DNA of 64,000 nucleotides from Solwaraspora sp. WMMA2056 (GTDB lineage: Bacteria; Actinomycetota; Actinomycetes; Mycobacteriales; Micromonosporaceae): assembly GCF_030345095.1 (NCBI RefSeq), contig NZ_CP128360.1:3596001-3660000 (forward strand), given 5' to 3'. Shown here piece after piece: positions 1 through 64,000 of this stretch. A model generated the notes under the pieces. The model ran no database searches. It saw nothing but the letters and a program-made list of their open reading frames with translations, and had not been told where the DNA came from. Position 1 is the first letter of the stretch. Each line of letters starts with the position of its first letter. The position numbers and the translations under genes are program-made.

Positions 1-1
1 G

Positions 2-475
2 TGGGTGCGGGCCTCGGCGCCGCTGGTGCAGCGGCTCGCGGCCCTGCGGGTCGGGGTCGACATGGCCGGGCCGGTGCTCGACCAGTTGGTCGGGGTGCAT
101 CTGCTGGCCGCCGCCGACCAGATCGTGCCGGCCCGGCTGGCGCAACTGACCGCGCAGCGGGACGCGCTGCTGGCCGAGCTGGGCACGGCGCTGCCGGAGT
201 GGCGGGTCACCGTGCCGCACGGCGGGGTGACCCTCTGGGCGGAGCTGGACGGTCCGATCTCCAGCGCCCTGGCGCGGGCCGCCGAGGAGGCCGGGGTCCG
301 GCTGGCGCCGGGCCCCCGGTTCGGCATCGACGGCACCCTCGAGCGCTTCCTGCGGCTACCGTTCACCTTGCCGGTGCCGGTGCTGACCGACGCGGTCCGC
401 CGGATCGCCGCGGTGCGCTACGACCTTGACCGCACCAGCCGCCGCCAGTGGCGGGAACCCGCCATGATCGCCTGA
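2..475 (+). CDS. C-terminal part of a MocR-type (GntR/aminotransferase) regulator, truncated by the window edge
   Basis: The frame is open from the first bases, so the gene starts outside the window; about 157 residues remain. The visible part resembles the small domain of fold-type I PLP enzymes as found at the end of MocR/PdxR regulators: the first residues (WVRASAPLV) match the segment just after the PLP lysine (usually GLRIGWxxAP), followed by a helix-rich stretch and a glycine-rich HGGVTLWAEL segment. MocR proteins bind DNA with an N-terminal wHTH and sense PLP or amino compounds with this domain. A plain class I aminotransferase cannot be excluded because the N-terminus is missing. It converges on the acyl-CoA ligase gene with only about 25 bp between the stops. 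Confidence 0.7.
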   Translation, partial: WVRASAPLVQRLAALRVGVDMAGPVLDQLVGVHLLAAADQIVPARLAQLTAQRDALLAELGTALPEWRVTVPHGGVTLWAELDGPISSALARAAEEAGVRLAPGPRFGIDGTLERFLRLPFTLPVPVLTDAVRRIAAVRYDLDRTSRRQWREPAMIA

Positions 476-500
476 CGGCGGCTGGTGCCCGACCCCACGG

Positions 501-2369
501 TCAGATCTCGGCGAGTTGACCGGCGTACATCCGGTCGATCTCCGCGGCGAAGTTGCTCTCCACGATCCGGCGTTTGATCTTGAGTGACGGCGTCATCTCG
601 CCGTCCTCGATGGTCAGGTCCCGATTGAGGATAGTGAACTTCTTGATGGTTTCCCAGCGGTTCAGCTTGCTGTTGAGTTCGGCCACGTACCCCTCGACGA
701 GCGCGTGCGCCTGCGGCGAGGCGACGATCTCGGCGTACGGCCGGCCGGCCAGCGGGCCACCGGCGGCCCAGCCGGCGATGGCGTCCGGGTCCAGGGTGAC
801 CAGCATGGTGCAGTAGTTGCGGGCCTGGCCGATCACCACCGCCTGCGAGGTGTACGGGCAGGTGGCCTTGAACAGCCCCTCGATGTGCGACGGCGCGACG
901 TACTTGCCGCCGGAGGTCTTGACCAGGTCCTTCTTGCGGTCGGTGATGGTGAGGAAGCCGTCGTCGTCGAGCACGCCGATGTCGCCGGTGCGGAAGTAGC
1001 CGCCCTCGGTGAACGCCTCGGTCGTCTCCTGCGGCAGGTTGTGGTAGCCGCGCATCACCGGCGCGCCGCGTAGCAGGACCTCGCCGTCGTCGTCGATGCG
1101 GCACTCCAGGTCACCGAGTGGCTGGCCGACCGTACCGATCTTGATCTGGACCGGTCGGTTGACGAAGTTCGCGGCGCTCGCCTCGGTCAACCCGTATCCT
1201 TCGCAGATCGGCAGGTTCGCGGCGGCGAAGAACTCGGCGATGTCCGGGCTCAGCGGCGCGGAGCCGGAGACCAGCACCCGGATGTGCCCGCCGAGGCGGG
1301 CCTGGAGCTTGCTGAACACCAGTTTCTCGGCGATCGCGTACTTGAGCTTCAGCCCGCCCGGCACCGGTGTGCCGGCCTGCTGCAGGGCGACCCGCTGCCG
1401 GCCGACGCCGACCGCCCAGTTGAAGATCCTGGCCTTGGCGCCGCCGGCGTCGTGGGCGGTGGTGACCGCCTTGTTGTAGACCTTCTCGAAGATCCGGGGG
1501 GCGGCGCACATCAGCGTGGGGCGGACCACCGCCAGCATCTCGACCAGCTTGTCCACCCGGCCGTCCACGTAGGTGGGAAGTCCGACGTGGATGATGCTGC
1601 AGAGCAGGGTCTTGCCGAACGAGTGCGACAGCGGCAGCCAGAGGTACTGCAGGTCGTCGGGGTTCATGATGCCCAGGTCGGCCTGGGCCACCGCCTCCCA
1701 GCACCAGCCCCGGTGCAGCAGTTCGACGCCCTTGGGGCGGCCGGTGGTGCCGGAGGTGTAGATCAGGGTGGCCAGGTGCTCCGGCTCGATCGTGGTGGCG
1801 ATCCGCTCGATCAGCCCGGGTTCGTCGGCCAGCGCCCGGGCGCCGCGTTCCTCCAGCTGCGCCAGGGTCAGCTGGGGGACGGCCGCGGCCGGGTCGGGCT
1901 CGCCGTCCATCAGCACCACATGGGTCAGCGCGGGCAGCTCGGCACCGGTGATCTTGCCGGCCTGGGTGGGGTTCTCGGCGATGAGGACCTTGGATCCCGA
2001 GTCGCCGATGATGAAGGTGGCGTCGGCCGGTTCGGTGGTCGGGTAGACCGTGGTGGTCGCCCCGGCGGCGCACATGATCCCCAGGTCGGCGAGCACCCAC
2101 TCGAGCCGGGTGCCGGCCAGGATGGCCACCCGGTCCTCGTTGCCGACACCGAGGCCGTACAGGCCTGCGGCGATCGCCTTGGTCCGCGCGGCGACCTGAC
2201 TCCAGGTCAACCAGGTCAGACCCGAGTCGCCCGCAGCGGGCGAGGCAAATGCGTTCTTGTCGGGGGTCGCGGCGACCCGCTGCAGGAACATGTCGGGAAT
2301 CGACCGATATGGTACGTGGAGAGCCATCGGGTGCGTCGCCTCCGCATATGTGATAGTGAGCGCCGTCAC
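501..2369 (-). CDS. Long-chain acyl-CoA synthetase (FadD15-like)
   Basis: 622-residue AMP-forming ligase that activates fatty acids with ATP and CoA, the normal length for the FadD15/ACSL class. Visible motifs: the P-loop-like LIYTSGTTGRPKG (about residue 205), the adenine-site EGYGLTE (about 395), GYFRTGDIG (about 465) and the hinge region DRKKDLVKTSGGKYV (about 485) that precedes the mobile C-terminal domain. There is no signal peptide or membrane segment. The gene stands alone, with a divergent secreted protease upstream, so its position does not name a pathway; fatty-acid degradation or lipid remodelling is the family role. The specific chain length cannot be read from the sequence. Confidence 0.9.
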   Translation of the reverse strand: MTALTITYAEATHPMALHVPYRSIPDMFLQRVAATPDKNAFASPAAGDSGLTWLTWSQVAARTKAIAAGLYGLGVGNEDRVAILAGTRLEWVLADLGIMCAAGATTTVYPTTEPADATFIIGDSGSKVLIAENPTQAGKITGAELPALTHVVLMDGEPDPAAAVPQLTLAQLEERGARALADEPGLIERIATTIEPEHLATLIYTSGTTGRPKGVELLHRGWCWEAVAQADLGIMNPDDLQYLWLPLSHSFGKTLLCSIIHVGLPTYVDGRVDKLVEMLAVVRPTLMCAAPRIFEKVYNKAVTTAHDAGGAKARIFNWAVGVGRQRVALQQAGTPVPGGLKLKYAIAEKLVFSKLQARLGGHIRVLVSGSAPLSPDIAEFFAAANLPICEGYGLTEASAANFVNRPVQIKIGTVGQPLGDLECRIDDDGEVLLRGAPVMRGYHNLPQETTEAFTEGGYFRTGDIGVLDDDGFLTITDRKKDLVKTSGGKYVAPSHIEGLFKATCPYTSQAVVIGQARNYCTMLVTLDPDAIAGWAAGGPLAGRPYAEIVASPQAHALVEGYVAELNSKLNRWETIKKFTILNRDLTIEDGEMTPSLKIKRRIVESNFAAEIDRMYAGQLAEI

Positions 2370-2628
2370 GTTAATTCCGTGTTACCGAACAGTAGTGCCA
2401 CGGCGGCCCTTCGGCTAGTCCCGCTGGGCCGCACGCTGCGGTTCCCGCCCCGCCATCCACCGGTCGTGCCCGGGCATCGGCCGACCGGACGTCGACGGTA
2501 TGGCCATAACGGTATAGAAGGCTGACCACTATCCCCGCATACGATCCCATCGATCGATATCCCGATCGTCCACCCGTGACCGACGGCCACAAGCCGACGC
2601 GGGTGTCCGGATTGAGGAAGGGACAGGG

Positions 2629-3843
2629 ATGACCGTTCTCCGTACACACAGCCGACGGCTGCTGCTGACCGGCTGTGCCGCCGCGGTCGCCACCGCGCTG
2701 ATCGGCAACCCGGCCGCCGCCGCGCCCGCTGGCGACATCCAGCTCGCCGGTGGCGCCACCGCGGTCGCGGACAGCTACATCGTGGTGCTCAAGGACTCCG
2801 CCGTCGCGGCGAAGGCGACCTCGGCACGCACCGCCGCCGTCGCCGACCGGGCCGGCAGCCTCGCCGGCCAGTACGGCGGATCCGTCGAGCGGGTGTTCGG
2901 TGCCGCCGTCAACGGCTTCGAGGCCACCCTCACCGCGTCGCAGGCCCGCCGACTGGCCGCCCACTCCTCGGTGGCGTACGTCGAGCAGAACCACGTCGTG
3001 TCGATCGCCGCCACCCAGACCAACCCGCCGTCCTGGGGTCTGGACCGCATCGACCAGCGCAACCGCCCGTTGAACAGCGCCTACACGTACCCCAGCACGG
3101 CCACCAACGTCACCGCGTACATCATCGACACCGGCATCCGGACCACCCACAACGACTTCGGTGGGCGGGCCAGCCGCGGCTACGACGCCTTCGGCGGCAC
3201 CTCCGAGGACTGCAACGGCCACGGCACCCACGTCGCGGGCACCGTGGGCGGCAGCGCGTACGGCGTTGCCAAGGGCGTGCGCCTGGTCGCCGTCCGGGTG
3301 CTCAACTGCTCCGGCAGCGGCACCACCGCCGGCGTCATCGCCGGGGTCAACTGGGTCACCTCCAACGCCCGCAAGCCGGCCGTGGCCAACATGAGCCTCG
3401 GCGGCGGCGCCAGCAGCACGCTGGACAGCGCGGTGGCCAACTCGATCTCCTCCGGCGTCAGCTACGCGGTGGCGGCCGGCAACTCCAACCGCAACGCCTG
3501 CAGCTACTCGCCGGCCCGGGTCGCCAACGCGATCACCGTCGGCGCCACCACCAGCACCGACGCGCGCGCGTCCTACTCCAACTACGGCAGCTGCCTGGAC
3601 ATCTTCGCGCCGGGTTCGTCGATCACCGCGCCCTGGTACAACAGCAACAGCGCGACCAACACCATCAGCGGCACCTCGATGGCCGCGCCGCACGCGGCCG
3701 GCGCCGCCGCCCTGGTGCTCGCCGCCAACCCGTCCTACAGCCCGGCCCAGGTCACCAGCTCGCTGGTGAGCAACGCCACCACCGGTGTGGTGACCAGCGC
3801 GGGCAGCGGCTCTCCGAACCGCCTGCTCTTCGTGGTCAACTGA
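2629..3843 (+). CDS. Secreted subtilisin-family (S8) serine protease with I9 propeptide
   Basis: 404 residues. An N-terminal signal peptide (RRLLLTGCAAAVATALIG, cut near AAA) is followed by an inhibitor-I9 propeptide (about 45-125, DSYIVVLKD to VAYVEQN) and a proteinase K/aqualysin-like catalytic domain. The triad is seen as Asp in YIIDTGIR, His in NGHGTHVAGT and Ser in SGTSMAAPH; the oxyanion-hole Asn lies in AAGNSNRNAC. There is no C-terminal accessory domain. The ATG follows a GGAAGGGACA-like ribosome site. The protein is expected to be secreted, autoprocessed and to act as a general extracellular protease. The gene is monocistronic, with a strong hairpin directly after it. Confidence 0.93.
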   Translation: MTVLRTHSRRLLLTGCAAAVATALIGNPAAAAPAGDIQLAGGATAVADSYIVVLKDSAVAAKATSARTAAVADRAGSLAGQYGGSVERVFGAAVNGFEATLTASQARRLAAHSSVAYVEQNHVVSIAATQTNPPSWGLDRIDQRNRPLNSAYTYPSTATNVTAYIIDTGIRTTHNDFGGRASRGYDAFGGTSEDCNGHGTHVAGTVGGSAYGVAKGVRLVAVRVLNCSGSGTTAGVIAGVNWVTSNARKPAVANMSLGGGASSTLDSAVANSISSGVSYAVAAGNSNRNACSYSPARVANAITVGATTSTDARASYSNYGSCLDIFAPGSSITAPWYNSNSATNTISGTSMAAPHAAGAAALVLAANPSYSPAQVTSSLVSNATTGVVTSAGSGSPNRLLFVVN

Positions 3844-3887
3844 CCTTCGTGACCAGTTCGACCGACCCGACGAACTGAGCAGAGCGC

Positions 3888-3922
3888 GCGGCCCCCGGGA
3901 ACCCCCAGCGCCCGGGGGCCGC
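3888..3922. terminator. Hairpin terminator between the subtilase and PepSY genes
   Basis: A perfect 12-bp stem (GCGGCCCCCGGG pairing with CCCGGGGGCCGC) encloses an 11-nt loop. It has no T-run, which is usual in high-GC actinomycetes. It lies between two convergent genes and could serve both. Confidence 0.75.
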
Positions 3923-3946
3923 ACCCTGTCCGGGCGCGCCGACCGG

Positions 3947-4417
3947 TCAGTCGTCGCGTCGGTCGTCCCGGTCACGCCGGTCGTCGTCGTCCCGGTCATC
4001 GTCATCGTCATCGTCGTCGCGGTCGACGTCGAGGATCTCGCCGGTCTCCCGGTCGATGTCCAGGTCCCACTCGACGCGCTCGGCCCTGACCTCGACCTCC
4101 CAGACCGGCCGGCCGTGCTCCCGGTCCCGCTCGATCTCGGTGACCCGGCCCTCCCCGACGTGCGCCAGCGCGATCCGCTTCGCCTGCTCGACCCCGACCA
4201 CCTCGGTGGCGCCGGCGGCACCGGATGCGGTCGGGGCGGTCGGGGTGTCGGTGGCGGCCGGTTGCGGTGCCGTGGCCGGACCGGTGCCGCTGGTGGCGCT
4301 GACCGCGCGGGCCGAACCGGTCACGTTCTGGGCGGCCGCGCCGACCGCCGTACCGGCCACCGCCAGTGCGGCCACCGCACCCACTCCGGCCATTACGATC
4401 ACTGACCTGCGAGCCAT
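3947..4417 (-). CDS. Secreted or membrane-anchored PepSY-domain protein
   Basis: The ATG at 4417 is preferred over upstream starts because AGGAGG lies 6 nt before it; this gives 156 residues beginning MARRSVIVMAGVGAVAALAVAG, a signal peptide. A PT/A-rich linker follows, then one PepSY domain (about 75-135: QAKRIALAHVGEGRVTEIERD to WEVEVRAERVEWDLDIDRETGEIL), then an unusual tail alternating Asp and Arg. PepSY modules bind peptides or inhibit peptidases at the cell surface. The gene is directly downstream of a histidine kinase and response regulator on the same strand, with its own putative promoter and a site matching one at the regulator gene. It is therefore probably a target or sensory partner of that pair. 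Confidence 0.85.
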   Translation of the reverse strand: MARRSVIVMAGVGAVAALAVAGTAVGAAAQNVTGSARAVSATSGTGPATAPQPAATDTPTAPTASGAAGATEVVGVEQAKRIALAHVGEGRVTEIERDREHGRPVWEVEVRAERVEWDLDIDRETGEILDVDRDDDDDDDDRDDDDRRDRDDRRDD

Positions 4418-4486
4418 CTCGTACCTCCTGTTGTCGTCGTTGACAGCAAGGTTCGTCCACCGCCGGATAGCGTCGCGCTGTGCGAG

Positions 4487-4504
4487 CACTAAGGACGGGT
4501 TAAG
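4487..4504 (-). promoter_or_regulatory. Putative response-regulator site upstream of the PepSY gene
   Basis: Read on the minus strand this is CTTAACCCGTCCTTAGTG: two half-sites (TTAAC and TTAG) whose starts are 11 bp apart, the phasing used by OmpR-family regulators. The same pattern, TTAAC-N3-TC-N-TTAG, occurs at 6538-6553 next to the response-regulator gene. This is inference from two copies only. Confidence 0.45.
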
Positions 4505-4522
4505 ACCATCGGCCCGCGCCGG

Positions 4523-5809
4523 TCAGGACCGTGGCCGGCCCAGTCGCAGCGTCACCACCGCGCCCGGCGACCCGTCCGCCACCGCCAGCCGGCCGCCGCT
4601 GGCCCGGGCCACCCGGGCGGCGATGTCCAGGCCCAGTCCGGTCGATCCGGCCTGCGACACCCCGCGCCGGGCCAGCCCCTCGGGCAGACCCGGGCCGGCG
4701 TCGGCGACGGTGAGCACCGCGCCGTCATCGGACACGGCCAGGGTGACCGCGAACCCCGTGCCGTCCGGGGTGTGCGCGAAGACGTTGCCGAGCAGGGCGT
4801 CCACCGCAGCGGCCAGCTCCTCCGCGTCGGCGGCGACCGGCAGCGGGCCGCTGGCCAGGTCGAGTCGGACGGTACGCCCGGTGTCCTCGGCCAGCACCGA
4901 CCAGAACTCGACCCGGTCGCGGACCACCACGGCGGCGTCGGCGACCGCAGGCCGTCCGCCCGGCCCGGCCGGAGCGGCGCTGCGTCGGCGGGCCTGCTGG
5001 ATCAGCCCGGTGACGGCCCGTTCGAGTGAGTCCACCGCGGCGGTGACCCGGGCCGCCTCCGCCGGGTCGGGCAGCGACTCGGCCTCCAACCGCAGCGCGG
5101 TCAGCGGCGTACGGAGCCGGTGCGACAGGTCGGCGACGCGTTCGCGTTCGTCGCGCAGCAGCTCCTGGATCCGCCCGGCCAGGTGGTTCAACGCCCCGGC
5201 CACCTCCCGTAGCTCGGGAGGGCCACCGGGCTGCGCCCGGGCCGACAGTTCGGCACCGGCCAACCGGTGCGACACGGCGGACAGCTCGGTGATCGGCGCG
5301 ACCAACCGGCGGGCCAGCCGGTCGGCGACGAGGACCCCGACCAGGATCAGGCCCAGGCCGAGCCCGGCCAGCACGGCCCAGGCCCGGCCGACCCCCCGGT
5401 CCAGCTCGGCGGCGGAGACGAAGGTACGGATCACCGCCGTACCGTCGGGGCGGCCCTGCACCGCGACCAGGATCTCGCGGCCCTGGGCGTCGGCTGCGGT
5501 GAGGCTGCGGCCGGTGCCGGCCAGCCGGACCGCCGGCGTCGCCGGCACCTGGTCACCGAGGACCGTGCCGTCGGGCAGGTAGACGGTGACCGGCCGGTCG
5601 GCGGTGGCGGCCAGCTGCTCGACGGTCAGCCGCAGGGTGGCGACGTCGGCGGTGCCGACGAGCGAGACGATCGACTGCACGTCGGCGCTGGCGGCGATGA
5701 TCGCCCGGTCCTGCGCCACGGTGCGCAGCAGCAGCGCCAGCGGCACCAGGAAGGCCACCAGCACCAGGGTCGTGGTGGCGGCGACCAGCAGGGTGAGCCG
5801 GCGTCTCAC
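4523..5809 (-). CDS. Two-component sensor histidine kinase
   Basis: 428 residues. Two membrane helices (about 8-30 and 140-165) flank a short extracytoplasmic sensor of about 110 residues; a HAMP linker, a HisKA dimerisation domain with H-box DLSHRLRTPLTALRLEAE (about 225), and a HATPase with N-box LLGNVFAHTP, G1 DAGPGLPEG and G2 GLGLDIA follow. It should autophosphorylate on the H-box His and pass phosphate to the regulator encoded immediately upstream. Its GTG start overlaps the regulator stop (GTGA), so the two are translationally coupled. The signal is unknown; the adjacent PepSY gene suggests an envelope cue. Confidence 0.93.
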   Translation of the reverse strand: MRRRLTLLVAATTTLVLVAFLVPLALLLRTVAQDRAIIAASADVQSIVSLVGTADVATLRLTVEQLAATADRPVTVYLPDGTVLGDQVPATPAVRLAGTGRSLTAADAQGREILVAVQGRPDGTAVIRTFVSAAELDRGVGRAWAVLAGLGLGLILVGVLVADRLARRLVAPITELSAVSHRLAGAELSARAQPGGPPELREVAGALNHLAGRIQELLRDERERVADLSHRLRTPLTALRLEAESLPDPAEAARVTAAVDSLERAVTGLIQQARRRSAAPAGPGGRPAVADAAVVVRDRVEFWSVLAEDTGRTVRLDLASGPLPVAADAEELAAAVDALLGNVFAHTPDGTGFAVTLAVSDDGAVLTVADAGPGLPEGLARRGVSQAGSTGLGLDIAARVARASGGRLAVADGSPGAVVTLRLGRPRS

Positions 5810-6495
5810 CCGACGCCGTCCGGGGCGTCCAGGCGTACCCCGACGCCGCGCACGGTGTGCAGGTAGCGGGGCGCGCCGGCGGTCTCACCGAGTTTGCGGC
5901 GCAGCCAGGACAGGTGGACGTCGACGGTCTTGTCGGCGCCGCCGTAGGGCACCTGCCAGACCTCGGTCATCAGCTCCCGCTTGGAGACCACCTGTCCGGC
6001 GCGGGCCGCCAGGTAGTGCAGCAGGTCGAATTCGCGCGGGGTCAGTTCCAGCGTCGCGCCGGCCAGGCTGGCCTGTCGGGACCGTACGTCGATGCGCAGC
6101 TCACCGACGTGCACCGCAGGTTCCTCCGACTCGCCGGCGCCCCGGCGCAGCACGGCCCGCACCCGGGCGTCGAGCTGGGCGGCGGTGAACGGCTTGACGA
6201 CGTAGTCGTCGGCACCGGCGTCGAGCCCCCGGACGATCTCGGCCTCGTCGTCGCGGGCGGTGGCGATGATCACCGGGACCCGGCTGACGGCCCGCAGCAT
6301 CCGCAGCATCTCCAACCCGTCCAGGTCGGGCAGGCCGAGGTCGAGCACGACCAGGTCGGGCCGGTCGTCGAGGGCGTGCGTCAGGCCGGCCATCGCGGTG
6401 TGCGCGGCCGCGACGGCGTGGCCGCGGTCGCGTAGGGCCCGGATCAGCGGGGTACGGATCGCCAGGTCGTCCTCGATCACCAGCAGCCGGGCCAC
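5806..6495 (-). CDS. OmpR-family response regulator
   Basis: 229 residues from GTG 6495. Receiver domain: acidic pocket EDD near the N-terminus, phospho-acceptor Asp in DLVVLDLGLPDLDG, switch Thr in IIATARDD and Lys in VVKPF. The C-terminal winged helix (LTPREFDLLHYLA to TVRGVGVRL) is of the OmpR/PhoB class. A longer reading from ATG 6534 exists, but TAGCGT ends exactly 7 nt before GTG 6495, which fits a leaderless transcript and puts the receiver beta-1 strand at the N-terminus. It pairs with the overlapping kinase gene and lies divergent from a small membrane protein gene. Confidence 0.92.
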   Translation of the reverse strand: MARLLVIEDDLAIRTPLIRALRDRGHAVAAAHTAMAGLTHALDDRPDLVVLDLGLPDLDGLEMLRMLRAVSRVPVIIATARDDEAEIVRGLDAGADDYVVKPFTAAQLDARVRAVLRRGAGESEEPAVHVGELRIDVRSRQASLAGATLELTPREFDLLHYLAARAGQVVSKRELMTEVWQVPYGGADKTVDVHLSWLRRKLGETAGAPRYLHTVRGVGVRLDAPDGVG

Positions 6496-6508
6496 GACAG
6501 GCACGCTA
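6496..6508 (-). promoter_or_regulatory. -10 element for a leaderless response-regulator transcript
   Basis: On the minus strand, TAGCGT then GCCTGTC (7 nt) then the GTG start. The -10 to start spacing places the transcript 5' end at the start codon. No Shine-Dalgarno sequence lies at a useful distance. Confidence 0.5.
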
Positions 6509-6534
6509 CCTGGCGCCGGCGCTGGTGGCGGCAC

Positions 6535-6575
6535 CCGTTAACGGTTCTTTAGGGTCCCCCGGCGCTGCCGTTAAC
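6535..6575. promoter_or_regulatory. Putative operator: palindrome CCGTTAACGG, phased TTAAC/TTAG pair and a second CCGTTAAC
   Basis: In the intergenic region between the response-regulator gene and its divergent neighbour: CCGTTAACGG (6535-6544) is a perfect palindrome, GTTAACGGTTCTTTAGGG (6537-6554) repeats the pattern seen before the PepSY gene, and CCGTTAAC recurs 33 bp (three helical turns) further on (6568-6575). Autoregulation by the response regulator is the simplest reading. Confidence 0.5.
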
Positions 6576-6599
6576 CCACCGGCGGGCATAGTCAGCGAG

Positions 6600-7106
6600 G
6601 TGACCCGTCGTGTGCTGCTCGCCGTCGCCGGCTGGTGCCTCGCCGTCGGTGCGGCCACCATGATCGGACTGGCCGCGTTGCGGGTGGTCGGTGAGGGGCT
6701 GACCGGTGGCCCGGCCGGTGAGGTGCTCGATCAGCAGGAGATCGCCCGCCAGCTCGCGGCCGCCTCGCCGACGCCCTCGGCATCGGCCACCGTGCCGCCG
6801 ACTCCGGCACCGACCGGCCCGCCGGCCGGTCCGGCGACCAGCCCTGACCCGCCGTCGCCGTCGCCGAGCGACACCGCCGAGGCGCAGGTCGCGGCGACCC
6901 CCGGCGGCACCGTGGTCGTCGCCTGCGACGGCGCGTTGGCCCGCCTGGTCTCCTGGGCGCCGGCACAGGGTTACACCGCGAGCGATGTGGACCGTGGTCC
7001 CGACGACGACGCCGAGGTGAGCTTCGTCGGCGCGGCCGGCGAGTACGAGGTGACCGTGGTCTGTGCCGCCGGTCGTCCGCAGGTCACCTGGGAACTGGAC
7101 GACTGA
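6600..7106 (+). CDS. Hypothetical membrane-anchored protein with Pro/Ser/Thr-rich linker
   Basis: 168 residues from GTG 6600, chosen because the -10-like CATAGT ends 7 nt upstream and the frame then starts with basic residues directly before a membrane helix (RRVLLAVAGWCLAVGAATMIGLAAL). A linker of about 60 residues rich in Pro, Ser, Thr and Ala leads to a compact C-terminal domain of about 70 residues with two Cys (VVVACDGALARL and EVTVVCAAG) that may form a disulfide outside the membrane. I do not recognise the domain. The gene is divergent from the response regulator and shares its regulatory region, so it may belong to that regulon. Confidence 0.75.
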   Translation: MTRRVLLAVAGWCLAVGAATMIGLAALRVVGEGLTGGPAGEVLDQQEIARQLAAASPTPSASATVPPTPAPTGPPAGPATSPDPPSPSPSDTAEAQVAATPGGTVVVACDGALARLVSWAPAQGYTASDVDRGPDDDAEVSFVGAAGEYEVTVVCAAGRPQVTWELDD

Positions 7107-7164
7107 CGCCCGGCTCCCGGCGCGTCGCCGGCGCGTCCGGCCCGCGCCGCCGCGTCCGGCCCGC

Positions 7165-8109
7165 TCACCGGTAGCGGTGCGAGTTGACCGACCAGTCGTA
7201 GGTGCCCCGGATCCAGTGCCGCCGGGCGGCGACGAGGCGCTCCACCGCCGGCGGCGCGTCGATCAGCACCTCCGCCTCCAGCCGCAGATAGAGCGCCAGG
7301 CTGTCGGTGAACCGGGTGCTGGCCTCGGCCAGCCCCGCCGCCGCGCCCCGGCCGGTCTCGTGCGCGATGACGACAGCCAGGTTGTGTGGATCCTGGTGGT
7401 GCTCCTTGGCGTAGGAGAACAGGTCGTTGCACCAGCAGACCAGATCGGCCGCGACAGTGTTCAATTCCGCGAGCCGTGGGTCAACCCGGTGACGGGAATG
7501 CGGCAGTCCGTTTTCCGCGAGGTCGGTGAGCGCGAAACTGGGCAGTACGGCGCCGGTGTGCCGGCGCATCTGGATGTACTCGGCCACCGCCGGCACCCGA
7601 CCCTGCTGGCGGTTGCTGGCTTCCCAGAGCAGTGCGAAGAGGTAGTGGTGCAGCGAAGCGGTGAAGCGCAACAGGGCCCCGGGCCGGCGCAGCCGGCGGA
7701 CCCGGTGACACAGGTCGGCCAGCGCCGCCGCCAGCGGTTCCTGGTCCGTCGCCGACCCGGCGGCCGGTACGCCGTACCGCTCCAGCACCTGCATCAGTGG
7801 ACTGATCAGGGGCGAGATCCGGCACGGGTCGGCACCGCCGCCGTCTTCGTCGCAGACGTCGTCCAGTGCGAACAGCCAGGTGATCAGGTCACTGAGCAGT
7901 TGGGCGTGAGTCAGCTCGGCACCGGGTGCGGCGCGGGCCGCCAGCTCGGCCGCGTTGGCCTGACCCAGCCGGGCCGCGATGGAGGCGTTGGCGGTCAGCG
8001 CGAACCGCTGGGCCCACTGGATCGACTGCGCGGCGAGGGTCGGCAGATGCGGGTTCGTCCGGGGACGGAACGGCGGCGCCACCACCGATGTCGGCGCGAA
8101 CGCGGGCAT
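7165..8109 (-). CDS. Class I terpene synthase (sesquiterpene cyclase type)
   Basis: 314 residues from ATG 8109, which has GGAGGT 4 nt upstream; longer in-frame starts lack this. Both metal-binding motifs of bacterial class I terpene cyclases are present: the Asp-rich DDVCDE (about residue 85) and the NSE-type NDLFSYAKE (about 220), plus a C-terminal RGTYDWSVNSHRY resembling the usual RY pair. It should ionise a prenyl diphosphate (FPP is typical at this length) with three Mg2+ and cyclise it. The gene stands alone, with no prenyl transferase or P450 adjacent, so the product would be an unmodified hydrocarbon or alcohol that cannot be predicted here. Confidence 0.88.
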   Translation of the reverse strand: MPAFAPTSVVAPPFRPRTNPHLPTLAAQSIQWAQRFALTANASIAARLGQANAAELAARAAPGAELTHAQLLSDLITWLFALDDVCDEDGGGADPCRISPLISPLMQVLERYGVPAAGSATDQEPLAAALADLCHRVRRLRRPGALLRFTASLHHYLFALLWEASNRQQGRVPAVAEYIQMRRHTGAVLPSFALTDLAENGLPHSRHRVDPRLAELNTVAADLVCWCNDLFSYAKEHHQDPHNLAVVIAHETGRGAAAGLAEASTRFTDSLALYLRLEAEVLIDAPPAVERLVAARRHWIRGTYDWSVNSHRYR

Positions 8110-8196
8110 GTGACCTCCGGCCGGGCGCCAAGGGGAGGGGTGGCGCACCAGCGTGATCATCATCGCGGTCCGCGCCCGTGGCGGCGAGTGCCGTCC

Positions 8197-8826
8197 TCAG
8201 AAGCCGAACCCGGCGTTACGCAATCGTTCTTCGAGCACCGCGGGGCAGTCGACCTGGACCCGGGCGACCCGTTGCCGACCGGTCAGGAACAGCACGAGCT
8301 CGCCGGGTGGGGCGCTGATCAGCACCGGCTCGCCACCGCCGCCGGTGCTCACCTCGCCGTAGCCGTCGGCGACGACCCGGACCGCCCCGGTGAACCGGCG
8401 CAGGTGCAGCCGGCTCAGCGCGGCGACCCGCTTCCACAGCGCTGCCTGCTCGCCGGGCGGGACGTCCCGGGGGGTCCAGTCGGGTACGGCGCGGCGGACG
8501 TCCTCGTGGTGGATGAAGAATTCCATGAGGTTGGCGAGTTCGTCGGTGAGCGGGTTGCTCAGTGGACTCCACACCGGCGGCTGCCGGACCAGCGCGACCA
8601 GCTCCGGGAAGGGCCGGCGGGCGTACTCGGTGCGGACCCGTTCGCTGTAGCTGCGCAGCACCGGCAGCCAGATCCCGGGCCCGGCGTCGGGCCGGCGCTC
8701 CCGCACCACCAGGTGTGCCGCGAGGTCGCGGGTGGTCCAGCCCTCGTTGATCGTCGGTGCGTCCGGACCGACGGTGAGGAACAGGTCGGCAAGGGCTTGA
8801 CGTTCCATCTGTGCGAACCGGGCCAT
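8197..8826 (-). CDS. TIGR03085-family (maleylpyruvate isomerase/DinB-like) protein
   Basis: 209 residues with the features of the actinobacterial TIGR03085 family: ARFAQMERQALADLF at the N-terminus, the helix with TTRDLAAHLVVRERRPDAGPG, and FFIHHEDVRRA. The fold is a DinB-like four-helix bundle whose His residues usually bind a metal; related proteins are mycothiol-dependent enzymes. The actual substrate is unknown. The start is fixed by a TAGGAT hexamer ending 6 nt before the ATG, suggesting a leaderless message. Confidence 0.8.
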   Translation of the reverse strand: MARFAQMERQALADLFLTVGPDAPTINEGWTTRDLAAHLVVRERRPDAGPGIWLPVLRSYSERVRTEYARRPFPELVALVRQPPVWSPLSNPLTDELANLMEFFIHHEDVRRAVPDWTPRDVPPGEQAALWKRVAALSRLHLRRFTGAVRVVADGYGEVSTGGGGEPVLISAPPGELVLFLTGRQRVARVQVDCPAVLEERLRNAGFGF

Positions 8827-8838
8827 GAACCGATCCTA
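8827..8838 (-). promoter_or_regulatory. -10 element for a leaderless TIGR03085 transcript
   Basis: Minus strand reads TAGGAT, CGGTTC, ATG: a good -10 hexamer 6 nt from the start codon with no ribosome-binding sequence between them. Confidence 0.5.
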
Positions 8839-8992
8839 GGTGCAGCCGTGACCCGGTGGCGGGGGAGCCGGGTGATCCGCCCCGTCCGGCCGTCGCCGTT
8901 GCTGTGGCGGTCGCCACACTCGTCGCCGTCGGCTGGCATCGTCGGGTGGTAAGGACAAGATTTGATGTTCGGAACTTACCTGCGGGGGAAGT

Positions 8993-10930
8993 GTGGCCAA
9001 TAGGACAAGCCGTGACGTGCTGCTGCGTGGGCTGTGGGTGCTCGGCCAGGGCATCCGCGAGCAGCCGGGGCTGTTCACCGTCGGGGTCGGCGGCAGTGTC
9101 GTGTTCGGGCTGCTCACCATCGCCAGTGCGTACGTCGTCGGGGCGATCGTCGGTGAGGTGGTCGTGCCCTCGATCGAGTCCGGGCGGGCCGAGACCGGTC
9201 TGCTCGCCGCCGGAGCGGCCGCCCTGCTGGCGGTGAGCGTCGTCAAGGTGGGCGGGATCTTCGGCCGCCGGCTCGGTGCCGGGTTCATGCAGTACCGCCT
9301 GCAGGCGTCGTACCGGCGTCGGGTCACCCGCCGGTACCTCGAACTGCCGATGGCGTGGCATCAGCGGCACCCGACCGGCACCCTGCTGTCGAACGCGAAC
9401 TCCGATGTCGAGGCGACCTGGTTCCCGGTGGCACCGCTGCCGTTCGCCGTCGGCACGGTGGTGATGCTGGTGGCCGCGATCGGCGCCCTGTTCGTCACCG
9501 ACTGGGTCCTGGCCCTGGTCGGCCTGGCGGTGTTCCCCGCGCTGTTCGCCCTCAACGTCGTCTACTCGCGTCGGATGGCCCCCCGGCAGGTCCGCGCCCA
9601 GCAGTTGCGGGCCGAGGTCAGCGCGATCGCGCACGAGAGCTTCGACGGCGCGCTGGTGGTCAAGACGATGGGCCGGGAGGGCCAGGAGACGGTCCGCTTC
9701 GCCGCCCGGGCCGCCGAGCTGCGCGACGCGCTGATCGCCGTCGGCCGGCTGCGGGGCATGTTCGACCCGTTGCTGGAGACCCTGCCCAGTCTCGGCACCC
9801 TGGCGGTGCTCCTGGTCGGCGCATACCGGCTGCAGCAGGGCGCGATCAGCGTCGCCGACCTGGTCAGCGTCGCGTTCCTGTTCACCGTGCTGGCGTTCCC
9901 GGTCCGAGCCATCGGCTGGGTGCTCGCCGAACTGCCGCGCAGCGTCGCCGGCTGGGACCGGGTGCACCGGGTGTTGACCGCGACCGGGCAGATGCCGTAC
10001 GGCGCCGAAGCGGTGCCGGCGGCCGTTACCGACGCGGCGAGCCTGGTCCTGGACCGGATCCGGTTCAGCTACGCCACCGGTGGACCGGACTCCCCGGACG
10101 CACGGTCGGACACACCGGACACCGCGACGCGCGCCGCCGACGACGCGGCGTCCGGGCCCGCACCGCAGGTGCTGCACGACGTGTCGTTCACGGTGCCGGC
10201 CGGGCGCACCGTCGCCCTGGTCGGGCCGACCGGCTCCGGCAAGTCGACCATCGCGGCGCTCGCGGCCCGGCTGGTCGACCCGACCGCCGGTACGGTGACC
10301 GTCGACGGCGTCGACCTGCGGGAGTTGACCGCCGAATCGCTGGCCCGCACGATCTCCCTGGTCGCCCAGGTGCCGTTCGTCTTCGACGACACGGTCCGGG
10401 CCAACGTCGCACTGGACCGCGACGGCGTGACCGACGAGTCGGTGTGGGCGGCGCTGCGGCTGGCCGAGGCGGACGGGTTCATCGCGGCGCTGCCCGACGG
10501 GCTCGACACGATGGTCGGGGAACGGGGCACCACCCTGTCCGGCGGGCAGCGCCAGCGCCTCACCCTGGCCCGGGCCCTGGCCGGCCGCCCCCGGCTGCTG
10601 GTGCTCGACGACGCGACCAGCGCCGTCGACCCCCGGGTGGAGGCGGCGATCCTGGCCGCGCTGCGGACCTCGGAGATCGCCACGTCGATCCTGGTGGTCG
10701 CCTACCGCCGCGCCACGATCGCCCTCGCCGACGAGGTCGTCTTCCTCGACCAGGGCCGGGTCGTCGACACCGGTACGCACCAGCAGCTGCTCGCCCGCTG
10801 CCCCGGCTACGCCGACCTGGTCACCGCGTACGAGCAGGCCGAGGCGCAACGGGAACGGGACCGGGCCGGCGGCGTCGACCCGACCGGGCCGGCCGACGAC
10901 GCGTCGCGCCCGGTGGAGGTGAACCGATGA
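8993..10930 (+). CDS. ABC exporter half-transporter 1 (degenerate NBD)
   Basis: 645 residues: a six-helix type IV exporter membrane domain (about 15-320) fused to an ATPase. Walker A is GPTGSGKST and the signature LSGGQRQR is canonical, but Walker B ends LLVLDDATS (Asp where the catalytic Glu should be) and the switch His is replaced (VVAYRRAT instead of IAHRLST). That is the pattern of the subunit that supplies the non-hydrolysing site in heterodimeric exporters. The GTG follows a GGGGGAA ribosome site; GTG 8991 is out of frame. The stop overlaps the start of the next half-transporter (ATGA). About 30 extra residues (PDSPDARSDTPDTATRAAD) sit just before the NBD. Confidence 0.92.
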   Translation: MANRTSRDVLLRGLWVLGQGIREQPGLFTVGVGGSVVFGLLTIASAYVVGAIVGEVVVPSIESGRAETGLLAAGAAALLAVSVVKVGGIFGRRLGAGFMQYRLQASYRRRVTRRYLELPMAWHQRHPTGTLLSNANSDVEATWFPVAPLPFAVGTVVMLVAAIGALFVTDWVLALVGLAVFPALFALNVVYSRRMAPRQVRAQQLRAEVSAIAHESFDGALVVKTMGREGQETVRFAARAAELRDALIAVGRLRGMFDPLLETLPSLGTLAVLLVGAYRLQQGAISVADLVSVAFLFTVLAFPVRAIGWVLAELPRSVAGWDRVHRVLTATGQMPYGAEAVPAAVTDAASLVLDRIRFSYATGGPDSPDARSDTPDTATRAADDAASGPAPQVLHDVSFTVPAGRTVALVGPTGSGKSTIAALAARLVDPTAGTVTVDGVDLRELTAESLARTISLVAQVPFVFDDTVRANVALDRDGVTDESVWAALRLAEADGFIAALPDGLDTMVGERGTTLSGGQRQRLTLARALAGRPRLLVLDDATSAVDPRVEAAILAALRTSEIATSILVVAYRRATIALADEVVFLDQGRVVDTGTHQQLLARCPGYADLVTAYEQAEAQRERDRAGGVDPTGPADDASRPVEVNR

Positions 10931-12786
10931 GCGCTCCCACGGTGGACCAGGGCGGCCGACGACGCCCGCAGCCGGCGGTGCCGCCCGGCGGCGGTGCCGT
11001 ACCGGCATCCGGCGGTGCCGGGGAGCCCCCGGCCGAGTCGACCTGGCGGACCCTGCGGCGCGGGCTGGCCCTGTCGCCGGAGTTGCGCACCGGGCTGGCC
11101 GGGACGCTCGCCCTGGCCCTGGCGTCGATGGTCGGCCGGGCCGCCATCCCGGTCGCCGTACAGCAGGCCATCGACAACGGTCTGCGTGCCCCGGGCGGTC
11201 CGGACATCGGCGTGGTCGGGCTGATCGTGGCGTTGACCGCCACCGTGCTGGCCGGGACGACCGTCGCCGGGTACTTCATGATGCGCCGGCTGTTCACCGT
11301 CAGCGAGACCGCGCTCGCCGCGGTGCGGACCAGGGCGTTCCGGCACGTGCACGACCTGTCGATGCTGCACCAGCAGTCGGAGCGGCGCGGCTCGCTGGTC
11401 AGCCGGGTCACCAGCGACGTCGACCAGATCACCCAGTTCCTGCAGTGGGGCGGGGTGATCCTGCTGATCAGCGGTGGGCAGGTGGTGGTCACCGCGACCG
11501 TGATGGCCGTGTACTCGTGGCAGCTCACCCTGGTGGTCCTGGCGGCCTTCATCCCGGCGTTGCTGATCATCCGGGCGTTCCAACGGCGACTCGCCGCCGC
11601 GTACGGCGTGGTCCGTCAACGGACCGGCGCCCTGCTGGCGGCGGTCGCCGAGAGCGTCGTCGGCGCGGCCGTGATCCGCGCGTACGGGGTGTCCGGCCGT
11701 ACCGCGCGTCGACTCGACGAGGCGATCGAGGGGCAGCGGCGGGCCCAGCAGCGGGCGTTGCGGACCAGCGTGATCGGCTTCTCCGTCGGGGAGATCGCCG
11801 CCGGGCTGGCCCTGGCCGGGGTGGTGGTGGTCGGAGTACGGATGGGCGTCGACGGTGGCCTGACCGTCGGTCAGCTCACCGCGTTCCTGTTCCTGGTGAC
11901 GCTGTTCATCCAGCCGGTCCAGATCGCCACCGAGGTGCTCAACGAGGCGCAGAACGCCATCGCCGGCTGGCGCCGGGTGCTCGACGTACTCGACATCGCG
12001 CCCGACGTGGCCGACCCCGGTCACGAGGGGGTGGATCTGCCCCGGGGCGCGCTGGACGTGCGGTTCGACGATGTCAGCTTCGCCTATCCGGGCGGCCCGA
12101 CGGTGCTGGCCGACGTACGCCTGGAGATCGCGGCGAAGACACGGGTGGCGGTGGTCGGGGAGACGGGCAGTGGCAAGACGACCTTCGCGAAGCTGCTCAC
12201 CCGGTTGATGGATCCGGCCACCGGCCGGGTGCTGCTGTCCGGGGTGCCGTTGGACCAGGTCCGGTTCGAGTCGTTGCGGTCCCGGGTGGTGATGGTGCCG
12301 CAGGACGGTTTCCTGTTCGACGCGACGGTGGCGCAGAACGTCCGGTTCGCCCGGCCGGAGCTGACCGACGAGCGGCTCGCCGCCGCCTTCGGGGAGCTGG
12401 GCCTGTCGGACTGGGTGGCCGGGTTGCCCGCCGGGCTGGACACGCCGGTCGGCGAGCGGGGCGAGGCGTTGAGCGTGGGGGAGCGTCAGCTGGTGGCGCT
12501 GGTCCGGGCCTACGTCGCCGACCCCGATCTGCTGGTGCTCGACGAGGCGACCAGCGCGGTCGACCCGGCGACCGAGGTCCGGCTGCAGCGCACGTTGGAC
12601 GCGGTGACCCGGGGGCGGACCACGTTGACGATCGCCCACCGGCTGTCCACCGCGCAGGCCGCCGACGAGGTGATCGTCGTCGACCGGGGGCGGGTGGTGC
12701 AGCGGGGCCCGCACGAGCGGTTGCTCGCCGACGCCGATTCTGTCTACGCGCGGCTGTTCGCGTCCTGGTTGGAGCAGACCCGCTGA
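10927..12786 (+). CDS. ABC exporter half-transporter 2 (catalytic NBD)
   Basis: 619 residues from ATG 10927, overlapping the previous gene by 4 bp. A Pro/Gly-rich N-terminal tail of about 40 residues precedes six membrane helices and an ATPase. Walker A GETGSGKTT, Walker B LLVLDEATS with the catalytic Glu, and the switch His in TIAHRLST are intact, but the signature is altered (LSVGERQ). It is complementary to the partner, so the pair should form one working and one degenerate ATP site. Family members export drugs, lipids or peptides; nothing nearby identifies the cargo. Confidence 0.92.
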   Translation: MSAPTVDQGGRRRPQPAVPPGGGAVPASGGAGEPPAESTWRTLRRGLALSPELRTGLAGTLALALASMVGRAAIPVAVQQAIDNGLRAPGGPDIGVVGLIVALTATVLAGTTVAGYFMMRRLFTVSETALAAVRTRAFRHVHDLSMLHQQSERRGSLVSRVTSDVDQITQFLQWGGVILLISGGQVVVTATVMAVYSWQLTLVVLAAFIPALLIIRAFQRRLAAAYGVVRQRTGALLAAVAESVVGAAVIRAYGVSGRTARRLDEAIEGQRRAQQRALRTSVIGFSVGEIAAGLALAGVVVVGVRMGVDGGLTVGQLTAFLFLVTLFIQPVQIATEVLNEAQNAIAGWRRVLDVLDIAPDVADPGHEGVDLPRGALDVRFDDVSFAYPGGPTVLADVRLEIAAKTRVAVVGETGSGKTTFAKLLTRLMDPATGRVLLSGVPLDQVRFESLRSRVVMVPQDGFLFDATVAQNVRFARPELTDERLAAAFGELGLSDWVAGLPAGLDTPVGERGEALSVGERQLVALVRAYVADPDLLVLDEATSAVDPATEVRLQRTLDAVTRGRTTLTIAHRLSTAQAADEVIVVDRGRVVQRGPHERLLADADSVYARLFASWLEQTR

Positions 12787-12823
12787 CCACCCGTCCCGGT
12801 TGGTGCCCGTCAGGTGCCGAGGT

Positions 12824-13435
12824 TCAGCGGGAGTAGAACTCGACCACGAGCTGCTCGTCGCAGACGACCGGCACCTCACTGCGGGCCGGTTCGCGCAGCA
12901 GCGTGGCGGTCAGCTCGCTCAGGCTGACCGACAGGTACGGCGCGGTCGGACCGTCGCCGGTGTGGGCGCCGGCGGCGGCCAGCTGGAACGGCGGCTTGGT
13001 GCGGCTGCGTTCGCGGACCTCGACCACCTGGCCGGGGCGCAGCCGGTACGACGGCCGGTCCACCTTGACCCCGTCGACGCTGAAGTGGCCGTGCGCGACC
13101 AGCTGGCGGGCCTGGTAGACGGTGCGGGCCAGGCCGGCCCGGTGCACGACCGCGTCGAGGCGGCGTTCCAGCAGGCTGACCAGCGCCTCGCCGGTCTTGC
13201 CGGCACCCCGTACGGCGTCGTCGAAGGCGCGGCGCAGCTGGGTCTCGCTGACGTTGTACTGGTGGCGCAGCCGCTGCTTCTCCAGGAGCCGGACCTGGTA
13301 GTCGGAGGGCTTGCGTCGCGCCCGGCCGTGGACGCCGGGCGGGTATGGGCGGCGCTCGAAGTACTTGGTGCACTTGCGGGTCAGCGGGATGCCGAGGGCG
13401 CGGGAGATGCGCGCCTTGGGTCGTGGGTGGTTCAC
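12824..13435 (-). CDS. rpsD: 30S ribosomal protein S4, Cys-poor paralogue
   Basis: 203 residues, full length, matching the S4 family throughout: N-terminal RPYPPGVHGRARRKPSDYQ, the S4 RNA-binding fold (LERRLDAVVHRAGLARTVYQARQLVAHGHFSVDG) and the C-terminal ICDEQLVVEFYSR-like end. The zinc-binding four-Cys cluster of C+ type S4 is absent (one Cys near residue 22), as in the Streptomyces protein of this type. The gene lies away from the rpsM-rpsK-rpoA cluster where actinobacteria usually keep S4, so a second C+ copy may exist elsewhere. It starts with GTG, 18 nt from the first of two iron-box-like sequences. Confidence 0.93.
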   Translation of the reverse strand: MNHPRPKARISRALGIPLTRKCTKYFERRPYPPGVHGRARRKPSDYQVRLLEKQRLRHQYNVSETQLRRAFDDAVRGAGKTGEALVSLLERRLDAVVHRAGLARTVYQARQLVAHGHFSVDGVKVDRPSYRLRPGQVVEVRERSRTKPPFQLAAAGAHTGDGPTAPYLSVSLSELTATLLREPARSEVPVVCDEQLVVEFYSR

Positions 13436-13453
13436 GTGGACGACTCCGGATCA

Positions 13454-13492
13454 GTAGGTTAGCCTGCCCTCACTAAGGTGAGCCTAACTGAT
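13454..13492. promoter_or_regulatory. Two tandem IdeR/DmdR-type iron boxes
   Basis: Box 1 (13454-13472, GTAGGTTAGCCTGCCCTCA) and box 2 (13474-13492, TAAGGTGAGCCTAACTGAT) match the actinobacterial iron-box consensus TTAGGTTAGSCTAACCTAA at 15 and 14 of 19 positions by eye. Their centres are 20 bp apart. They fill the short gap between the divergent S4 and DUF2470 genes, so iron-loaded repressor could block both. Repressor binding is inferred. Confidence 0.7.
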
Positions 13493-13508
13493 CTCGGAGG
13501 TCCGTGTC

Positions 13509-14261
13509 ATGCAGCCCAGCCCCGCAGAGATCGCCCGCACCCTGGCCGCGGGCCGGCTGCCCGGCACGGCGCACGTCGCCTGCCGGCCCGGCCCGATCGC
13601 CGTGCGGCACGCGACCGACCCGATGGGCCGGATCCTGCTGCTCAGCACCGGGTCCGACCCGATCGCCGGTGCCCTGCGACCGGTCGACGGAGCCGACGAC
13701 GTCGCGGTCGTACTGGAGGCGACCGACGTACCGCCGGTGGCCGGTTCGCCCACCCACGGCCAGGTCTGGGTATCCGGCTGGGTCAGCCCGCTCGACGGCG
13801 CGGCCGCCCGGATGGCCGCACTGGACTTCGCCGACGTACACGCCTGCCCCGACCTGCTCGACGTCGGACACGGTGCCACCATGTTCCGGATGGAGGTGGC
13901 CGAGGTCCGGCTGCAGCGGGGCGGTGTCACCACCGAGGTGGACCCCGACGAGTACGCCGCCGCCGAACCCGACCCGCTCGGCGGCATCGAGTCGGACCTG
14001 CTCGTCGACCTCGCCGACCACCACCGGGCGGAGATGACCGCGTTCATCCGTCGGCAGCTGCGCGACGCCGGGCACCGGTCGCTGGCCGCAGAGCCACAGG
14101 TCGTCCGGATGGACCGGTACGGCTTCGTGGTCGCGCTCGGGCCGCAGGGCCCCCGCGCCCGGCTGGCCTTTCCCGCCCCGGTCCGCGACCGCGCCGAACT
14201 CGCCCGGCTGCTGCACCCGGTGCTCTGCCGCCGCTGCTGCGCCCCACCCACCGCCGCCTGA
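13509..14261 (+). CDS. DUF2470 protein, HugZ-like, probably iron-regulated
   Basis: 250 residues. The N-terminal half looks like a PNPOx-type split barrel (LPGTAHVACRPGPIAVRHATDPMGRILLLS), the C-terminal half is DUF2470 (ESDLLVDLADHHRAEM to DRYGFVVALGP). Members of this combination include haem-degrading or haem-binding HugZ-like proteins and are often found with siderophore or haem uptake genes. The promoter carries two iron boxes, which supports a role under iron limitation. It has a GGAGG ribosome site. No haem ligand can be assigned with certainty and no uptake genes adjoin it. Two CC pairs at the extreme C-terminus (CRRCC) are notable. Confidence 0.8.
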   Translation: MQPSPAEIARTLAAGRLPGTAHVACRPGPIAVRHATDPMGRILLLSTGSDPIAGALRPVDGADDVAVVLEATDVPPVAGSPTHGQVWVSGWVSPLDGAAARMAALDFADVHACPDLLDVGHGATMFRMEVAEVRLQRGGVTTEVDPDEYAAAEPDPLGGIESDLLVDLADHHRAEMTAFIRRQLRDAGHRSLAAEPQVVRMDRYGFVVALGPQGPRARLAFPAPVRDRAELARLLHPVLCRRCCAPPTAA

Positions 14262-14296
14262 CGCCCGGTGCACCCACCGCCGCGTGCACCCGGCGG

Positions 14297-14911
14297 TCAG
14301 CGGTCGGGCGGCGCCGCCGTGGTGACGGTGCCGGTGAGGTAGCGCTGGATCGTCGGCCCGACCGCTGCCGCCACCTCGTCGGCCGCCATGGTGGACAGCG
14401 GCGCCAGCCGGAGCACGTAGCGGGTCACGAGCAGGCCCGCCATCTGCGACACCACCAACGCGGTGCGCAGCGGCAGCTCCGCCGGGTCGAGGTCGAGCTG
14501 GCCCAGCACCCGGCGGACGATCTGGGTGGTGACGAACTCGCGCATCAGCCGGGCGGTCCAGTCGTTGCTCAACGCCGAGCGCAGCAGTGCCAGGGCGGCG
14601 ACCCCGGCCGGCGAGTCCCAGACCCCCAGGACCAGCCGGACCAGCCGCTGCCCGACCTCCTCCCGGCCGCCGGCGAACGCCTGTGGCAGCAGTTCGGCCG
14701 GGTCCACCGGCGCGTTCATCGCGGCCAGGAACAGGTTGTCCTTGGTGCCGAAGTAGTGGTGCACCAGTGCCGGATCGACACCGGCGGCGGCCGCGATCGC
14801 CCGTACCGACGCCTGGTCGAAGCCTCGCTCACCGAAGGTCTGCCGGGCGGCGGTCAGGATCGCCTCGCGGGTGTCGGGGTTGCCCGGTCGCCGCCCGGTA
14901 CGTCGTGCCAT
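14297..14911 (-). CDS. TetR-family repressor of the adjacent ABC efflux operon
   Basis: 204 residues from ATG 14911 (a GTG 12 bp upstream is possible but abuts the AGGAG). The N-terminal TetR HTH is clear: TREAILTAARQTFGERGFDQASVRAIAAAAGVDPALVHHYFGTKDNLFLAAM. The C-terminal ligand domain is of the TetR_C type often found with ABC-2 efflux systems. It is the third gene of a minus-strand operon behind an ATPase and permease gene. The large palindrome ahead of the first gene is its likely operator, giving negative autoregulation of the whole operon. Confidence 0.88.
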   Translation of the reverse strand: MARRTGRRPGNPDTREAILTAARQTFGERGFDQASVRAIAAAAGVDPALVHHYFGTKDNLFLAAMNAPVDPAELLPQAFAGGREEVGQRLVRLVLGVWDSPAGVAALALLRSALSNDWTARLMREFVTTQIVRRVLGQLDLDPAELPLRTALVVSQMAGLLVTRYVLRLAPLSTMAADEVAAAVGPTIQRYLTGTVTTAAPPDR

Positions 14912-14991
14912 CGGTCCTGCCACTCCTGTCGCAGTCGCCGCGCCGCTGTGCCGTCAGCAGCCGCCGGTTCGTCCCTCGGCCGGTGCCGCCC

Positions 14992-15747
14992 TCAGCCGCT
15001 GCGCCGACGCAGGGTGGCGGCGGCGAGCACCAGCGCGGCAACCACCGCCCCGGCGACCACGCCCAGGTCACGCCAGAGCGTCGCGGTCGGCTCCGGGTGC
15101 GCCCCGACCTCCGTCAACGCCGACACGGCGTAGGACAACGGCAGGACGTTGCTGATCGCCTCCAGCCAGCCTGCCATCTGGTCGCGGGCGACGAACAACC
15201 CGCAGAGCAGCAGTTGCGGGATCACTACCACCGGCATGAACTGTACGGCCTGGAACTCGGTGCGGGCGAAAGCGCTGCACAGCAGGCCGAGCGCCACCCC
15301 GAGCAGCGCGTTGAGCACCGCGATGGTGATCACCAGGGCGGCGGATCCGGCGGTGGTCAGGCCGAACAGCCAGTACGCGGCAGCACTGGCCACGGTGGCC
15401 TGCACCGCCGCCGCGAGCCCGAACGCGATGCCGTAGCCGAACAGCAGGTCGAGCTTGCCCAGCGGGGTGGTGAGCAGTCGTTCCAGCGTGCCGCTGGTGC
15501 GTTCGCGCAGCATCGCGATGCTGGTCACCAGGAACATGATCACGAACGGGAAGACGCCGAGCATCACCAGTGCGACCCGGTTGAACAGCGCCGGCCCGCC
15601 GGTGGCCGGGTCCTGGTCGCCGTACATGTAGTAGAGCAGGGTCAGCAACAGCGCCGGCACGACGACCAGCAGGGCGACGGTACGCCGGTCGTGGCGCAGT
15701 TGACGCAGGACGCGGCCGACCGTGGCGGCCAGGATCGTCGGGTTCAC
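14992..15747 (-). CDS. ABC-2 type efflux permease
   Basis: 251 residues with about six membrane helices; typical ABC2 features are the N-terminal cytoplasmic RVLRQLRHDRRTVALLVVVPALLLTLLYYMYG and the loop LRERTSGTLERLLTTPLGKLDLLFGYG. It partners the ATPase whose stop codon overlaps its start. Such two-gene systems pump out antibiotics or lipids (DrrAB/NatAB-like). The third gene of the operon is the TetR regulator. Confidence 0.9.
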   Translation of the reverse strand: MNPTILAATVGRVLRQLRHDRRTVALLVVVPALLLTLLYYMYGDQDPATGGPALFNRVALVMLGVFPFVIMFLVTSIAMLRERTSGTLERLLTTPLGKLDLLFGYGIAFGLAAAVQATVASAAAYWLFGLTTAGSAALVITIAVLNALLGVALGLLCSAFARTEFQAVQFMPVVVIPQLLLCGLFVARDQMAGWLEAISNVLPLSYAVSALTEVGAHPEPTATLWRDLGVVAGAVVAALVLAAATLRRRSG

Positions 15748-16484
15748 CGGTCTGCTCCTCGGGTCGCGTCGGTCGACTGGTGCTGGCGGATGAGCCGCAG
15801 GAACGCCTCGTCCAGGTCGTCGGTGCCGGCGGCGGCGCGGACCGCCGCCGGGGTGTCGTCGGCGATCAGTTGGCCGTCACGGATCAGCAGCAGCCGGTCG
15901 CACCGGCCGGCCTCGTCCATCACGTGGCTGGAGACCAGCAGGGTGGTGCCGGCGGCGGCGAGGGCGTGGAACCGCGCCCACAGTTCGGCCCGCAGGACGG
16001 GGTCCTGACCGACCGTCGGCTCGTCGAGCACGACCAGGTCGGGGCGGCCGACCAGGGCGCAGGCCAGCGAGGCGCGGCTGCGCTGACCGCCGGAGAGGTC
16101 GGCCACCAGTTGTCCGGCGGCGGACGCCAGGCCGACGTCGGCGACGGCCCGGTCGGCGTCGGCCGCCGACAGGCCGTACAGCGCGGCGAAGTACCGGGCG
16201 TTCTCCCGGACGGTGAGGTCGGCGTAGACGCTGGGCGCCTGGGTGAGATACCCGACCGTACGCCGCAGCGCGGCTGCCCCGGCCGGTCGGCCGAAGACAC
16301 GGACCTGCCCGGACCGGACGGTCTGTACGCCGACGACCGCCCGCATCAGGGTGCTCTTGCCGCTGCCGCTCGGGCCGAGCAGGCCGGTGACGCTGCCGCG
16401 CCCGACGGTGCACGAGATCCCGTGCAGCACGCGGCGGCGGCCCCGGTCGACCACGAGGTCGGTGACCTCGATGACGGGCTCCAT
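15744..16484 (-). CDS. ABC transporter ATP-binding protein (DrrA-like)
   Basis: 246 residues from ATG 16484, chosen for the CTGGAGG ribosome site 5 nt upstream rather than an ATG at 16520 that would lie inside the palindrome. Walker A GPSGSGKST, signature LSGGQRSR, Walker B LVVLDEPTVGQDP and switch His in LLVSSHVMDEA are all present. The C-terminal tail extends past the NBD by about 30 residues (PAAVRAAAGTDDLDEAFLRLIRQ), as in DrrA-type proteins. It energises the overlapping permease. Confidence 0.92.
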   Translation of the reverse strand: MEPVIEVTDLVVDRGRRRVLHGISCTVGRGSVTGLLGPSGSGKSTLMRAVVGVQTVRSGQVRVFGRPAGAAALRRTVGYLTQAPSVYADLTVRENARYFAALYGLSAADADRAVADVGLASAAGQLVADLSGGQRSRASLACALVGRPDLVVLDEPTVGQDPVLRAELWARFHALAAAGTTLLVSSHVMDEAGRCDRLLLIRDGQLIADDTPAAVRAAAGTDDLDEAFLRLIRQHQSTDATRGADR

Positions 16485-16493
16485 GGTTGCCTC

Positions 16494-16537
16494 CAGTAAT
16501 TCATCATGCGTTGAACTCAACGGTAGATGAATTACTG
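16494..16537. promoter_or_regulatory. Nested 44-bp palindromic operator before the ABC/TetR operon
   Basis: Outer arms CAGTAATTCATC (16494-16505) and GATGAATTACTG (16526-16537) are perfectly complementary. An inner palindrome CGTTGA-AC-TCAACG (16509-16522) has the same centre (16515.5). Only the 3-bp joints between arms do not pair. It is AT-rich against the background and starts 9 nt upstream of the ATPase start codon, overlapping where the promoter or leader must be. It is the probable binding site of the TetR encoded in the operon. Confidence 0.75.
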
Positions 16538-16712
16538 ACCGTGACGCCAGTGGCTATTTCCGGCGGGGCCCGTGGCGCAGCTCACCGCCACCGCCCGGCA
16601 TGGCCGTTGAGCTGCTGGTCGTTGGACTCGCTCAGGTCCATCACCAGCAGCTGGCGCGGATAGCGGCAAACGCCGTGTCCCGCCACATACCGCAGTTAGC
16701 TACGGAGGCGTG

Positions 16713-17267
16713 ATGAAACCCCCTACCGACCGTGACCATGCCCGCCATCAGCATCGAGCCGGCGTACGGACCCGGCTGCGCCGGACCCTGCTCGGCCGGG
16801 TCGCACTGACCGCGACGATGGCTCTCGGCGGCGTGGCCGGCGCCGCCACCGCCGCACACGCGGCGGACACCGGCTGGGCGCACCCGATGCCCGGCGCTGA
16901 GACCACCTCCTGCTTCGGGCCGCGCTGGGGCACCCAGCACGCCGGCCTGGACCTCGCCGCCGACGAGGGCACCCCGGTGTACGCCGCCGGGGCCGGAACG
17001 GTCGTCGACAGCGGCTGGCTCTACTCCGGGTACGGGATCTCCGTGCTGATCGACCACGGCGACGGGCACCTGACGCACTACGCCCACCTGAGCGCGGCGT
17101 CAGTCTCCGCCGGTGACGTGGTGGCTGCCGGGCAACGCGTCGGCGACGAGGGTTCCACCGGTGACTCGACCGGTCCGCACCTGCACTTCGAGGTGCACGC
17201 CGGGCTGTGGAACCAGATCGACCCCGGCCCGTGGATGGCCGCCCGGGGCGTGGATCTCGGCTGCTGA
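16713..17267 (+). CDS. Secreted M23-family metallopeptidase
   Basis: 184 residues; ATG 16713 follows ACGGAGG by 5 nt (the GTG directly before it is less likely). A long Tat/Sec-type signal region with RTRLRR and a hydrophobic core ends at AAHAAD. The M23 (LytM/lysostaphin-type) fold shows zinc ligands in HAGLDLA (His and Asp) and HLHFEVH, with the paired GTPVYAAGAGTVV and GQRVGDEGSTGDSTGPH strands. It would cut peptide cross-links in peptidoglycan or related peptides. There is no wall-binding domain. The gene is monocistronic and is followed by a perfect hairpin. Confidence 0.9.
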   Translation: MKPPTDRDHARHQHRAGVRTRLRRTLLGRVALTATMALGGVAGAATAAHAADTGWAHPMPGAETTSCFGPRWGTQHAGLDLAADEGTPVYAAGAGTVVDSGWLYSGYGISVLIDHGDGHLTHYAHLSAASVSAGDVVAAGQRVGDEGSTGDSTGPHLHFEVHAGLWNQIDPGPWMAARGVDLGC

Positions 17268-17284
17268 CCCGGCCGGTTGCCGAC

Positions 17285-17326
17285 ACCGTCGGCTGCCGGG
17301 CGGACCGCCGCCCGGCAGCCGACGGT
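17285..17326. terminator. Bidirectional terminator, 19-bp perfect stem
   Basis: ACCGTCGGCTGCCGGGCGG (17285-17303) pairs perfectly with 17308-17326 across a 4-nt loop. It lies between the M23 gene and the convergent TPR gene, and its last base is in the TPR stop codon. Confidence 0.8.
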
Positions 17327-17787
17327 CACCCATCGCCCAGCAGCTGCGTCAGCCGGTCCAGACCGTCCCGAATCAGCTGCCCGTACCCGTCGTCACCGAG
17401 CGCACCGATCCCGGCCCGGGCCTGCCGCAGGTGCTCCCGGGCCCGGTCGGGATCACCGAGCTTGCGGTAGCACTCGCCGATGTTGAGGTGCAACGACGGA
17501 TACAGGGCGGCCACCGACAGCGGCACCCCTGCCCGGGCGACCCGGTCGTCGGTGAGCCGGTCGGCAGCGGTCAGGGCCCGTTGGTCCCAGCGCAGTTCCT
17601 GACCGACGTCGTCCTGCACGTCGGCCATCGCGTGCGCGAGGACGCAGACGTGCAACGGATCGCCCCGCTCGCCGCCGATCTCGGCCCAGATCCGCGTGAA
17701 CAGGTCGCGGGCGGCGGCCGGCTGGCCCTGCTGATGGTGCAACTGGACGCCCTCGTTGATTAGGGCGAGCATCTCGTCGGAGGTCAC
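17326..17787 (-). CDS. Tetratricopeptide-like hypothetical protein
   Basis: 153 residues, wholly helical by appearance, with two or three TPR-like repeats: ALINEGVQLHHQQGQPAAARDLFTRIW near the N-terminus and SLHLNIGECYRKLGDPDRAREHLRQA near the C-terminus. TPR proteins mediate protein-protein contacts; no partner is evident. The GTG start overlaps the stop of the YciI-like gene (GTGA), so it is co-translated as the last gene of the TetR-YciI-TPR operon. Confidence 0.75.
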   Translation of the reverse strand: MTSDEMLALINEGVQLHHQQGQPAAARDLFTRIWAEIGGERGDPLHVCVLAHAMADVQDDVGQELRWDQRALTAADRLTDDRVARAGVPLSVAALYPSLHLNIGECYRKLGDPDRAREHLRQARAGIGALGDDGYGQLIRDGLDRLTQLLGDG

Positions 17788-18077
17788 CGGGCCGGCACCA
17801 GAAAGTCCAGCCGTGGATCGGTCATGCCCGGTGCGATCTCCAGGATCTCGGCGTCCACGACCCGGTTGATGACGAACGGGTCCGCCGCCACCCGCTGCTG
17901 CAACTGCGGCAGCGTCACGTTGTGCGCCAGCACCGCGCCTCCGAGTCCAGGCTGGATCCCGCCGACCAGGAGGAACACCTGATCATCCAGGCCCTGCGTG
18001 ATCCACTGCTGGTGCTCGGACAGGTACTCGCCGGCGGCGGCCTTGTTCCCGGCGAACCGGAGCAACACGATGAACAT
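17784..18077 (-). CDS. YciI-family protein
   Basis: 97 residues, the standard length of the YCII fold (dimeric ferredoxin-like alpha-beta). It begins MFIVLLRFAGNK and contains the usual conserved H of EHQQWI and the DPF motif in AADPFVINRVVDAEILEI. Family members are proposed small-molecule enzymes, sometimes fused to sigma factors, but the reaction is unknown here. It is the middle gene of an operon between a TetR regulator and a TPR protein. Confidence 0.85.
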   Translation of the reverse strand: MFIVLLRFAGNKAAAGEYLSEHQQWITQGLDDQVFLLVGGIQPGLGGAVLAHNVTLPQLQQRVAADPFVINRVVDAEILEIAPGMTDPRLDFLVPAR

Positions 18078-18122
18078 CGGCTCTCTCTCGTGACGGCAGG
18101 GTAAGGGGACCTGCCGGTGCGG

Positions 18123-18698
18123 TCAGGTGGTTCGGCTGCCGCAGGTGGCCAGCCAGGCTTCCATCCGGGCGACCTCGCGATGGACGAAGTCCTCGTCGCC
18201 GAAGGCATTCGTCAGGGTGGCGACGCCCTGGCTGAAGGCCAGCACATGGAGCGCCATCGCGTCCGAGCCCTCCCCGTGGCCGAGCGCCGCGAACTGCGCG
18301 GTCAGCCAGTCACGGAACACCGTGAACAGGGCGGTCGCCTCCGGCCGTGACGGGTGTCGCAGTTTTGTCAGCTCCGCGGTCAGGGTGCCGACCGGGCAGC
18401 CGAAGTCGCGGATGTCCGCCCGGTTGGTCTGCACGATGCGGATGAAGCGCCGGATCCGCTCCATGGGCTCGGCCGCCTCGTCCTCCCACTGCCGCAGCAT
18501 CGCGCGGGTGGCGTCGATCCGGGACGCGATCACCGCCGCCAGGATCTCGTTCTTGGTCTTGAAGTGGTAGTAGAAGTTGCCTCGGGACAGTCCCACCACC
18601 TCGGCGATCGTCGTGAACGAGGTGTGTTCGAAACCCTGTTCGTAGAAGAGCCGGTCGGCCGCTGCGACGATCTGGGCGCGGGTCGCGCTCGCTGCCAT
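18123..18698 (-). CDS. TetR-family regulator (autoregulated, AcuR-like)
   Basis: 191 residues from ATG 18698 (ATG 18707 is an alternative). The HTH is clear (QIVAAADRLFYEQGFEHTSFTTIAEVVGLSRGNFYYHFKTKNEILAAVI). The C-terminal domain carries a single conserved Cys in RDFGCPVGTLTAEL, as in the TetR_C group that includes AcuR and many electrophile-responsive repressors. It heads an operon with the YciI and TPR genes. Two copies of TAGGAC-N4-GTCCYA sit between it and the divergent MerR gene, so it probably controls both directions. Confidence 0.88.
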   Translation of the reverse strand: MAASATRAQIVAAADRLFYEQGFEHTSFTTIAEVVGLSRGNFYYHFKTKNEILAAVIASRIDATRAMLRQWEDEAAEPMERIRRFIRIVQTNRADIRDFGCPVGTLTAELTKLRHPSRPEATALFTVFRDWLTAQFAALGHGEGSDAMALHVLAFSQGVATLTNAFGDEDFVHREVARMEAWLATCGSRTT

Positions 18699-18730
18699 CG
18701 ACCGCATCCTCCCTCAGCTGGCCGGATCGC

Positions 18731-18772
18731 TAGGACGGATGTCCTACGAGGCACTTTAGGACAACCGTCCCA
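18731..18772. promoter_or_regulatory. Twin TetR operators TAGGAC-N4-GTCCTA
   Basis: Site A (18731-18746) is a perfect palindrome, TAGGACGGATGTCCTA. Site B (18757-18772, TAGGACAACCGTCCCA) differs at one outer position. The centres are 26 bp apart. They lie between the divergent TetR and MerR genes. Confidence 0.7.
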
Positions 18773-18851
18773 GCGGGTGTCAAGTGGTCACCGCCGGAAG
18801 GCTGCGTCCGGTGCACGGTGCTGCTGGCGTCCGCCTGCCACCCTGGGCGTC

Positions 18852-19235
18852 ATGAACACATCGGCCGGCGACTCCCTGACCGTCGGCGCGGCCGCCGCGC
18901 GGGTCGGGCTCAGCCCGCACACCCTGCGGTGGTACGAGCAGGAAGGGCTGGTCGCCCCGGTCGGGCGGGACGCGGCGGGTCGCCGCCGCTACACCGAAAC
19001 CGACATCGGCTGGCTGATCCTGCTGACCCGGTTGCGGCGCACCGGGATGTCGGTGCGTGACATGCGCCGGTACACCGAACTCGCCCGGCAGGGTGACGAC
19101 ACGCTGCCGCAACGTATCTACCTGTTCGAGCGGCACCGGGCACTTGTCCTCGCCCGGATCGGGCAGTTGCACGAGGATCTGGCCGTCCTCGATCACAAGA
19201 TCGACGCTTACCGGAAACTCGTGGACGAGCGGTGA
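18852..19235 (+). CDS. MerR-family transcriptional regulator
   Basis: 127 residues starting MNTSAGDSLTVGAAAARVGLSPH. The MerR wHTH is complete (HTLRWYEQEGLVAPVGRDAAGRRRYTETDIGWLILLTRLRRTGMSVRDMRRY), followed by a dimerisation coiled coil (RIGQLHEDLAVLDHKIDAYRKLV). No Cys is present, so it is not a metal sensor of the usual type; organic or oxidative ligands are more likely. The family regulates by twisting promoters with long spacers. It is divergent from a TetR operon, and its stop lies in a perfect palindrome that acts as terminator. Confidence 0.88.
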   Translation: MNTSAGDSLTVGAAAARVGLSPHTLRWYEQEGLVAPVGRDAAGRRRYTETDIGWLILLTRLRRTGMSVRDMRRYTELARQGDDTLPQRIYLFERHRALVLARIGQLHEDLAVLDHKIDAYRKLVDER

Positions 19236-19272
19236 GGTGGGCGTGGCGGGTACCCGCCACGCCCACCTCACC
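19231..19272. terminator. Perfect 42-bp palindrome between convergent genes
   Basis: Each 21-nt half (starting GGTGAGGTGGGCGTGGCGGG) is the exact reverse complement of the other with no spacer, so the RNA hairpin would close with a minimal loop. It covers the MerR stop codon and ends 4 nt before the acidic-protein stop, as expected of a shared terminator. Confidence 0.8.
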
Positions 19273-19275
19273 ACG

Positions 19276-20322
19276 TCAGATGGCCAACAGGCGGTCGAGG
19301 AACTCTCGGTACTGGCGCAATGCCACCCGCATCGACTCGGTGTCCGGCGTCGCGCTGTGCCGGTGGGGGTCGAGCTCGTTCTGCTCGGCGAGGAGACGTT
19401 CGGCCAGCGTCCGGACGGTGTGTCCGACCAGCGCCTGGGCCTGAGCCAGGGCGACGTCCGGTTCGTCGACGAACCGGGCCTTGATCTCGTGCCACTCGTC
19501 GCGCAGGTCGTCGGCGGCGGCCTCGGTCCAGATCGTGATCGGCGGCAACGACACGTCGCCCGGCCGCCGCGCCGACGTCACTTCCGGCTGCGTGTCATCC
19601 ACTGCGGTCATCAAGTCAGCCGGCTCCTCGTCGTCATCGTCTTCGTCGTCGTCCTCGTCCTCGTCGTCCTCGGGCTCGTCGTCGTCCTCGAGCTCGAGCT
19701 CGACGTCTTCGTCGTCGAGTTCGTCGTCGTCGAAGGAGAGATCACCGGCGTCGCCGTGCGCCGTCACGGCCTCGGGGTCGTCGTCATCGACCGGGTCGTC
19801 GGCGTCGTGCGGGTCGTCGTCGGCAGAGCCCGCCGGCTCCGCCTGCGCCGTCGGCTCGGGCTGCGCAACCGTCGCGTCGTCGCCCGTCTGCTCAGCGGCG
19901 GAGTCGTCGTCGGCGGAGCCGTCAGGTTCGGCGGGTGAACCGGGATCCGCAGGCAGGGTCGTGTCGGCGACGTTCGCCGCTGGTGTCACGTCGGTCGGCT
20001 GCTGATCGGTGGACTCCGGCGCGTCGTCCGTCGGCCCCTGCGGCCCCTGGGCGGTGGTCGACGGCGAATCGTCGGACTCCGGGTCGTCGGCCGGGGCGCC
20101 ACCGAGCAACTGCGTGGCGATCGGGGGCAGCGGGCTCGGGTTCTGCCGGTCCGCCGACGGCGGCGCGATCACCGGCATCTCGGTCGTCGCTTCGTTGATC
20201 ACATGTCCGGCGGACATCGGTCGTGGTGCCGGGATCGGTCTGCCGTGCACGGGAACAGGGGCGGGGGCGGCGTCCCCCGACTCCACCGCCCCCGAAGGCT
20301 GAGGGGTGGCCATGGGCTGCAT
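19276..20322 (-). CDS. Acidic low-complexity protein with conserved helical C-terminus
   Basis: 348 residues; ATG 20322 follows GGAGGAATCTCG. Residues about 1-230 are low-complexity, rich in Pro, Asp, Glu, Ala and Thr, and reach an almost pure Asp/Glu run (about 205-240). The last about 90 residues look folded and helical: [75 protein letters not shown] recognise no named family, though the C-terminal part looks like a small helical domain that could bind another protein. The acidic region would be disordered and highly charged. Confidence 0.75.
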
Positions 20323-20689
20323 CGAGATTCCTCCGTCCGCGTCGGCGGGTGCCCGGTCGGCGGTGCAACCGGGTCGTCACCCGCACGGGCGTGTGGCTGG
20401 GGTGGTGCGCCGACTCGCCGCACCGGACGGGGCCGACGGACCCGGCCGGACGTACGTCGACCGCCCGGGCAGACCCCGGGTGCAGTGCTGTCGACAGGTG
20501 CCGGAACCGGTGCGGGGCATGGGATCGGCCCGTAGACCTCGACCGTGGCGGCGCTTCGTCAAGGTACTCCTCCGGCCGCGGCGGCACAGCCCCCGAACCG
20601 TCGGATCCGGTCATCCGGTGTCGGGCTTACGACACCTGGGACGGGACGCGGCACCACACCGGTCCGGCCGTACGGAACAATCGGGCACT
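20323..20689. other. Intergenic region upstream of hisI
   Basis: A 367-bp stretch between the divergent acidic-protein gene and hisI. Open frames run through it but none has a ribosome site or recognisable content; the long frame joined to hisI is probably untranslated. I see no attenuator, leader peptide or clear operator. It presumably holds the promoters for both genes. Confidence 0.5.
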
Positions 20690-21136
20690 GTGCCCGTACC
20701 CGATGAACCGCCAGCCGGACCCGCCACCACCGCGCAACGGCCCGACGACGGCGACCCGTCGCGGCCGTCCGCCCTGGATCCCGCCATCGCCGCCCGACTG
20801 CGCCGCACCGCCGACGGCCTGATCGCCGCCGTGGTGCAGCGGCACGGCACCGGTGAGGTGCTGATGATGGCCTGGATGGACGACGAGGCACTGCACCGCA
20901 CACTGACCACCGGCCGGGCCACCTACTGGTCGCGCAGCCGCCAGGAATACTGGGTCAAAGGTGCCACCTCCGGGCACCACCAGTACGTGCGGTCGGTGCG
21001 GATCGACTGCGACGGCGACGCCGTCCTGGTCGCGGTGGAGCAGGTCGGTGCCGCCTGCCACACCGGTGCCCCGAACTGCTTCTTCGACGAACTGCCGGTG
21101 ACCGGCACGATCACCCCCGCCGAGGAGGGCCGATGA
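20690..21136 (+). CDS. hisI: Phosphoribosyl-AMP cyclohydrolase
   Basis: 148 residues from GTG 20690. HisI opens the purine ring of PR-AMP in histidine synthesis. Signature features are present: [27 protein letters not shown], the Mg-binding DCDGDAVLV and the zinc Cys residues in CHTGAPNC. An N-terminal extension of about 30 residues is not conserved. The stop overlaps the trpE start (ATGA), the standard actinobacterial hisI-trpE junction. Confidence 0.93.
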
Positions 21137-22686
21137 CGACCGGAACGGTCAGCCCGGACGCGCAGACCTTCACGACCCTGGCCCGGCAGCGTCGGGTGGT
21201 GCCGGTCACCCGCCGGCTGTTGGCCGACGGCGAGACCCCGGTCGGGGTGTACCGCAAACTCGCCGGCGGGCCCGGGACCTTCCTGCTGGAGTCCGCCGAG
21301 CAGGGCGCCGGCTCGGCCGGCACCGCCTGGTCGCGGTACTCGTTCGTCGGGGTGCGCAGCGCGGCGACGTTGACCGAGTCCGGCGGCACCGTCCGCTGGC
21401 TCGGCGATCCGCCGGACGGGCTGCCCGACGGCGGCGACCCGGTGGACGTCCTGCGGTCGACGGTCGCGGCGCTGACCGGCCCGCCGCCGGTGCCCGACGT
21501 CGCCGCCGGGCTGCCGCCGCTGACCGGCGGCCTGGTCGGCTACCTGAGCTACGACTTCGTCCGCCGGCTGGAGCGGCTGCCCGAGCTGACCGCCGACGAG
21601 CTGGGGCTGCCCGAGTTCGGACTGATGCTCGCCACCGACCTGGTGGTGCTCGACCACTACGACGGTACGGCGATCCTGGTCGCCAACGCGGTACTGCCGG
21701 AGGCGGCCGACGCCGCCACGGTCGCCGCCGCCTACCACCACGCGATCGGCCGGTTGGACGCGATGACCACCGCGCTGTCGCGGCCCAATCCGCCGATGGT
21801 GTCCGTGCTCGACACTCCGACCGGTGTCGGGGCGGTGCACAGCCGCACCTCGTCGGGGGAGTACCCGAAGGCGGTCGAGCAGGCCAAGGAGGCGATCCGG
21901 GCCGGCGAGTGCTTCCAGATCGTGCTGGCGCAGCGGTTCGAGCGGGACACCTCGGCCGACCCGGTGGACGTCTACCGGGTGCTGCGGGCCACCAACCCGA
22001 GCCCGTACATGTACCTGCTGCGGTTCGACGACTTCGACGTGGTCGGGTCGTCGCCGGAGGCGCATCTGAAGGTCACCGTCACCGAAGAGGGCACCCGGCG
22101 GGCGTTGCTGCACCCGATCGCCGGCACCCGGCGACGGGGGGCGACCCCGGAGGAGGATGCGGCGCTCGCCGCCGAACTGCTGGCCGACCCGAAGGAACGC
22201 GCCGAACACGTCATGCTGGTCGACCTGGGTCGTAACGACCTGGGCCGGGTCTGCCGTCCCGGCACCGTGGAGGTGCCGGAGTTCGCCACGGTCGAGCGGT
22301 ACAGCCACGTCATGCACATCGTGTCGACGGTGGTGGGCGAGCTGCGTACGGACCGCACCGCGTTCGACGCGTTGGCGGCGAGCTTCCCGGCGGGCACCTT
22401 GTCCGGTGCGCCGAAGGTACGGGCGATGGAGATCATCGAGGAGTTGGAACCCACCCGTCGGGGCCTGTACGGCGGCACCGTCGGCTACTTCGGCTTCGGC
22501 GGCGACCTCGACATGGCGATCGCGATCCGGACCGCCGTGATCCGGGGCGGTCGTGCCTACGTGCAGGCGGGCGCGGGGATCGTCGCCGATTCCGACCCGG
22601 TGGCCGAGGAACGGGAGACCCAGAGCAAGGCGGCGGCGGTGCTGGTCGCGATCGCCGCCGCCGAGACCCTGCGTCCGGCCCGGTGA
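21133..22686 (+). CDS. trpE: Anthranilate synthase component I
   Basis: 517 residues, full length. It converts chorismate and ammonia to anthranilate with a glutaminase subunit (TrpG) that is not in this window. N-terminal regulatory segment: LLESAEQG and the WSRYSFVG region; catalytic chorismate-binding domain: [33 protein letters not shown]-like [13 protein letters not shown] and [18 protein letters not shown]. It is coupled to hisI and to the following membrane protein by 4-bp overlaps. Feedback inhibition by tryptophan is typical of the family. Confidence 0.95.
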
Positions 22687-23387
22687 CCGACGACGGGCCG
22701 GACGGCGTCGGACCTGCCGCTGGCGGATCGGGCCCGACGGCCGACGACGGGGCCGGCTCGCGGTCGCCCGGCGTCCGTCGGGAGCTGGCCGGTGCCGTCG
22801 GTGCCTGCCTGGTCGGTGCCGGCCTGACCTGGTACGCCGCCCGGCAGGCGTGGGCGGTCGAGGTGACCGTACGGCCGGAGCCGCTGCCCGCCGTGGAAGT
22901 GGTGCGCACCGGGGCCGACGTACTGCCGTGGTTGCCGGCGTTGGCCCTGGTCGGGCTGGCCGGTGCGGGGGCGGTGCTGGCCAGCCGGGGAGTGGTCAGG
23001 CGGCTGATCGGGGCGTTGCTCGCCGCCGTCGGCGTGGCGGTGCTGGCGGGCGCGGCGGCGGTGCTGGTCGGGGTGACCCCGGTGGCCCGGTCGGCGGCGG
23101 AGACGGCCTCGACCGCGCCGCACTGGCCGGTCCTGGCGATGGCGGGGGCGTTGCTGTCGGCCGCCGGCGGGCTGACGACGGTGCTGCGGTCGGGCGGCTG
23201 GCCGGCGATGGGGGCCCGGTACGAGCGGACGGCACCCGGGGCGACGGCGACCCGCCCGGCGGTCGACCGGCCGGAGGCGTCGGTGCCGAGGTCGACGCTC
23301 GACACCTGGGCCGCGCTCGACCGGGGTGAGGACCCGACCGTCGACGACGCCCCGCAGCGGCCGACCAGCGACGACGGGCCGCGTTGA
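22683..23387 (+). CDS. Trp-operon-associated membrane protein (TIGR02234)
   Basis: 234 residues with four membrane helices (about 40-60, 80-105, 110-140 and 155-180), matching the actinobacterial protein always found between trpE and trpC. Conserved parts include WYAARQAW after helix 1, VRRLIGALLAAVGVAVL and PHWPVLAMAGALLSAAGG. The C-terminal about 60 residues are polar and disordered. Function is unknown; a role in tryptophan or precursor handling is presumed only from position. GTG start overlapping the trpE stop. Confidence 0.88.
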   Translation: MTDDGPDGVGPAAGGSGPTADDGAGSRSPGVRRELAGAVGACLVGAGLTWYAARQAWAVEVTVRPEPLPAVEVVRTGADVLPWLPALALVGLAGAGAVLASRGVVRRLIGALLAAVGVAVLAGAAAVLVGVTPVARSAAETASTAPHWPVLAMAGALLSAAGGLTTVLRSGGWPAMGARYERTAPGATATRPAVDRPEASVPRSTLDTWAALDRGEDPTVDDAPQRPTSDDGPR

Positions 23388-23418
23388 CCGACCGCCGACG
23401 ACGCCGGGCAGCGGCCGG

Positions 23419-23697
23419 TCACGCCGCCGGGCTGGTCTCCCTGCGGTCGGTGGTGGCCGGCGTCTCGGCCGGCCGGCCGCTGGCCAGCGTCGCGACCAGC
23501 CGGCGGATCTCGTCACGCTGGTGGGCGCGGGCCCGGTCGGCGCAGATGGCCTCCCAGGCGTTGCCCTGCGCGGTACGCACCCTGTGGTCGCCCACCACGG
23601 CGCGCTCCACCGAGTGCGCGACCTCGGCGGCCAGGGCGACGACGGCGCGGGGGATGGCGATCAGGTCGACGGTCGTGTCTCGTGACGTGGTGCTCAT
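23419..23697 (-). CDS. Small hypothetical protein inside the trp cluster
   Basis: 92 residues, ATG preceded by a G-run ribosome site. It is mostly helical (VDLIAIPRAVVALAAEVAHSVERAV, AWEAICADRARAHQRDEIRRLVATLAS) with no membrane segment or known motif. It is transcribed against the trp genes and separates trpE and its membrane protein from trpC. I do not recognise the family. Confidence 0.65.
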   Translation of the reverse strand: MSTTSRDTTVDLIAIPRAVVALAAEVAHSVERAVVGDHRVRTAQGNAWEAICADRARAHQRDEIRRLVATLASGRPAETPATTDRRETSPAA

Positions 23698-24084
23698 GGT
23701 GCCCCCCAGGGTGGTTGCACGGCCGGCGGCTACCGCCGACCAGTCTGCCCGAACTCCATGCTGACCGGGGCCTGTTTCGCGACGGTGACCCGCAGGTCAA
23801 CTGTCGGCGGTGACGCCTGTGTCAACTATCGCCCCGGTGTACCGGTGACGTCCGTACCGCCGATGTTGATCTGTGCCACAGCGGGCCGTGACCGGCCGGC
23901 AGGCTAAGATCAATGTCGATGGAGTCGCGGAGATTCCGCAGGCATGGGCCGGTCGGGTCGGCGCGTGAGCACGGTGGGTGATGTCGTTGACACAAAAGGT
24001 TGGACATTATGCCCCAGTCCAATTCGTGAGGCGCGCCATACCCCCGGCTCTGGTTACCCTGCGCCGCCGCCTAGCATCGGGCGC
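23698..24084. promoter_or_regulatory. Upstream region of trpC
   Basis: No gene is seen. The stretch includes a TTGACA hexamer (23987-23992) without a well-spaced -10, an inverted repeat TTGGAC-N11-GTCCAA (24000-24022), and at 24072-24077 TAGCAT ending 7 nt before ATG 24085. I see no leader peptide with Trp codons or an attenuator hairpin. Confidence 0.5.
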
Positions 24085-24962
24085 ATGACACCCGGAGAGG
24101 GGAGTCCGTTGGTGACTGCTGACCAGGAAGACAGCGCCGGACCGGCGGCGCCGGCACTCAGCGTTCTCGATGAGATCCTTGCTGGCGTCCGGGCCGACCT
24201 GAAGCGTCGCGAGGAACTGGTGCCGCTGAGTCGGATCCGTGAGCTCGCCGCCGCCGCACCGCCGCCGATCGACGCGTGCGCGGCGCTGCGCAAGCCCGGG
24301 GTCGGGGTGATCGCCGAGGTCAAGCGGTCGTCGCCGTCGAAGGGTGCGCTGGCCGACATCCCGGATCCGGCGGACCTGGCGACCGAGTACGCCGCTGGCG
24401 GTGCCCGCTGCATCAGCGTGCTCACCGAGGGCCGGTGGTTCGGCGGCTCACTGGACGACCTGACCGCCGTGCGGGCCGCGGTCGACGTGCCGGTGCTGCG
24501 CAAGGACTTCATCGTCTCCAGCTACCAGGTGCACGAGGCCCGCGCGCACGGTGCCGACCTGGTCCTGCTGATGGTCGTCGCGTTGGAGCAGAACGTCCTG
24601 GTCGGGCTGCTGGAGCGGATCGAGTCGCTGGGCATGACCGCGCTGGTCGAGGTGCACACCGAGGAGGAGGCCGACCGGGCCCTGGAGGCCGGTGCCCAGG
24701 TGATCGGGGTCAACGCCCGGGACCTGCGCACCCTGGAGGTCGACCGGTCGGTCTTCGAACGGATCGCACCCGGGCTGCCCAACAGCGTCGTCAAGATCGC
24801 CGAGTCGGGGGTGCGGGGGCCGCACGACCTGATCCGGTACGCGTCGGCCGGTGCCGACGCCGTCCTGGTCGGCGAGGGCCTGGTCACCCAGAAGAGCCCC
24901 CGGGACGCGGTCGCGGAACTGGTCAACGCGGGCAACCACCCGGCGACCCCACGGCCGGTCCG

Positions 24963-24966
<4 letters not shown>
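24085..24966 (+). CDS. trpC: Indole-3-glycerol phosphate synthase
   Basis: 293 residues from ATG 24085, which fits a leaderless start (TAGCAT plus 7 nt). GTG 24112, with a GGAGAGGGGAG ribosome site, would give 284 residues and is equally possible; both carry a short non-conserved extension before [14 protein letters not shown]. The TIM barrel shows all catalytic motifs: [62 protein letters not shown] and AVLVGEGLV. It closes the pyrrole ring of the indole precursor. Its stop overlaps the trpB start. Confidence 0.94.
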
Positions 24967-26209
<1,243 letters not shown>

Positions 26210-26210
<1 letters not shown>

Positions 26211-27010
26211 TGAGCATCACGGTCGCGTTCGACAAGGCCCGCGCCGAGGGCCGGGCGGTCCTGGTCGGCTGCATGCCGGCCGGCTTCCCGACGGTCGACG
26301 ACAGCATCACGGCGATGCGGGCGATGGTCGACGCCGGAGTCGACGTCATCGAGGTCGAGCTGCCGTACTCCGATCCGGTGATGGACGGCCCGGTGATCCA
26401 GCGGGCCAGCGACATCGCCCTGGCCGGCGGGGTACGCATCACCGACGCGCTGCGGATCATCGAGGCGGTCGCCGCCACCGGTGCCCCGGTGGTCACGATG
26501 ACCTACTGGAACCCGATCGAGCGGTACGGGGTCGACACGTTCGCCCGGGACCTCGCCGCTGCCGGCGGGACCGGCCTGATCACCCCGGACCTGATCCCCG
26601 ACGAGGCCCACGAGTGGCTGGCGGCGTCGGACGCGTACGGCCTGGACCGGACCTTCCTGGTCTCGCCGTCGTCGACCGACGACCGGTTGGCGATGACGGT
26701 GCGCCACTGCCGTGGTTTCGTCTACGCCACCGCCCTGATGGGCGTCACCGGCGCCCGCGAGCAGTCCTCGGACGCGGCACCGACGCTGGTCCGCCGGCTG
26801 CGCGCGGTCACCGACCTGCCGGTCGGGGTCGGCCTCGGGGTCGGCAACGGTGCCCAGGCGGCCCAGGTCGGCTCCTTCGCCGACGGGGTGATCGTCGGCA
26901 GTGCGTTGATCCGCTGCCTGCTCGACGCCCCCGACCTGGCGGCCGGGCTGGCCGCGTTGCGTCAGCTCAGCGGCGAGCTCGCCGACGGGGTCCGGGCCGT
27001 CACCCGCTGA
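26210..27010 (+). CDS. trpA: Tryptophan synthase alpha chain
   Basis: 266 residues. TIM-barrel lyase that splits indole-3-glycerol phosphate and channels indole to TrpB. The catalytic Glu and Asp are in VIEVELPYSDPVMDGP; TYWNPIERYG, FVYATALMGVTG and GVGLGVGNGAQAAQ form the phosphate site. Its ATG shares its A with the trpB stop. A 20-bp tandem duplication covers the stop codon. Confidence 0.95.
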
Positions 27011-27032
27011 CCCGGGCCGTCACCCGCTGACC
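26993..27032 (+). repeat. 20-bp tandem duplication at the end of trpA
   Basis: CGGGCCGTCACCCGCTGACC occurs twice in a row; the first copy encodes the last residues of TrpA and its stop, the second repeats them after the stop. It looks like a recent slippage or duplication event with no effect on the protein. Confidence 0.8.
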
Positions 27033-27111
27033 CCCGGGTCGGCGGTGCCCGGGGTGAGACACGCGGGTTTTCCCACCCCGACCGGGGTGCCGGGTGGACA
27101 GGTCGCGACGG

Positions 27112-27125
27112 TAGCGTGTGCATCC
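27112..27125 (+). promoter_or_regulatory. -10 element for a leaderless lgt transcript
   Basis: TAGCGT (27112-27117) then 8 nt then GTG. The same hexamer precedes the response-regulator gene. No ribosome-binding sequence is seen. Confidence 0.45.
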
Positions 27126-28358
27126 GTGACTCTCGCCGCAATCCCCAGCCCGGCCACGGCGGTCTGGCAGCTTGGTCCGATACCCATCCGGGCGTACGCG
27201 CTCTGCATCGTCGCCGGCATCGTCGTGGCCTGCGCGGTCACCGAGTACCGGCTCCGCCAGCGCGGGGCCCGACCCTGGGCGGTGCTGGACATCGCCATCT
27301 GGGCGGTGCCGGCCGGCATCATCGGCGCCCGGCTCTACCACGTCGTCAGCTCGCCGCAGGAGTACTTTGGCGCCGACGGCAACCCGATCGAGGCCCTCTA
27401 CATCTGGCAGGGCGGGCTCGGCATCTGGGGCGCGGTCGCCGGCGGCGCGGTGGGTGCGTGGCTCGCCGCCCGCCAGCTCGGTATCCCGCTGACCGTGGTG
27501 GCCGACGCGCTGGCGCCGGGGCTGCCGCTGGCCCAGGCGGTCGGGCGGGTCGGCAACTGGTTCAACAACGAGCTGTACGGCGGCCCGACCACGTTGCCGT
27601 GGGGGCTGCAGGTGCACCAGATGGACCGGGCCAACCCAGGCCAGGCGCTGCGGGATCCGGAGGGCAACCCGGTGCTGGAGCCGGGGCTGTACCACCCGAC
27701 GTTCCTGTACGAGGCGATCTGGAACGTCGGCGTCGCCGGCCTGGTGATCCTGGCCGAGCGCCGCTGGAAGCTCGGTGCCGGGCGGGCGTTCGCGGTGTAC
27801 GTGATGGGTTACACCGCCGGCCGGTTCTGGATCGAGATGATGCGCACCGACACCGCCAACGAGATTTTCGGGGTCCGGCTGAACGTGTGGACCTCGGTGC
27901 TGGTCTTCCTCGGCGCGCTGGCGTACCTGGTCCGGGTCCGTGGCCCGCAGCAGTTCCTGATCCCGCTGGACGCCGCCGGTGACCCGTTGCCGCCGCTACC
28001 CGCCGCCGGCGCGGCAGGTACGGCGGGTACGGCCGGCGGGTCGGCCGGGGCGGACACGCCCGGATCGGGCCGCTCCGGTGACTCCGCTGGCGCGGTGTCG
28101 CAGGTCGACGTCTCCGCCAAGCCGACGACCACCGAGGTCGTCGGCGGCTACCAGGTGGTCGACGAGGCGCAGTACGCCGAGTACCTGCGCACCGGCACCG
28201 CGCCGACCGGGGACGCGTCGGCACCGGCAGCGGAGCCGGCATCTGCGGATGAGCCGGCAGCGGAGCCGGCACCGGCGGATGCGTCTTCGGATGAACCGGC
28301 ACCGGCCGGGGAGACCGTGGCCGTCACGGAGAAGAAGCCGGACACGTCCGGGCGCTGA
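27126..28358 (+). CDS. lgt: Prolipoprotein diacylglyceryl transferase with long C-terminal tail
   Basis: 410 residues from GTG 27126. Lgt moves diacylglyceryl from phosphatidylglycerol to the lipobox Cys of lipoproteins in the membrane. Seven helices are visible, with the signature GRVGNWFNNELYGGPTTLPWG (about 140), GARLYHV and HPTFLYEAIWN. After about residue 285 comes a tail of some 120 residues rich in Ala, Pro, Glu and Ser with imprecise repeats of EPAPAD and EPASADEP; such extensions are common in actinobacterial Lgt but vary. It follows trpA in the standard order. Confidence 0.94.
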   Translation: MTLAAIPSPATAVWQLGPIPIRAYALCIVAGIVVACAVTEYRLRQRGARPWAVLDIAIWAVPAGIIGARLYHVVSSPQEYFGADGNPIEALYIWQGGLGIWGAVAGGAVGAWLAARQLGIPLTVVADALAPGLPLAQAVGRVGNWFNNELYGGPTTLPWGLQVHQMDRANPGQALRDPEGNPVLEPGLYHPTFLYEAIWNVGVAGLVILAERRWKLGAGRAFAVYVMGYTAGRFWIEMMRTDTANEIFGVRLNVWTSVLVFLGALAYLVRVRGPQQFLIPLDAAGDPLPPLPAAGAAGTAGTAGGSAGADTPGSGRSGDSAGAVSQVDVSAKPTTTEVVGGYQVVDEAQYAEYLRTGTAPTGDASAPAAEPASADEPAAEPAPADASSDEPAPAGETVAVTEKKPDTSGR

Positions 28359-28409
28359 CCGGGCCACCGCTTCAGGTGGCCTGACGATCGATCCGGGAAG
28401 GCGGGGCGG

Positions 28410-29609
28410 ATGCGTACTGCCGTCGTGGTGGGGGCCGGTGTCGGTGGGCTGGCGGTCGCGGGCGCGCTGGCCCGGACGGGGTGGCGGGTCACGCTCCTGG
28501 AGCGGCAGGACCGGATCCGGTCGGCCGGCACCGCCCTGGTGCTCTGGCCGAACGGGATCCGCGCGTTGCAGGCGCTCGGCCTCGGCGGTGGGCTCGACGC
28601 GATCGCCACCGGGTTGTCGTACCACGGTGTCCGCCGGCCCGACGGGCAGTGGCTGGTGCAGCCGCGTCCGCAGGCCGGTGAGCGGATCCCGGTGGTGGTG
28701 CATCAGGAGGATCTGCACGACGCGTTGATCGCCGGACTCGGCGAGCAGGTGGAGATCCGTACCGGGGTGGCGGTGCGCGGCCTGCGTCCGGCCTCGACGG
28801 ACCGGCCGGCGGTGACCACCGGCCGGGGCGTGGTCGAGGCCGACCTGGTGGTCGCGGCGGACGGCGCGCAGAGCACGCTGCGCCCGGCGCTGGCCCCGGC
28901 CAGTACGGTGATCAGCTCGGGGTGTGCCGCCTGGCGGGCGGTCGTCCCCTGGTACCGGGCTCCGCAGTTGCCGCCGGAGCGCATCTCGGGGGAGATCCTC
29001 GGTGCCGGGTACCGGTTCGTGTCGGCGTCGCTGGGCGAGCGGGGTTCGGCCGGCGGCTCCAGCCGGGGCGGCATCTACTGGGTGGCGACGGCGGCCGGCG
29101 CGTCCCGGCCGGAGCCGCCAGCGACCCAGTTGACGTTGCTGCGCCGCTGGTTCGCCGGTTGGCCGAGTCCGGTCGGGGAGCTGCTCGCCGCGACCGAACC
29201 GGCGGACCTGGTCCAGGCCGAGGTCCGTGAGTTGCGGCCACTGCCGCCCTCGTACGGGTTCCCGGCCGGTCCGGGCGGGGTGGTCCTGCTCGGCGACGCG
29301 GCGCACGCCATGTCGCACCACCTGGGCCAGGGCGCCTGCCTGGCGTTCGAGGACGCGGCGACGCTGTGCGCGGTGGTCCGCGACGCGGTGCCGGGCCCGC
29401 AGCTGACCGACGCGGTGGCCGCGTACAGCCGGCTGCGGCGGCCCCGGGCGGTGGCGATGGTGCGGCAGAGCCGGCGGATGGCGGCGGTGCTGCAGGCCCG
29501 GGGGCGATTGGCGTTGCGGGCCCGCGACGCCACGCTCGGCACGATCAGCCCTCGGCTGCTGGGCAACGTCGCGGCCACCGCCGACCGGTGGAGTCCACCA
29601 CCGTCCTGA
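28410..29609 (+). CDS. FAD-dependent aromatic-type monooxygenase
   Basis: 399 residues of the UbiH/PHBH flavoprotein class. FAD motifs: the N-terminal VVVGAGVGGLAVAGALARTG, the DLVVAADGAQSTLR (DG) motif and GVVLLGDAAHAMSHHLGQGACLAFEDA (GD motif). RIRSAGTALVLWPNGIRALQALGL resembles zeaxanthin epoxidase/3-hydroxybenzoate 6-hydroxylase-like members. It should use NAD(P)H and O2 to hydroxylate a substrate that cannot be named. A GGGAAGG ribosome site precedes ATG. It is 51 bp after lgt on the same strand. Confidence 0.88.
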   Translation: MRTAVVVGAGVGGLAVAGALARTGWRVTLLERQDRIRSAGTALVLWPNGIRALQALGLGGGLDAIATGLSYHGVRRPDGQWLVQPRPQAGERIPVVVHQEDLHDALIAGLGEQVEIRTGVAVRGLRPASTDRPAVTTGRGVVEADLVVAADGAQSTLRPALAPASTVISSGCAAWRAVVPWYRAPQLPPERISGEILGAGYRFVSASLGERGSAGGSSRGGIYWVATAAGASRPEPPATQLTLLRRWFAGWPSPVGELLAATEPADLVQAEVRELRPLPPSYGFPAGPGGVVLLGDAAHAMSHHLGQGACLAFEDAATLCAVVRDAVPGPQLTDAVAAYSRLRRPRAVAMVRQSRRMAAVLQARGRLALRARDATLGTISPRLLGNVAATADRWSPPPS

Positions 29610-29670
29610 CCGGTCCCCTCGGTCCCGACCGGTTGCTGTCGTTTCAGAGGTGGATGTCGGGTTGGCTGTT

Positions 29671-30717
29671 TCAGACGGTGGCTGTCGGGTTGGCGATGCA
29701 GGCGGTGCCGACGCGGCGGAACCCGAGCCGGTGGTAGAGCATCGCGACGTCGTCGCTGCCGGCGGCCAGGAAGACCAGTTCGACGCCGTCGGCGAGGGCC
29801 CGGCGGGCCAGGGCCACGGTGACGGCGGAGGCGAGGCCCTGCCGGCGTGCCGCCGGTAGGGTGCCGACCCCGACGATCTCGGCGACGTCGTCGACCCGGC
29901 TGACCGAGCCGACCGCGACCGGGTCGACCCGCCCCGGCAGGGTGGCCAGCGCGATCCGGAGGCGGCCGGAGCGAATCGCGTCGCCCTCGTGGCGGACCAC
30001 CGCCGCCGGCAACAGGGCGGTGGCCGGTGTAGCCGGGCCGGCAGCCGGGCCGGCCTGCGCGGCCTGACCGGTTTGGGAAGTCGATGCGGGTGTGGCGCCG
30101 GACGCGGCGTCCGCTCCGGCGGTAGCGGGCGCGACGGCCGTCGCGCCGGTTGTCGACCACTGCGTACCCGATGCCCGATCACCACTGTCGACAGTGGGAA
30201 ATGTCACTGTAACAATCTCGGGTGCATCCGTGCCGGTGGTCGGCAGCGGTCCGTCGGCGGCCGAGACGGGGTTGAAGGCGGCCTGGGTGACCGCGAACCA
30301 GGTGGCCAGATCGGTCTCGAAACTGGGCGAATCCGGGTCGAGCAGCCGTACGGCGGGCGGGTCTGCGGGGGTGTCGGCGGGCAGGGCCGCCGGGTCGAGC
30401 ACCATCAGCGGGGCCTGGTGGACCCCCAGGCCGGCGGCGCGGGCCACGGCGAGCAGGTCGGGCCGGATCTCGTGGATCCATTCGAAGGACTCGGGAAGCC
30501 CCAGTTCGCGCTGTCGAGCGCGTACGGTGGTGATGTCGGCGGCGGCCGGCGGGGTGGCGACGCCCAGGCGCGGGCGGGCGTAGAACGGCCATCCGGCTTC
30601 CTCCAGCCGGACGAAAAGTACATAATTGCCCAGCTCTTCGGGGCGGGCGGCGGCACGCGGTACGGCATCGCAGAACCGGTCCAGCCGATCGAGGAGTCGG
30701 TCTTCCTGGTTGGCCAC
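29671..30717 (-). CDS. GNAT-family N-acetyltransferase with extra N-terminal domain
   Basis: 348 residues. The C-terminal GNAT domain has the acetyl-CoA loop VGTLPAARRQGLASAVTVALARRAL and the end LYHRLGFRRVGTA. The N-terminal about 150 residues (LDRLDRFCDAVPRAAARPEEL, YVLFVRLEEAGWPFYARPRLG) form a separate conserved domain found in a family of actinobacterial acetyltransferases, joined through an Ala/Gly/Thr-rich insert of about 60 residues that looks disordered. Substrate unknown. GTG start with AAGG upstream. Confidence 0.83.
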   Translation of the reverse strand: MANQEDRLLDRLDRFCDAVPRAAARPEELGNYVLFVRLEEAGWPFYARPRLGVATPPAAADITTVRARQRELGLPESFEWIHEIRPDLLAVARAAGLGVHQAPLMVLDPAALPADTPADPPAVRLLDPDSPSFETDLATWFAVTQAAFNPVSAADGPLPTTGTDAPEIVTVTFPTVDSGDRASGTQWSTTGATAVAPATAGADAASGATPASTSQTGQAAQAGPAAGPATPATALLPAAVVRHEGDAIRSGRLRIALATLPGRVDPVAVGSVSRVDDVAEIVGVGTLPAARRQGLASAVTVALARRALADGVELVFLAAGSDDVAMLYHRLGFRRVGTACIANPTATV

Positions 30718-30728
30718 CTTGTGAGACT

Positions 30729-30752
30729 ACACGTCCCATACTGTGGACGTGT
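30729..30752. promoter_or_regulatory. Inverted repeat ACACGTCC-N8-GGACGTGT
   Basis: Perfect 8-bp arms, 12-35 nt upstream of the GNAT gene start, in its probable promoter. Size and position fit a dimeric repressor site; no regulator is adjacent. Confidence 0.4.
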
Positions 30753-30862
30753 GATCAATTCGCACTGGTGATGTCCGGTGGCCCCTCACGTAGACTCAAT
30801 AAACTCTCCAGGGCCGACGTCGTCCCGAATCTGTTCATGCGCGAGTGACGACAGGAGGCCCG

Positions 30863-35489
<4,627 letters not shown>

Positions 35490-35497
<8 letters not shown>

Positions 35498-36974
35498 CCC
35501 GACCGGATTCCTGCGGTTCGACCGGCGGCTGCCGCAGCGCCGCCCCGTACCGGTGCGGATCTCCGACTGGCGGGAGGTCTACCCGCCGGCCACCGACGAG
35601 CTGATCCGCGAGCAGGCGACCCGCTGCATGGACTGCGGGATCCCGTTCTGCCACGACGGCTGCCCGCTGGGCAACCGGATCCCGGACTGGAACGACCTGG
35701 TCCGCACCGGCGGCTGGGCGGCGGCGATCGAGTCGCTGCACGCCACCAACAACTTCCCGGAGTTCACCGGCCGGCTCTGCCCAGCACCGTGTGAGGCGGC
35801 CTGCGTACTGGGCATCGGCGGCGGGGCACCGGTGACCATCAAGCAGGTCGAGGTGGAGATCATCAACCGGGCGGTCGACGCCGGACTGATCACTCCGCAG
35901 GAGGTGCCGGCGCCGTCGGGCAGGCGGGTCGCCGTGGTCGGCTCCGGTCCGGCCGGGCTCGCCGCCGCGCAGCAGTTGGCGCGGGCCGGGCACGCGGTGA
36001 CCGTCTTCGAACGCGACGACGCGATCGGTGGGCTGCTGCGCTACGGCATCCCCGACTTCAAGCTGGAGAAGCAGCACATCGACCTGCGCATGGCCCAGTT
36101 GGCGGCCGAGGGGGTGCAGTTCCGTACCGGGGTGAACATCGGGGTCGACGTCACCGCCGCACAGCTGCGGGCCGACCACGACGCGGTGCTGCTGGCCTGT
36201 GGCGCGCTCGCCGGCCGGGACACCCCGGCGACGCCGGGCCGGGCGCTGCGCGGGGTGCACCTGGCGATGGAGCATCTGGTCGAGTCGAACCGGGTGGTGG
36301 CCGCCGGGGCGGGGCAGCCGGCGGTCGACGCTGCCGGCAAGCATGTGGTGATCATCGGCGGCGGGGACACCGCCGCCGACTGTCTCGGGGTGGCGCACCG
36401 CCAGGGCGCGGCCGGTGTGTACCAGCTGGACCTGTACCCGGAGCCGCCGAGCGCCCGTGACGAGGCCCGGGACCCGTGGCCGACCTGGCCGTGGGTGCTG
36501 CGCGAGTACCCGGCGCACGAGGAGGGCGGCGAGCGGGTGTTCGCCGTCGCCGTGCAGGAGTTCGTCGACGACGGCACCGGCGCGGTGAAGGCGGTGCGGA
36601 TCGCCGAGGTGACGGTGACGAAGGTCGACGGCGAGCGGATCCTGACGGTGGTCCCGGGATCGGAGCGGGAGCTGCCGGCGGACCTGGTGCTGCTGGCGAT
36701 CGGCTTCGAGGGCACCGAACCCCAGCCGCTGTTGGAGCAGCTGCGGCTGGTCCGCAACCGGCGCGGTGCGGTCGACTCCGACGGGCAGTGGCAGACCGCA
36801 ACGAAGGGCGTGTTCGTCGCCGGGGACATGCACCGGGGCGCGTCGCTGATCGTGTGGGCGATCGCCGAGGGGCGGGCGGCGGCGGCCGCGATCCACTCCT
36901 ACCTCGGCGGGGTGGGGGACCTCCCCGCCCCGGTGACCCCCACCATGCAGCCCCTCGCGACCACTCCCCGCTGA
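35490..36974 (+). CDS. gltD: Glutamate synthase small subunit
   Basis: 494 residues from GTG 35490, preceded by GGAGG inside gltB. It takes electrons from NAD(P)H through FAD and two 4Fe-4S clusters to GltB. Cluster motifs [16 protein letters not shown] and CPAPCEAAC are near the N-terminus; the FAD motif is [16 protein letters not shown], the nucleotide motif [14 protein letters not shown], and the end has [23 protein letters not shown]. Coupled to gltB by overlap. Confidence 0.95.
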
Positions 36975-37014
36975 CCGCCTGACTCCGCGACGCCAACTCC
37001 GCGACGCCTGACTC

Positions 37015-37082
37015 CGCGACGATCTTGCACTTATCGAGAAGATTTCTCCGATTTGTCTATCGATAAGTGCAAGATCGTCGCG
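37015..37082. repeat. Large inverted repeat after gltD (terminator or MITE-like)
   Basis: Perfect 23-bp arms, each containing GATCTTGCACTTATCGA or its complement, surround a 22-nt AT-rich loop. It is far longer than a normal terminator stem and unlike the neighbouring sequence in composition. Just upstream CTCCGCGACG occurs three times (36983-37019). The form suggests a mobile palindromic element that also serves as terminator; only one copy is visible. Confidence 0.7.
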
Positions 37083-37232
37083 ATCATGGGGGTGGAATCG
37101 CGATCATGGTGAGGTGAGGGCTCTTCCGGGAATGCAGATGTTTCGATAGCATTACCGGCTAGTAACAACAGTTGCTCCCCATGGCCACGCGCGCGGCCCC
37201 AAGGATCCCCCCGTCCTTCGTGAGGTCCGTCC

Positions 37233-38036
37233 ATGACCCTTCGCCCCCTGGCCCGCGCCGCGCTCGCGCTGGCCGTCACCCTCGGTGCCGTCGGCGCCGG
37301 CACCCTCGCGGCCGGTGTACCCGCCCATGCCGCCCCCGCCGTGCACTACGCCGCCCTCGGCGACTCGTTCTCCTCCGGCGTCGGCGCCGCCCCCTACGAG
37401 ACGACCTGCCTACGCAGCAACCGGTCGTACGCCCCACTGTGGGCGGCGGCCAACTCGCCGGCAAGTTTCCGCTTCGTCGCCTGCGGCGGCGCTGTCACCG
37501 CCGACGTGCTCGACAACCAACTGTCCGTACTGGATGCCAACACCACGATGGTCACCATCACCATCGGCGGCAACGACGCCGGGTTCGCCGATGTCGTGCT
37601 CAACTGCCGGCTCGGCAGCGAATCGTCCTGCGCCAGCGCCGTCAACCGGGCCCGCCAGTTCGCCACCAGCCAGCTGCCCGGCCGGCTCGACGCCACCTAC
37701 GCCGCGATCAGACAGCGGGCCCCGAACGCCGAGCTGATCGTGCTCGGCTACCCGCGACTGTTCGAGGAGGTCCGCAACTGCGGGCTGTTCGCCGTCAGCC
37801 TGACCAAGCGCACCATCATCAACGACGCCGCCGACCTGCTCGCCGAGGTCACCGCCGACCGGGCCGCCGCCGCCGGTGCGACCTTCGTGGACACCCGGAG
37901 CCAGTTCGCCGGGCACGGGGTCTGCGGTGCCACCCCGTGGATCAACGATTTCTCCGCGCTGATCGCCGCGTACCACCCGAACGCCGCCGGCTACCGCGAC
38001 GGCTATCTGGCCGCGCTCAACTCGGTCACCGGCTGA
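37233..38036 (+). CDS. Secreted SGNH/GDSL esterase or lipase
   Basis: 267 residues. A signal peptide (ARAALALAVTLGAVGAGTLAAG, cut after AHA) precedes an SGNH hydrolase: block I ALGDSFSSGVGA (catalytic Ser), block III TIGGNDAGF (oxyanion Gly and Asn) and block V AAYHPNAAGYRDGY (His). Cys pairs are arranged as in the Streptomyces rimosus and scabies extracellular esterases (TTCLRSNRSY, VACGG, NCRLGSESSCA). Likely an extracellular esterase of broad substrate range. GAGG ribosome site. Confidence 0.9.
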   Translation: MTLRPLARAALALAVTLGAVGAGTLAAGVPAHAAPAVHYAALGDSFSSGVGAAPYETTCLRSNRSYAPLWAAANSPASFRFVACGGAVTADVLDNQLSVLDANTTMVTITIGGNDAGFADVVLNCRLGSESSCASAVNRARQFATSQLPGRLDATYAAIRQRAPNAELIVLGYPRLFEEVRNCGLFAVSLTKRTIINDAADLLAEVTADRAAAAGATFVDTRSQFAGHGVCGATPWINDFSALIAAYHPNAAGYRDGYLAALNSVTG

Positions 38037-38059
38037 CGGTACTGCTCGTACCTGGCGGT

Positions 38060-38088
38060 CCGGTCCCCGACCGCACCACGGGGACCGG
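38060..38088. terminator. Hairpin after the SGNH esterase gene
   Basis: CCGGTCCCC pairs with GGGGACCGG across an 11-nt loop, starting 24 nt after the stop and before the convergent channel-like gene. Confidence 0.65.
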
Positions 38089-38128
38089 CCCGCCGCAACT
38101 GGCGACCGGCGTCAGTCGCGCGATCAGG

Positions 38129-38872
38129 TCAGCCGGCACCGGCACCGGCACCGGCACCGTCCCGGTCGTCGTTGTCGCCGCCGTCGGAGGTCGGCCGGTT
38201 GCTGAGGAAGTAGGCACCGAGCGCGCCGGCCAGGGTGCCGAAGACGACGACCGAGTACGCGGCCAGAATGAGCTCCAGAACCTGGGCGAACGGGTCCCGC
38301 GCGGCCATCCGCTGACCGGTGATCGTGGTGAGCGTGACGTCGTGCAGCGCCTGCGCGTAGCTCGGGTAGGAGCCGGCGACGACGAGCAGTTGGCCGGCGG
38401 CGAGGATGAGGCTCACCGTCACCGCGACGAGCCAGGCGAGCCGGTCGGTGAGCAACCGGCCGGCGGAGCGCGAGCCCCGTACGGCGGCGGTGATCGCAGC
38501 GCCGGCGCGGGCCGTCCGCAGCGCCAGCGCCACCCGGGCGAACCGCAGCACGGGTACGGCGAGGAAGAGCAGCTGCCACCAGTTGCGTCGCCAGAACCGG
38601 CCGGGGTGGTGCCGGCCCAACCAGGCACGGAGCGCGAACTCGGCGACGAAGACCACCCACAGCACCCAGCTGGCGACGCCCAGCACGACGGCCGTCGGTG
38701 GGTGGGTGGTGACGAACTGCCCGATCACCAGGAGCAGGAACAGTACGCCGAGGACGCCGAGCGGCTTGTCGAGCCGGTCGGCGAACCGGCGCAACTTCTC
38801 GTCGCGGTCCGAATCCCCGCGGGCACCGTGTCCGGTCTCCTGGTCGTCGGTGCCGTCGTCGTCAGGTCGCAT
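38129..38872 (-). CDS. Ion-channel-superfamily membrane protein lacking the K+ filter
   Basis: 247 residues from ATG 38872 (an extended reading to 38926 is possible). The layout is that of a voltage-gated-type (VIC) channel: helices at about 40-60 and 70-95, an arginine-rich S4-like segment (PVLRFARVALALRTARAG), then S5, a pore region and S6 (LILAAYSVVVFGTLAGALGAYFLSN). The pore helix reads LHDVTLTTITGQ where potassium channels have TTVGYGD, so the selectivity filter is missing. The C-terminus ends in Gly-Ala repeats encoded by a GGCACC microsatellite. It may conduct something else or be non-conducting. Confidence 0.8.
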   Translation of the reverse strand: MRPDDDGTDDQETGHGARGDSDRDEKLRRFADRLDKPLGVLGVLFLLLVIGQFVTTHPPTAVVLGVASWVLWVVFVAEFALRAWLGRHHPGRFWRRNWWQLLFLAVPVLRFARVALALRTARAGAAITAAVRGSRSAGRLLTDRLAWLVAVTVSLILAAGQLLVVAGSYPSYAQALHDVTLTTITGQRMAARDPFAQVLELILAAYSVVVFGTLAGALGAYFLSNRPTSDGGDNDDRDGAGAGAGAG

Positions 38873-39104
38873 CGATCGCACTTTCGACGGTTGTCGGGAC
38901 ACTCCTATCACGGATACTAGGAGCACTTCGGGATCAGCGCGGCGCTACCGTCCACTCGGGGAATCGACCACGCTGGACCGGCATCCCGTCGACTCTGCGG
39001 CTATCAGCGCAGGTCAATGCATGTTGTGTATCGATCTTGTCGTCGATAAGATCGTTGCCGGGATCTGTGGTGCGGGCCGATGCCTGGCTGGGTGTCTGCT
39101 CAGT

Positions 39105-39120
39105 GAGGAGTGCCGTCTTG
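39105..39120 (+). promoter_or_regulatory. Ribosome site that selects a TTG start
   Basis: GAGGAG (39105-39110) lies 7 nt before TTG 39118. This start puts the signal peptide of the trypsin-like protease exactly at the N-terminus, whereas upstream ATG/GTG codons would bury it. Confidence 0.7.
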
Positions 39121-39801
39121 CGTATCCGTAATCTCCTGGCAGTGGTCGCGTCGGCACTCGTCGGTGCTGCCCTGACTCCATCGACAGCCGCCGCCGCACC
39201 GCAGCAGATCATCGGCGGCGACACGGTCTCGTCGGCACCCTGGGCGGCCGCTGTCTACAGCGACGGCTCGTTCAGATGCTCCGGCTCGATCATCGCTTCC
39301 CGCTGGGTGCTCACTGCCGAGCACTGCATCGGCGGCTCGATGTCGGTTCGGGTCGGCAGTGTCCATCACGCCACCGGCGGCCAGGTGAGCGCGGTCAGCG
39401 CGACCTACTCGCAAGACGGATACCTGTACGACATCGGGCTGCTGTATCTCAGCACACCGATCAGCACCACGTACGTCACGCTCGCCACCAGCGATCCGCC
39501 AGTCGGCTCGACGAACACCATCTACGGCTGGGGCCGCTCGTGCCTGAATTGCGACCTGTCGGCACAGCTGAAGACGGCCTCGGTGCAGGTCGTCTCGGTG
39601 CGGGGCCGGGACGCGTACGAAGGACCGGCAATCCGTAGCTCCCCGGCGACCGGAATCGCCTGGCAGGGCGACTCGGGTGGTCCGCAGTTCTACGCCGGAC
39701 AACAGGTCGGTGTCTGTTCGAACTCCAACGGATCGACCTCGCAGAACTATGCCTCGATCGCCGCCAGCCGAGCTTGGATCGCAGCGGTCGCCGGCGTCTG
39801 A
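39118..39801 (+). CDS. Secreted trypsin-like (S1) serine protease
   Basis: 227 residues from TTG 39118. Signal peptide RIRNLLAVVASALVGAAL, cut near AAAA; mature chain starts about IIGGDTVSSAPWAAAVY, an S1A-like N-terminus (normally IVGG). Triad: His in LTAEHCIGG (Glu before His where most trypsins have Ala), Asp in YLYDIGLLYL, Ser in WQGDSGGPQFY. Cys pairs around His and in SCLNCDL fit S1 disulfides. The short propeptide suggests activation by another protease. An inverted repeat CGATCTT-N9-AAGATCG lies upstream in the promoter region. Confidence 0.87.
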   Translation: MRIRNLLAVVASALVGAALTPSTAAAAPQQIIGGDTVSSAPWAAAVYSDGSFRCSGSIIASRWVLTAEHCIGGSMSVRVGSVHHATGGQVSAVSATYSQDGYLYDIGLLYLSTPISTTYVTLATSDPPVGSTNTIYGWGRSCLNCDLSAQLKTASVQVVSVRGRDAYEGPAIRSSPATGIAWQGDSGGPQFYAGQQVGVCSNSNGSTSQNYASIAASRAWIAAVAGV

Positions 39802-39901
39802 CCCACACTGTGCCGATCGCCACCGTGGTAGTGGTCCGGTCCCCGCAGCACGAGGACCGGACCACTACGGGGTCCGCCGTCGACGACGAGACCCTGCGGG
39901 G

Positions 39902-40501
39902 TCAGGAGCCGGGTATCGTCCCTGGTGCTTCCGACGGATCGGGCGGAAGCATGGTCCTGGCCTTGTCCGCCAGGTCACTCAGGAATTCGTCCGCCGGTAC
40001 CACCCGGTCTTCCTTCCCGACCGGCGACGGTTCCAGCGGAATGATCAGATCCCGTCGGGGCAGATGCAGCCACAGCGCCATAACGTACAGGGCGGGGACC
40101 CGTAGCAGGCGTAGCTCGTAGCGGCCGGTCTTGAGCGTGGCCAGTTTGAGTACGCCCTTCAGCGCCTTGTTGGTCGACGCGACGAACGGTCCCTCGGTGA
40201 ACTGTGACATCTGTTCGGTGCCGTCCGGCGTGGAAGCGGTCTCGGCGCTGGCGATGGGTTGTCCGGCTTCCTCGATCAGGTAACGCCAGCCCACCGGTTG
40301 CGCGCTGTCCAACCCGTTACCGGCGATGATGTCGTCGAGCCCCAGCACGTAGACCTGGTGCGGCGTCGACAATTCGAGCTGATCTTTCCGGGCGTTGCGT
40401 AGAGCCTTGGTCGAGAACTTGGAGGCGTCCGCGAAAGTGCGCATCCTCGACCGGATTCGGTCGCGTACGCCGCTCGGCGGATCCGGCATTTCGAGTGGCA
40501 T
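39902..40501 (-). CDS. Hypothetical partner of the papain-like protease
   Basis: 199 residues, AGGAGATCGAC before the ATG. No signal peptide or membrane helix. The N-terminal 35 residues are basic (VRDRIRSRMRTFADASKF, ALRNARKDQ); the middle has strands (HQVYVLGLDDIIAG, GWRYLIEEAGQPIASAE) and the motif VPALYVMALWLHLPRRDLIIPLEP looks the most conserved. It lies 9 bp downstream of the papain-like protease on the same strand, so they are co-expressed; it could be an inhibitor, chaperone or second subunit. I recognise no named family. Confidence 0.7.
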   Translation of the reverse strand: MPLEMPDPPSGVRDRIRSRMRTFADASKFSTKALRNARKDQLELSTPHQVYVLGLDDIIAGNGLDSAQPVGWRYLIEEAGQPIASAETASTPDGTEQMSQFTEGPFVASTNKALKGVLKLATLKTGRYELRLLRVPALYVMALWLHLPRRDLIIPLEPSPVGKEDRVVPADEFLSDLADKARTMLPPDPSEAPGTIPGS

Positions 40502-40510
40502 GTCGATCTC

Positions 40511-41521
40511 CTAGCGCTGGGTCTTGTAACTGACGTTCCAGGTCCCGCTTCCCTGATACGCGTTGCGGAAGGTGTTGTACGACACGTCGGAGTCGCCGTA
40601 CCACGGGTCTGCGACACTGACGTATTCTTCCCCGTCGAGGAAGAAACGTCCACGGATCGCCAGGATGTGCCCGCCGCCGCCCCGCCAGGAGGTGTTCAAT
40701 CCGATCGGGGTCGAGCCAGCCATCTCGGCTCCGATCTCGGCAGGGGTCAGGGCGCGGTTCTCGCGTCGACGAAGGACGCCGACGCGCTGCAGCGCCGTGT
40801 CCGGCCACCGGCCCTGGTTGCCGGGTGACTCAGAACCCGCAGGTACGCAGCAGTCGTTCCGGTTGAGCTCCGCGTTGGCGAGGGTGCACTGGGTCCAGTG
40901 GGTGCTCGGGTCGTAGTAGGCCGCGAGGCTCACGGTGGCCGCCGACCAGCACCACATGCCCTGCTCCTGGCGCTGCATGGCGAATTCGAGTCGTTGATCG
41001 ATCATCGAGATGACGAACTTCTCGTGGATCCCGCCGTTGGCGTTGAACTGGCAGTTGACGAGACCGCCGCCGTTGTCGGTGGCTGTGGTAACGCCGGTGC
41101 CGTTCATCCTGAGGAACACGTTCGACGTGAGGGTCGACTCGAAGGAGAACGCGTCGCCTGCGTGGGGGTGGAGCCGGAACTTCTCGGCGGGACCGCCGTT
41201 GGCGTTGAATCTGGCGTTGACGAGGCCGCCGCCGTTCGGGGTCTGCGCGGTGACCCCTCGGCTGTCCATGCGGAGCCATACGTTCGGGAAGACAGCCGAT
41301 TCGACCGAGAACGTACCGTCGGCCTGTGGACGAATCTTGAACCTTTCGTACGGCCCGGGGGTGCCGACGCTGAACTGGCAGTTCACCAGTCCGCCGCCAT
41401 TCTCGGTCTCGGATGTGACTCCTCGACCGTCGAGTCGGAGATAGACGTTCGAGAACGCTGTCGATCGTATCGTGATCGGAGTCTCTCCGATCACGGCAAG
41501 ATCGGCCGCTGACAGGGGCAT
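40511..41521 (-). CDS. Papain-like cysteine protease fused to beta-trefoil (fascin-like) repeats
   Basis: 336 residues, AGGAGACGACC before the ATG. Residues about 20-175 hold three repeats of about 50 residues with NVYLRLDGRGV, NVWLRMDSRGV and NVFLRMNGTGV, each followed by NGGGLVN: a fascin/beta-trefoil module of the sugar-binding type. Residues about 180-336 are a C70/C39-like papain-fold protease: catalytic Cys in QEQGMWCWSAATVSLAAYY, His in GGGGHILAIRG, Asp in VADPWYGDS. No signal peptide is present, which is odd for a protease with a carbohydrate-binding-type domain; export may use another route. It heads a two-gene operon. Confidence 0.8.
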   Translation of the reverse strand: MPLSAADLAVIGETPITIRSTAFSNVYLRLDGRGVTSETENGGGLVNCQFSVGTPGPYERFKIRPQADGTFSVESAVFPNVWLRMDSRGVTAQTPNGGGLVNARFNANGGPAEKFRLHPHAGDAFSFESTLTSNVFLRMNGTGVTTATDNGGGLVNCQFNANGGIHEKFVISMIDQRLEFAMQRQEQGMWCWSAATVSLAAYYDPSTHWTQCTLANAELNRNDCCVPAGSESPGNQGRWPDTALQRVGVLRRRENRALTPAEIGAEMAGSTPIGLNTSWRGGGGHILAIRGRFFLDGEEYVSVADPWYGDSDVSYNTFRNAYQGSGTWNVSYKTQR

Positions 41522-41912
41522 GGTCGTCTCCTATCCGTGTTGCAGGGCCGATGATCGTCATCGACGCAACTGATGGCAGGGCTTAATTACTGTAAATCAT
41601 CAAGCGATTACAGCAAGTGTCTGGAGGGTGACTCATCCCGGGGGGTTGACAAATTGATCTTGAACAATTTCGCCAATGTTACATGTCTCTGCTTGATCGA
41701 TTTACGGAGGTGAATCATGTGGCGCTGAACCCCACCTGAGTCGCGCAGGAGCGCATGCGGTGCGGGCCGGGTCAACAGGAGGAAGCGGACTCGGATAGTG
41801 TTCTGGTCACTACCCGACTGCAGGTGGGGGTGTGGGTGTACGGACTGCATGGGGTTCTGGGCTGTGACGCTGTCACCAGGTCCGGGCCGCCCCGGACTCC
41901 GGGTCCGGCCCG
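41522..41912. promoter_or_regulatory. AT-rich intergenic region between the papain-like and FtsK-like genes
   Basis: 391 bp without a clear gene. Bases about 41575-41715 are much more AT-rich than the surroundings and contain TTGACA (41646-41651) and an inverted repeat AAATTG-N8-CAATTT (41651-41670). A strong ribosome site GGAGGTGAATC leads to a three-codon frame ATG-TGG-CGC-TGA (41717-41728). The promoters of both divergent units must lie here. Confidence 0.55.
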
Positions 41913-44510
41913 ATGAGCTTCGGTGCCGCGTACCGTCGGGCAGTCGCCGCCCATCGACAGGCCGTGACCCACCTGACCACCGCCCGCCGGGCGATCGACG
42001 ACAGCTCCGCCCCGGCCGCCCCGGACCTCGGCGACGTCACCGACCGGCTGCGCCGCGTCGGCGAAGCCCTCACCACCGGGGCCACCAGCGCCACCCGGGA
42101 CCTGGCCGTCGGCCCGGCCCCGGTCCGGGTCGGCCTGGCCCGCCCCGTCGGGCTGGCCGGCACCGGCGACCCGGTCGAGTTCCCGGCGCTGGTGCCCCTC
42201 GGGGCCGGCGCGCACCTGGCCATCGACGCCGACGCCCGGCAACCGAAGGTCGCCGCGCTGCTGCGCAGCCTGGTGGTCCGGCTGCTCGCGGCCGCTCCAC
42301 CCGGCACGGTACGGGTGACCGCGCTGGACACCACGTCGATGGGTGCCACGTTCCTGCCGCTGCGGCCCCTGGTCGAAGCCGGTGTGCTGGCACCGCCGGC
42401 CGCCACCGACGCCGAAGCCAAGGAACGCCTCGACGACGCCGACCAGCACGTCCGGGCCGCCCAGGCCCGCAGCGGCGACCGGGCCGGCTCCGCAGGCCAG
42501 GCAGCGGGGGAGTTGCTGGTGGTGGTCGCCGGGGCGTTGCCCGACGGCCGGGCGGAGCTGATGCGCCTCGCCGCGCTCACCCACGCCGGGGCGTCCGCCC
42601 GGGTCTGCGTGATCGTCGCCGGCTACCCGCCGGCCGGCACCGGGGTGGCGCCGCCGACACTCGGTGCCACCACCCCGGTCCGGCTGGACGGCAACCGGGC
42701 CTTCGTCGGCGACCCACCGGGGCAGCCGTTCAGCGCCGACGGCACCGGCCTGGCCGCGCCCGTCGCTCTCGACGGCGACCCGCCGGCCCGGGTGGTCGAA
42801 GCCCTCGCCGGCCGGCTCGGCGAGATCCACCGACGCGGCTCCACCCTGGACTTCGCCGACCTGCTGCCACCCCGGATCTGGACCGAGTCGGCCACCGCCG
42901 GCCTGCACACCATCGTCGGCCGGGCCGGCCGGGAACCGGCGATTCTCGCCTTCGACGACGTCACCCCGCACTGGCTCGTCGGTGGCCGCACCGGCTCCGG
43001 CAAGACCGTCTTCCTGCTCGACCTGCTCTACAGCCTCGCCGCCCGCTACGCACCCGACGAGCTGTCCCTCTACCTGCTCGACTTCAAGGAGGGCGTCAGC
43101 TTCACCGAGTTCGTGCCGACCGGCCGGGACCCGTCGTGGATCCCGCACGCCCGCGCCGTCGGCATCGAGTCCGACCGGGAGTACGGCGTCGCCGTGCTGC
43201 GGGAGCTGCGCCGCGAGCTGAACCGGCGGGCGGCGGCGATGAAACGCCACGGCGTGACGAAACTGGCCGACCTGCCCCGCGACGGCACCCCGACCCCGCG
43301 TACCGTCGCCGTGATCGACGAGTTCCACGTGCTGTTCGAGGGCAACGACTCGGTCGCCCGGGAAGCCGCCGCCCTGCTGGAGGAGCTGGCCCGCAAGGGC
43401 CGGTCGTACGGCGTACACCTGGTCCTGGCCAGCCAGAGCATGTCCGGCATCGAAGCCCTCTACGGCAAGACCGACTCGATCTTCGGCCAGTTCCCGCTGC
43501 GGGTGGCGCTGCCCGGCGGAAACGGGGTCCTCGACCCGCTCAACCAGGCCGCCGGTGGGCTGCCGGTCGGGCAGGCGATCGTCAACGTCTCGGCCGGCAT
43601 CGCCGGTGCCAACACGGTCATCCGGTTCCCGGACGCGCACAGTGGAGCCCGGCGGATCGCCACCCTGCGCCACGAGCTGTGGCAGGCCCGCGCCGCCGGC
43701 TCCCGCCCACCGGCGATCTTCAAGGGGTACGAGGCGGCGCACCTCGACGGTGACCCCACGTACCGCTCACTGGCCCCCGGCGGACGGCGCCCCCTCGCCC
43801 TGGTCGGCCGGCAGGTCGACGTGGACCTCAGCTCGGCGGTGTTCCCGCTGGACGCCACTCCGGGTCGGCACATCGCCGTGGTCGGCACCACCGGCCACGC
43901 CGCCGACGTGCTGCACGCCGCCACCGTCAGCCTGGCCCGGCAGGAGCCGCCCGGCCACGCCCGGTTCCTGCTGGCCCCGCTGGTCGCCTCCGCCGACGAG
44001 GTCGCCGAGGAGACCGCCGACGCGCTGCACACCTTCGGACATTCGATCACCCGGCTGACCGCCGCCGAGCTGCGTGAGGAGCTGCGCCGACTGGCCACCC
44101 CGGACGGCACCGCCGCGCCCGCCGACGACGGTCGGACGTACCTGGTGGTGTTCGGGATGGACGCCGCAGCCGGGGTGCTCGGCGCGAAGGACGAGATGTA
44201 CAAGTCCGGGCTGGACGACCTGCAGGTGGTGCTGCGCCAGGGGCCCGGTCACGGCGTCCATCTGCTGGGTTGGTGGCGTGGGCTACGGCGGCTCGCCGAC
44301 GACCTGGGCGGCTCACACAACCGCGACGACCTGGCCTGCCTGGTGGCGATGAACGTCCCCGGCGGTGAGCTCGGCTCCTACCTGGGCACCCACGACCTGG
44401 CGTACCGGCCGCGGCCGAACCGGGCGCTGCTGATCGACCGGCACGACCAGCGGACCCGGCTGATCGTGCCGTTCGCGTTGCCCGGCCGCGAGCTGGACGA
44501 GGAAGGCTGA
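41913..44510 (+). CDS. FtsK/SpoIIIE-family ATPase
   Basis: 865 residues. There is no in-frame alternative start, and no ribosome site. Residues 1-70 form a helical or coiled-coil segment (AYRRAVAAHRQAVTHLTTARRAI). Two P-loop-type domains follow: the first (about 75-300) lacks a Walker A; the second (about 330-640) has Walker A VGGRTGSGKT and Walker B VAVIDEFHVLFE and the FtsK hallmark LLDFKEGVSF. A third, degenerate domain ends the protein. No membrane helix is present. It resembles EccC-like or FtsK-like pumps of actinobacteria more than the chromosome-segregating FtsK, and needs a membrane partner, probably the next gene. Confidence 0.85.
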   Translation: MSFGAAYRRAVAAHRQAVTHLTTARRAIDDSSAPAAPDLGDVTDRLRRVGEALTTGATSATRDLAVGPAPVRVGLARPVGLAGTGDPVEFPALVPLGAGAHLAIDADARQPKVAALLRSLVVRLLAAAPPGTVRVTALDTTSMGATFLPLRPLVEAGVLAPPAATDAEAKERLDDADQHVRAAQARSGDRAGSAGQAAGELLVVVAGALPDGRAELMRLAALTHAGASARVCVIVAGYPPAGTGVAPPTLGATTPVRLDGNRAFVGDPPGQPFSADGTGLAAPVALDGDPPARVVEALAGRLGEIHRRGSTLDFADLLPPRIWTESATAGLHTIVGRAGREPAILAFDDVTPHWLVGGRTGSGKTVFLLDLLYSLAARYAPDELSLYLLDFKEGVSFTEFVPTGRDPSWIPHARAVGIESDREYGVAVLRELRRELNRRAAAMKRHGVTKLADLPRDGTPTPRTVAVIDEFHVLFEGNDSVAREAAALLEELARKGRSYGVHLVLASQSMSGIEALYGKTDSIFGQFPLRVALPGGNGVLDPLNQAAGGLPVGQAIVNVSAGIAGANTVIRFPDAHSGARRIATLRHELWQARAAGSRPPAIFKGYEAAHLDGDPTYRSLAPGGRRPLALVGRQVDVDLSSAVFPLDATPGRHIAVVGTTGHAADVLHAATVSLARQEPPGHARFLLAPLVASADEVAEETADALHTFGHSITRLTAAELREELRRLATPDGTAAPADDGRTYLVVFGMDAAAGVLGAKDEMYKSGLDDLQVVLRQGPGHGVHLLGWWRGLRRLADDLGGSHNRDDLACLVAMNVPGGELGSYLGTHDLAYRPRPNRALLIDRHDQRTRLIVPFALPGRELDEEG

Positions 44511-44515
44511 GCGCG

Positions 44516-45481
44516 GTGAGCAGCGACTTCGACGAGTACGCCGCCCTGGCCCGGCACCTGCACGAGCTGCACCGCACCGGTCAGGCCGGCTCGGCGCAGC
44601 ATCAGACCCGTCGACAGCGGCTCACCGGCTACGCCGACCAGCTCGGTCAGCGGCTGTACGCCCAGTGGCAGCGGCTGGCGGCGATCGCCCAGGCCGCCGG
44701 CGAGCCGGCACCGCCCGCGCCGCCGCCGATCACGGCGAACCCGGCTGCCGGCAACGCGGCGGGCCAGCAACGATCCGGCGGGTACGGTGCCTCGCCGGCC
44801 GGTGTCCCGTGGCCGCCACCGCCACCGCCACCGCCGGGCCGGGCGATGCCGGGTCAGGCGATGCCGGGGCCGGCCGGGCTGCCACCGCCGCGCCGGCCCG
44901 AGCTGGCCACCAGCGAACAGCCGGTGCCGATGTCCGCCGGGGCTTTCGGGCCGTCCGCGCAGGCCGGGCAGGTGCAGCCGTACGGCGTCGGAGCGGGCGC
45001 GGCCGGCCCGGTCTCGGCCGTGCCGGTCTCCGGTGACCCGGCGGCCGTCGGCGGTTTCCCGCCGGACGCGGAGCAGGAGCTGGAGGCGGCCCGCCGCCAG
45101 CTCGACGAGGCCGATGCTGCAGCGACCGAGGCGGAGCAGGCGGCGGCCCGCCCGCCGCTGCTGCCCGGCTTTTCACCGCTGGCCCGGGCGGTCACCGTCT
45201 ACCTGGGGTTCGCCGCCGTCGTCGCCGCGCTGCAGTTCGCCATCTTCCTGAACCCGTTCGCGGCCCGCGTCGACGTCAGCACCAAGTTCATCTGGTCCTG
45301 CACCGGGTTCCCGGCGATGGGGTTCTTCTCCGCGTACTTCGTGATCAGCAAGTGGGGGCGGTCCCGGCTGGAGACCGACGGCGGCCCCCGGTTCCCGAAG
45401 CTGGGGTTTTTGATCAGCTTCGCCGGCGCTGCCGCCTCGATCCTCCTGCTGCTGGTCTTCCTCCAACTCGACGAGTTCTGA
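44516..45481 (+). CDS. Three-helix membrane protein paired with the FtsK-like ATPase
   Basis: 321 residues from GTG 44516, 5 bp after the ATPase stop and with GGAAGG before it. The N-terminal about 70 residues are helical (YAALARHLHELHRTGQAGS, QLGQRLYAQWQRLAAIA), then a Pro/Gly-rich linker of about 120 residues, a short coiled coil (EQELEAARRQLDEADAAATEAEQAAA), and three membrane helices (AVTVYLGFAAVVAALQFAIF, a second around GFPAMGFFSAYFVI, and AGAAASILLLLVFL). It is a good candidate for the membrane anchor of the ATPase. No known family is recognised. Confidence 0.75.
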   Translation: MSSDFDEYAALARHLHELHRTGQAGSAQHQTRRQRLTGYADQLGQRLYAQWQRLAAIAQAAGEPAPPAPPPITANPAAGNAAGQQRSGGYGASPAGVPWPPPPPPPPGRAMPGQAMPGPAGLPPPRRPELATSEQPVPMSAGAFGPSAQAGQVQPYGVGAGAAGPVSAVPVSGDPAAVGGFPPDAEQELEAARRQLDEADAAATEAEQAAARPPLLPGFSPLARAVTVYLGFAAVVAALQFAIFLNPFAARVDVSTKFIWSCTGFPAMGFFSAYFVISKWGRSRLETDGGPRFPKLGFLISFAGAAASILLLLVFLQLDEF

Positions 45482-45664
45482 GTACGGCACTGCCGTTGTC
45501 CGGCCACAGTGTCTTCCCACTCGGGGCAAAGGTGTGCGTATAGTCTATTATCAGCAAGCATCGATACGAGTCTGTTTTGAGGCTATGGAAGACTGCCGTG
45601 CCCAAGGCGGCCGTGCCCAACGACCGGCAGGGTGTTCGTCCCGACGTCGAACAGGGGAGACAAC

Positions 45665-48079
45665 GTGGCCGATCCGAAGGTCCTGGAAGCGCAGCAGTGG
45701 GTCAACGCGACGTACGGCGGGGTGCCCGGCTACGTACGCTGTCCCGAAGACGGCCGGACCGGCTGGTCGACGATGTATTCGCTGGTCATGGGTCTACAGC
45801 ACGAGCTCGGGATCAGCCCGGTGGTGGCCAGCTTCGGTCCTACCACGACGTCCAGGTTCCAGGCGCTCGGTCCGATCGGCGCGGGCTGGGACCGCAACCG
45901 CAACATCGTCGCCATCCTGCAGCACGGCCTGTTCTGCAAAGGTTACTGGGGGGTCGAACCGGCAAGCTACGGCTGGTACACCGGCGTCACCGTCGCCGCG
46001 GTCAAGAGTCTGCGGTCCAACATGGGGATTCCCGACGGCGACGGTACGGTCGACGCGACCATCGCCAAGTGCATCCTCAACATGGACGCCTACGTCGTGG
46101 TGGCGGGCGGCACCGACAAGATCCGGGACATCCAGCGCTGGTTGAACGGACGCTACTGGCAGCGGCCCGCCTACCTCATCGGCCCCTGTGACGGCATCTA
46201 CTCCCGCGACGTGCAACGGGCTCTGCTGATCGCCATCCAGTACGAGCTCGGCTTGGACGCGAACGGCAACTTCGGGCCCGGCACCCAGGCCGGCCTACGC
46301 GCGAACCAGGTCCGGCAGGGCGACTCCGGCATCTTCGTCGAGCTGTTCTCCGCTGCCTGTGTGTTCAACGAGCCGATTGGCGACTACCGGACGAACCGGC
46401 GCACGACCTACGACGCGGCCCTCGCCGACTTCGTCCGGGCCTTCCAACGCTTTTCTCAGCTGACCGAGAACGGTGCCGGTGACTACCAGACCTGGTGCCA
46501 GCTGCTGGTGTCGATGGGGGATCCGGACCGGCCAGCGACCGGCTCCGACACCCGTTACGAGATCACCGCGTCCCGCGCCAGCTGGTTGTGGAACAACGGC
46601 TACCGAATCGTCGGTCGATACCTGTACGACCCGCCCGGGTCGACCCTGGACAAGGAGATCAAGCCCGGCGAACTGCAGACGATGTTCGCCGCCGGGCTGC
46701 GGGTCTTTCCCATCTACCAGGACGATGGGCGGCGGTTGTCCGACTTCAGCTACGGCATCGGCTACCAGCACGCCCTCAACGCCCACAGTCTGGCCGTCGG
46801 CTACGGTTTCAACAAGGGTACCGTCATCTACTTCGCCGTGGACTACGACGCCACACAGGCTGAGATCGACTCGGCGATCGTCCCGTACTTCCACGGAGTG
46901 GTCGCCGGCCTGGCCAGCCGTGGTAAGCGCTACATTCACGGCGTGTACGGATCCCGGAACGTCTGCTGGAACGTCACCAACCGCACTTTCGCCCGGTACT
47001 CGTTCGTCTCCGGCATGTCGTGGGGATTCTCCGGCAACCTCGGGTTCACGCTGCCACCGAACTGGTCGTTCAACCAGATCAAGGAGTTCGTCGTCGTCAA
47101 CGGCAGCGACTCCTTCGACCTGGACCGCAACGTGTGGCGACACGGATCCGACCCTGGAACCAGCTCGGTCAACGACTCCGCCGGGCCTGCCGACACGTTC
47201 ATCGACTACATCGAGCAGCTGTACGCTCTCGCCGTCTCCTATGGCGGCGACAGGTCACCCTCCCAGTTGGTGATGGAGTACGTCCGCCACGCCGAGTACG
47301 GCAGCCGGGACCCGCTCAACCAGTTGGGCTGGTGGTACCTCATCGGTGGCTACGACGAGGGATTCGTCAGCTACGCCAACGCGCGGGGAATGTCCGTCAT
47401 GAAGTGGTTCACCGACCCGTTCACCGGCTACGATCTGGGCGCCGAGCACATGATGGCGACCGCGAACGGGCACCTGGTGACGCCGCAGGAGAGTAACCAG
47501 AAGGCCGCAAACGGCGGCGACGTCGCCGGGTGGGGCGGGGACCTCATGACGTTCTACGCGGACTGGCGCAACTCCGAGGAGCAGTACGCGTCGGGCCGGG
47601 CATTCTGCGAGGCCCGACTGGCCATCCCTGGCGTCGAGTCGTCCTTCGGGTTCAACGATCTGATCGAGGACGCAGATGGTTACCTCATCGCTCGCGCGGT
47701 CAGGTCCGGCCGGACCATCGTCCAGGCCGTCCGGGACCACTACAACGGCGGTGGTGGTCTGCGCCGGTTCAACAACTTCTTCGCGCAGCGCTGGACCACG
47801 GTGGAGAACTGCCGGTTCGCCGCACACAACGCGTTGACCGCGACCGACACCACGCTCGGCATCGCGCGTACGCAGCTCATCGCGACGGCGGGTGCCATGC
47901 TGCCGACCGTACTGATCAATCTGCCCGGCGGTGGCGACAAGCTCGACGGCTTCGTGCAGGGCTTCGCCGACACGATGTTGACCAGGATCGGCACGGAGTC
48001 GCGGATGGAGTCCAACTACCGGGCAAATCACCAGAAGTACCTGACGCGGGCGTCGCAGCAGCTGGAAGAGCGCCGATGA
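45665..48079 (+). CDS. Large glycoside-hydrolase-like (DUF1906) protein with peptidoglycan-binding-type repeats
   Basis: 804 residues from GTG 45665 with AGGGGAG upstream. Residues about 1-290 hold three helical modules of the peptidoglycan-binding type (VLEAQQWVNATYGG, DIQRWLNGRYW, YDAALADFVRAFQRFSQLTE). Residues about 310-510 match the Rv2525c-like DUF1906 fold: GYRIVGRYLYDP, AAGLRVFPIYQDDG, GTVIYFAVDYDA, YIHGVYGSRNVC, with acidic residues in the barrel as in lysozyme-like hydrolases. The last about 280 residues (EYVRHAEYGSRDPLNQ to the end) are an unknown domain. There is no signal peptide. It starts an operon of three overlapping genes. Confidence 0.83.
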   Translation: MADPKVLEAQQWVNATYGGVPGYVRCPEDGRTGWSTMYSLVMGLQHELGISPVVASFGPTTTSRFQALGPIGAGWDRNRNIVAILQHGLFCKGYWGVEPASYGWYTGVTVAAVKSLRSNMGIPDGDGTVDATIAKCILNMDAYVVVAGGTDKIRDIQRWLNGRYWQRPAYLIGPCDGIYSRDVQRALLIAIQYELGLDANGNFGPGTQAGLRANQVRQGDSGIFVELFSAACVFNEPIGDYRTNRRTTYDAALADFVRAFQRFSQLTENGAGDYQTWCQLLVSMGDPDRPATGSDTRYEITASRASWLWNNGYRIVGRYLYDPPGSTLDKEIKPGELQTMFAAGLRVFPIYQDDGRRLSDFSYGIGYQHALNAHSLAVGYGFNKGTVIYFAVDYDATQAEIDSAIVPYFHGVVAGLASRGKRYIHGVYGSRNVCWNVTNRTFARYSFVSGMSWGFSGNLGFTLPPNWSFNQIKEFVVVNGSDSFDLDRNVWRHGSDPGTSSVNDSAGPADTFIDYIEQLYALAVSYGGDRSPSQLVMEYVRHAEYGSRDPLNQLGWWYLIGGYDEGFVSYANARGMSVMKWFTDPFTGYDLGAEHMMATANGHLVTPQESNQKAANGGDVAGWGGDLMTFYADWRNSEEQYASGRAFCEARLAIPGVESSFGFNDLIEDADGYLIARAVRSGRTIVQAVRDHYNGGGGLRRFNNFFAQRWTTVENCRFAAHNALTATDTTLGIARTQLIATAGAMLPTVLINLPGGGDKLDGFVQGFADTMLTRIGTESRMESNYRANHQKYLTRASQQLEERR

Positions 48080-48522
48080 CGTTCGAATCAGCTGCGGCAC
48101 TGCTTCCGTGCCTTCCGCTCCTCGCGATCCCCGCGTTCAGTGTCTGGCGGCTGATCCGAGGGCTGCGCGCGGGCACCTGGAAGCGGCCGGCCTGGTTCGG
48201 CCACGCTGCCTGGGCATCCTTCTTCCTGACGGTGCTCGTGTGGCTTCGTGGTTTCGTCTCGGGCGGGCTCAACGGCGAAGACACCTGCAGGTTCGTCCAC
48301 CACCAGCCGTTCGACGCCGCCTACTGGGAAGCGCATCGGGACGACCGGTTCCGCGTCTTTCCGCTCAGCAACAAATGCAACGCAGACTACGATCTGGTCC
48401 CGGTCTGGGTGAATCCGACGATCGTGGTGCTCTCCGTGCTCTTTGTGATCAGTATGGTCGGCCTTTGTTGGGTGATCGCACCCCGGCTGAAGCGGATATC
48501 GGAAAAGGAACGGAGGCACTGA
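48076..48522 (+). CDS. Small membrane protein
   Basis: 148 residues; ATG overlaps the preceding stop (ATGA) and its stop touches the next start. Three membrane helices (AALLPCLPLLAIPAFSVW, FFLTVLVWLRGFVSGG-like and PTIVVLSVLFVISMVGLCWV) and an external loop of about 55 residues with two Cys (EDTCRFVHHQPF and SNKCNADYD) that probably form a disulfide. No family recognised. It is the central gene between the DUF1906-like protein and a Tat-exported protein, so it may anchor or export one of them. Confidence 0.75.
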   Translation: MTFESAAALLPCLPLLAIPAFSVWRLIRGLRAGTWKRPAWFGHAAWASFFLTVLVWLRGFVSGGLNGEDTCRFVHHQPFDAAYWEAHRDDRFRVFPLSNKCNADYDLVPVWVNPTIVVLSVLFVISMVGLCWVIAPRLKRISEKERRH

Positions 48523-49178
48523 TGGGTAACTCCTTGTCGCGCCGTCAGCTACTCGGCGCTGCGGCGGTGACCGGAGCAGCCGTGGCCGCCGCCGGTACCG
48601 CCGGTGCCGCCCAGGCCGCGCCGACGACACCCGGGACCTGGGAGCGCGACCGCTCGGTGAACGGCTGGCCCGTGCTCAGGTCAGCCGGCTGGCACGACAT
48701 CGAGGGCAGCGGCCATGCGGTCGCGCTCGCCGACGGACCCGCGGCGGTGATCCTGACGTACGTCGCCCGTCGCTTCCACTATGAGATCGACCAGCTCCGG
48801 GCCGGCGACGTCCACGGGCACAGCACGCGGACCAGCCTGAGGGCGGCCTACGAGTCGAACTACCTGTCCGGATCGGCGTTGGCGATCCGACCGCTGGCGT
48901 ACCCGGTGGGAGTCCGGGGCGGTCTGTACCCCCGGGAAATCGTCGTGGTCCGGGACATCCTCGCCGAGTTGGCTGGCGTGGTGGCCTGGGGTGGTGACTT
49001 CGATCTACCCAAGGAGTCGCACTTCGAGATCGCCTACCGTCCGCAGGACCAACGGGTGACCTGGGCCGCCAGGAGGATCAACGGTTGGGCGGCGAGTCCG
49101 GGCGGTCAGGGTCCCGGGGCGATCGATGCCTTCGACCCGGCCCGGCGAGCCAGGGCCAGGTCCTTCGCCGGTTCATAG
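48522..49178 (+). CDS. Tat-exported protein with a degenerate M15 (VanY-like) domain
   Basis: 218 residues, CGGAGG before the ATG. The N-terminus is a Tat signal (LSRRQLLGAAAVTGAAVAAAG, cut after AQA). The rest aligns by eye with M15 D,D- or L,D-carboxypeptidases, but the zinc motif SxHxxGxAxD reads SNYLSGSALAI (His to Tyr, Asp to Ala), while the final WGGDFDLPKESHFEI still keeps its His. It is therefore probably a non-catalytic peptidoglycan-peptide-binding protein. It is translationally coupled to the two genes upstream. Confidence 0.8.
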   Translation: MGNSLSRRQLLGAAAVTGAAVAAAGTAGAAQAAPTTPGTWERDRSVNGWPVLRSAGWHDIEGSGHAVALADGPAAVILTYVARRFHYEIDQLRAGDVHGHSTRTSLRAAYESNYLSGSALAIRPLAYPVGVRGGLYPREIVVVRDILAELAGVVAWGGDFDLPKESHFEIAYRPQDQRVTWAARRINGWAASPGGQGPGAIDAFDPARRARARSFAGS

Positions 49179-49352
49179 GACCGGGACCATGCCCGAGCCC
49201 GAGTCTGCCTTCCGATGGAGCCAGGGTGAGTGTCTGCCGGCCTCGGGCTACCCGGTGGCCCCGCCCGTCAGCTGAGCGGATCGCCGTGGTCCGACCGGCC
49301 GAGGGTGCTGGTCGGTAACGCCGTTGAAAACTATGGCCGGGACCATGGGTGG

Positions 49353-50678
49353 ATGGCCGACGAGCCGGTGCGACTGGAGATCCGGACGCTGGGCGGGTGC
49401 CTGTTCGACTCGCCGCTGGCCCGACTGCTGCTCGGGCGCAACACCAGCTGGCATTATGTCGACGAGTCCGACCGGGTGCTGCTCGACGACACCGTCGGGA
49501 TGCTCACCGGCCGGGGTCTGCCCATCGACGAGCTGCCCAGTCTCGAACCGGGCGGACCGCGACAGAAAATCTTCTTCGAGCCGGCCCGCACCCGGGTCGG
49601 GATCGTCACCTGCGGTGGGCTCTGCCCCGGCCTGAACAACGTCATCCGGGCTCTGGTGCTGGAGCTGACCACCGGCTACGGGGTGCGCCAGATCGTCGGT
49701 TTCCGCAACGGCTATCAAGGGCTGGTCGCCCGGTACGGCCACGACCCCGTCCCGCTGACCCCGGCGGTCGTCGACCGGATCGACGAGTACGGCGGCACGA
49801 TCCTCGGTACGTCGCGGGGCAACCAGGATCCGGAGGAGATCGCCGACACCCTCGACGAGCTCGGCATCGACATCCTGTTCGTGATCGGTGGCGACGGTTC
49901 GATGCGCGGCGCGTCACGGATCACCGAGGTGCTCGCCCGGCGGGGCCGGCCGGTCGCCGTCGTCGGGGTGCCGAAGACGATCGACAACGACATCCCGTAC
50001 ATCGATCAGAGCTTTGGTTTTCAGACGGCCGTCGCACGCGCCACCGAGGTGATCCGGGCCGCCCATGTGGAGGCCACCGCGTTCCCCGGCGGGATCGGGC
50101 TCGTACAGCTGATGGGCCGGCACTCGGGTTTCATCGCCTGCTACGCGGCCCTGGCCACCCACGACGCCGATTTCGTCCTGGTGCCTGAGGTGCCGTTCGC
50201 CCTGGACGGCCCGGGTGGTTTCCTGACGCACCTGCGTCGGCGGGTCGCCGACCGGGGGCACGCGACGGTCGTCGCCGCCGAGGGCGCCGGCCAGGAGCAT
50301 CTGGCCGGCGAACCTGTCGGCCACGACGCCTCCGGCAATCTGCGGCTGCACGATTTCGGCCGGTACCTGCGGCAGCGGATCGTCGAGGACTTCGCCGGGG
50401 CCGGGCGCGAGGCGAGTGTGAAGTACATCGACCCGAGTTACACGATCCGTGGCGTGCCGGCGAACCCGTACGACAGTGTCTACTGTATTCGGTTGGCGCA
50501 TGCGGCGGTGCACGCGGCGATGGCCGGTCGGACCGACCTGGTGGTGGGTCGGTGGCGGGGCAGGTTCGTGCACGTGCCGATGCCGTTGACGGTGAGCACC
50601 CGCAACCAGGTCGACCCGCACGGCGACCTGTGGCTGTCGGTCCTGGAGGCCACCGGTCAGCCGCCGCTGATTGCCTGA
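49353..50678 (+). CDS. 6-phosphofructokinase, clade X/group III type
   Basis: 441 residues from ATG 49353; the frame continues upstream to 49230 without recognisable content. PFK fold: TCGGLCPGLNNVIRAL, the nucleotide motif VIGGDGSMRGA, the catalytic PKTIDNDIPYID, and the fructose-6-P site LMGRHSGF. The Gly after GGD points to ATP as donor, while the Lys in PKTIDND is shared with pyrophosphate enzymes; this mix is known for clade X PFKs. An N-terminal extension of about 90 residues precedes the catalytic core. It phosphorylates fructose 6-phosphate in glycolysis. Gene alone. Confidence 0.9.
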   Translation: MADEPVRLEIRTLGGCLFDSPLARLLLGRNTSWHYVDESDRVLLDDTVGMLTGRGLPIDELPSLEPGGPRQKIFFEPARTRVGIVTCGGLCPGLNNVIRALVLELTTGYGVRQIVGFRNGYQGLVARYGHDPVPLTPAVVDRIDEYGGTILGTSRGNQDPEEIADTLDELGIDILFVIGGDGSMRGASRITEVLARRGRPVAVVGVPKTIDNDIPYIDQSFGFQTAVARATEVIRAAHVEATAFPGGIGLVQLMGRHSGFIACYAALATHDADFVLVPEVPFALDGPGGFLTHLRRRVADRGHATVVAAEGAGQEHLAGEPVGHDASGNLRLHDFGRYLRQRIVEDFAGAGREASVKYIDPSYTIRGVPANPYDSVYCIRLAHAAVHAAMAGRTDLVVGRWRGRFVHVPMPLTVSTRNQVDPHGDLWLSVLEATGQPPLIA

Positions 50679-50844
50679 TCGAGCGGCGGGAAGCCCGTGC
50701 CGGCGCACGCCGGGCCCCGGTGATTCGTCACTGATCTGTCATCGCTGTGATCACACTATGTGCGCATTGTCGTCGATTCTGGTTACGTACATGCGGGCAA
50801 CGACGCACGTCAGGTGCGCCAGGGCGTTGAGTGGTTGGGGAAAC

Positions 50845-53301
50845 ATGCCTACCGGTCAGGTGCAGCATGACCAGTTCGGAGACCTGCTCAGAACCCTCCG
50901 CTTGGAGCGGAAGCTGACCCAGGAGGAACTTGCCGAGGCGGCGGGTTCCAGCGTCCGCAGCATCCGGGAAATGGAGCGCGGCCGGGTGCGCAGCCCGCAA
51001 CGACGGACGGTGGTGTTGCTCGCCGATGCCCTGCGGCTGGCCGGGGCGGACCGCGACCGCTTCGTCGCCCTGGCCCGGGCCGAGCGGCAGCCGCGCGAGG
51101 GCGGCACGGTGCCGCACGAGGGCCAGGCGGTGGTCGTACCCGGGGAACTGCCCTCCGCGGTCCCGGACCTGACCGGCCGGACGGAGATCCTGCAACGGCT
51201 CGCGGCGCTGGCCACCGAGGTTGCCGCCGGGCGTTCGGACACCGCCTCGGTGGTGGTGTTGCACGGGCCGCCGGGGATCGGTAAGACCAGTCTCGCCGTG
51301 GTGGCCGGACATCGGCTCAGCGGTGCCTTCGCCGGCGGCCAGCTCTTCGTCGACCTGCAGAGCGCCTCGCCGGACGGACCCCTCGACCCGGCCGAGGCGC
51401 TGGCCGGGCTGCTGCGGTCGCTCGGGGTGCCGGACAGCAGGGTGCCGGTGTCGCCGGCCGAGCGGGGCGGCCTGTTCCGCACCCTGACCCGGGACCGGCC
51501 GCTGCTGGTGATCCTGGACAACGCCGCAGACGAGGCACAGGTACGTGCACTGTTGCCGGCCGGGCGGGGATGCCTCGTGCTGGTGACCTGTCGGCGTCCG
51601 CTGGCCGGCCTGGCCGGCGCGGTCCGCCAGCCGCTCGACCTGCTTGACCCGGCGGCCGGTCGAGCGCTGCTCGCGGCGATCGTCGGCGCCGACCGGATCG
51701 CCGCCGAGCCGGCCGCCGCCGACCAACTCGTCACCCTCTGCGGACAGCTGCCGCTGGCCGTGCGGATCGCCGGCAACCGGCTCGCCAGCCGACCACAATG
51801 GTCAGTAGCGTGGCTGGTGGACCTGCTCCGCGACGAACGTCGAAGGCTGACCGTCCTGACCGCCGGGGACCTGGGCGTGCGGTCGGCGTTCGAGGTCTCG
51901 TACCGGCAACTGGACCCGGTGATCGCGCGAGTGTTTCGGCGGGCCTCACTGATCCCCGGCACCGATTTCGCACCCGCGCTGGTCGCCGTCGTGGCCGGCA
52001 TCGACGAGGAGACCGCGTCGACGGCCCTGGAGGAGCTGGTCGAGGCGGGTCTCCTCCTGACCCTCGGCGACCGGTACCAGTTCCACGACCTGGTCCGGCT
52101 CTACGCCAAGGAACGCCTCGACGCCGAGGAACCGCAGACCCGCCGGACGGCGGCGCACGAACGGATGATCGGCTGGCTGCTGCTGCGTACCCGGCAGGCC
52201 GGGGTGATGTTCGAACCGGACGCCGGTCGGGCCGACTCCCCGTTCGACGCGGGGCGGCCCGATTCCCCGTTCGATGCCGGTCGGGCCGATTCCCCGTTCG
52301 ACGACGATCGGGCGGCGGCGTACTGGCTGAACCGGGAGTCCGGCAACTGGCTGGCGGCGCTGCGCTACGCCGCCCGGTGTGGCCGACACGCCGACGTGGT
52401 CGCGGTCGCCAGGGCGTTGCACTGGTACTCCGACGCCAACAGTCACCGGCACCCCTGGGAAGAGATCTTCGCGCTGGCGGTCGCCGCGGCCCGAGCCGTC
52501 GGCAGCCCTCGCGACGAGGCCGTACTGCTGAACTTCCTGGGTTGGGCCCAGTACTTCTGCCAGGACCGCAACCTCGACGGGCTGGCCACCCTGGACCGGG
52601 CGCTGGACCTGGCCCGGCGGATCGGGGACCGCCGGGAGCAGGCGTGGGCACTGACCTACACCGCCGCGGTCCTGGTCCGCACCGGCCGCGCCGAGTCGGC
52701 AGTCGACCACAGCCGCCGGGCGGTCGGGCTGTTTCGCGAGATCGGGTACGCCCTCGGCGAGCAGAGCGCGGCGAGTGCGCAGGCGGGGTCGCTGGCCGCG
52801 CTCGGCCGGTTCGCCGAAGCGGCCGAGTTGCACCGCGAGGTGCTGGCGTTCCACGGCCGGGGCACCGGGCTCAGCCGGACCGGCGCGGCGGTGGCCCGGG
52901 CCGGCGCGATGATGAGTCTCGGGGCGGATCTGGCCGGGATGGGCCGGCTGCGGGAGGCCGCCGACGAGTACGCCCGCGCCCGGCGGGTGTTCAACCGGTG
53001 CGGCGCGACGTTCAGCGAGGCCAGCGCCGTCCACCGGTACGGGCTCGTGCTCGCGGCGTTGGGTGAGGCAGACGCGGCGGCCGAGGCGCTGCGCGCAGCG
53101 CTGGCCCTCTACGCGGCACTGTCCTGCCCGTGGTGGGAGGCACAGACGCTGGACGCGCTCGCGGCGCTGGCCGGCGCGGCCTCGGACCGGGCCGCCGCCC
53201 GCCTGCTGCGCCAGCGGGCGCTCGACCGCTGTGGCGAACTGGACGCCCCGCAGGTGCGGGCCCTGCGCGCCACGCTGCGACTCGAACTGGCCGAGCCCTG
53301 A
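50845..53301 (+). CDS. XRE/NB-ARC/TPR regulator
   Basis: 818 residues from ATG 50845 (QFGDLLRTLRLERKLTQEELAEAAGSS directly follows). Domains: XRE HTH (about 8-65), NB-ARC ATPase (about 110-400) with P-loop VVLHGPPGIGKTSLAV and LLVILDN, a winged-helix segment ending FHDLVRLYAKERL, then TPR repeats (about 500-800). Proteins of this type are STAND switches that control antibiotic or development genes; SARP-like domains are absent here. Three tandem copies of a 9-residue unit GRADSPFDA (about 461-487) lie between the NB-ARC and the TPRs. No target can be read from the neighbours. Confidence 0.87.
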   Translation: MPTGQVQHDQFGDLLRTLRLERKLTQEELAEAAGSSVRSIREMERGRVRSPQRRTVVLLADALRLAGADRDRFVALARAERQPREGGTVPHEGQAVVVPGELPSAVPDLTGRTEILQRLAALATEVAAGRSDTASVVVLHGPPGIGKTSLAVVAGHRLSGAFAGGQLFVDLQSASPDGPLDPAEALAGLLRSLGVPDSRVPVSPAERGGLFRTLTRDRPLLVILDNAADEAQVRALLPAGRGCLVLVTCRRPLAGLAGAVRQPLDLLDPAAGRALLAAIVGADRIAAEPAAADQLVTLCGQLPLAVRIAGNRLASRPQWSVAWLVDLLRDERRRLTVLTAGDLGVRSAFEVSYRQLDPVIARVFRRASLIPGTDFAPALVAVVAGIDEETASTALEELVEAGLLLTLGDRYQFHDLVRLYAKERLDAEEPQTRRTAAHERMIGWLLLRTRQAGVMFEPDAGRADSPFDAGRPDSPFDAGRADSPFDDDRAAAYWLNRESGNWLAALRYAARCGRHADVVAVARALHWYSDANSHRHPWEEIFALAVAAARAVGSPRDEAVLLNFLGWAQYFCQDRNLDGLATLDRALDLARRIGDRREQAWALTYTAAVLVRTGRAESAVDHSRRAVGLFREIGYALGEQSAASAQAGSLAALGRFAEAAELHREVLAFHGRGTGLSRTGAAVARAGAMMSLGADLAGMGRLREAADEYARARRVFNRCGATFSEASAVHRYGLVLAALGEADAAAEALRAALALYAALSCPWWEAQTLDALAALAGAASDRAAARLLRQRALDRCGELDAPQVRALRATLRLELAEP
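52225..52305 (+). repeat. 27-bp in-frame tandem repeat, three copies
   Basis: The unit encodes GRADSPFDA, with GRPDSPFDA in the middle copy and the last ending DD. Synonymous changes (GACTCC versus GATTCC) show the copies are not fresh. It forms a linker in the XRE/NB-ARC/TPR protein and could vary in copy number between strains. Confidence 0.8.
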
Positions 53302-53362
53302 TCTGCGGACGCGCACCGGGCCCCGCCGGTGATGCGGCAGGGCCCGGCGCCAGTGGGCAGGG

Positions 53363-54877
53363 TCAGTTGCAGGTAGTGCCGTTGAGAGTGAAGGGTGTCG
53401 GGGTGGCGGGGGAGCCGTCAGCGGTGTAGCCGAAGTTGACGGCACCGCCGGTCGGGATGGCGGCGTTGTGGCTCTCGTTGGTGACGGTCACCGCCGATCC
53501 GGTCTGCTGGAAGACGCCGTTCCAGTGACCCTGCAGGAGCTGCCCGCCGGGGAATGTCCAGCCCACCGACCAGCCGTTGACGGCCGGGCCGTCGTTGTAG
53601 ACGGTGACGCTGGCGGTGTAGCCGGTGCCCCACGAGTCGGTGACGACGAAGGAGACCCGGCAGCTGCTGGCGATCGCCGTCGCCGGCACCAGGTTGCCGT
53701 AGTCGTCGCGGGCGGTGGCGAAGTCCTGGAACCCGAAGCCCGGTCCGGCCGACCGGGTGGTGGTGCCGGCGGCGAGCACGGTGCCGTCGGGGTTGACGAA
53801 GTAGACCGGGCCGCCGCTGTCGCCGCCCCGGGCGGAGTCGTGGCCGTCGAGCTGGGTGGCTTCGACGAGGTCCTCGATGTCGGTGTAGTGGTAGTCGACC
53901 CGCAGGTTGCAGATGGGTCCGCCGAGCACTCCCGCCGAGGTGTACCCGGACTGGCACAGCAGCTGACCGGGGAAGACCTCGGTCCAGCCGACCACTTCGG
54001 CGCGGACCTCGTCGTGCTGACCGCCGACGTAGATGTGGTCGCCGGGTGCCGACGTCGAGATGATCATCGTGTCGTGGTCGTCGTTGCTGTCGACCGCGTA
54101 GCCGATCAGCGTGCCGGTGCCGGTGGTGGTGTCCCAGCCGGTGTGCCAGACCGAGCCGATCGACCCGCAGTGCTCGGCGGTCAGGATGTAGCCGGCGGTG
54201 GTGTCCGCGTCACGTACGCCGAAGCCGGCGGTGCACCAGGGCCCGGCGGGCCCGATGCCGGCCCCGCCGTCGAACGGTGCGTCGTCGTCGGTCCGCGACC
54301 GTTCGACCATCTGGTCGCGTTCGACGAAGGTGGTACGGACACCGGTCTCCGGCAGGGTCGGCAGCTCGGTGCTCGAGCTGTAGTCGACGCCGATCTCGAT
54401 GCCGGTGCCATCGGTACGCAGCCGGACCGAGTGGCTGGCGTCGGTCGGGTCGGCCTCCACTACCGGGGCGATCCGGGCGGCTGCCGTACGCAGTTCGGCG
54501 CGGGAGTAGGTGGCGTCGGCCACCTCGACCGGCGCGGTGCGGCGGGCGGCGGCGACGGCCGCGGCGATGTCGGCGGGCGGCTCTCCCTTCCACCACAGGG
54601 TGACCTGGTCGTCGACCAGGCCGATGCCGGCGTAGCCACGGCCCGGCGCACGGTCGACCGCGGTGCGGATCACGTTGGCCGCGTCGACCAGCGGAGCCTG
54701 GGCGACCATCCGGTCCAGGGTCGGTGCCGGGATGAGGTCGAGGATGGACTCGGTGGTCCCGGCCGGCTCCGGCTGGTGGGCCTCGGCGCTGGCGGAGGTG
54801 GGACCGGTGAGCGCGGTCGTGCCGACCATCGCTGCGACGACCACCGCAAGGGTGGTCACTGTTCGAACTGATGCCAT
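53363..54877 (-). CDS. Secreted S1-family protease with CBM2-type domain
   Basis: 504 residues. Signal peptide about 1-31, then a propeptide of about 180 residues rich in Ala and Asp as in streptogrisin-type proteases. Catalytic domain: WCTAGFGVRD, His in GYILTAEHCGS, Asp in NDDHDTMII, Ser in ARGGDSGGPVYF. The C-terminal about 105 residues from SSCRVSFVVTDSWGTGYTASV to GTTCN form a CBM2 cellulose/chitin-binding type module with conserved Trp (GWSVGWTFPGG, QGHWNG) and end Cys pair. It should bind plant or fungal wall polymer while digesting protein. Confidence 0.92.
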   Translation of the reverse strand: MASVRTVTTLAVVVAAMVGTTALTGPTSASAEAHQPEPAGTTESILDLIPAPTLDRMVAQAPLVDAANVIRTAVDRAPGRGYAGIGLVDDQVTLWWKGEPPADIAAAVAAARRTAPVEVADATYSRAELRTAAARIAPVVEADPTDASHSVRLRTDGTGIEIGVDYSSSTELPTLPETGVRTTFVERDQMVERSRTDDDAPFDGGAGIGPAGPWCTAGFGVRDADTTAGYILTAEHCGSIGSVWHTGWDTTTGTGTLIGYAVDSNDDHDTMIISTSAPGDHIYVGGQHDEVRAEVVGWTEVFPGQLLCQSGYTSAGVLGGPICNLRVDYHYTDIEDLVEATQLDGHDSARGGDSGGPVYFVNPDGTVLAAGTTTRSAGPGFGFQDFATARDDYGNLVPATAIASSCRVSFVVTDSWGTGYTASVTVYNDGPAVNGWSVGWTFPGGQLLQGHWNGVFQQTGSAVTVTNESHNAAIPTGGAVNFGYTADGSPATPTPFTLNGTTCN

Positions 54878-54994
54878 GACGATCAGTCAAGCGACGTCTG
54901 ATGTGGGGAGACAGGCAGGACGCCCGGCAGGAGTCATCCTGCCGGGCGTCCTGCCGGTAGTTACGTACCGGCACATGGCCGGGCCGAGGTCGGC

Positions 54995-56080
54995 TCACCA
55001 CCACTGGCGTACGGTCACGGTCGCGGCTCCGCCGTTGTCACTGAGGTTGTTGTCGTTGATCGTGACCTGGAACCTGCCGCCTACCTGCCCGGCTGTTTCG
55101 TAGAGCAGGCACGGCGAGGTCGACGGGGTGCCGGTGTCCCGGGTGCCGACGATCGGGAACCAGCTGCCGGCCTCGTACCATCCGCGTCCGCTGACGAAGG
55201 TCGCGCCGGCCGTCACCGAGCCGATGAGCGAGTAGGGAGGCTCACCGGGCGCCGGGTAGCCGGGTACGGCGTGCTGCCAGGAGTACCCGTGCACCGGCTT
55301 GACGTTGCCCCAGAAGTCGGTCCTGATCTCCCCGGTCGCGTCGACGCGCAGGGCGTCGCCGTCCTCCAGGCCATGCTCCGCCAACCAGGGGTTCACCAGG
55401 TTGCCGGCGGCGGACCAGGGGTCGGACGTGTGGTTCGGCGTGGTCATGGGCGGCTGGCATCTCCGCAGGGTCGACGACTCCGGGGGCAGCAGGTAGCCGG
55501 TTTCGCGGCGGTACAGGCCCCAACCGGCTGCGGGCGAGCTGTAACCCGTGACGCGGTTCCAGGTCGCCAGGGCGGCGTTGTCCTCGGTCGCGGGGTTCCA
55601 GTAGCTGTAGAAGGCCATCCCGCCGCCGACTGGTAGCGCGATCGGCACGTACCCCTCGATCCGGAACAGCGTGTACTCGTGGCCGGATGTCTTGCGGTCG
55701 CCGACGTTGCCGGCCCAGTTGGGGTCGGTGGTGAGGAAGTTGTCCGCGCGGTCGGGGCTCCACCAGTGGTAGAGCGGGGTGGTGCCGGCCGGCCGGGGGT
55801 TGTCGGGGTTGAAGACGTGCCCTTGGATGCCGACGCTGTGGTAGAGCGGGTCGGGCGCGCAGCCGGCGAGGCGGAAGTACTTGCAGGTCCACGCCGACTG
55901 GCTGGTGGTGAAGTAGTCGCCCCGGGCGGGGCTGAAGAAGGTGACGAGCGGGACCAGGGTGGGGCCGCCGGCGGTGGCCGGCGGTGCCGCGAGGGTCACC
56001 GCACCCGCCGTCGCGATCACTCCGGTGACGATCCCGGCGGCCAGCAGGCTCCGGATTCGGGCTAACGCAGTGGTGAACAT
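54995..56080 (-). CDS. Secreted protein with DUF5648-like repeats and lectin-like C-terminus
   Basis: 361 residues, signal peptide ending ATAGG. Residues about 45-205 show three repeats of the DUF5648 type (FSPARGDYFTTSQSAW, YHWWSPDRADNFLTTDPNW, FYSYWNPATEDNAALATWN), a beta-propeller-like module seen in secreted actinobacterial enzymes. The rest contains two Trp-rich segments and ends GRFQVTINDNNLSDNGGAATVTVRQW, which resembles the calcium-dependent sugar site of LecA/PA-IL-like lectins (NDNxxxDN). No catalytic residues are evident. It may bind glycans at the cell surface or in the medium. Confidence 0.75.
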   Translation of the reverse strand: MFTTALARIRSLLAAGIVTGVIATAGAVTLAAPPATAGGPTLVPLVTFFSPARGDYFTTSQSAWTCKYFRLAGCAPDPLYHSVGIQGHVFNPDNPRPAGTTPLYHWWSPDRADNFLTTDPNWAGNVGDRKTSGHEYTLFRIEGYVPIALPVGGGMAFYSYWNPATEDNAALATWNRVTGYSSPAAGWGLYRRETGYLLPPESSTLRRCQPPMTTPNHTSDPWSAAGNLVNPWLAEHGLEDGDALRVDATGEIRTDFWGNVKPVHGYSWQHAVPGYPAPGEPPYSLIGSVTAGATFVSGRGWYEAGSWFPIVGTRDTGTPSTSPCLLYETAGQVGGRFQVTINDNNLSDNGGAATVTVRQWW

Positions 56081-56230
56081 CGATCATCCTCGTGGGGCTG
56101 AAGGTGGCGAAACCAGGCACAGTCCAGCACCGGATCCCGGAGGTTGGCGTGAGTAGCGCGCCGCTCAAATCCGTGCGGCGGCTACTCACCCGGCGGTCGG
56201 CCGGGGATGTCCGCTGCCGGCCCACCCCCT

Positions 56231-56266
56231 TTCTTGTACGCTTGTACATGTACGTGTGTACAAGAA
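56231..56266. promoter_or_regulatory. Near-palindromic operator at the SMR/TetR promoter
   Basis: 36 bp with end arms TTCTTGTAC and GTACAAGAA and a perfect central palindrome GTACATGTAC, all with the centre at 56248.5; TTGTAC or GTACAA occurs on each side. It is 13 bp before the ATG of the SMR gene, overlapping the likely promoter. The TetR encoded next is the natural ligand-responsive binder. Confidence 0.7.
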
Positions 56267-56278
56267 CAGGAGACGATC

Positions 56279-56599
56279 ATGGCGTACGTGTTCCTCGCTG
56301 CCGCGATCACCGCTGAGGTGATCGGGACGAGTCTGCTCAAGTCGACCCACGGGTTCACCCGGCTGTGGCCGACGCTCACCCTGGTCGCGGCGTACGTCGC
56401 CGCGTTCGCCTGCCTCGCCCAGGCGGTGAAGACGATCCCGGTCGGTGTTGCGTACGCGCTGTGGGCCGGGCTCGGCACGGCGGCCATCGCCGCGATCGGC
56501 GCGACGTTCCTGGGTGAGCCGTTGACCCTGGCGAAGGTGACCGGGATCGGGCTGGTCATCGCCGGTGTGGTGGTGCTCAACCTGGGCGGTGCCCATTGA
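56279..56599 (+). CDS. SMR-family small multidrug efflux pump
   Basis: 106 residues, four membrane helices, standard for EmrE/QacE. ATG 56279 follows ACAGGAGACG. The essential membrane Glu is Glu13 in AAAITAEVIGTSLLK and the conserved YALWAGLG of helix 3 is present. It should exchange protons for quaternary ammonium or similar cations as an antiparallel dimer. It overlaps the TetR gene by 4 bp (TTGA), so repressor and pump are made from one message. Confidence 0.93.
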   Translation: MAYVFLAAAITAEVIGTSLLKSTHGFTRLWPTLTLVAAYVAAFACLAQAVKTIPVGVAYALWAGLGTAAIAAIGATFLGEPLTLAKVTGIGLVIAGVVVLNLGGAH

Positions 56600-57234
56600 C
56601 CGCCGACCCGGGTGGCGCGGCCAGCCGCCGTCCGGCGCGGCCCCGGGATCCGGAGGGTCGCCGCCGGGCGCTGGCCGCCGCAACCCTGGAGGTGGTCGCC
56701 GAGGTCGGCATCGGGCGGACCACGCACCGGGCGGTCGCCGCCCGCGCCGGTGTCCCGCTCGGGGCGACCACCTACTACTTTCCGACCCTGGCCGATCTGA
56801 TCGTGGCCGGGCTGCGGCAGGCGCAGACGGACGTCGAGGCCGAGTTGAGCCGCTGGGCCGATCAGCTCGGCGACGGCACCGAGCTGCCGGCCCGGCTCAC
56901 CGGGCTGATCGGGGAGTACCTGGCCGACCGGGGCCGGGCACTGACCGAGCTGGAGCTGTACCTGGCCGCAGCCCGCAGCCCCGAGCTGCGGCCACTGGCC
57001 CGCGCCTGGCGGGACCGTCTCTGCGAGATCCTGACACCGCTGACCGGCGACCGCGCGGCGTACGCGGTCGCCGTCTTCGTCGACGGTGTCCTGCTACAAC
57101 ACTTCGCCATCGGTGAGCCGCTGGACACCGCCGCCGTCGAGTCGTCGATCGCCGCCCTGGTCAGGATGGATCAGCCGGCTGCTGCTCGTGGTCGTCGGGC
57201 TGCTGCTGGTCGGCCGGCTGCCCGTCGGGGGTGA
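56596..57234 (+). CDS. TetR-family regulator of the SMR pump
   Basis: 212 residues from TTG 56596, which overlaps the pump stop. HTH: RRRALAAATLEVVAEVGIGRTTHRAVAARAGVPLGATTYYFPTLADLIVAGL. The ligand domain is helical with EYLADRGRALTELELYLAAARSPELRPLARAWRD, similar to TetR_C-type repressors of SMR pumps. The last about 25 residues are Arg/Ala-rich and lie over the 3' end of the convergent gene for 74 bp. Autoregulation through the 36-bp operator is likely. Confidence 0.87.
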   Translation: MTADPGGAASRRPARPRDPEGRRRALAAATLEVVAEVGIGRTTHRAVAARAGVPLGATTYYFPTLADLIVAGLRQAQTDVEAELSRWADQLGDGTELPARLTGLIGEYLADRGRALTELELYLAAARSPELRPLARAWRDRLCEILTPLTGDRAAYAVAVFVDGVLLQHFAIGEPLDTAAVESSIAALVRMDQPAAARGRRAAAGRPAARRG

Positions 57235-57694
57235 CGGCGGCCGGCCCGTCCGGAGTGACAGCGGCCGGCTGGTCGTCCGGCTCGGCGGCGATCATCGTGG
57301 TGGTGTCGTCGATCAGGTCGGCCAGCCCGGCAGGGCTGAGCCCTTCGTCGGTGACCAGGGCGACGACCAGCAGCGTCTGCGCGGTGATGGTCTCGGCGGT
57401 GGCGGGCAGGGTGTCGTGCTGGCCGAGGGCGGCGTACATCAGGGTTTCCGCCACGGTCGGGTCGATGGCGGTGCCGGCCGGGTCGAAGCGCTCCCGGACG
57501 CTGGCGACGAAGCGGATCACCGGGGCCGGTTCGTCGGGCCGGAAGCGTCGGTCCACGGTGAGGACGAACAGTCCGCTGAGCAGGTCGAGGTATTCCTGCC
57601 ACTGGTCGTCGTCGAAGCGGGCGAGTTGGCGTTCGTGTGCGCCGGTCTGCCCGGCGACCAGGTAGGTCAGGGCGGCGGTGGGTGCGCTGGTCAC
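57161..57694 (-). CDS. Hypothetical protein, last gene of a three-gene operon
   Basis: 177 residues from GTG 57694 with GGAGGAG 5 nt upstream. Residues about 1-130 are helical (YLVAGQTGAHERQLARFDDDQWQEYLDLLSGLFVLTVDRRF, VAETLMYAALGQ); the C-terminal about 40 residues are Gln/Pro/Asp-rich and lie antisense to the TetR 3' end. GTGA overlap with the preceding gene. Unknown family. Confidence 0.7.
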   Translation of the reverse strand: MTSAPTAALTYLVAGQTGAHERQLARFDDDQWQEYLDLLSGLFVLTVDRRFRPDEPAPVIRFVASVRERFDPAGTAIDPTVAETLMYAALGQHDTLPATAETITAQTLLVVALVTDEGLSPAGLADLIDDTTTMIAAEPDDQPAAVTPDGPAAVTPDGQPADQQQPDDHEQQPADPS

Positions 57695-58479
57695 CGGCTC
57701 CTCCAGGTGCGAAAGGCGTCTTCCCAGATGTGGTGGCGGACGAGCTGCCAGAAGGTGCGGAACCTGACGTGGTGGCGGCCGGTGGCGACCAGCGACGCGG
57801 CGGTACGGGCGGCGACTCCGCGTACCTCGGTCGGTGGCTGCCGCCCGGCGGAGTCGGCGCCGTCGTCGGGTGGATCGCCGTCGGCGGTGGCGGTGGCGGG
57901 TGGGGTGCCGGTGAGCGGGCGTCGGGCGGCCAGCCGGCGCAGCCGCTGGTGCGGCGGGTCGTCGCCGTTGGCGAGGGCGTTGAAGTAGCGGTCGAGGGCG
58001 CCGGTGCCGACGCCGAGGCTGCCGCCGAGCTGGTCGAGGCGGGCCAGGGCGGTGCGCAGCCGGGCGGCGGCGGCCTGGGCGTACGGGTCGTCGCTGCGGG
58101 CGAGGCGGTCGGCGGCGGCCACCACCCGGGGTCGGGCGTCGCCGGTGGTGCCGGCGGCGTGGGTGGCGTGCTCGCGGGCGGTCCGCAGGCCGCGCATGAT
58201 GGTGGCGACGCCGACCGGGCGGCTGCCGGGCAGCTGCGGCCGGGCGACGGTGACGGCGTCGAAGACTTCGCCGTACGCCTCCCACGCCTGGTGCAGGGCT
58301 TCCTCGTAGCGGTCGACGGCGAGCCGGGCGTCCGGGGCGAGCGTGTGGGCGTCGCCAAGCTGCTCGGTGACGTGGGTGACGGCGGTCTCCAGGGCCAGGC
58401 AGACCGCCCGGAGCGCGCCGATCGTGTCGGCGGCGACCTGCAGGGCTGCGGCGTCGGCGGCGTACTCCCGGGTGCTCAT
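57691..58479 (-). CDS. Hypothetical helical protein, middle gene of the operon
   Basis: 262 residues from ATG 58479, which overlaps the upstream gene by 4 bp and has CAGGT before it. Residues 1-180 are a run of helices (VAADTIGALRAVCLALETAVTHVTEQLG, YEEALHQAWEAYGEVFDAV, PYAQAAAARLRTALARLDQL) consistent with a helical bundle. The C-terminus is basic and aromatic (GRHHVRFRTFWQLVRHHIWEDAFRTW), possibly nucleic acid or partner-binding. No signal or membrane segment; no known family. Confidence 0.7.
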   Translation of the reverse strand: MSTREYAADAAALQVAADTIGALRAVCLALETAVTHVTEQLGDAHTLAPDARLAVDRYEEALHQAWEAYGEVFDAVTVARPQLPGSRPVGVATIMRGLRTAREHATHAAGTTGDARPRVVAAADRLARSDDPYAQAAAARLRTALARLDQLGGSLGVGTGALDRYFNALANGDDPPHQRLRRLAARRPLTGTPPATATADGDPPDDGADSAGRQPPTEVRGVAARTAASLVATGRHHVRFRTFWQLVRHHIWEDAFRTWRSR

Positions 58480-58991
58480 GCCGACCTGCTCAGCCAGGAG
58501 AAGCGGGGCCGGTCGGGGGTGTCGGCGACCCGGCCGGGGTCGAGCAGGGTCGCGCCGGGCCGGCGGAACGGCAGTCGGTGGTAGCGGTGCATCGTCGTTT
58601 CGGCTTCGGTCAGGTCCGCGCACGGTCCGGGCCGTCCACAGCCGAGACAACAGCCGGTGTACGCCGAGGTGGTGTGACTGTCGATGGTGCGTTGCGCCTC
58701 GACGACGCGGCTGCGGGCGTACCGGGTGTAGTAGGTCGCGGAGCGCTGGTCGCCGGCCGGGCGCAGCCGGGTGGGTGGTGGTGGGACGGTCGGGGTGGGG
58801 CGGGGGTCGGGTGTCACCGGACGTTGCCTCCCGTACGCGTGGAGATGGCACCCGCCGCTGATGCGACTGTTGTCGCAGGTGGCGGGCAGGTTGACGCACC
58901 CGGCCGACCGACAGGCGGCGCCGGCCGACCGGGCTTCTTGCGGCGCAACTGGCTCCGGGTTTGCAGACCTGGGAGCGGGTTGCTCGGTCAT
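58476..58991 (-). CDS. Hypothetical Cys-rich protein, first gene of the operon
   Basis: 171 residues from ATG 58991, just after a TTATATA-rich promoter. The N-terminal half is disordered and rich in Pro and Arg, with five Cys in CRSAGCVNLPATCDNSRISGGC. The second half has CCLGCGRPGPC between helices, followed by ETTMHRYHRLPFRRPG. Both Cys clusters look like zinc-binding sites. It overlaps the next gene (ATGA) and is divergent from a short GntR gene, with which it shares an inverted repeat. Confidence 0.65.
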   Translation of the reverse strand: MTEQPAPRSANPEPVAPQEARSAGAACRSAGCVNLPATCDNSRISGGCHLHAYGRQRPVTPDPRPTPTVPPPPTRLRPAGDQRSATYYTRYARSRVVEAQRTIDSHTTSAYTGCCLGCGRPGPCADLTEAETTMHRYHRLPFRRPGATLLDPGRVADTPDRPRFSWLSRSA

Positions 58992-59000
58992 CGTATATAA

Positions 59001-59037
59001 CAAGTGATGTACGAGCAAGTTCGCAGGTCATCACTTG
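59001..59037. promoter_or_regulatory. Inverted repeat CAAGTGATG-N19-CATCACTTG
   Basis: Perfect 9-bp arms in the 98-bp gap between the divergent three-gene operon and the first short GntR gene. It is the probable operator for the GntR protein, acting on both promoters. A TATATA element lies beside it on the operon side. Confidence 0.6.
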
Positions 59038-59089
59038 CCATACCCACTGATTCATGGTCGAATGTGAGGTGCAGATCTGGGAGTAGACA

Positions 59090-59323
59090 ATGCCCGCCAA
59101 ACCGAAGTGGGCGCAGATTGCCGACGGCATCCGCGCCAAGATCGCCACCGGAGAGCTTGCTCCAGGCGACAAGCTGCCATCGACCAGCGAGCTTGGCCGT
59201 GAGCACGGCGTCTCGGCCATCGTCGTCCGACAAGCGATCAACACGCTGAAGGTCGAGCGCGTCGTCGAAGGCGTGCCAGGTGTCGGCGTCTTCGTCGCCG
59301 ACCCGAACGAGACGCAGGTCTGA
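59090..59323 (+). CDS. Short GntR-type regulator, copy 1
   Basis: 77 residues: only the GntR winged helix (WAQIADGIRAKIATGELAPGDKLPSTSELGREHGVSAIVVRQAINTL) and the wing GVPGVGVFVAD, with no ligand domain. That is shorter than YtrA-subfamily proteins (about 120 residues). GGGAG ribosome site. Heads an array of related genes and is divergent from the three-gene unknown operon. How such a minimal protein dimerises or senses a signal is unclear. Confidence 0.85.
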   Translation: MPAKPKWAQIADGIRAKIATGELAPGDKLPSTSELGREHGVSAIVVRQAINTLKVERVVEGVPGVGVFVADPNETQV

Positions 59324-59444
59324 CCCCTGCCGATCGATAAGGTGGGCTTCGGACTCTTGCGGCGGGCGGGGTATTGACGGTGGCCTGATGGGTCGGCCGC
59401 TACCGGCCCAGTTGGCGACAGCGCTGATCAGGGGAGGGCCGGCG

Positions 59445-59684
59445 ATGCCGCCGAGCGCCAAGTGGGTAGGCCTCCTCGTCCACATCCGCAAGCAGATCGA
59501 GACCGGCGAGTTGTCGCCGGGCGCGAAGCTGCCGTCGACGTCGCAGCTCTGCGCCGAACACAACGTGTCGGCGATCGTCGTCCGCAACGCCATGATCGCG
59601 CTCAAGGCCGAAGGCCTGGTCGTCGGTGTACCCGGTGTCGGTGTCTTCGTCGTCGATGCCAACGAGGCCACCGGTGGGTCGTAG
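59445..59684 (+). CDS. Short GntR-type regulator, copy 2
   Basis: 79 residues from ATG 59445 with GGGGAGGG upstream. The sequence (MPPSAKWVGLLVHIRKQIET, LPSTSQLCAEHNVSAIVVRNAMIAL, GVPGVGVFVVDANEA) is close to copy 1 and nearly the same as the decayed copy at 62569. It has one extra Cys. It is a complete minimal wHTH with no effector domain. Belongs to the tandem array. Confidence 0.83.
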   Translation: MPPSAKWVGLLVHIRKQIETGELSPGAKLPSTSQLCAEHNVSAIVVRNAMIALKAEGLVVGVPGVGVFVVDANEATGGS

Positions 59685-59790
59685 CTGGAAGCCTGCGTTT
59701 GTACCTGCGAACGGCTCGACTGGCCGTGGTCTTGGCTACGCTGGGTTCGTTGCCCAACTACTCGGGTGCTTGGAGTGGTGACCTCGGATC

Positions 59791-59911
59791 ATGCCTTACG
59801 CTGTGCCCCTTTGGAAATCGATCCGTGATGACCTCCGTGCGCAGGTCAAAGCAGGGCTGTTGAAGCCGGGCGACCGGATTCCGACCACTCGGAAGCTGAT
59901 GGAGCAACACT
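59791..59911 (+). pseudogene. 5' part of a short GntR gene split by insertion sequences
   Basis: Codes for 40 residues (MPYAVPLWKSIRDDLRAQVK to TTRKLMEQH) and then runs into the IS5-type element, where it stops at once. The missing part is found at 62300-62416: joined at the ACT duplication the two parts make 77 residues, exactly the length of copy 1. The gene was thus intact before insertion. Confidence 0.9.
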
Positions 59912-60796
59912 GAGGCTTATTCAGCAGGGCCTCGATAGCCCACAGTGGACCCCCTGATAAATGAGACGGCCCGCCCTCCCATAGGATGGAGTTACCACAC
60001 AACAACCAAAGAAAAGCGGACCGCCGAACATGTATCATACCACCGGCTTCACGACCGATCAGATCCGCGACCTCTGCGTGCTGGTCCGCGCCGAATGCCG
60101 GAACCTGGGCATGGAACCGTGGCCACCGATCCTCGGCCTCTACCGCGCCCTCGTGGTCACGTTGACCTACATGCGGCGCAACCGCGTCCAAGCGGAGATC
60201 GCCGAGGCGCACGGCGTCTCCCAGTCGACGATCTCACGGGCGGTCACCGCCATCACCCCGGTCCTCGACCGCGTGCTGGCGGGGTTCGTGCCGACCGCCG
60301 ACGAGCTCGACCCGACCGTCCAGTACATCGTCGACGGCACCCTGTTCCCCTGCTGGTCATGGCGCACGGACCGCTGTCTGTACTCCGGCAAGCACAAGAC
60401 CACGGGCATGAGCGTCCAGGTCGCCTGCACCCTCGACGGCGCGCTCGTCTGGGTCTCCGATCCCGTCACCGGCAACCACCACGACTCGTACGCGATCAAC
60501 GACACCGGTGTTCTCGTCAGCCTGAATCCTGCAGGCTGGATCGGCGACAAGGGATACGTCGGCAACGGCATGATCACCCCGTACAAGAAGCCCAAGGGCG
60601 GCGAGCTCACAGAGTGGCAGAAGGAATACAACAGGCAGGTCAACAAGATCCGCTGGGTCGTCGAACAGGTCATCGCGAATCTGAAGACCTGGAGAATCCT
60701 GCACACCGACTACCGCAGACCGCTCGCGACCTTCACAGAAACGATCTCCTGTGCCATCGGGCTGCACTTCTACAGGATCGCCTGTGAATAGACCTC
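59912..60796 (+). mobile_element. IS5-family insertion sequence (885 bp)
   Basis: Ends GAGGCTTATTCA and, inverted, GAGGTCTATTCA, an imperfect terminal repeat. Flanked by ACT on both sides (59909-59911 and 60797-60799), a 3-bp target duplication. Carries one transposase gene and leaves 118 bp before it. It interrupts the third short GntR gene. Confidence 0.85.
60030..60791 (+). CDS. IS5-family DDE transposase
   Basis: 253 residues. A helix-turn-helix (AEIAEAHGVSQSTISRAVTAI) precedes the DDE_Tnp_4 type catalytic core: first Asp in QYIVDGTLFP, second in VWVSDPVTGNHHDSYAIND, Glu in RWVVEQVIANLKTWRIL. Complete and apparently active. The stop codon is 5 bp from the element end. Confidence 0.9.
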   Translation: MYHTTGFTTDQIRDLCVLVRAECRNLGMEPWPPILGLYRALVVTLTYMRRNRVQAEIAEAHGVSQSTISRAVTAITPVLDRVLAGFVPTADELDPTVQYIVDGTLFPCWSWRTDRCLYSGKHKTTGMSVQVACTLDGALVWVSDPVTGNHHDSYAINDTGVLVSLNPAGWIGDKGYVGNGMITPYKKPKGGELTEWQKEYNRQVNKIRWVVEQVIANLKTWRILHTDYRRPLATFTETISCAIGLHFYRIACE

Positions 60797-60803
60797 ACTC
60801 GAC

Positions 60804-62299
60804 GTAACTAATCAGGTCGGCCGGTTCGGGCTGGTTTGATCTTGGTGGGGTTGTTGGGCAGGATGTCCGGGTGCCTGACGTGCCATCCATCGTGGAGCTG
60901 CTGGAGCGGCTCGTGGCGTTGGAGGAGGCCGTCGCGCAGCGGGATGCGCGGATCGCGGTTTTGGAGGCGGAGAACGCCGAGTTGCGGCGTCGGTTGGGTC
61001 AGACGCCGAGGAACTCGAATCTCCCGCCGTCGGCGCAGGGGTTGGACAAGCCCGCGCCGAGGTCGTTGCGGGGCCGGTCGGGACGCCGCGTGGGTGGTCA
61101 GGACGGTCACCGGGGGCAGACGTTGCGGCAGGTCGACGTGCCGGACGAGACGGTTGTCCATGAGCCGGTGGTGTGTGGCGGGTGTGGTGACGGCCTGGCT
61201 GGTGCGGCGGTTGTCGGGGTGACCCGGCGTCAGGTGTTCGAGATTCCGCTGGTCGCTGCCCGGGTGGTCGAGCATCGTCTCGTGGCGCGGCGGTGTAGGT
61301 GTGCGGCGGTGACCTGTGCGGACGCGCCCGTCGGGGTGGACGCGCCGGTGCAGTACGGTCCCCGGCTGGCGGCGGTCGTGGTGTATCTGCTGGTCGCGCA
61401 GTTCGGGGCGCAGAAACGTGTCGCGCGGGCGGTGGGTGATCTGTTCGGGGTGCCGGTCTCGCAGGGCAGTGTCGCGGCGTTGACCGCCCGGGCCGCGCGT
61501 CGTCTGGAGGGTGACTTCCTGGCCGTGGTGCGCCGGGCGTTGGCCCGGGCGCGGTTGGCGCACTTCGACGAGACCGGGTTCCGGGTCGCCGGTCGTCTGC
61601 ACTGGGTCCATTCGGTGTCGACCGACAGGTTGAGCCTGCTGTACGTGCACCGCCGTCGTGGCCGGGAGGCGATGGACGGCGGTGGGGTGCTGCCGTCGTT
61701 CGCCGGGGTCGCCGTGCATGACGCGTGGGCGCCGTATGACTGCTACCCGGGCGTGACGCATGCGTTGTGCTGCGCGCATCTGCTGCGTGAGTTGGTGGCC
61801 GCTGGTGAGCTCGATCCGGACGCGACCTGGGCGGGGCAGGCGATCCGGGCGTTGCTGGACCTCAAGACCGCAGCCGAGGCCGCTCGCGCCGCCGGCCGGG
61901 ACCGGGTGCCGGTGGACGTCCTCGCCGTCGGGGTCGCCTCGTTCCGCCACGCCGCGCTGGTCGGGGTCAAGCAGCACGCCGGTGCGCGGGCCCCGGTCGG
62001 GCGCAAACTCCACGCCCTGGCCCGGCGGATGCACGAGCGTATCGATGACTACCTGCGGTTCGCGTACGACCTGCGATGTCCGTTCGACAACAACGCGGCC
62101 GAGCGTGAGGTCCGCATGGTCAAGGTCCGACAGAAGATATCCGGCGCCATGCGCACCTTCACCGGCGCGGAACACTTCTGCCATCTGCGGTCCTACCTCG
62201 CCACCGCGGGCAAACACGGCGTCAATCTACTTGACGCACTCACGCAACTGACCTCCGGCCGACCATGGATCCCCGCCACCAACTGACCTGATTAGTTAC
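60804..62299 (+). mobile_element. IS66-family insertion sequence (1496 bp)
   Basis: 15-bp perfect terminal inverted repeats GTAACTAATCAGGTC (60804-60818 and 62285-62299) and an 8-bp target duplication CACTCGAC (60796-60803 and 62300-62307), the size typical of IS66. It contains only the large transposase gene, with no tnpA or tnpB. It lies directly next to the IS5-type element in the same split gene. Confidence 0.9.
60871..62286 (+). CDS. IS66-family transposase (TnpC type)
   Basis: 471 residues from a GTG start. A leucine-zipper-like N-terminus (LLERLVALEEAVAQRDARIAVLEAENAELRRRL), RNSNLPPSAQG, a zinc-finger region (CGGCGDG, RCRCAAVTCAD) and the DDE core (RLAHFDETGFRV, GVAVHDAWAPYD, NNAAEREVRMVKVRQKISG). 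Complete. Its stop overlaps the right terminal repeat by 2 bp. Lone TnpC elements form the ISBst12-like branch of IS66. Confidence 0.92.
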   Translation: MPDVPSIVELLERLVALEEAVAQRDARIAVLEAENAELRRRLGQTPRNSNLPPSAQGLDKPAPRSLRGRSGRRVGGQDGHRGQTLRQVDVPDETVVHEPVVCGGCGDGLAGAAVVGVTRRQVFEIPLVAARVVEHRLVARRCRCAAVTCADAPVGVDAPVQYGPRLAAVVVYLLVAQFGAQKRVARAVGDLFGVPVSQGSVAALTARAARRLEGDFLAVVRRALARARLAHFDETGFRVAGRLHWVHSVSTDRLSLLYVHRRRGREAMDGGGVLPSFAGVAVHDAWAPYDCYPGVTHALCCAHLLRELVAAGELDPDATWAGQAIRALLDLKTAAEAARAAGRDRVPVDVLAVGVASFRHAALVGVKQHAGARAPVGRKLHALARRMHERIDDYLRFAYDLRCPFDNNAAEREVRMVKVRQKISGAMRTFTGAEHFCHLRSYLATAGKHGVNLLDALTQLTSGRPWIPATN

Positions 62300-62416
62300 C
62301 ACTCGACGACCTCGGCAACCGTACGCCGTGCCGTCGACTCGATGATCGAGTCCGGCGAACTCGTCGGCAGGCAGGGCCTCGGCGTGTTCGTCGCCGATCG
62401 ATCGGACAACGCCTGA
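62300..62416 (+). pseudogene. 3' part of the short GntR gene split by insertion sequences
   Basis: Encodes HSTTSATVRRAVDSM to GLGVFVADRSDNA, ending TGA: the recognition-helix region and wing of the GntR fold, continuous with the fragment at 59791. It has no start of its own. Its first bases are the right copy of the IS66 target duplication. Confidence 0.88.
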
Positions 62417-62568
62417 TCTTTGGCCTGCTATAAGCCTGTCGCTCCTGCTCCTGCCGAGGAAGGAGCGCGCACCCTGGGTCGGCCAAGTCCTCGACGCGGC
62501 CCGACACCAGGTTGTGCGTCCGGTACCTGAGCCGAGTTGGCGACAGTGCTGATTAGGGGGTATCGACG

Positions 62569-62818
62569 GTGCCGCCGAGCGCCAGGTGGGTCGAGCTTGT
62601 CGCCCACACCCGCAGGCTGATTGCGCCCGGCGACCTGCCGCCGAGCGCCGAGCTGCCGTCGACGTCGCAGCTCTGCCCTGAGCACAACGTATCGGCGAAC
62701 GTCGTCCGCAACGCCATGATCGCGCTCAGGCCGGGGGCCTGGTCGTCGGCGTGCCCGGCGTTGTGTCTTCGTCACCGACCGGAACGAACGCTTCCTGCGT
62801 GGAGGTCTGCCACGAGTG
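62569..62818 (+). pseudogene. Frameshifted duplicate of short GntR copy 2
   Basis: From GTG 62569 the first about 53 residues (MPPSARWVELVAHTRRLI, LPSTSQLCPEHNVSANVVRNAMIAL) follow copy 2, then the frame is lost. Nucleotide comparison shows one missing base after CTCA (near 62730) and another missing near CCCGGCGTT (about 62760), which partly restore the family sequence in other frames. Upstream sequence GTTGGCGACAG-GCTGAT-AGGGG is shared with copy 2, so the promoter was duplicated too. Confidence 0.85.
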
Positions 62819-62847
62819 AGCCGCCCGCTCCGAAAGCCGGTAGGCGA

Positions 62848-62860
62848 TAGTCTTCAGTGC
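62848..62860 (+). promoter_or_regulatory. -10 element for a leaderless HEAT-like transcript
   Basis: TAGTCT followed by 7 nt and the GTG start at 62861. No ribosome site is present between them. Confidence 0.4.
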
Positions 62861-63199
62861 GTGACGGCTCGATTTCGCCAGGCGATGCGGTTGATGCGTC
62901 GTCGCGATCCGCAGGCTCGGGAAGAGGGCTTCCACCTTCTCCTGCAGCACGCTGCTGAGCATGTCGACGAGTTGATCGCTGAGTTTGTGGCCGAGCGGGA
63001 TGATCATGGTTTGCGATGTTGGCTCTTGGAGCTTATAGGGCAGGCGCGATCGGCGAAGGCGTTGCCGATCCTGGTGGATCAGATGTATGGGGATGATCCT
63101 TCGCTGCGCTCCTGGGCGGTTCGCGGACTAGAGTCCTTGGATACCAAGGAAGCACGCCAGGAGCTCTGGAAAGCGCGCGCTAACGGACGTTTCAACTGA
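62861..63199 (+). CDS. Small HEAT-repeat-like protein
   Basis: 112 residues from GTG 62861. All-helical with two or three HEAT/PBS-lyase-like repeats: FHLLLQHAAEHVDELIAEFVAE, CWLLELIGQARSAKALPILVDQMYG and LRSWAVRGLESLDTKEARQELWK. Such small solenoids bind other proteins and, in actinobacteria and elsewhere, include proteins next to toxins (immunity proteins). No toxin is visible in the window. Lower GC than the core genes. Confidence 0.75.
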   Translation: MTARFRQAMRLMRRRDPQAREEGFHLLLQHAAEHVDELIAEFVAERDDHGLRCWLLELIGQARSAKALPILVDQMYGDDPSLRSWAVRGLESLDTKEARQELWKARANGRFN

Positions 63200-63254
63200 G
63201 ATGTGTAGCAGGTTGGTCAGCGCATCCGCATCTGCTGTCCGTGCATAGCTCGGA

Positions 63255-63280
63255 CGATACTCAAACGGGGTTGAGTATCG
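63255..63280. terminator. Hairpin between convergent genes at the right edge
   Basis: CGATACTCAA pairs perfectly with TTGAGTATCG over a 6-nt loop, between the HEAT-like gene and the convergent unknown gene. Confidence 0.65.
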
Positions 63281-63295
63281 ATGCGGCGGCAACCA

Positions 63296-63985
63296 TCATC
63301 GACGGCCGCGCCACGCGGGCCACCTCCAATTGATTCCGGGTGGTGTCGAGTTTTCGAGCAGCGGTTTGAGCTCGCGGTACCGATGAAACCGGACGCCAAG
63401 ATCGGGTTCTGAATCGGGGTCAGAGCGAAGGTCGGATTCACCGACAATCGGCACGACGAAGTAAATGCCATTGTCGGCTAGTGCCTCAATGAGCGATCTG
63501 AGGTAGAAATATCCCGGCATTAGACACGCGACGTGTCCCTCTTGTGTTGCAATGCCAATCAATTCGTCATAGTCGTAGACTGGATCGTAGGGTGCTGGGT
63601 AGAGGGCGCCGACGTGCCAGGGAATTCCTGCTTCGTCATGGCCGGGAGGCGTCCTTGCGAGAAGTCGATTGATACGTTGTCGATTGTGACATGCACCCAT
63701 CACTGGCGCATTGGGAGCGGCGAGGAGGGATGGCAGTGTGAAGAGTGAGTCAGTGGATCGGCCAGATCGGATAACCGTCGCCGCGACCGACCACGAGATG
63801 GGTGGAGCGGCTACTCGTTGGAAGCGGGCGTGGGGCGGATCGACTGCTCGATACAGCGCTGGCTCGGTCATGGGGTATTGATCGCCTTCTAGGAAGACCG
63901 CAGTGTGCGGCGGATCGCCCCCCTCTACATACTCGGCAATGATTTCGATTGGCACTTGCGCCTCGGAGTCGGCCAAAAGGCCCAT
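63296..63985 (-). CDS. Unknown protein, possibly incomplete at its 5' end
   Basis: 229 residues from ATG 63985; the frame stays open to the window edge (15 bp further), so the true start may lie outside. No membrane helix or signal peptide. Aromatic and acidic throughout, with PVYDYDELIGIATQEGHVAC, LMPGYFYLRSLIEALADNGIYF and a C-terminal FHRYRELKPLLE. I recognise no family. GC content is clearly lower than in the rest of the window, as for the convergent HEAT-like gene, which suggests acquired DNA. Confidence 0.65.
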   Translation of the reverse strand: MGLLADSEAQVPIEIIAEYVEGGDPPHTAVFLEGDQYPMTEPALYRAVDPPHARFQRVAAPPISWSVAATVIRSGRSTDSLFTLPSLLAAPNAPVMGACHNRQRINRLLARTPPGHDEAGIPWHVGALYPAPYDPVYDYDELIGIATQEGHVACLMPGYFYLRSLIEALADNGIYFVVPIVGESDLRSDPDSEPDLGVRFHRYRELKPLLENSTPPGINWRWPAWRGRR

Positions 63986-64000
63986 CGCCCTAACGATTTC

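Follow-up and report, generated by a model that had tools for sequence, protein, structure and literature searches.

A soil bacterium of the Micromonospora group carries four short GntR genes in tandem, and one of these has almost certainly been inactivated by two independent and ordinary transpositions at the same place. This gene lies in a window of 64,000 nucleotides, positions 3596001-3660000 of a genome that consists of one contig of 7.01 Mb. In the mechanism we propose, an IS5-type element would have inserted at ACT with a 3-bp duplication of its target, and an IS66-type element, which encodes one transposase, would have inserted at CACTCGAC with an 8-bp duplication. The first arrival would have killed the gene by creating an immediate stop, and the second would have landed in a gene that was already dead.

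Direct inspection of the sequence places the split gene, which has 77 codons and a single domain, at 59791-62416, with all of its parts on the plus strand. Codons 1-40 and the first base of codon 41 (59791-59911) form a 121-base start that ends in the left ACT (59909-59911). There follow the IS5-type element (59912-60796, 885 bp), the right ACT (60797-60799), four further bases, the IS66-type element (60804-62299, 1496 bp), a copy of CACTCGAC (62300-62307) and the remainder of the gene with its stop codon (62308-62416), which aligns to uninterrupted orthologs. The two elements have the same orientation and are 7 bases apart. As the original prediction had claimed, both target duplications are readable, and the coordinates, element ends and repeats of ACT and CACTCGAC were all verified. 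The left copy of CACTCGAC occupies 60796-60803, so that its first base, the C at 60796, also closes the IS5-type element, the overlap that had been predicted. When a script excised the two elements together with a single copy of each duplication, the flanks joined into 234 bp carrying a single frame of 77 codons and a stop; this is the predicted frame, equal in length to the neighboring GntR copy 1 (77 aa), copy 2 having 79 aa. The 5' piece, being half a gene, scores 25.1 bits against Pfam GntR PF00392 over profile positions 3-33 of 64, just below the 27-bit cut-off. RNA family and tRNA scans over the 64-kb window gave no matches.

The order of the two insertions is masked by a coincidence. 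A C precedes ACT in the gene and a C also ends the IS5-type element, so the sequence reads the same whichever element came first; simulated insertion of the two, in one order and then in the other, reproduced the window exactly, in agreement with what had been claimed. The effect on the gene is the same either way. An IS5-type insertion alone turns codon 41 into TGA, and an IS66-type insertion alone turns codon 43 into TAA. Both stops fall between the second helix and the recognition helix and wing of the GntR fold, which we take to be lost as a result. Since either insertion stops the frame before the recognition helix, the split gene is most likely a null allele, and a recent one, and its truncated product should not bind DNA. 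Recency is suggested by the near-identical IS5-type copies and the intact element ends. Whichever element arrived first had already killed the gene, so the second insertion was probably neutral, came without further cost and changed little. In a comparison of one genome per species, none carried one insertion without the other.

The empty site is still present in relatives. The left flank was searched for in 61 genomes, with the best eight candidates per genome scored, and the reconstructed empty site was then aligned to the loci. Three of the six other genomes of the same genus have an uninterrupted site, at 89-97% DNA identity, and none of the three shows the same split parts without insertion sequences. 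The match to the reconstructed site is 495 of 511 bases in G005, 299 of 311 in G002, where the alignment ends just short of the gene end, and 210 of 237 in G003, with no insertion in any of them, so the reconstructed frame is no product of chance. This copy of the gene was not matched among the best eight candidates in G001, G004 or G006. A protein scan added orthologs that continue across the site in Micromonospora okii, Micromonospora sp. ATA32 and M. mirobrigensis; among named genomes, the split gene has its closest relatives in those of Micromonospora. The scan covered the best 80 of 112 relatives, and orthologs were taken from L040 to L044, the other 75 being at most 49% identical. Six full-length orthologs were counted (G002, G003, G005, L040, L041 and L042). 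The HM5-17 homolog (L043), uninterrupted from residue 3 onward with an unclear start codon, was not counted, nor was that of KC723 (L044), which is missing its 5' part and breaks near codon 22 and not at codon 41. The orthologs are under purifying selection: dN/dS ranges from 0.038 to 0.269 over 21 pairs among seven sequences (the joined frame of our genome and the six orthologs), calculated by NG86 over the first 72 codons, with several pairs having dS above 1 and correspondingly rough ratios. Such low values indicate that the gene was real and constrained before it was broken.

The split gene belongs to an array of four tandem short GntR copies, all on the plus strand. Copies 1 (59090-59323) and 2 (59445-59684) are intact and score 65.8 and 60.5 bits against PF00392. 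The fourth copy (62564-62773) is decayed, its second half being frameshifted; over about 212 bp its DNA is 84% identical to that of copy 2. G005 has a decayed counterpart, with an aligned stretch that is shorter by 7 bases. Full-size GntR regulators typically carry a C-terminal effector-binding domain. That domain is absent here, the frame ending after 77 codons and the neighbors at 77 and 79 aa, and in this the gene is like the single-domain GntR proteins of about 77 aa, made up of the whole PF00392 DNA-binding domain, in Micromonosporaceae and other bacteria. The literature matches listed held no titles on the function of such short copies. Exchange between paralogs is suggested by the sequence of the G002 ortholog (L134:8392-8628), whose last codons are unlike those of our genome, G003 and G005 and similar to other GntR copies over 35-45 bases. 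Directly downstream of the array is a small HEAT-repeat ORF (62816-63199), with 28.4 bits to PF13646 (cut-off 27.7) and 31.8 bits to PADLOC HEAT-ARM.

The IS5-type element was delimited by its ends, its 3-bp duplication and its other copies in the genome. Its ends, GAGGCTTATTCA and GAGGTCTATTCA, are short imperfect inverted repeats with ACT on both sides. Its transposase (60030-60791, plus strand, 253 aa) contains DDE_Tnp_4 and HTH_Tnp_4 and scores 99.9 bits against PF13359, over the cut-off. The original prediction had proposed a count of further copies of both elements. For this one, the genome holds five copies in all, each identical or with one mismatch, and a domain search in which all seven candidates were scored returned the same five and one unrelated gene. 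All five are flanked by 3-bp duplications (ACT, ATA, TTT, CTT and TAC). Relatives of the element occur at 97% identity in G006, 90% in G002 and 87% in G005, and 3-bp duplications flank all seven copies inspected there. The element combines a constant target duplication length with inverted ends, and we take it to be a resident of the genome that was apparently active recently. Subgroups of the IS5 family include IS427, IS903, IS1031 and ISL2. With the family's single-transposase elements of about 0.85-0.9 kb the element shares DDE_Tnp_4, HTH_Tnp_4 and short imperfect inverted ends. Unlike them, it has a 3-bp duplication without a clear consensus, and its transposase stays below the cut-offs of the NCBIfam IS5 models (79.1 of 140 and 31.9 of 110 bits). 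For the IS5 elements of Paracoccus, the tabulated rows available give duplications of 2, 4, 6 or 9 bp (PMC3281130).

The IS66-type element is bounded by 15-bp perfectly matched inverted ends, GTAACTAATCAGGTC, with CACTCGAC at both flanks. A 471-aa ORF (60871-62286, plus strand) fills most of its 1496 bp, and the accessory genes of larger IS66 elements are absent; the encoded transposase scores 270.1 bits against NF033517 (cut-off 180) and 138.5 bits against PF03050 (cut-off 23.1). The same copy count found this element once in the genome at 100%, the next best match being at 64%. Seven other near-full-length copies stand at that 64%, six of them with perfect 8-bp duplications. At L140:1463-2983 an IS66-type copy sits inside an rve-type element, and its duplication matches at 7 of 8 bases. 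For the element in the split gene, the six other genomes of the genus gave no match at E <= 1e-100. Among 200 genomes of the family, our own included, matches at 79-81% occur in three genomes of other genera. Of four relatives at about 80%, two, both in G144, a genome of another genus, carry 8-bp duplications (CCGGAAAG and AAATCGAC); the duplication count excludes the other two (L121 and L122), which lacked a match to both ends. In a plasmid collection, the best match among those listed has 54% protein identity. The element is probably an unnamed one, and it would be a newcomer to this genome. Because it has one transposase gene and an 8-bp duplication, as in the definition of the ISBst12 group given in the available part of PMC12898284, it resembles the members of that group. 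One of these, ISDge4 of Deinococcus geothermalis, is described in the same part with a transposase of 449 aa and the ends GTGACTACTCAGCA and GTAACTGCTCAGCA (PMC12898284). These ends are similar in form to GTAACTAATCAGGTC, the difference from ISDge4 as described there being that the ends of the element here match perfectly over 15 bp.

The same orientation and the short spacing of the two elements might suggest that they arrived together as a single composite unit. We give this almost no credence. Each element has a duplication and a duplication length of its own, the four other IS5-type copies have no IS66 end within the 25 bases inspected on each side, and the IS66-type element lacks a second close copy in the genome. 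A composite transposon was rejected on these separate duplications and solitary copies, which point to two separate transposition events and not to the arrival of a joined pair.

Two elements in one gene may also mean that the sequence or structure of the gene attracts transposases, so that the paired insertions would be no coincidence. The original prediction had gone this far, calling the site a hot spot inside a regulator gene. Its split gene, two duplications, restored frame and undecidable order all stand; the hot spot at the level of the gene does not, since the site is uninterrupted in all six other full-length orthologs and none of them carries an insertion. The two different elements did hit overlapping target bases, and among the three 8-bp duplications known for this IS66 group, CACTCGAC and AAATCGAC agree in their last five bases, CCGGAAAG differing. 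Against this, no consensus is apparent by eye in the twelve 3-bp duplications that flank IS5-type copies or in the 8-bp duplications of the seven 64% IS66-type copies. Beyond the gene itself, an independent IS5-type copy lies in the interval after the GntR array in G002, and G006 has what may be an IS66-like remnant there, although its score is below the cut-off and a tblastn search was negative. Close neighbors among insertion sequences are, however, common at many places in the genome, and another IS66-type copy is nested in an rve-type element. We consider a true hot spot very improbable.

This clustering can be put in numbers. Among 47 transposase matches there are 11 close neighbor pairs, this pair included, with midpoints less than 3.5 kb apart; 5000 simulations with uniform placement gave a mean of 1.06 pairs and a maximum of 5. 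The 47 matches combine the results of three Pfam searches with those of an IS66 DNA search, other IS families being uncounted. An IS5-type copy matched by two families contributed a single count, and three matches to DDE_Tnp_1 are included although they score below the curated cut-off; two short IS66 matches and one of the halves of a split DDE_Tnp_1 gene are excluded. Up to 40 candidates were scored per genome for IS copies, 8 for the left flank and 2 for IS relatives, so that copy numbers in the relatives are lower bounds. Insertion sequences thus cluster across the genome, which lends some support to a hot spot at this coarser scale only. That IS elements accumulate beside existing ones, and that IS-in-IS clusters occur, is reported in the available part of PMC9208149. 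Our genome shows the same clustering as the hotspots described there; unlike them, the present case consists of two elements in one gene, with no recurrence in six orthologs. The available part of PMC4072520 handles nested insertions solely as an annotation problem. Our literature search returned nothing on the Micromonospora GntR family together with an insertion sequence, nothing on nested IS in IS islands, and, among the matches listed, no title on this locus.

In general, the insertion of an element into a regulator can be adaptive. The disruption of this gene may likewise have been selected, for example through altered expression of a neighbor or a promoter supplied by one of the elements, and regulator genes are among the functions overrepresented beside IS elements in the available part of PMC9208149. 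We regard selection as very improbable here, given that two intact paralogs adjoin the split gene and that its immediate downstream neighbors are a GntR copy in decay and a small HEAT-repeat ORF.

The array borders an interval that varies among strains (59330-64000 in the window, with the right edge at about 64394, beyond the window end; seen at L133, L134, L136, L138 and L139). Parts of the left block, 57.3-59.3 kb, match at all seven loci from six genomes of the genus; for the right block (64.4 kb onward) the number is five of the seven. The neighbors at this right edge are an HNH-type gene and small genes without a known function. In G004, parts of the left block, with a short GntR gene, are present at two places in the genome (L137 and L139).

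The content of the interval differs in most of the same-genus loci compared. In G005 it is collinear with our genome at 94%, minus the two IS elements. In G002 it holds an IS5-type copy of its own (L134:9919-10803, 90% identity) with an ACA duplication and in the opposite orientation. In G004 it contains a gene for an ApeA-like protein (L139:6491-8164, minus strand) with PF18862 and HEPN PF18739 and 198 bits to PADLOC PDC-S58, a candidate anti-phage gene. The possible remnant in G006 is an ORF (L138:7597-8037, plus strand) within about 0.1-0.5 kb of GntR copy 1, with a weak DUF6444 match (24.2 bits, cut-off 27); the transposase of the IS66-type element did not find it by tblastn at E 1e-3, and its identity as an IS66 remnant is a weak possibility. 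In this small sample of loci, the interval seems to tolerate insertions. The array might be the left boundary of an interval that varies throughout the genus and gathers insertion sequences and, in one strain, an ApeA-like candidate defense gene, with the short GntR copies turning over with this cargo or controlling it and the double insertion being one sign of the turnover. We consider this broader reading unlikely.

Two ordinary transpositions into one short GntR gene leave our understanding of transposition unchanged. The locus adds to the known insertion sequences of Micromonospora one IS66-type element, which is ISBst12-like, and one IS5-type element, apparently recently active. As a worked example it is clean: target duplications that overlap, an insertion order that is undecidable and an ancestral site that was empty are all legible, with confirmation from relatives. 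The event is an ordinary one; the evidence for it is unusually clean and well documented.
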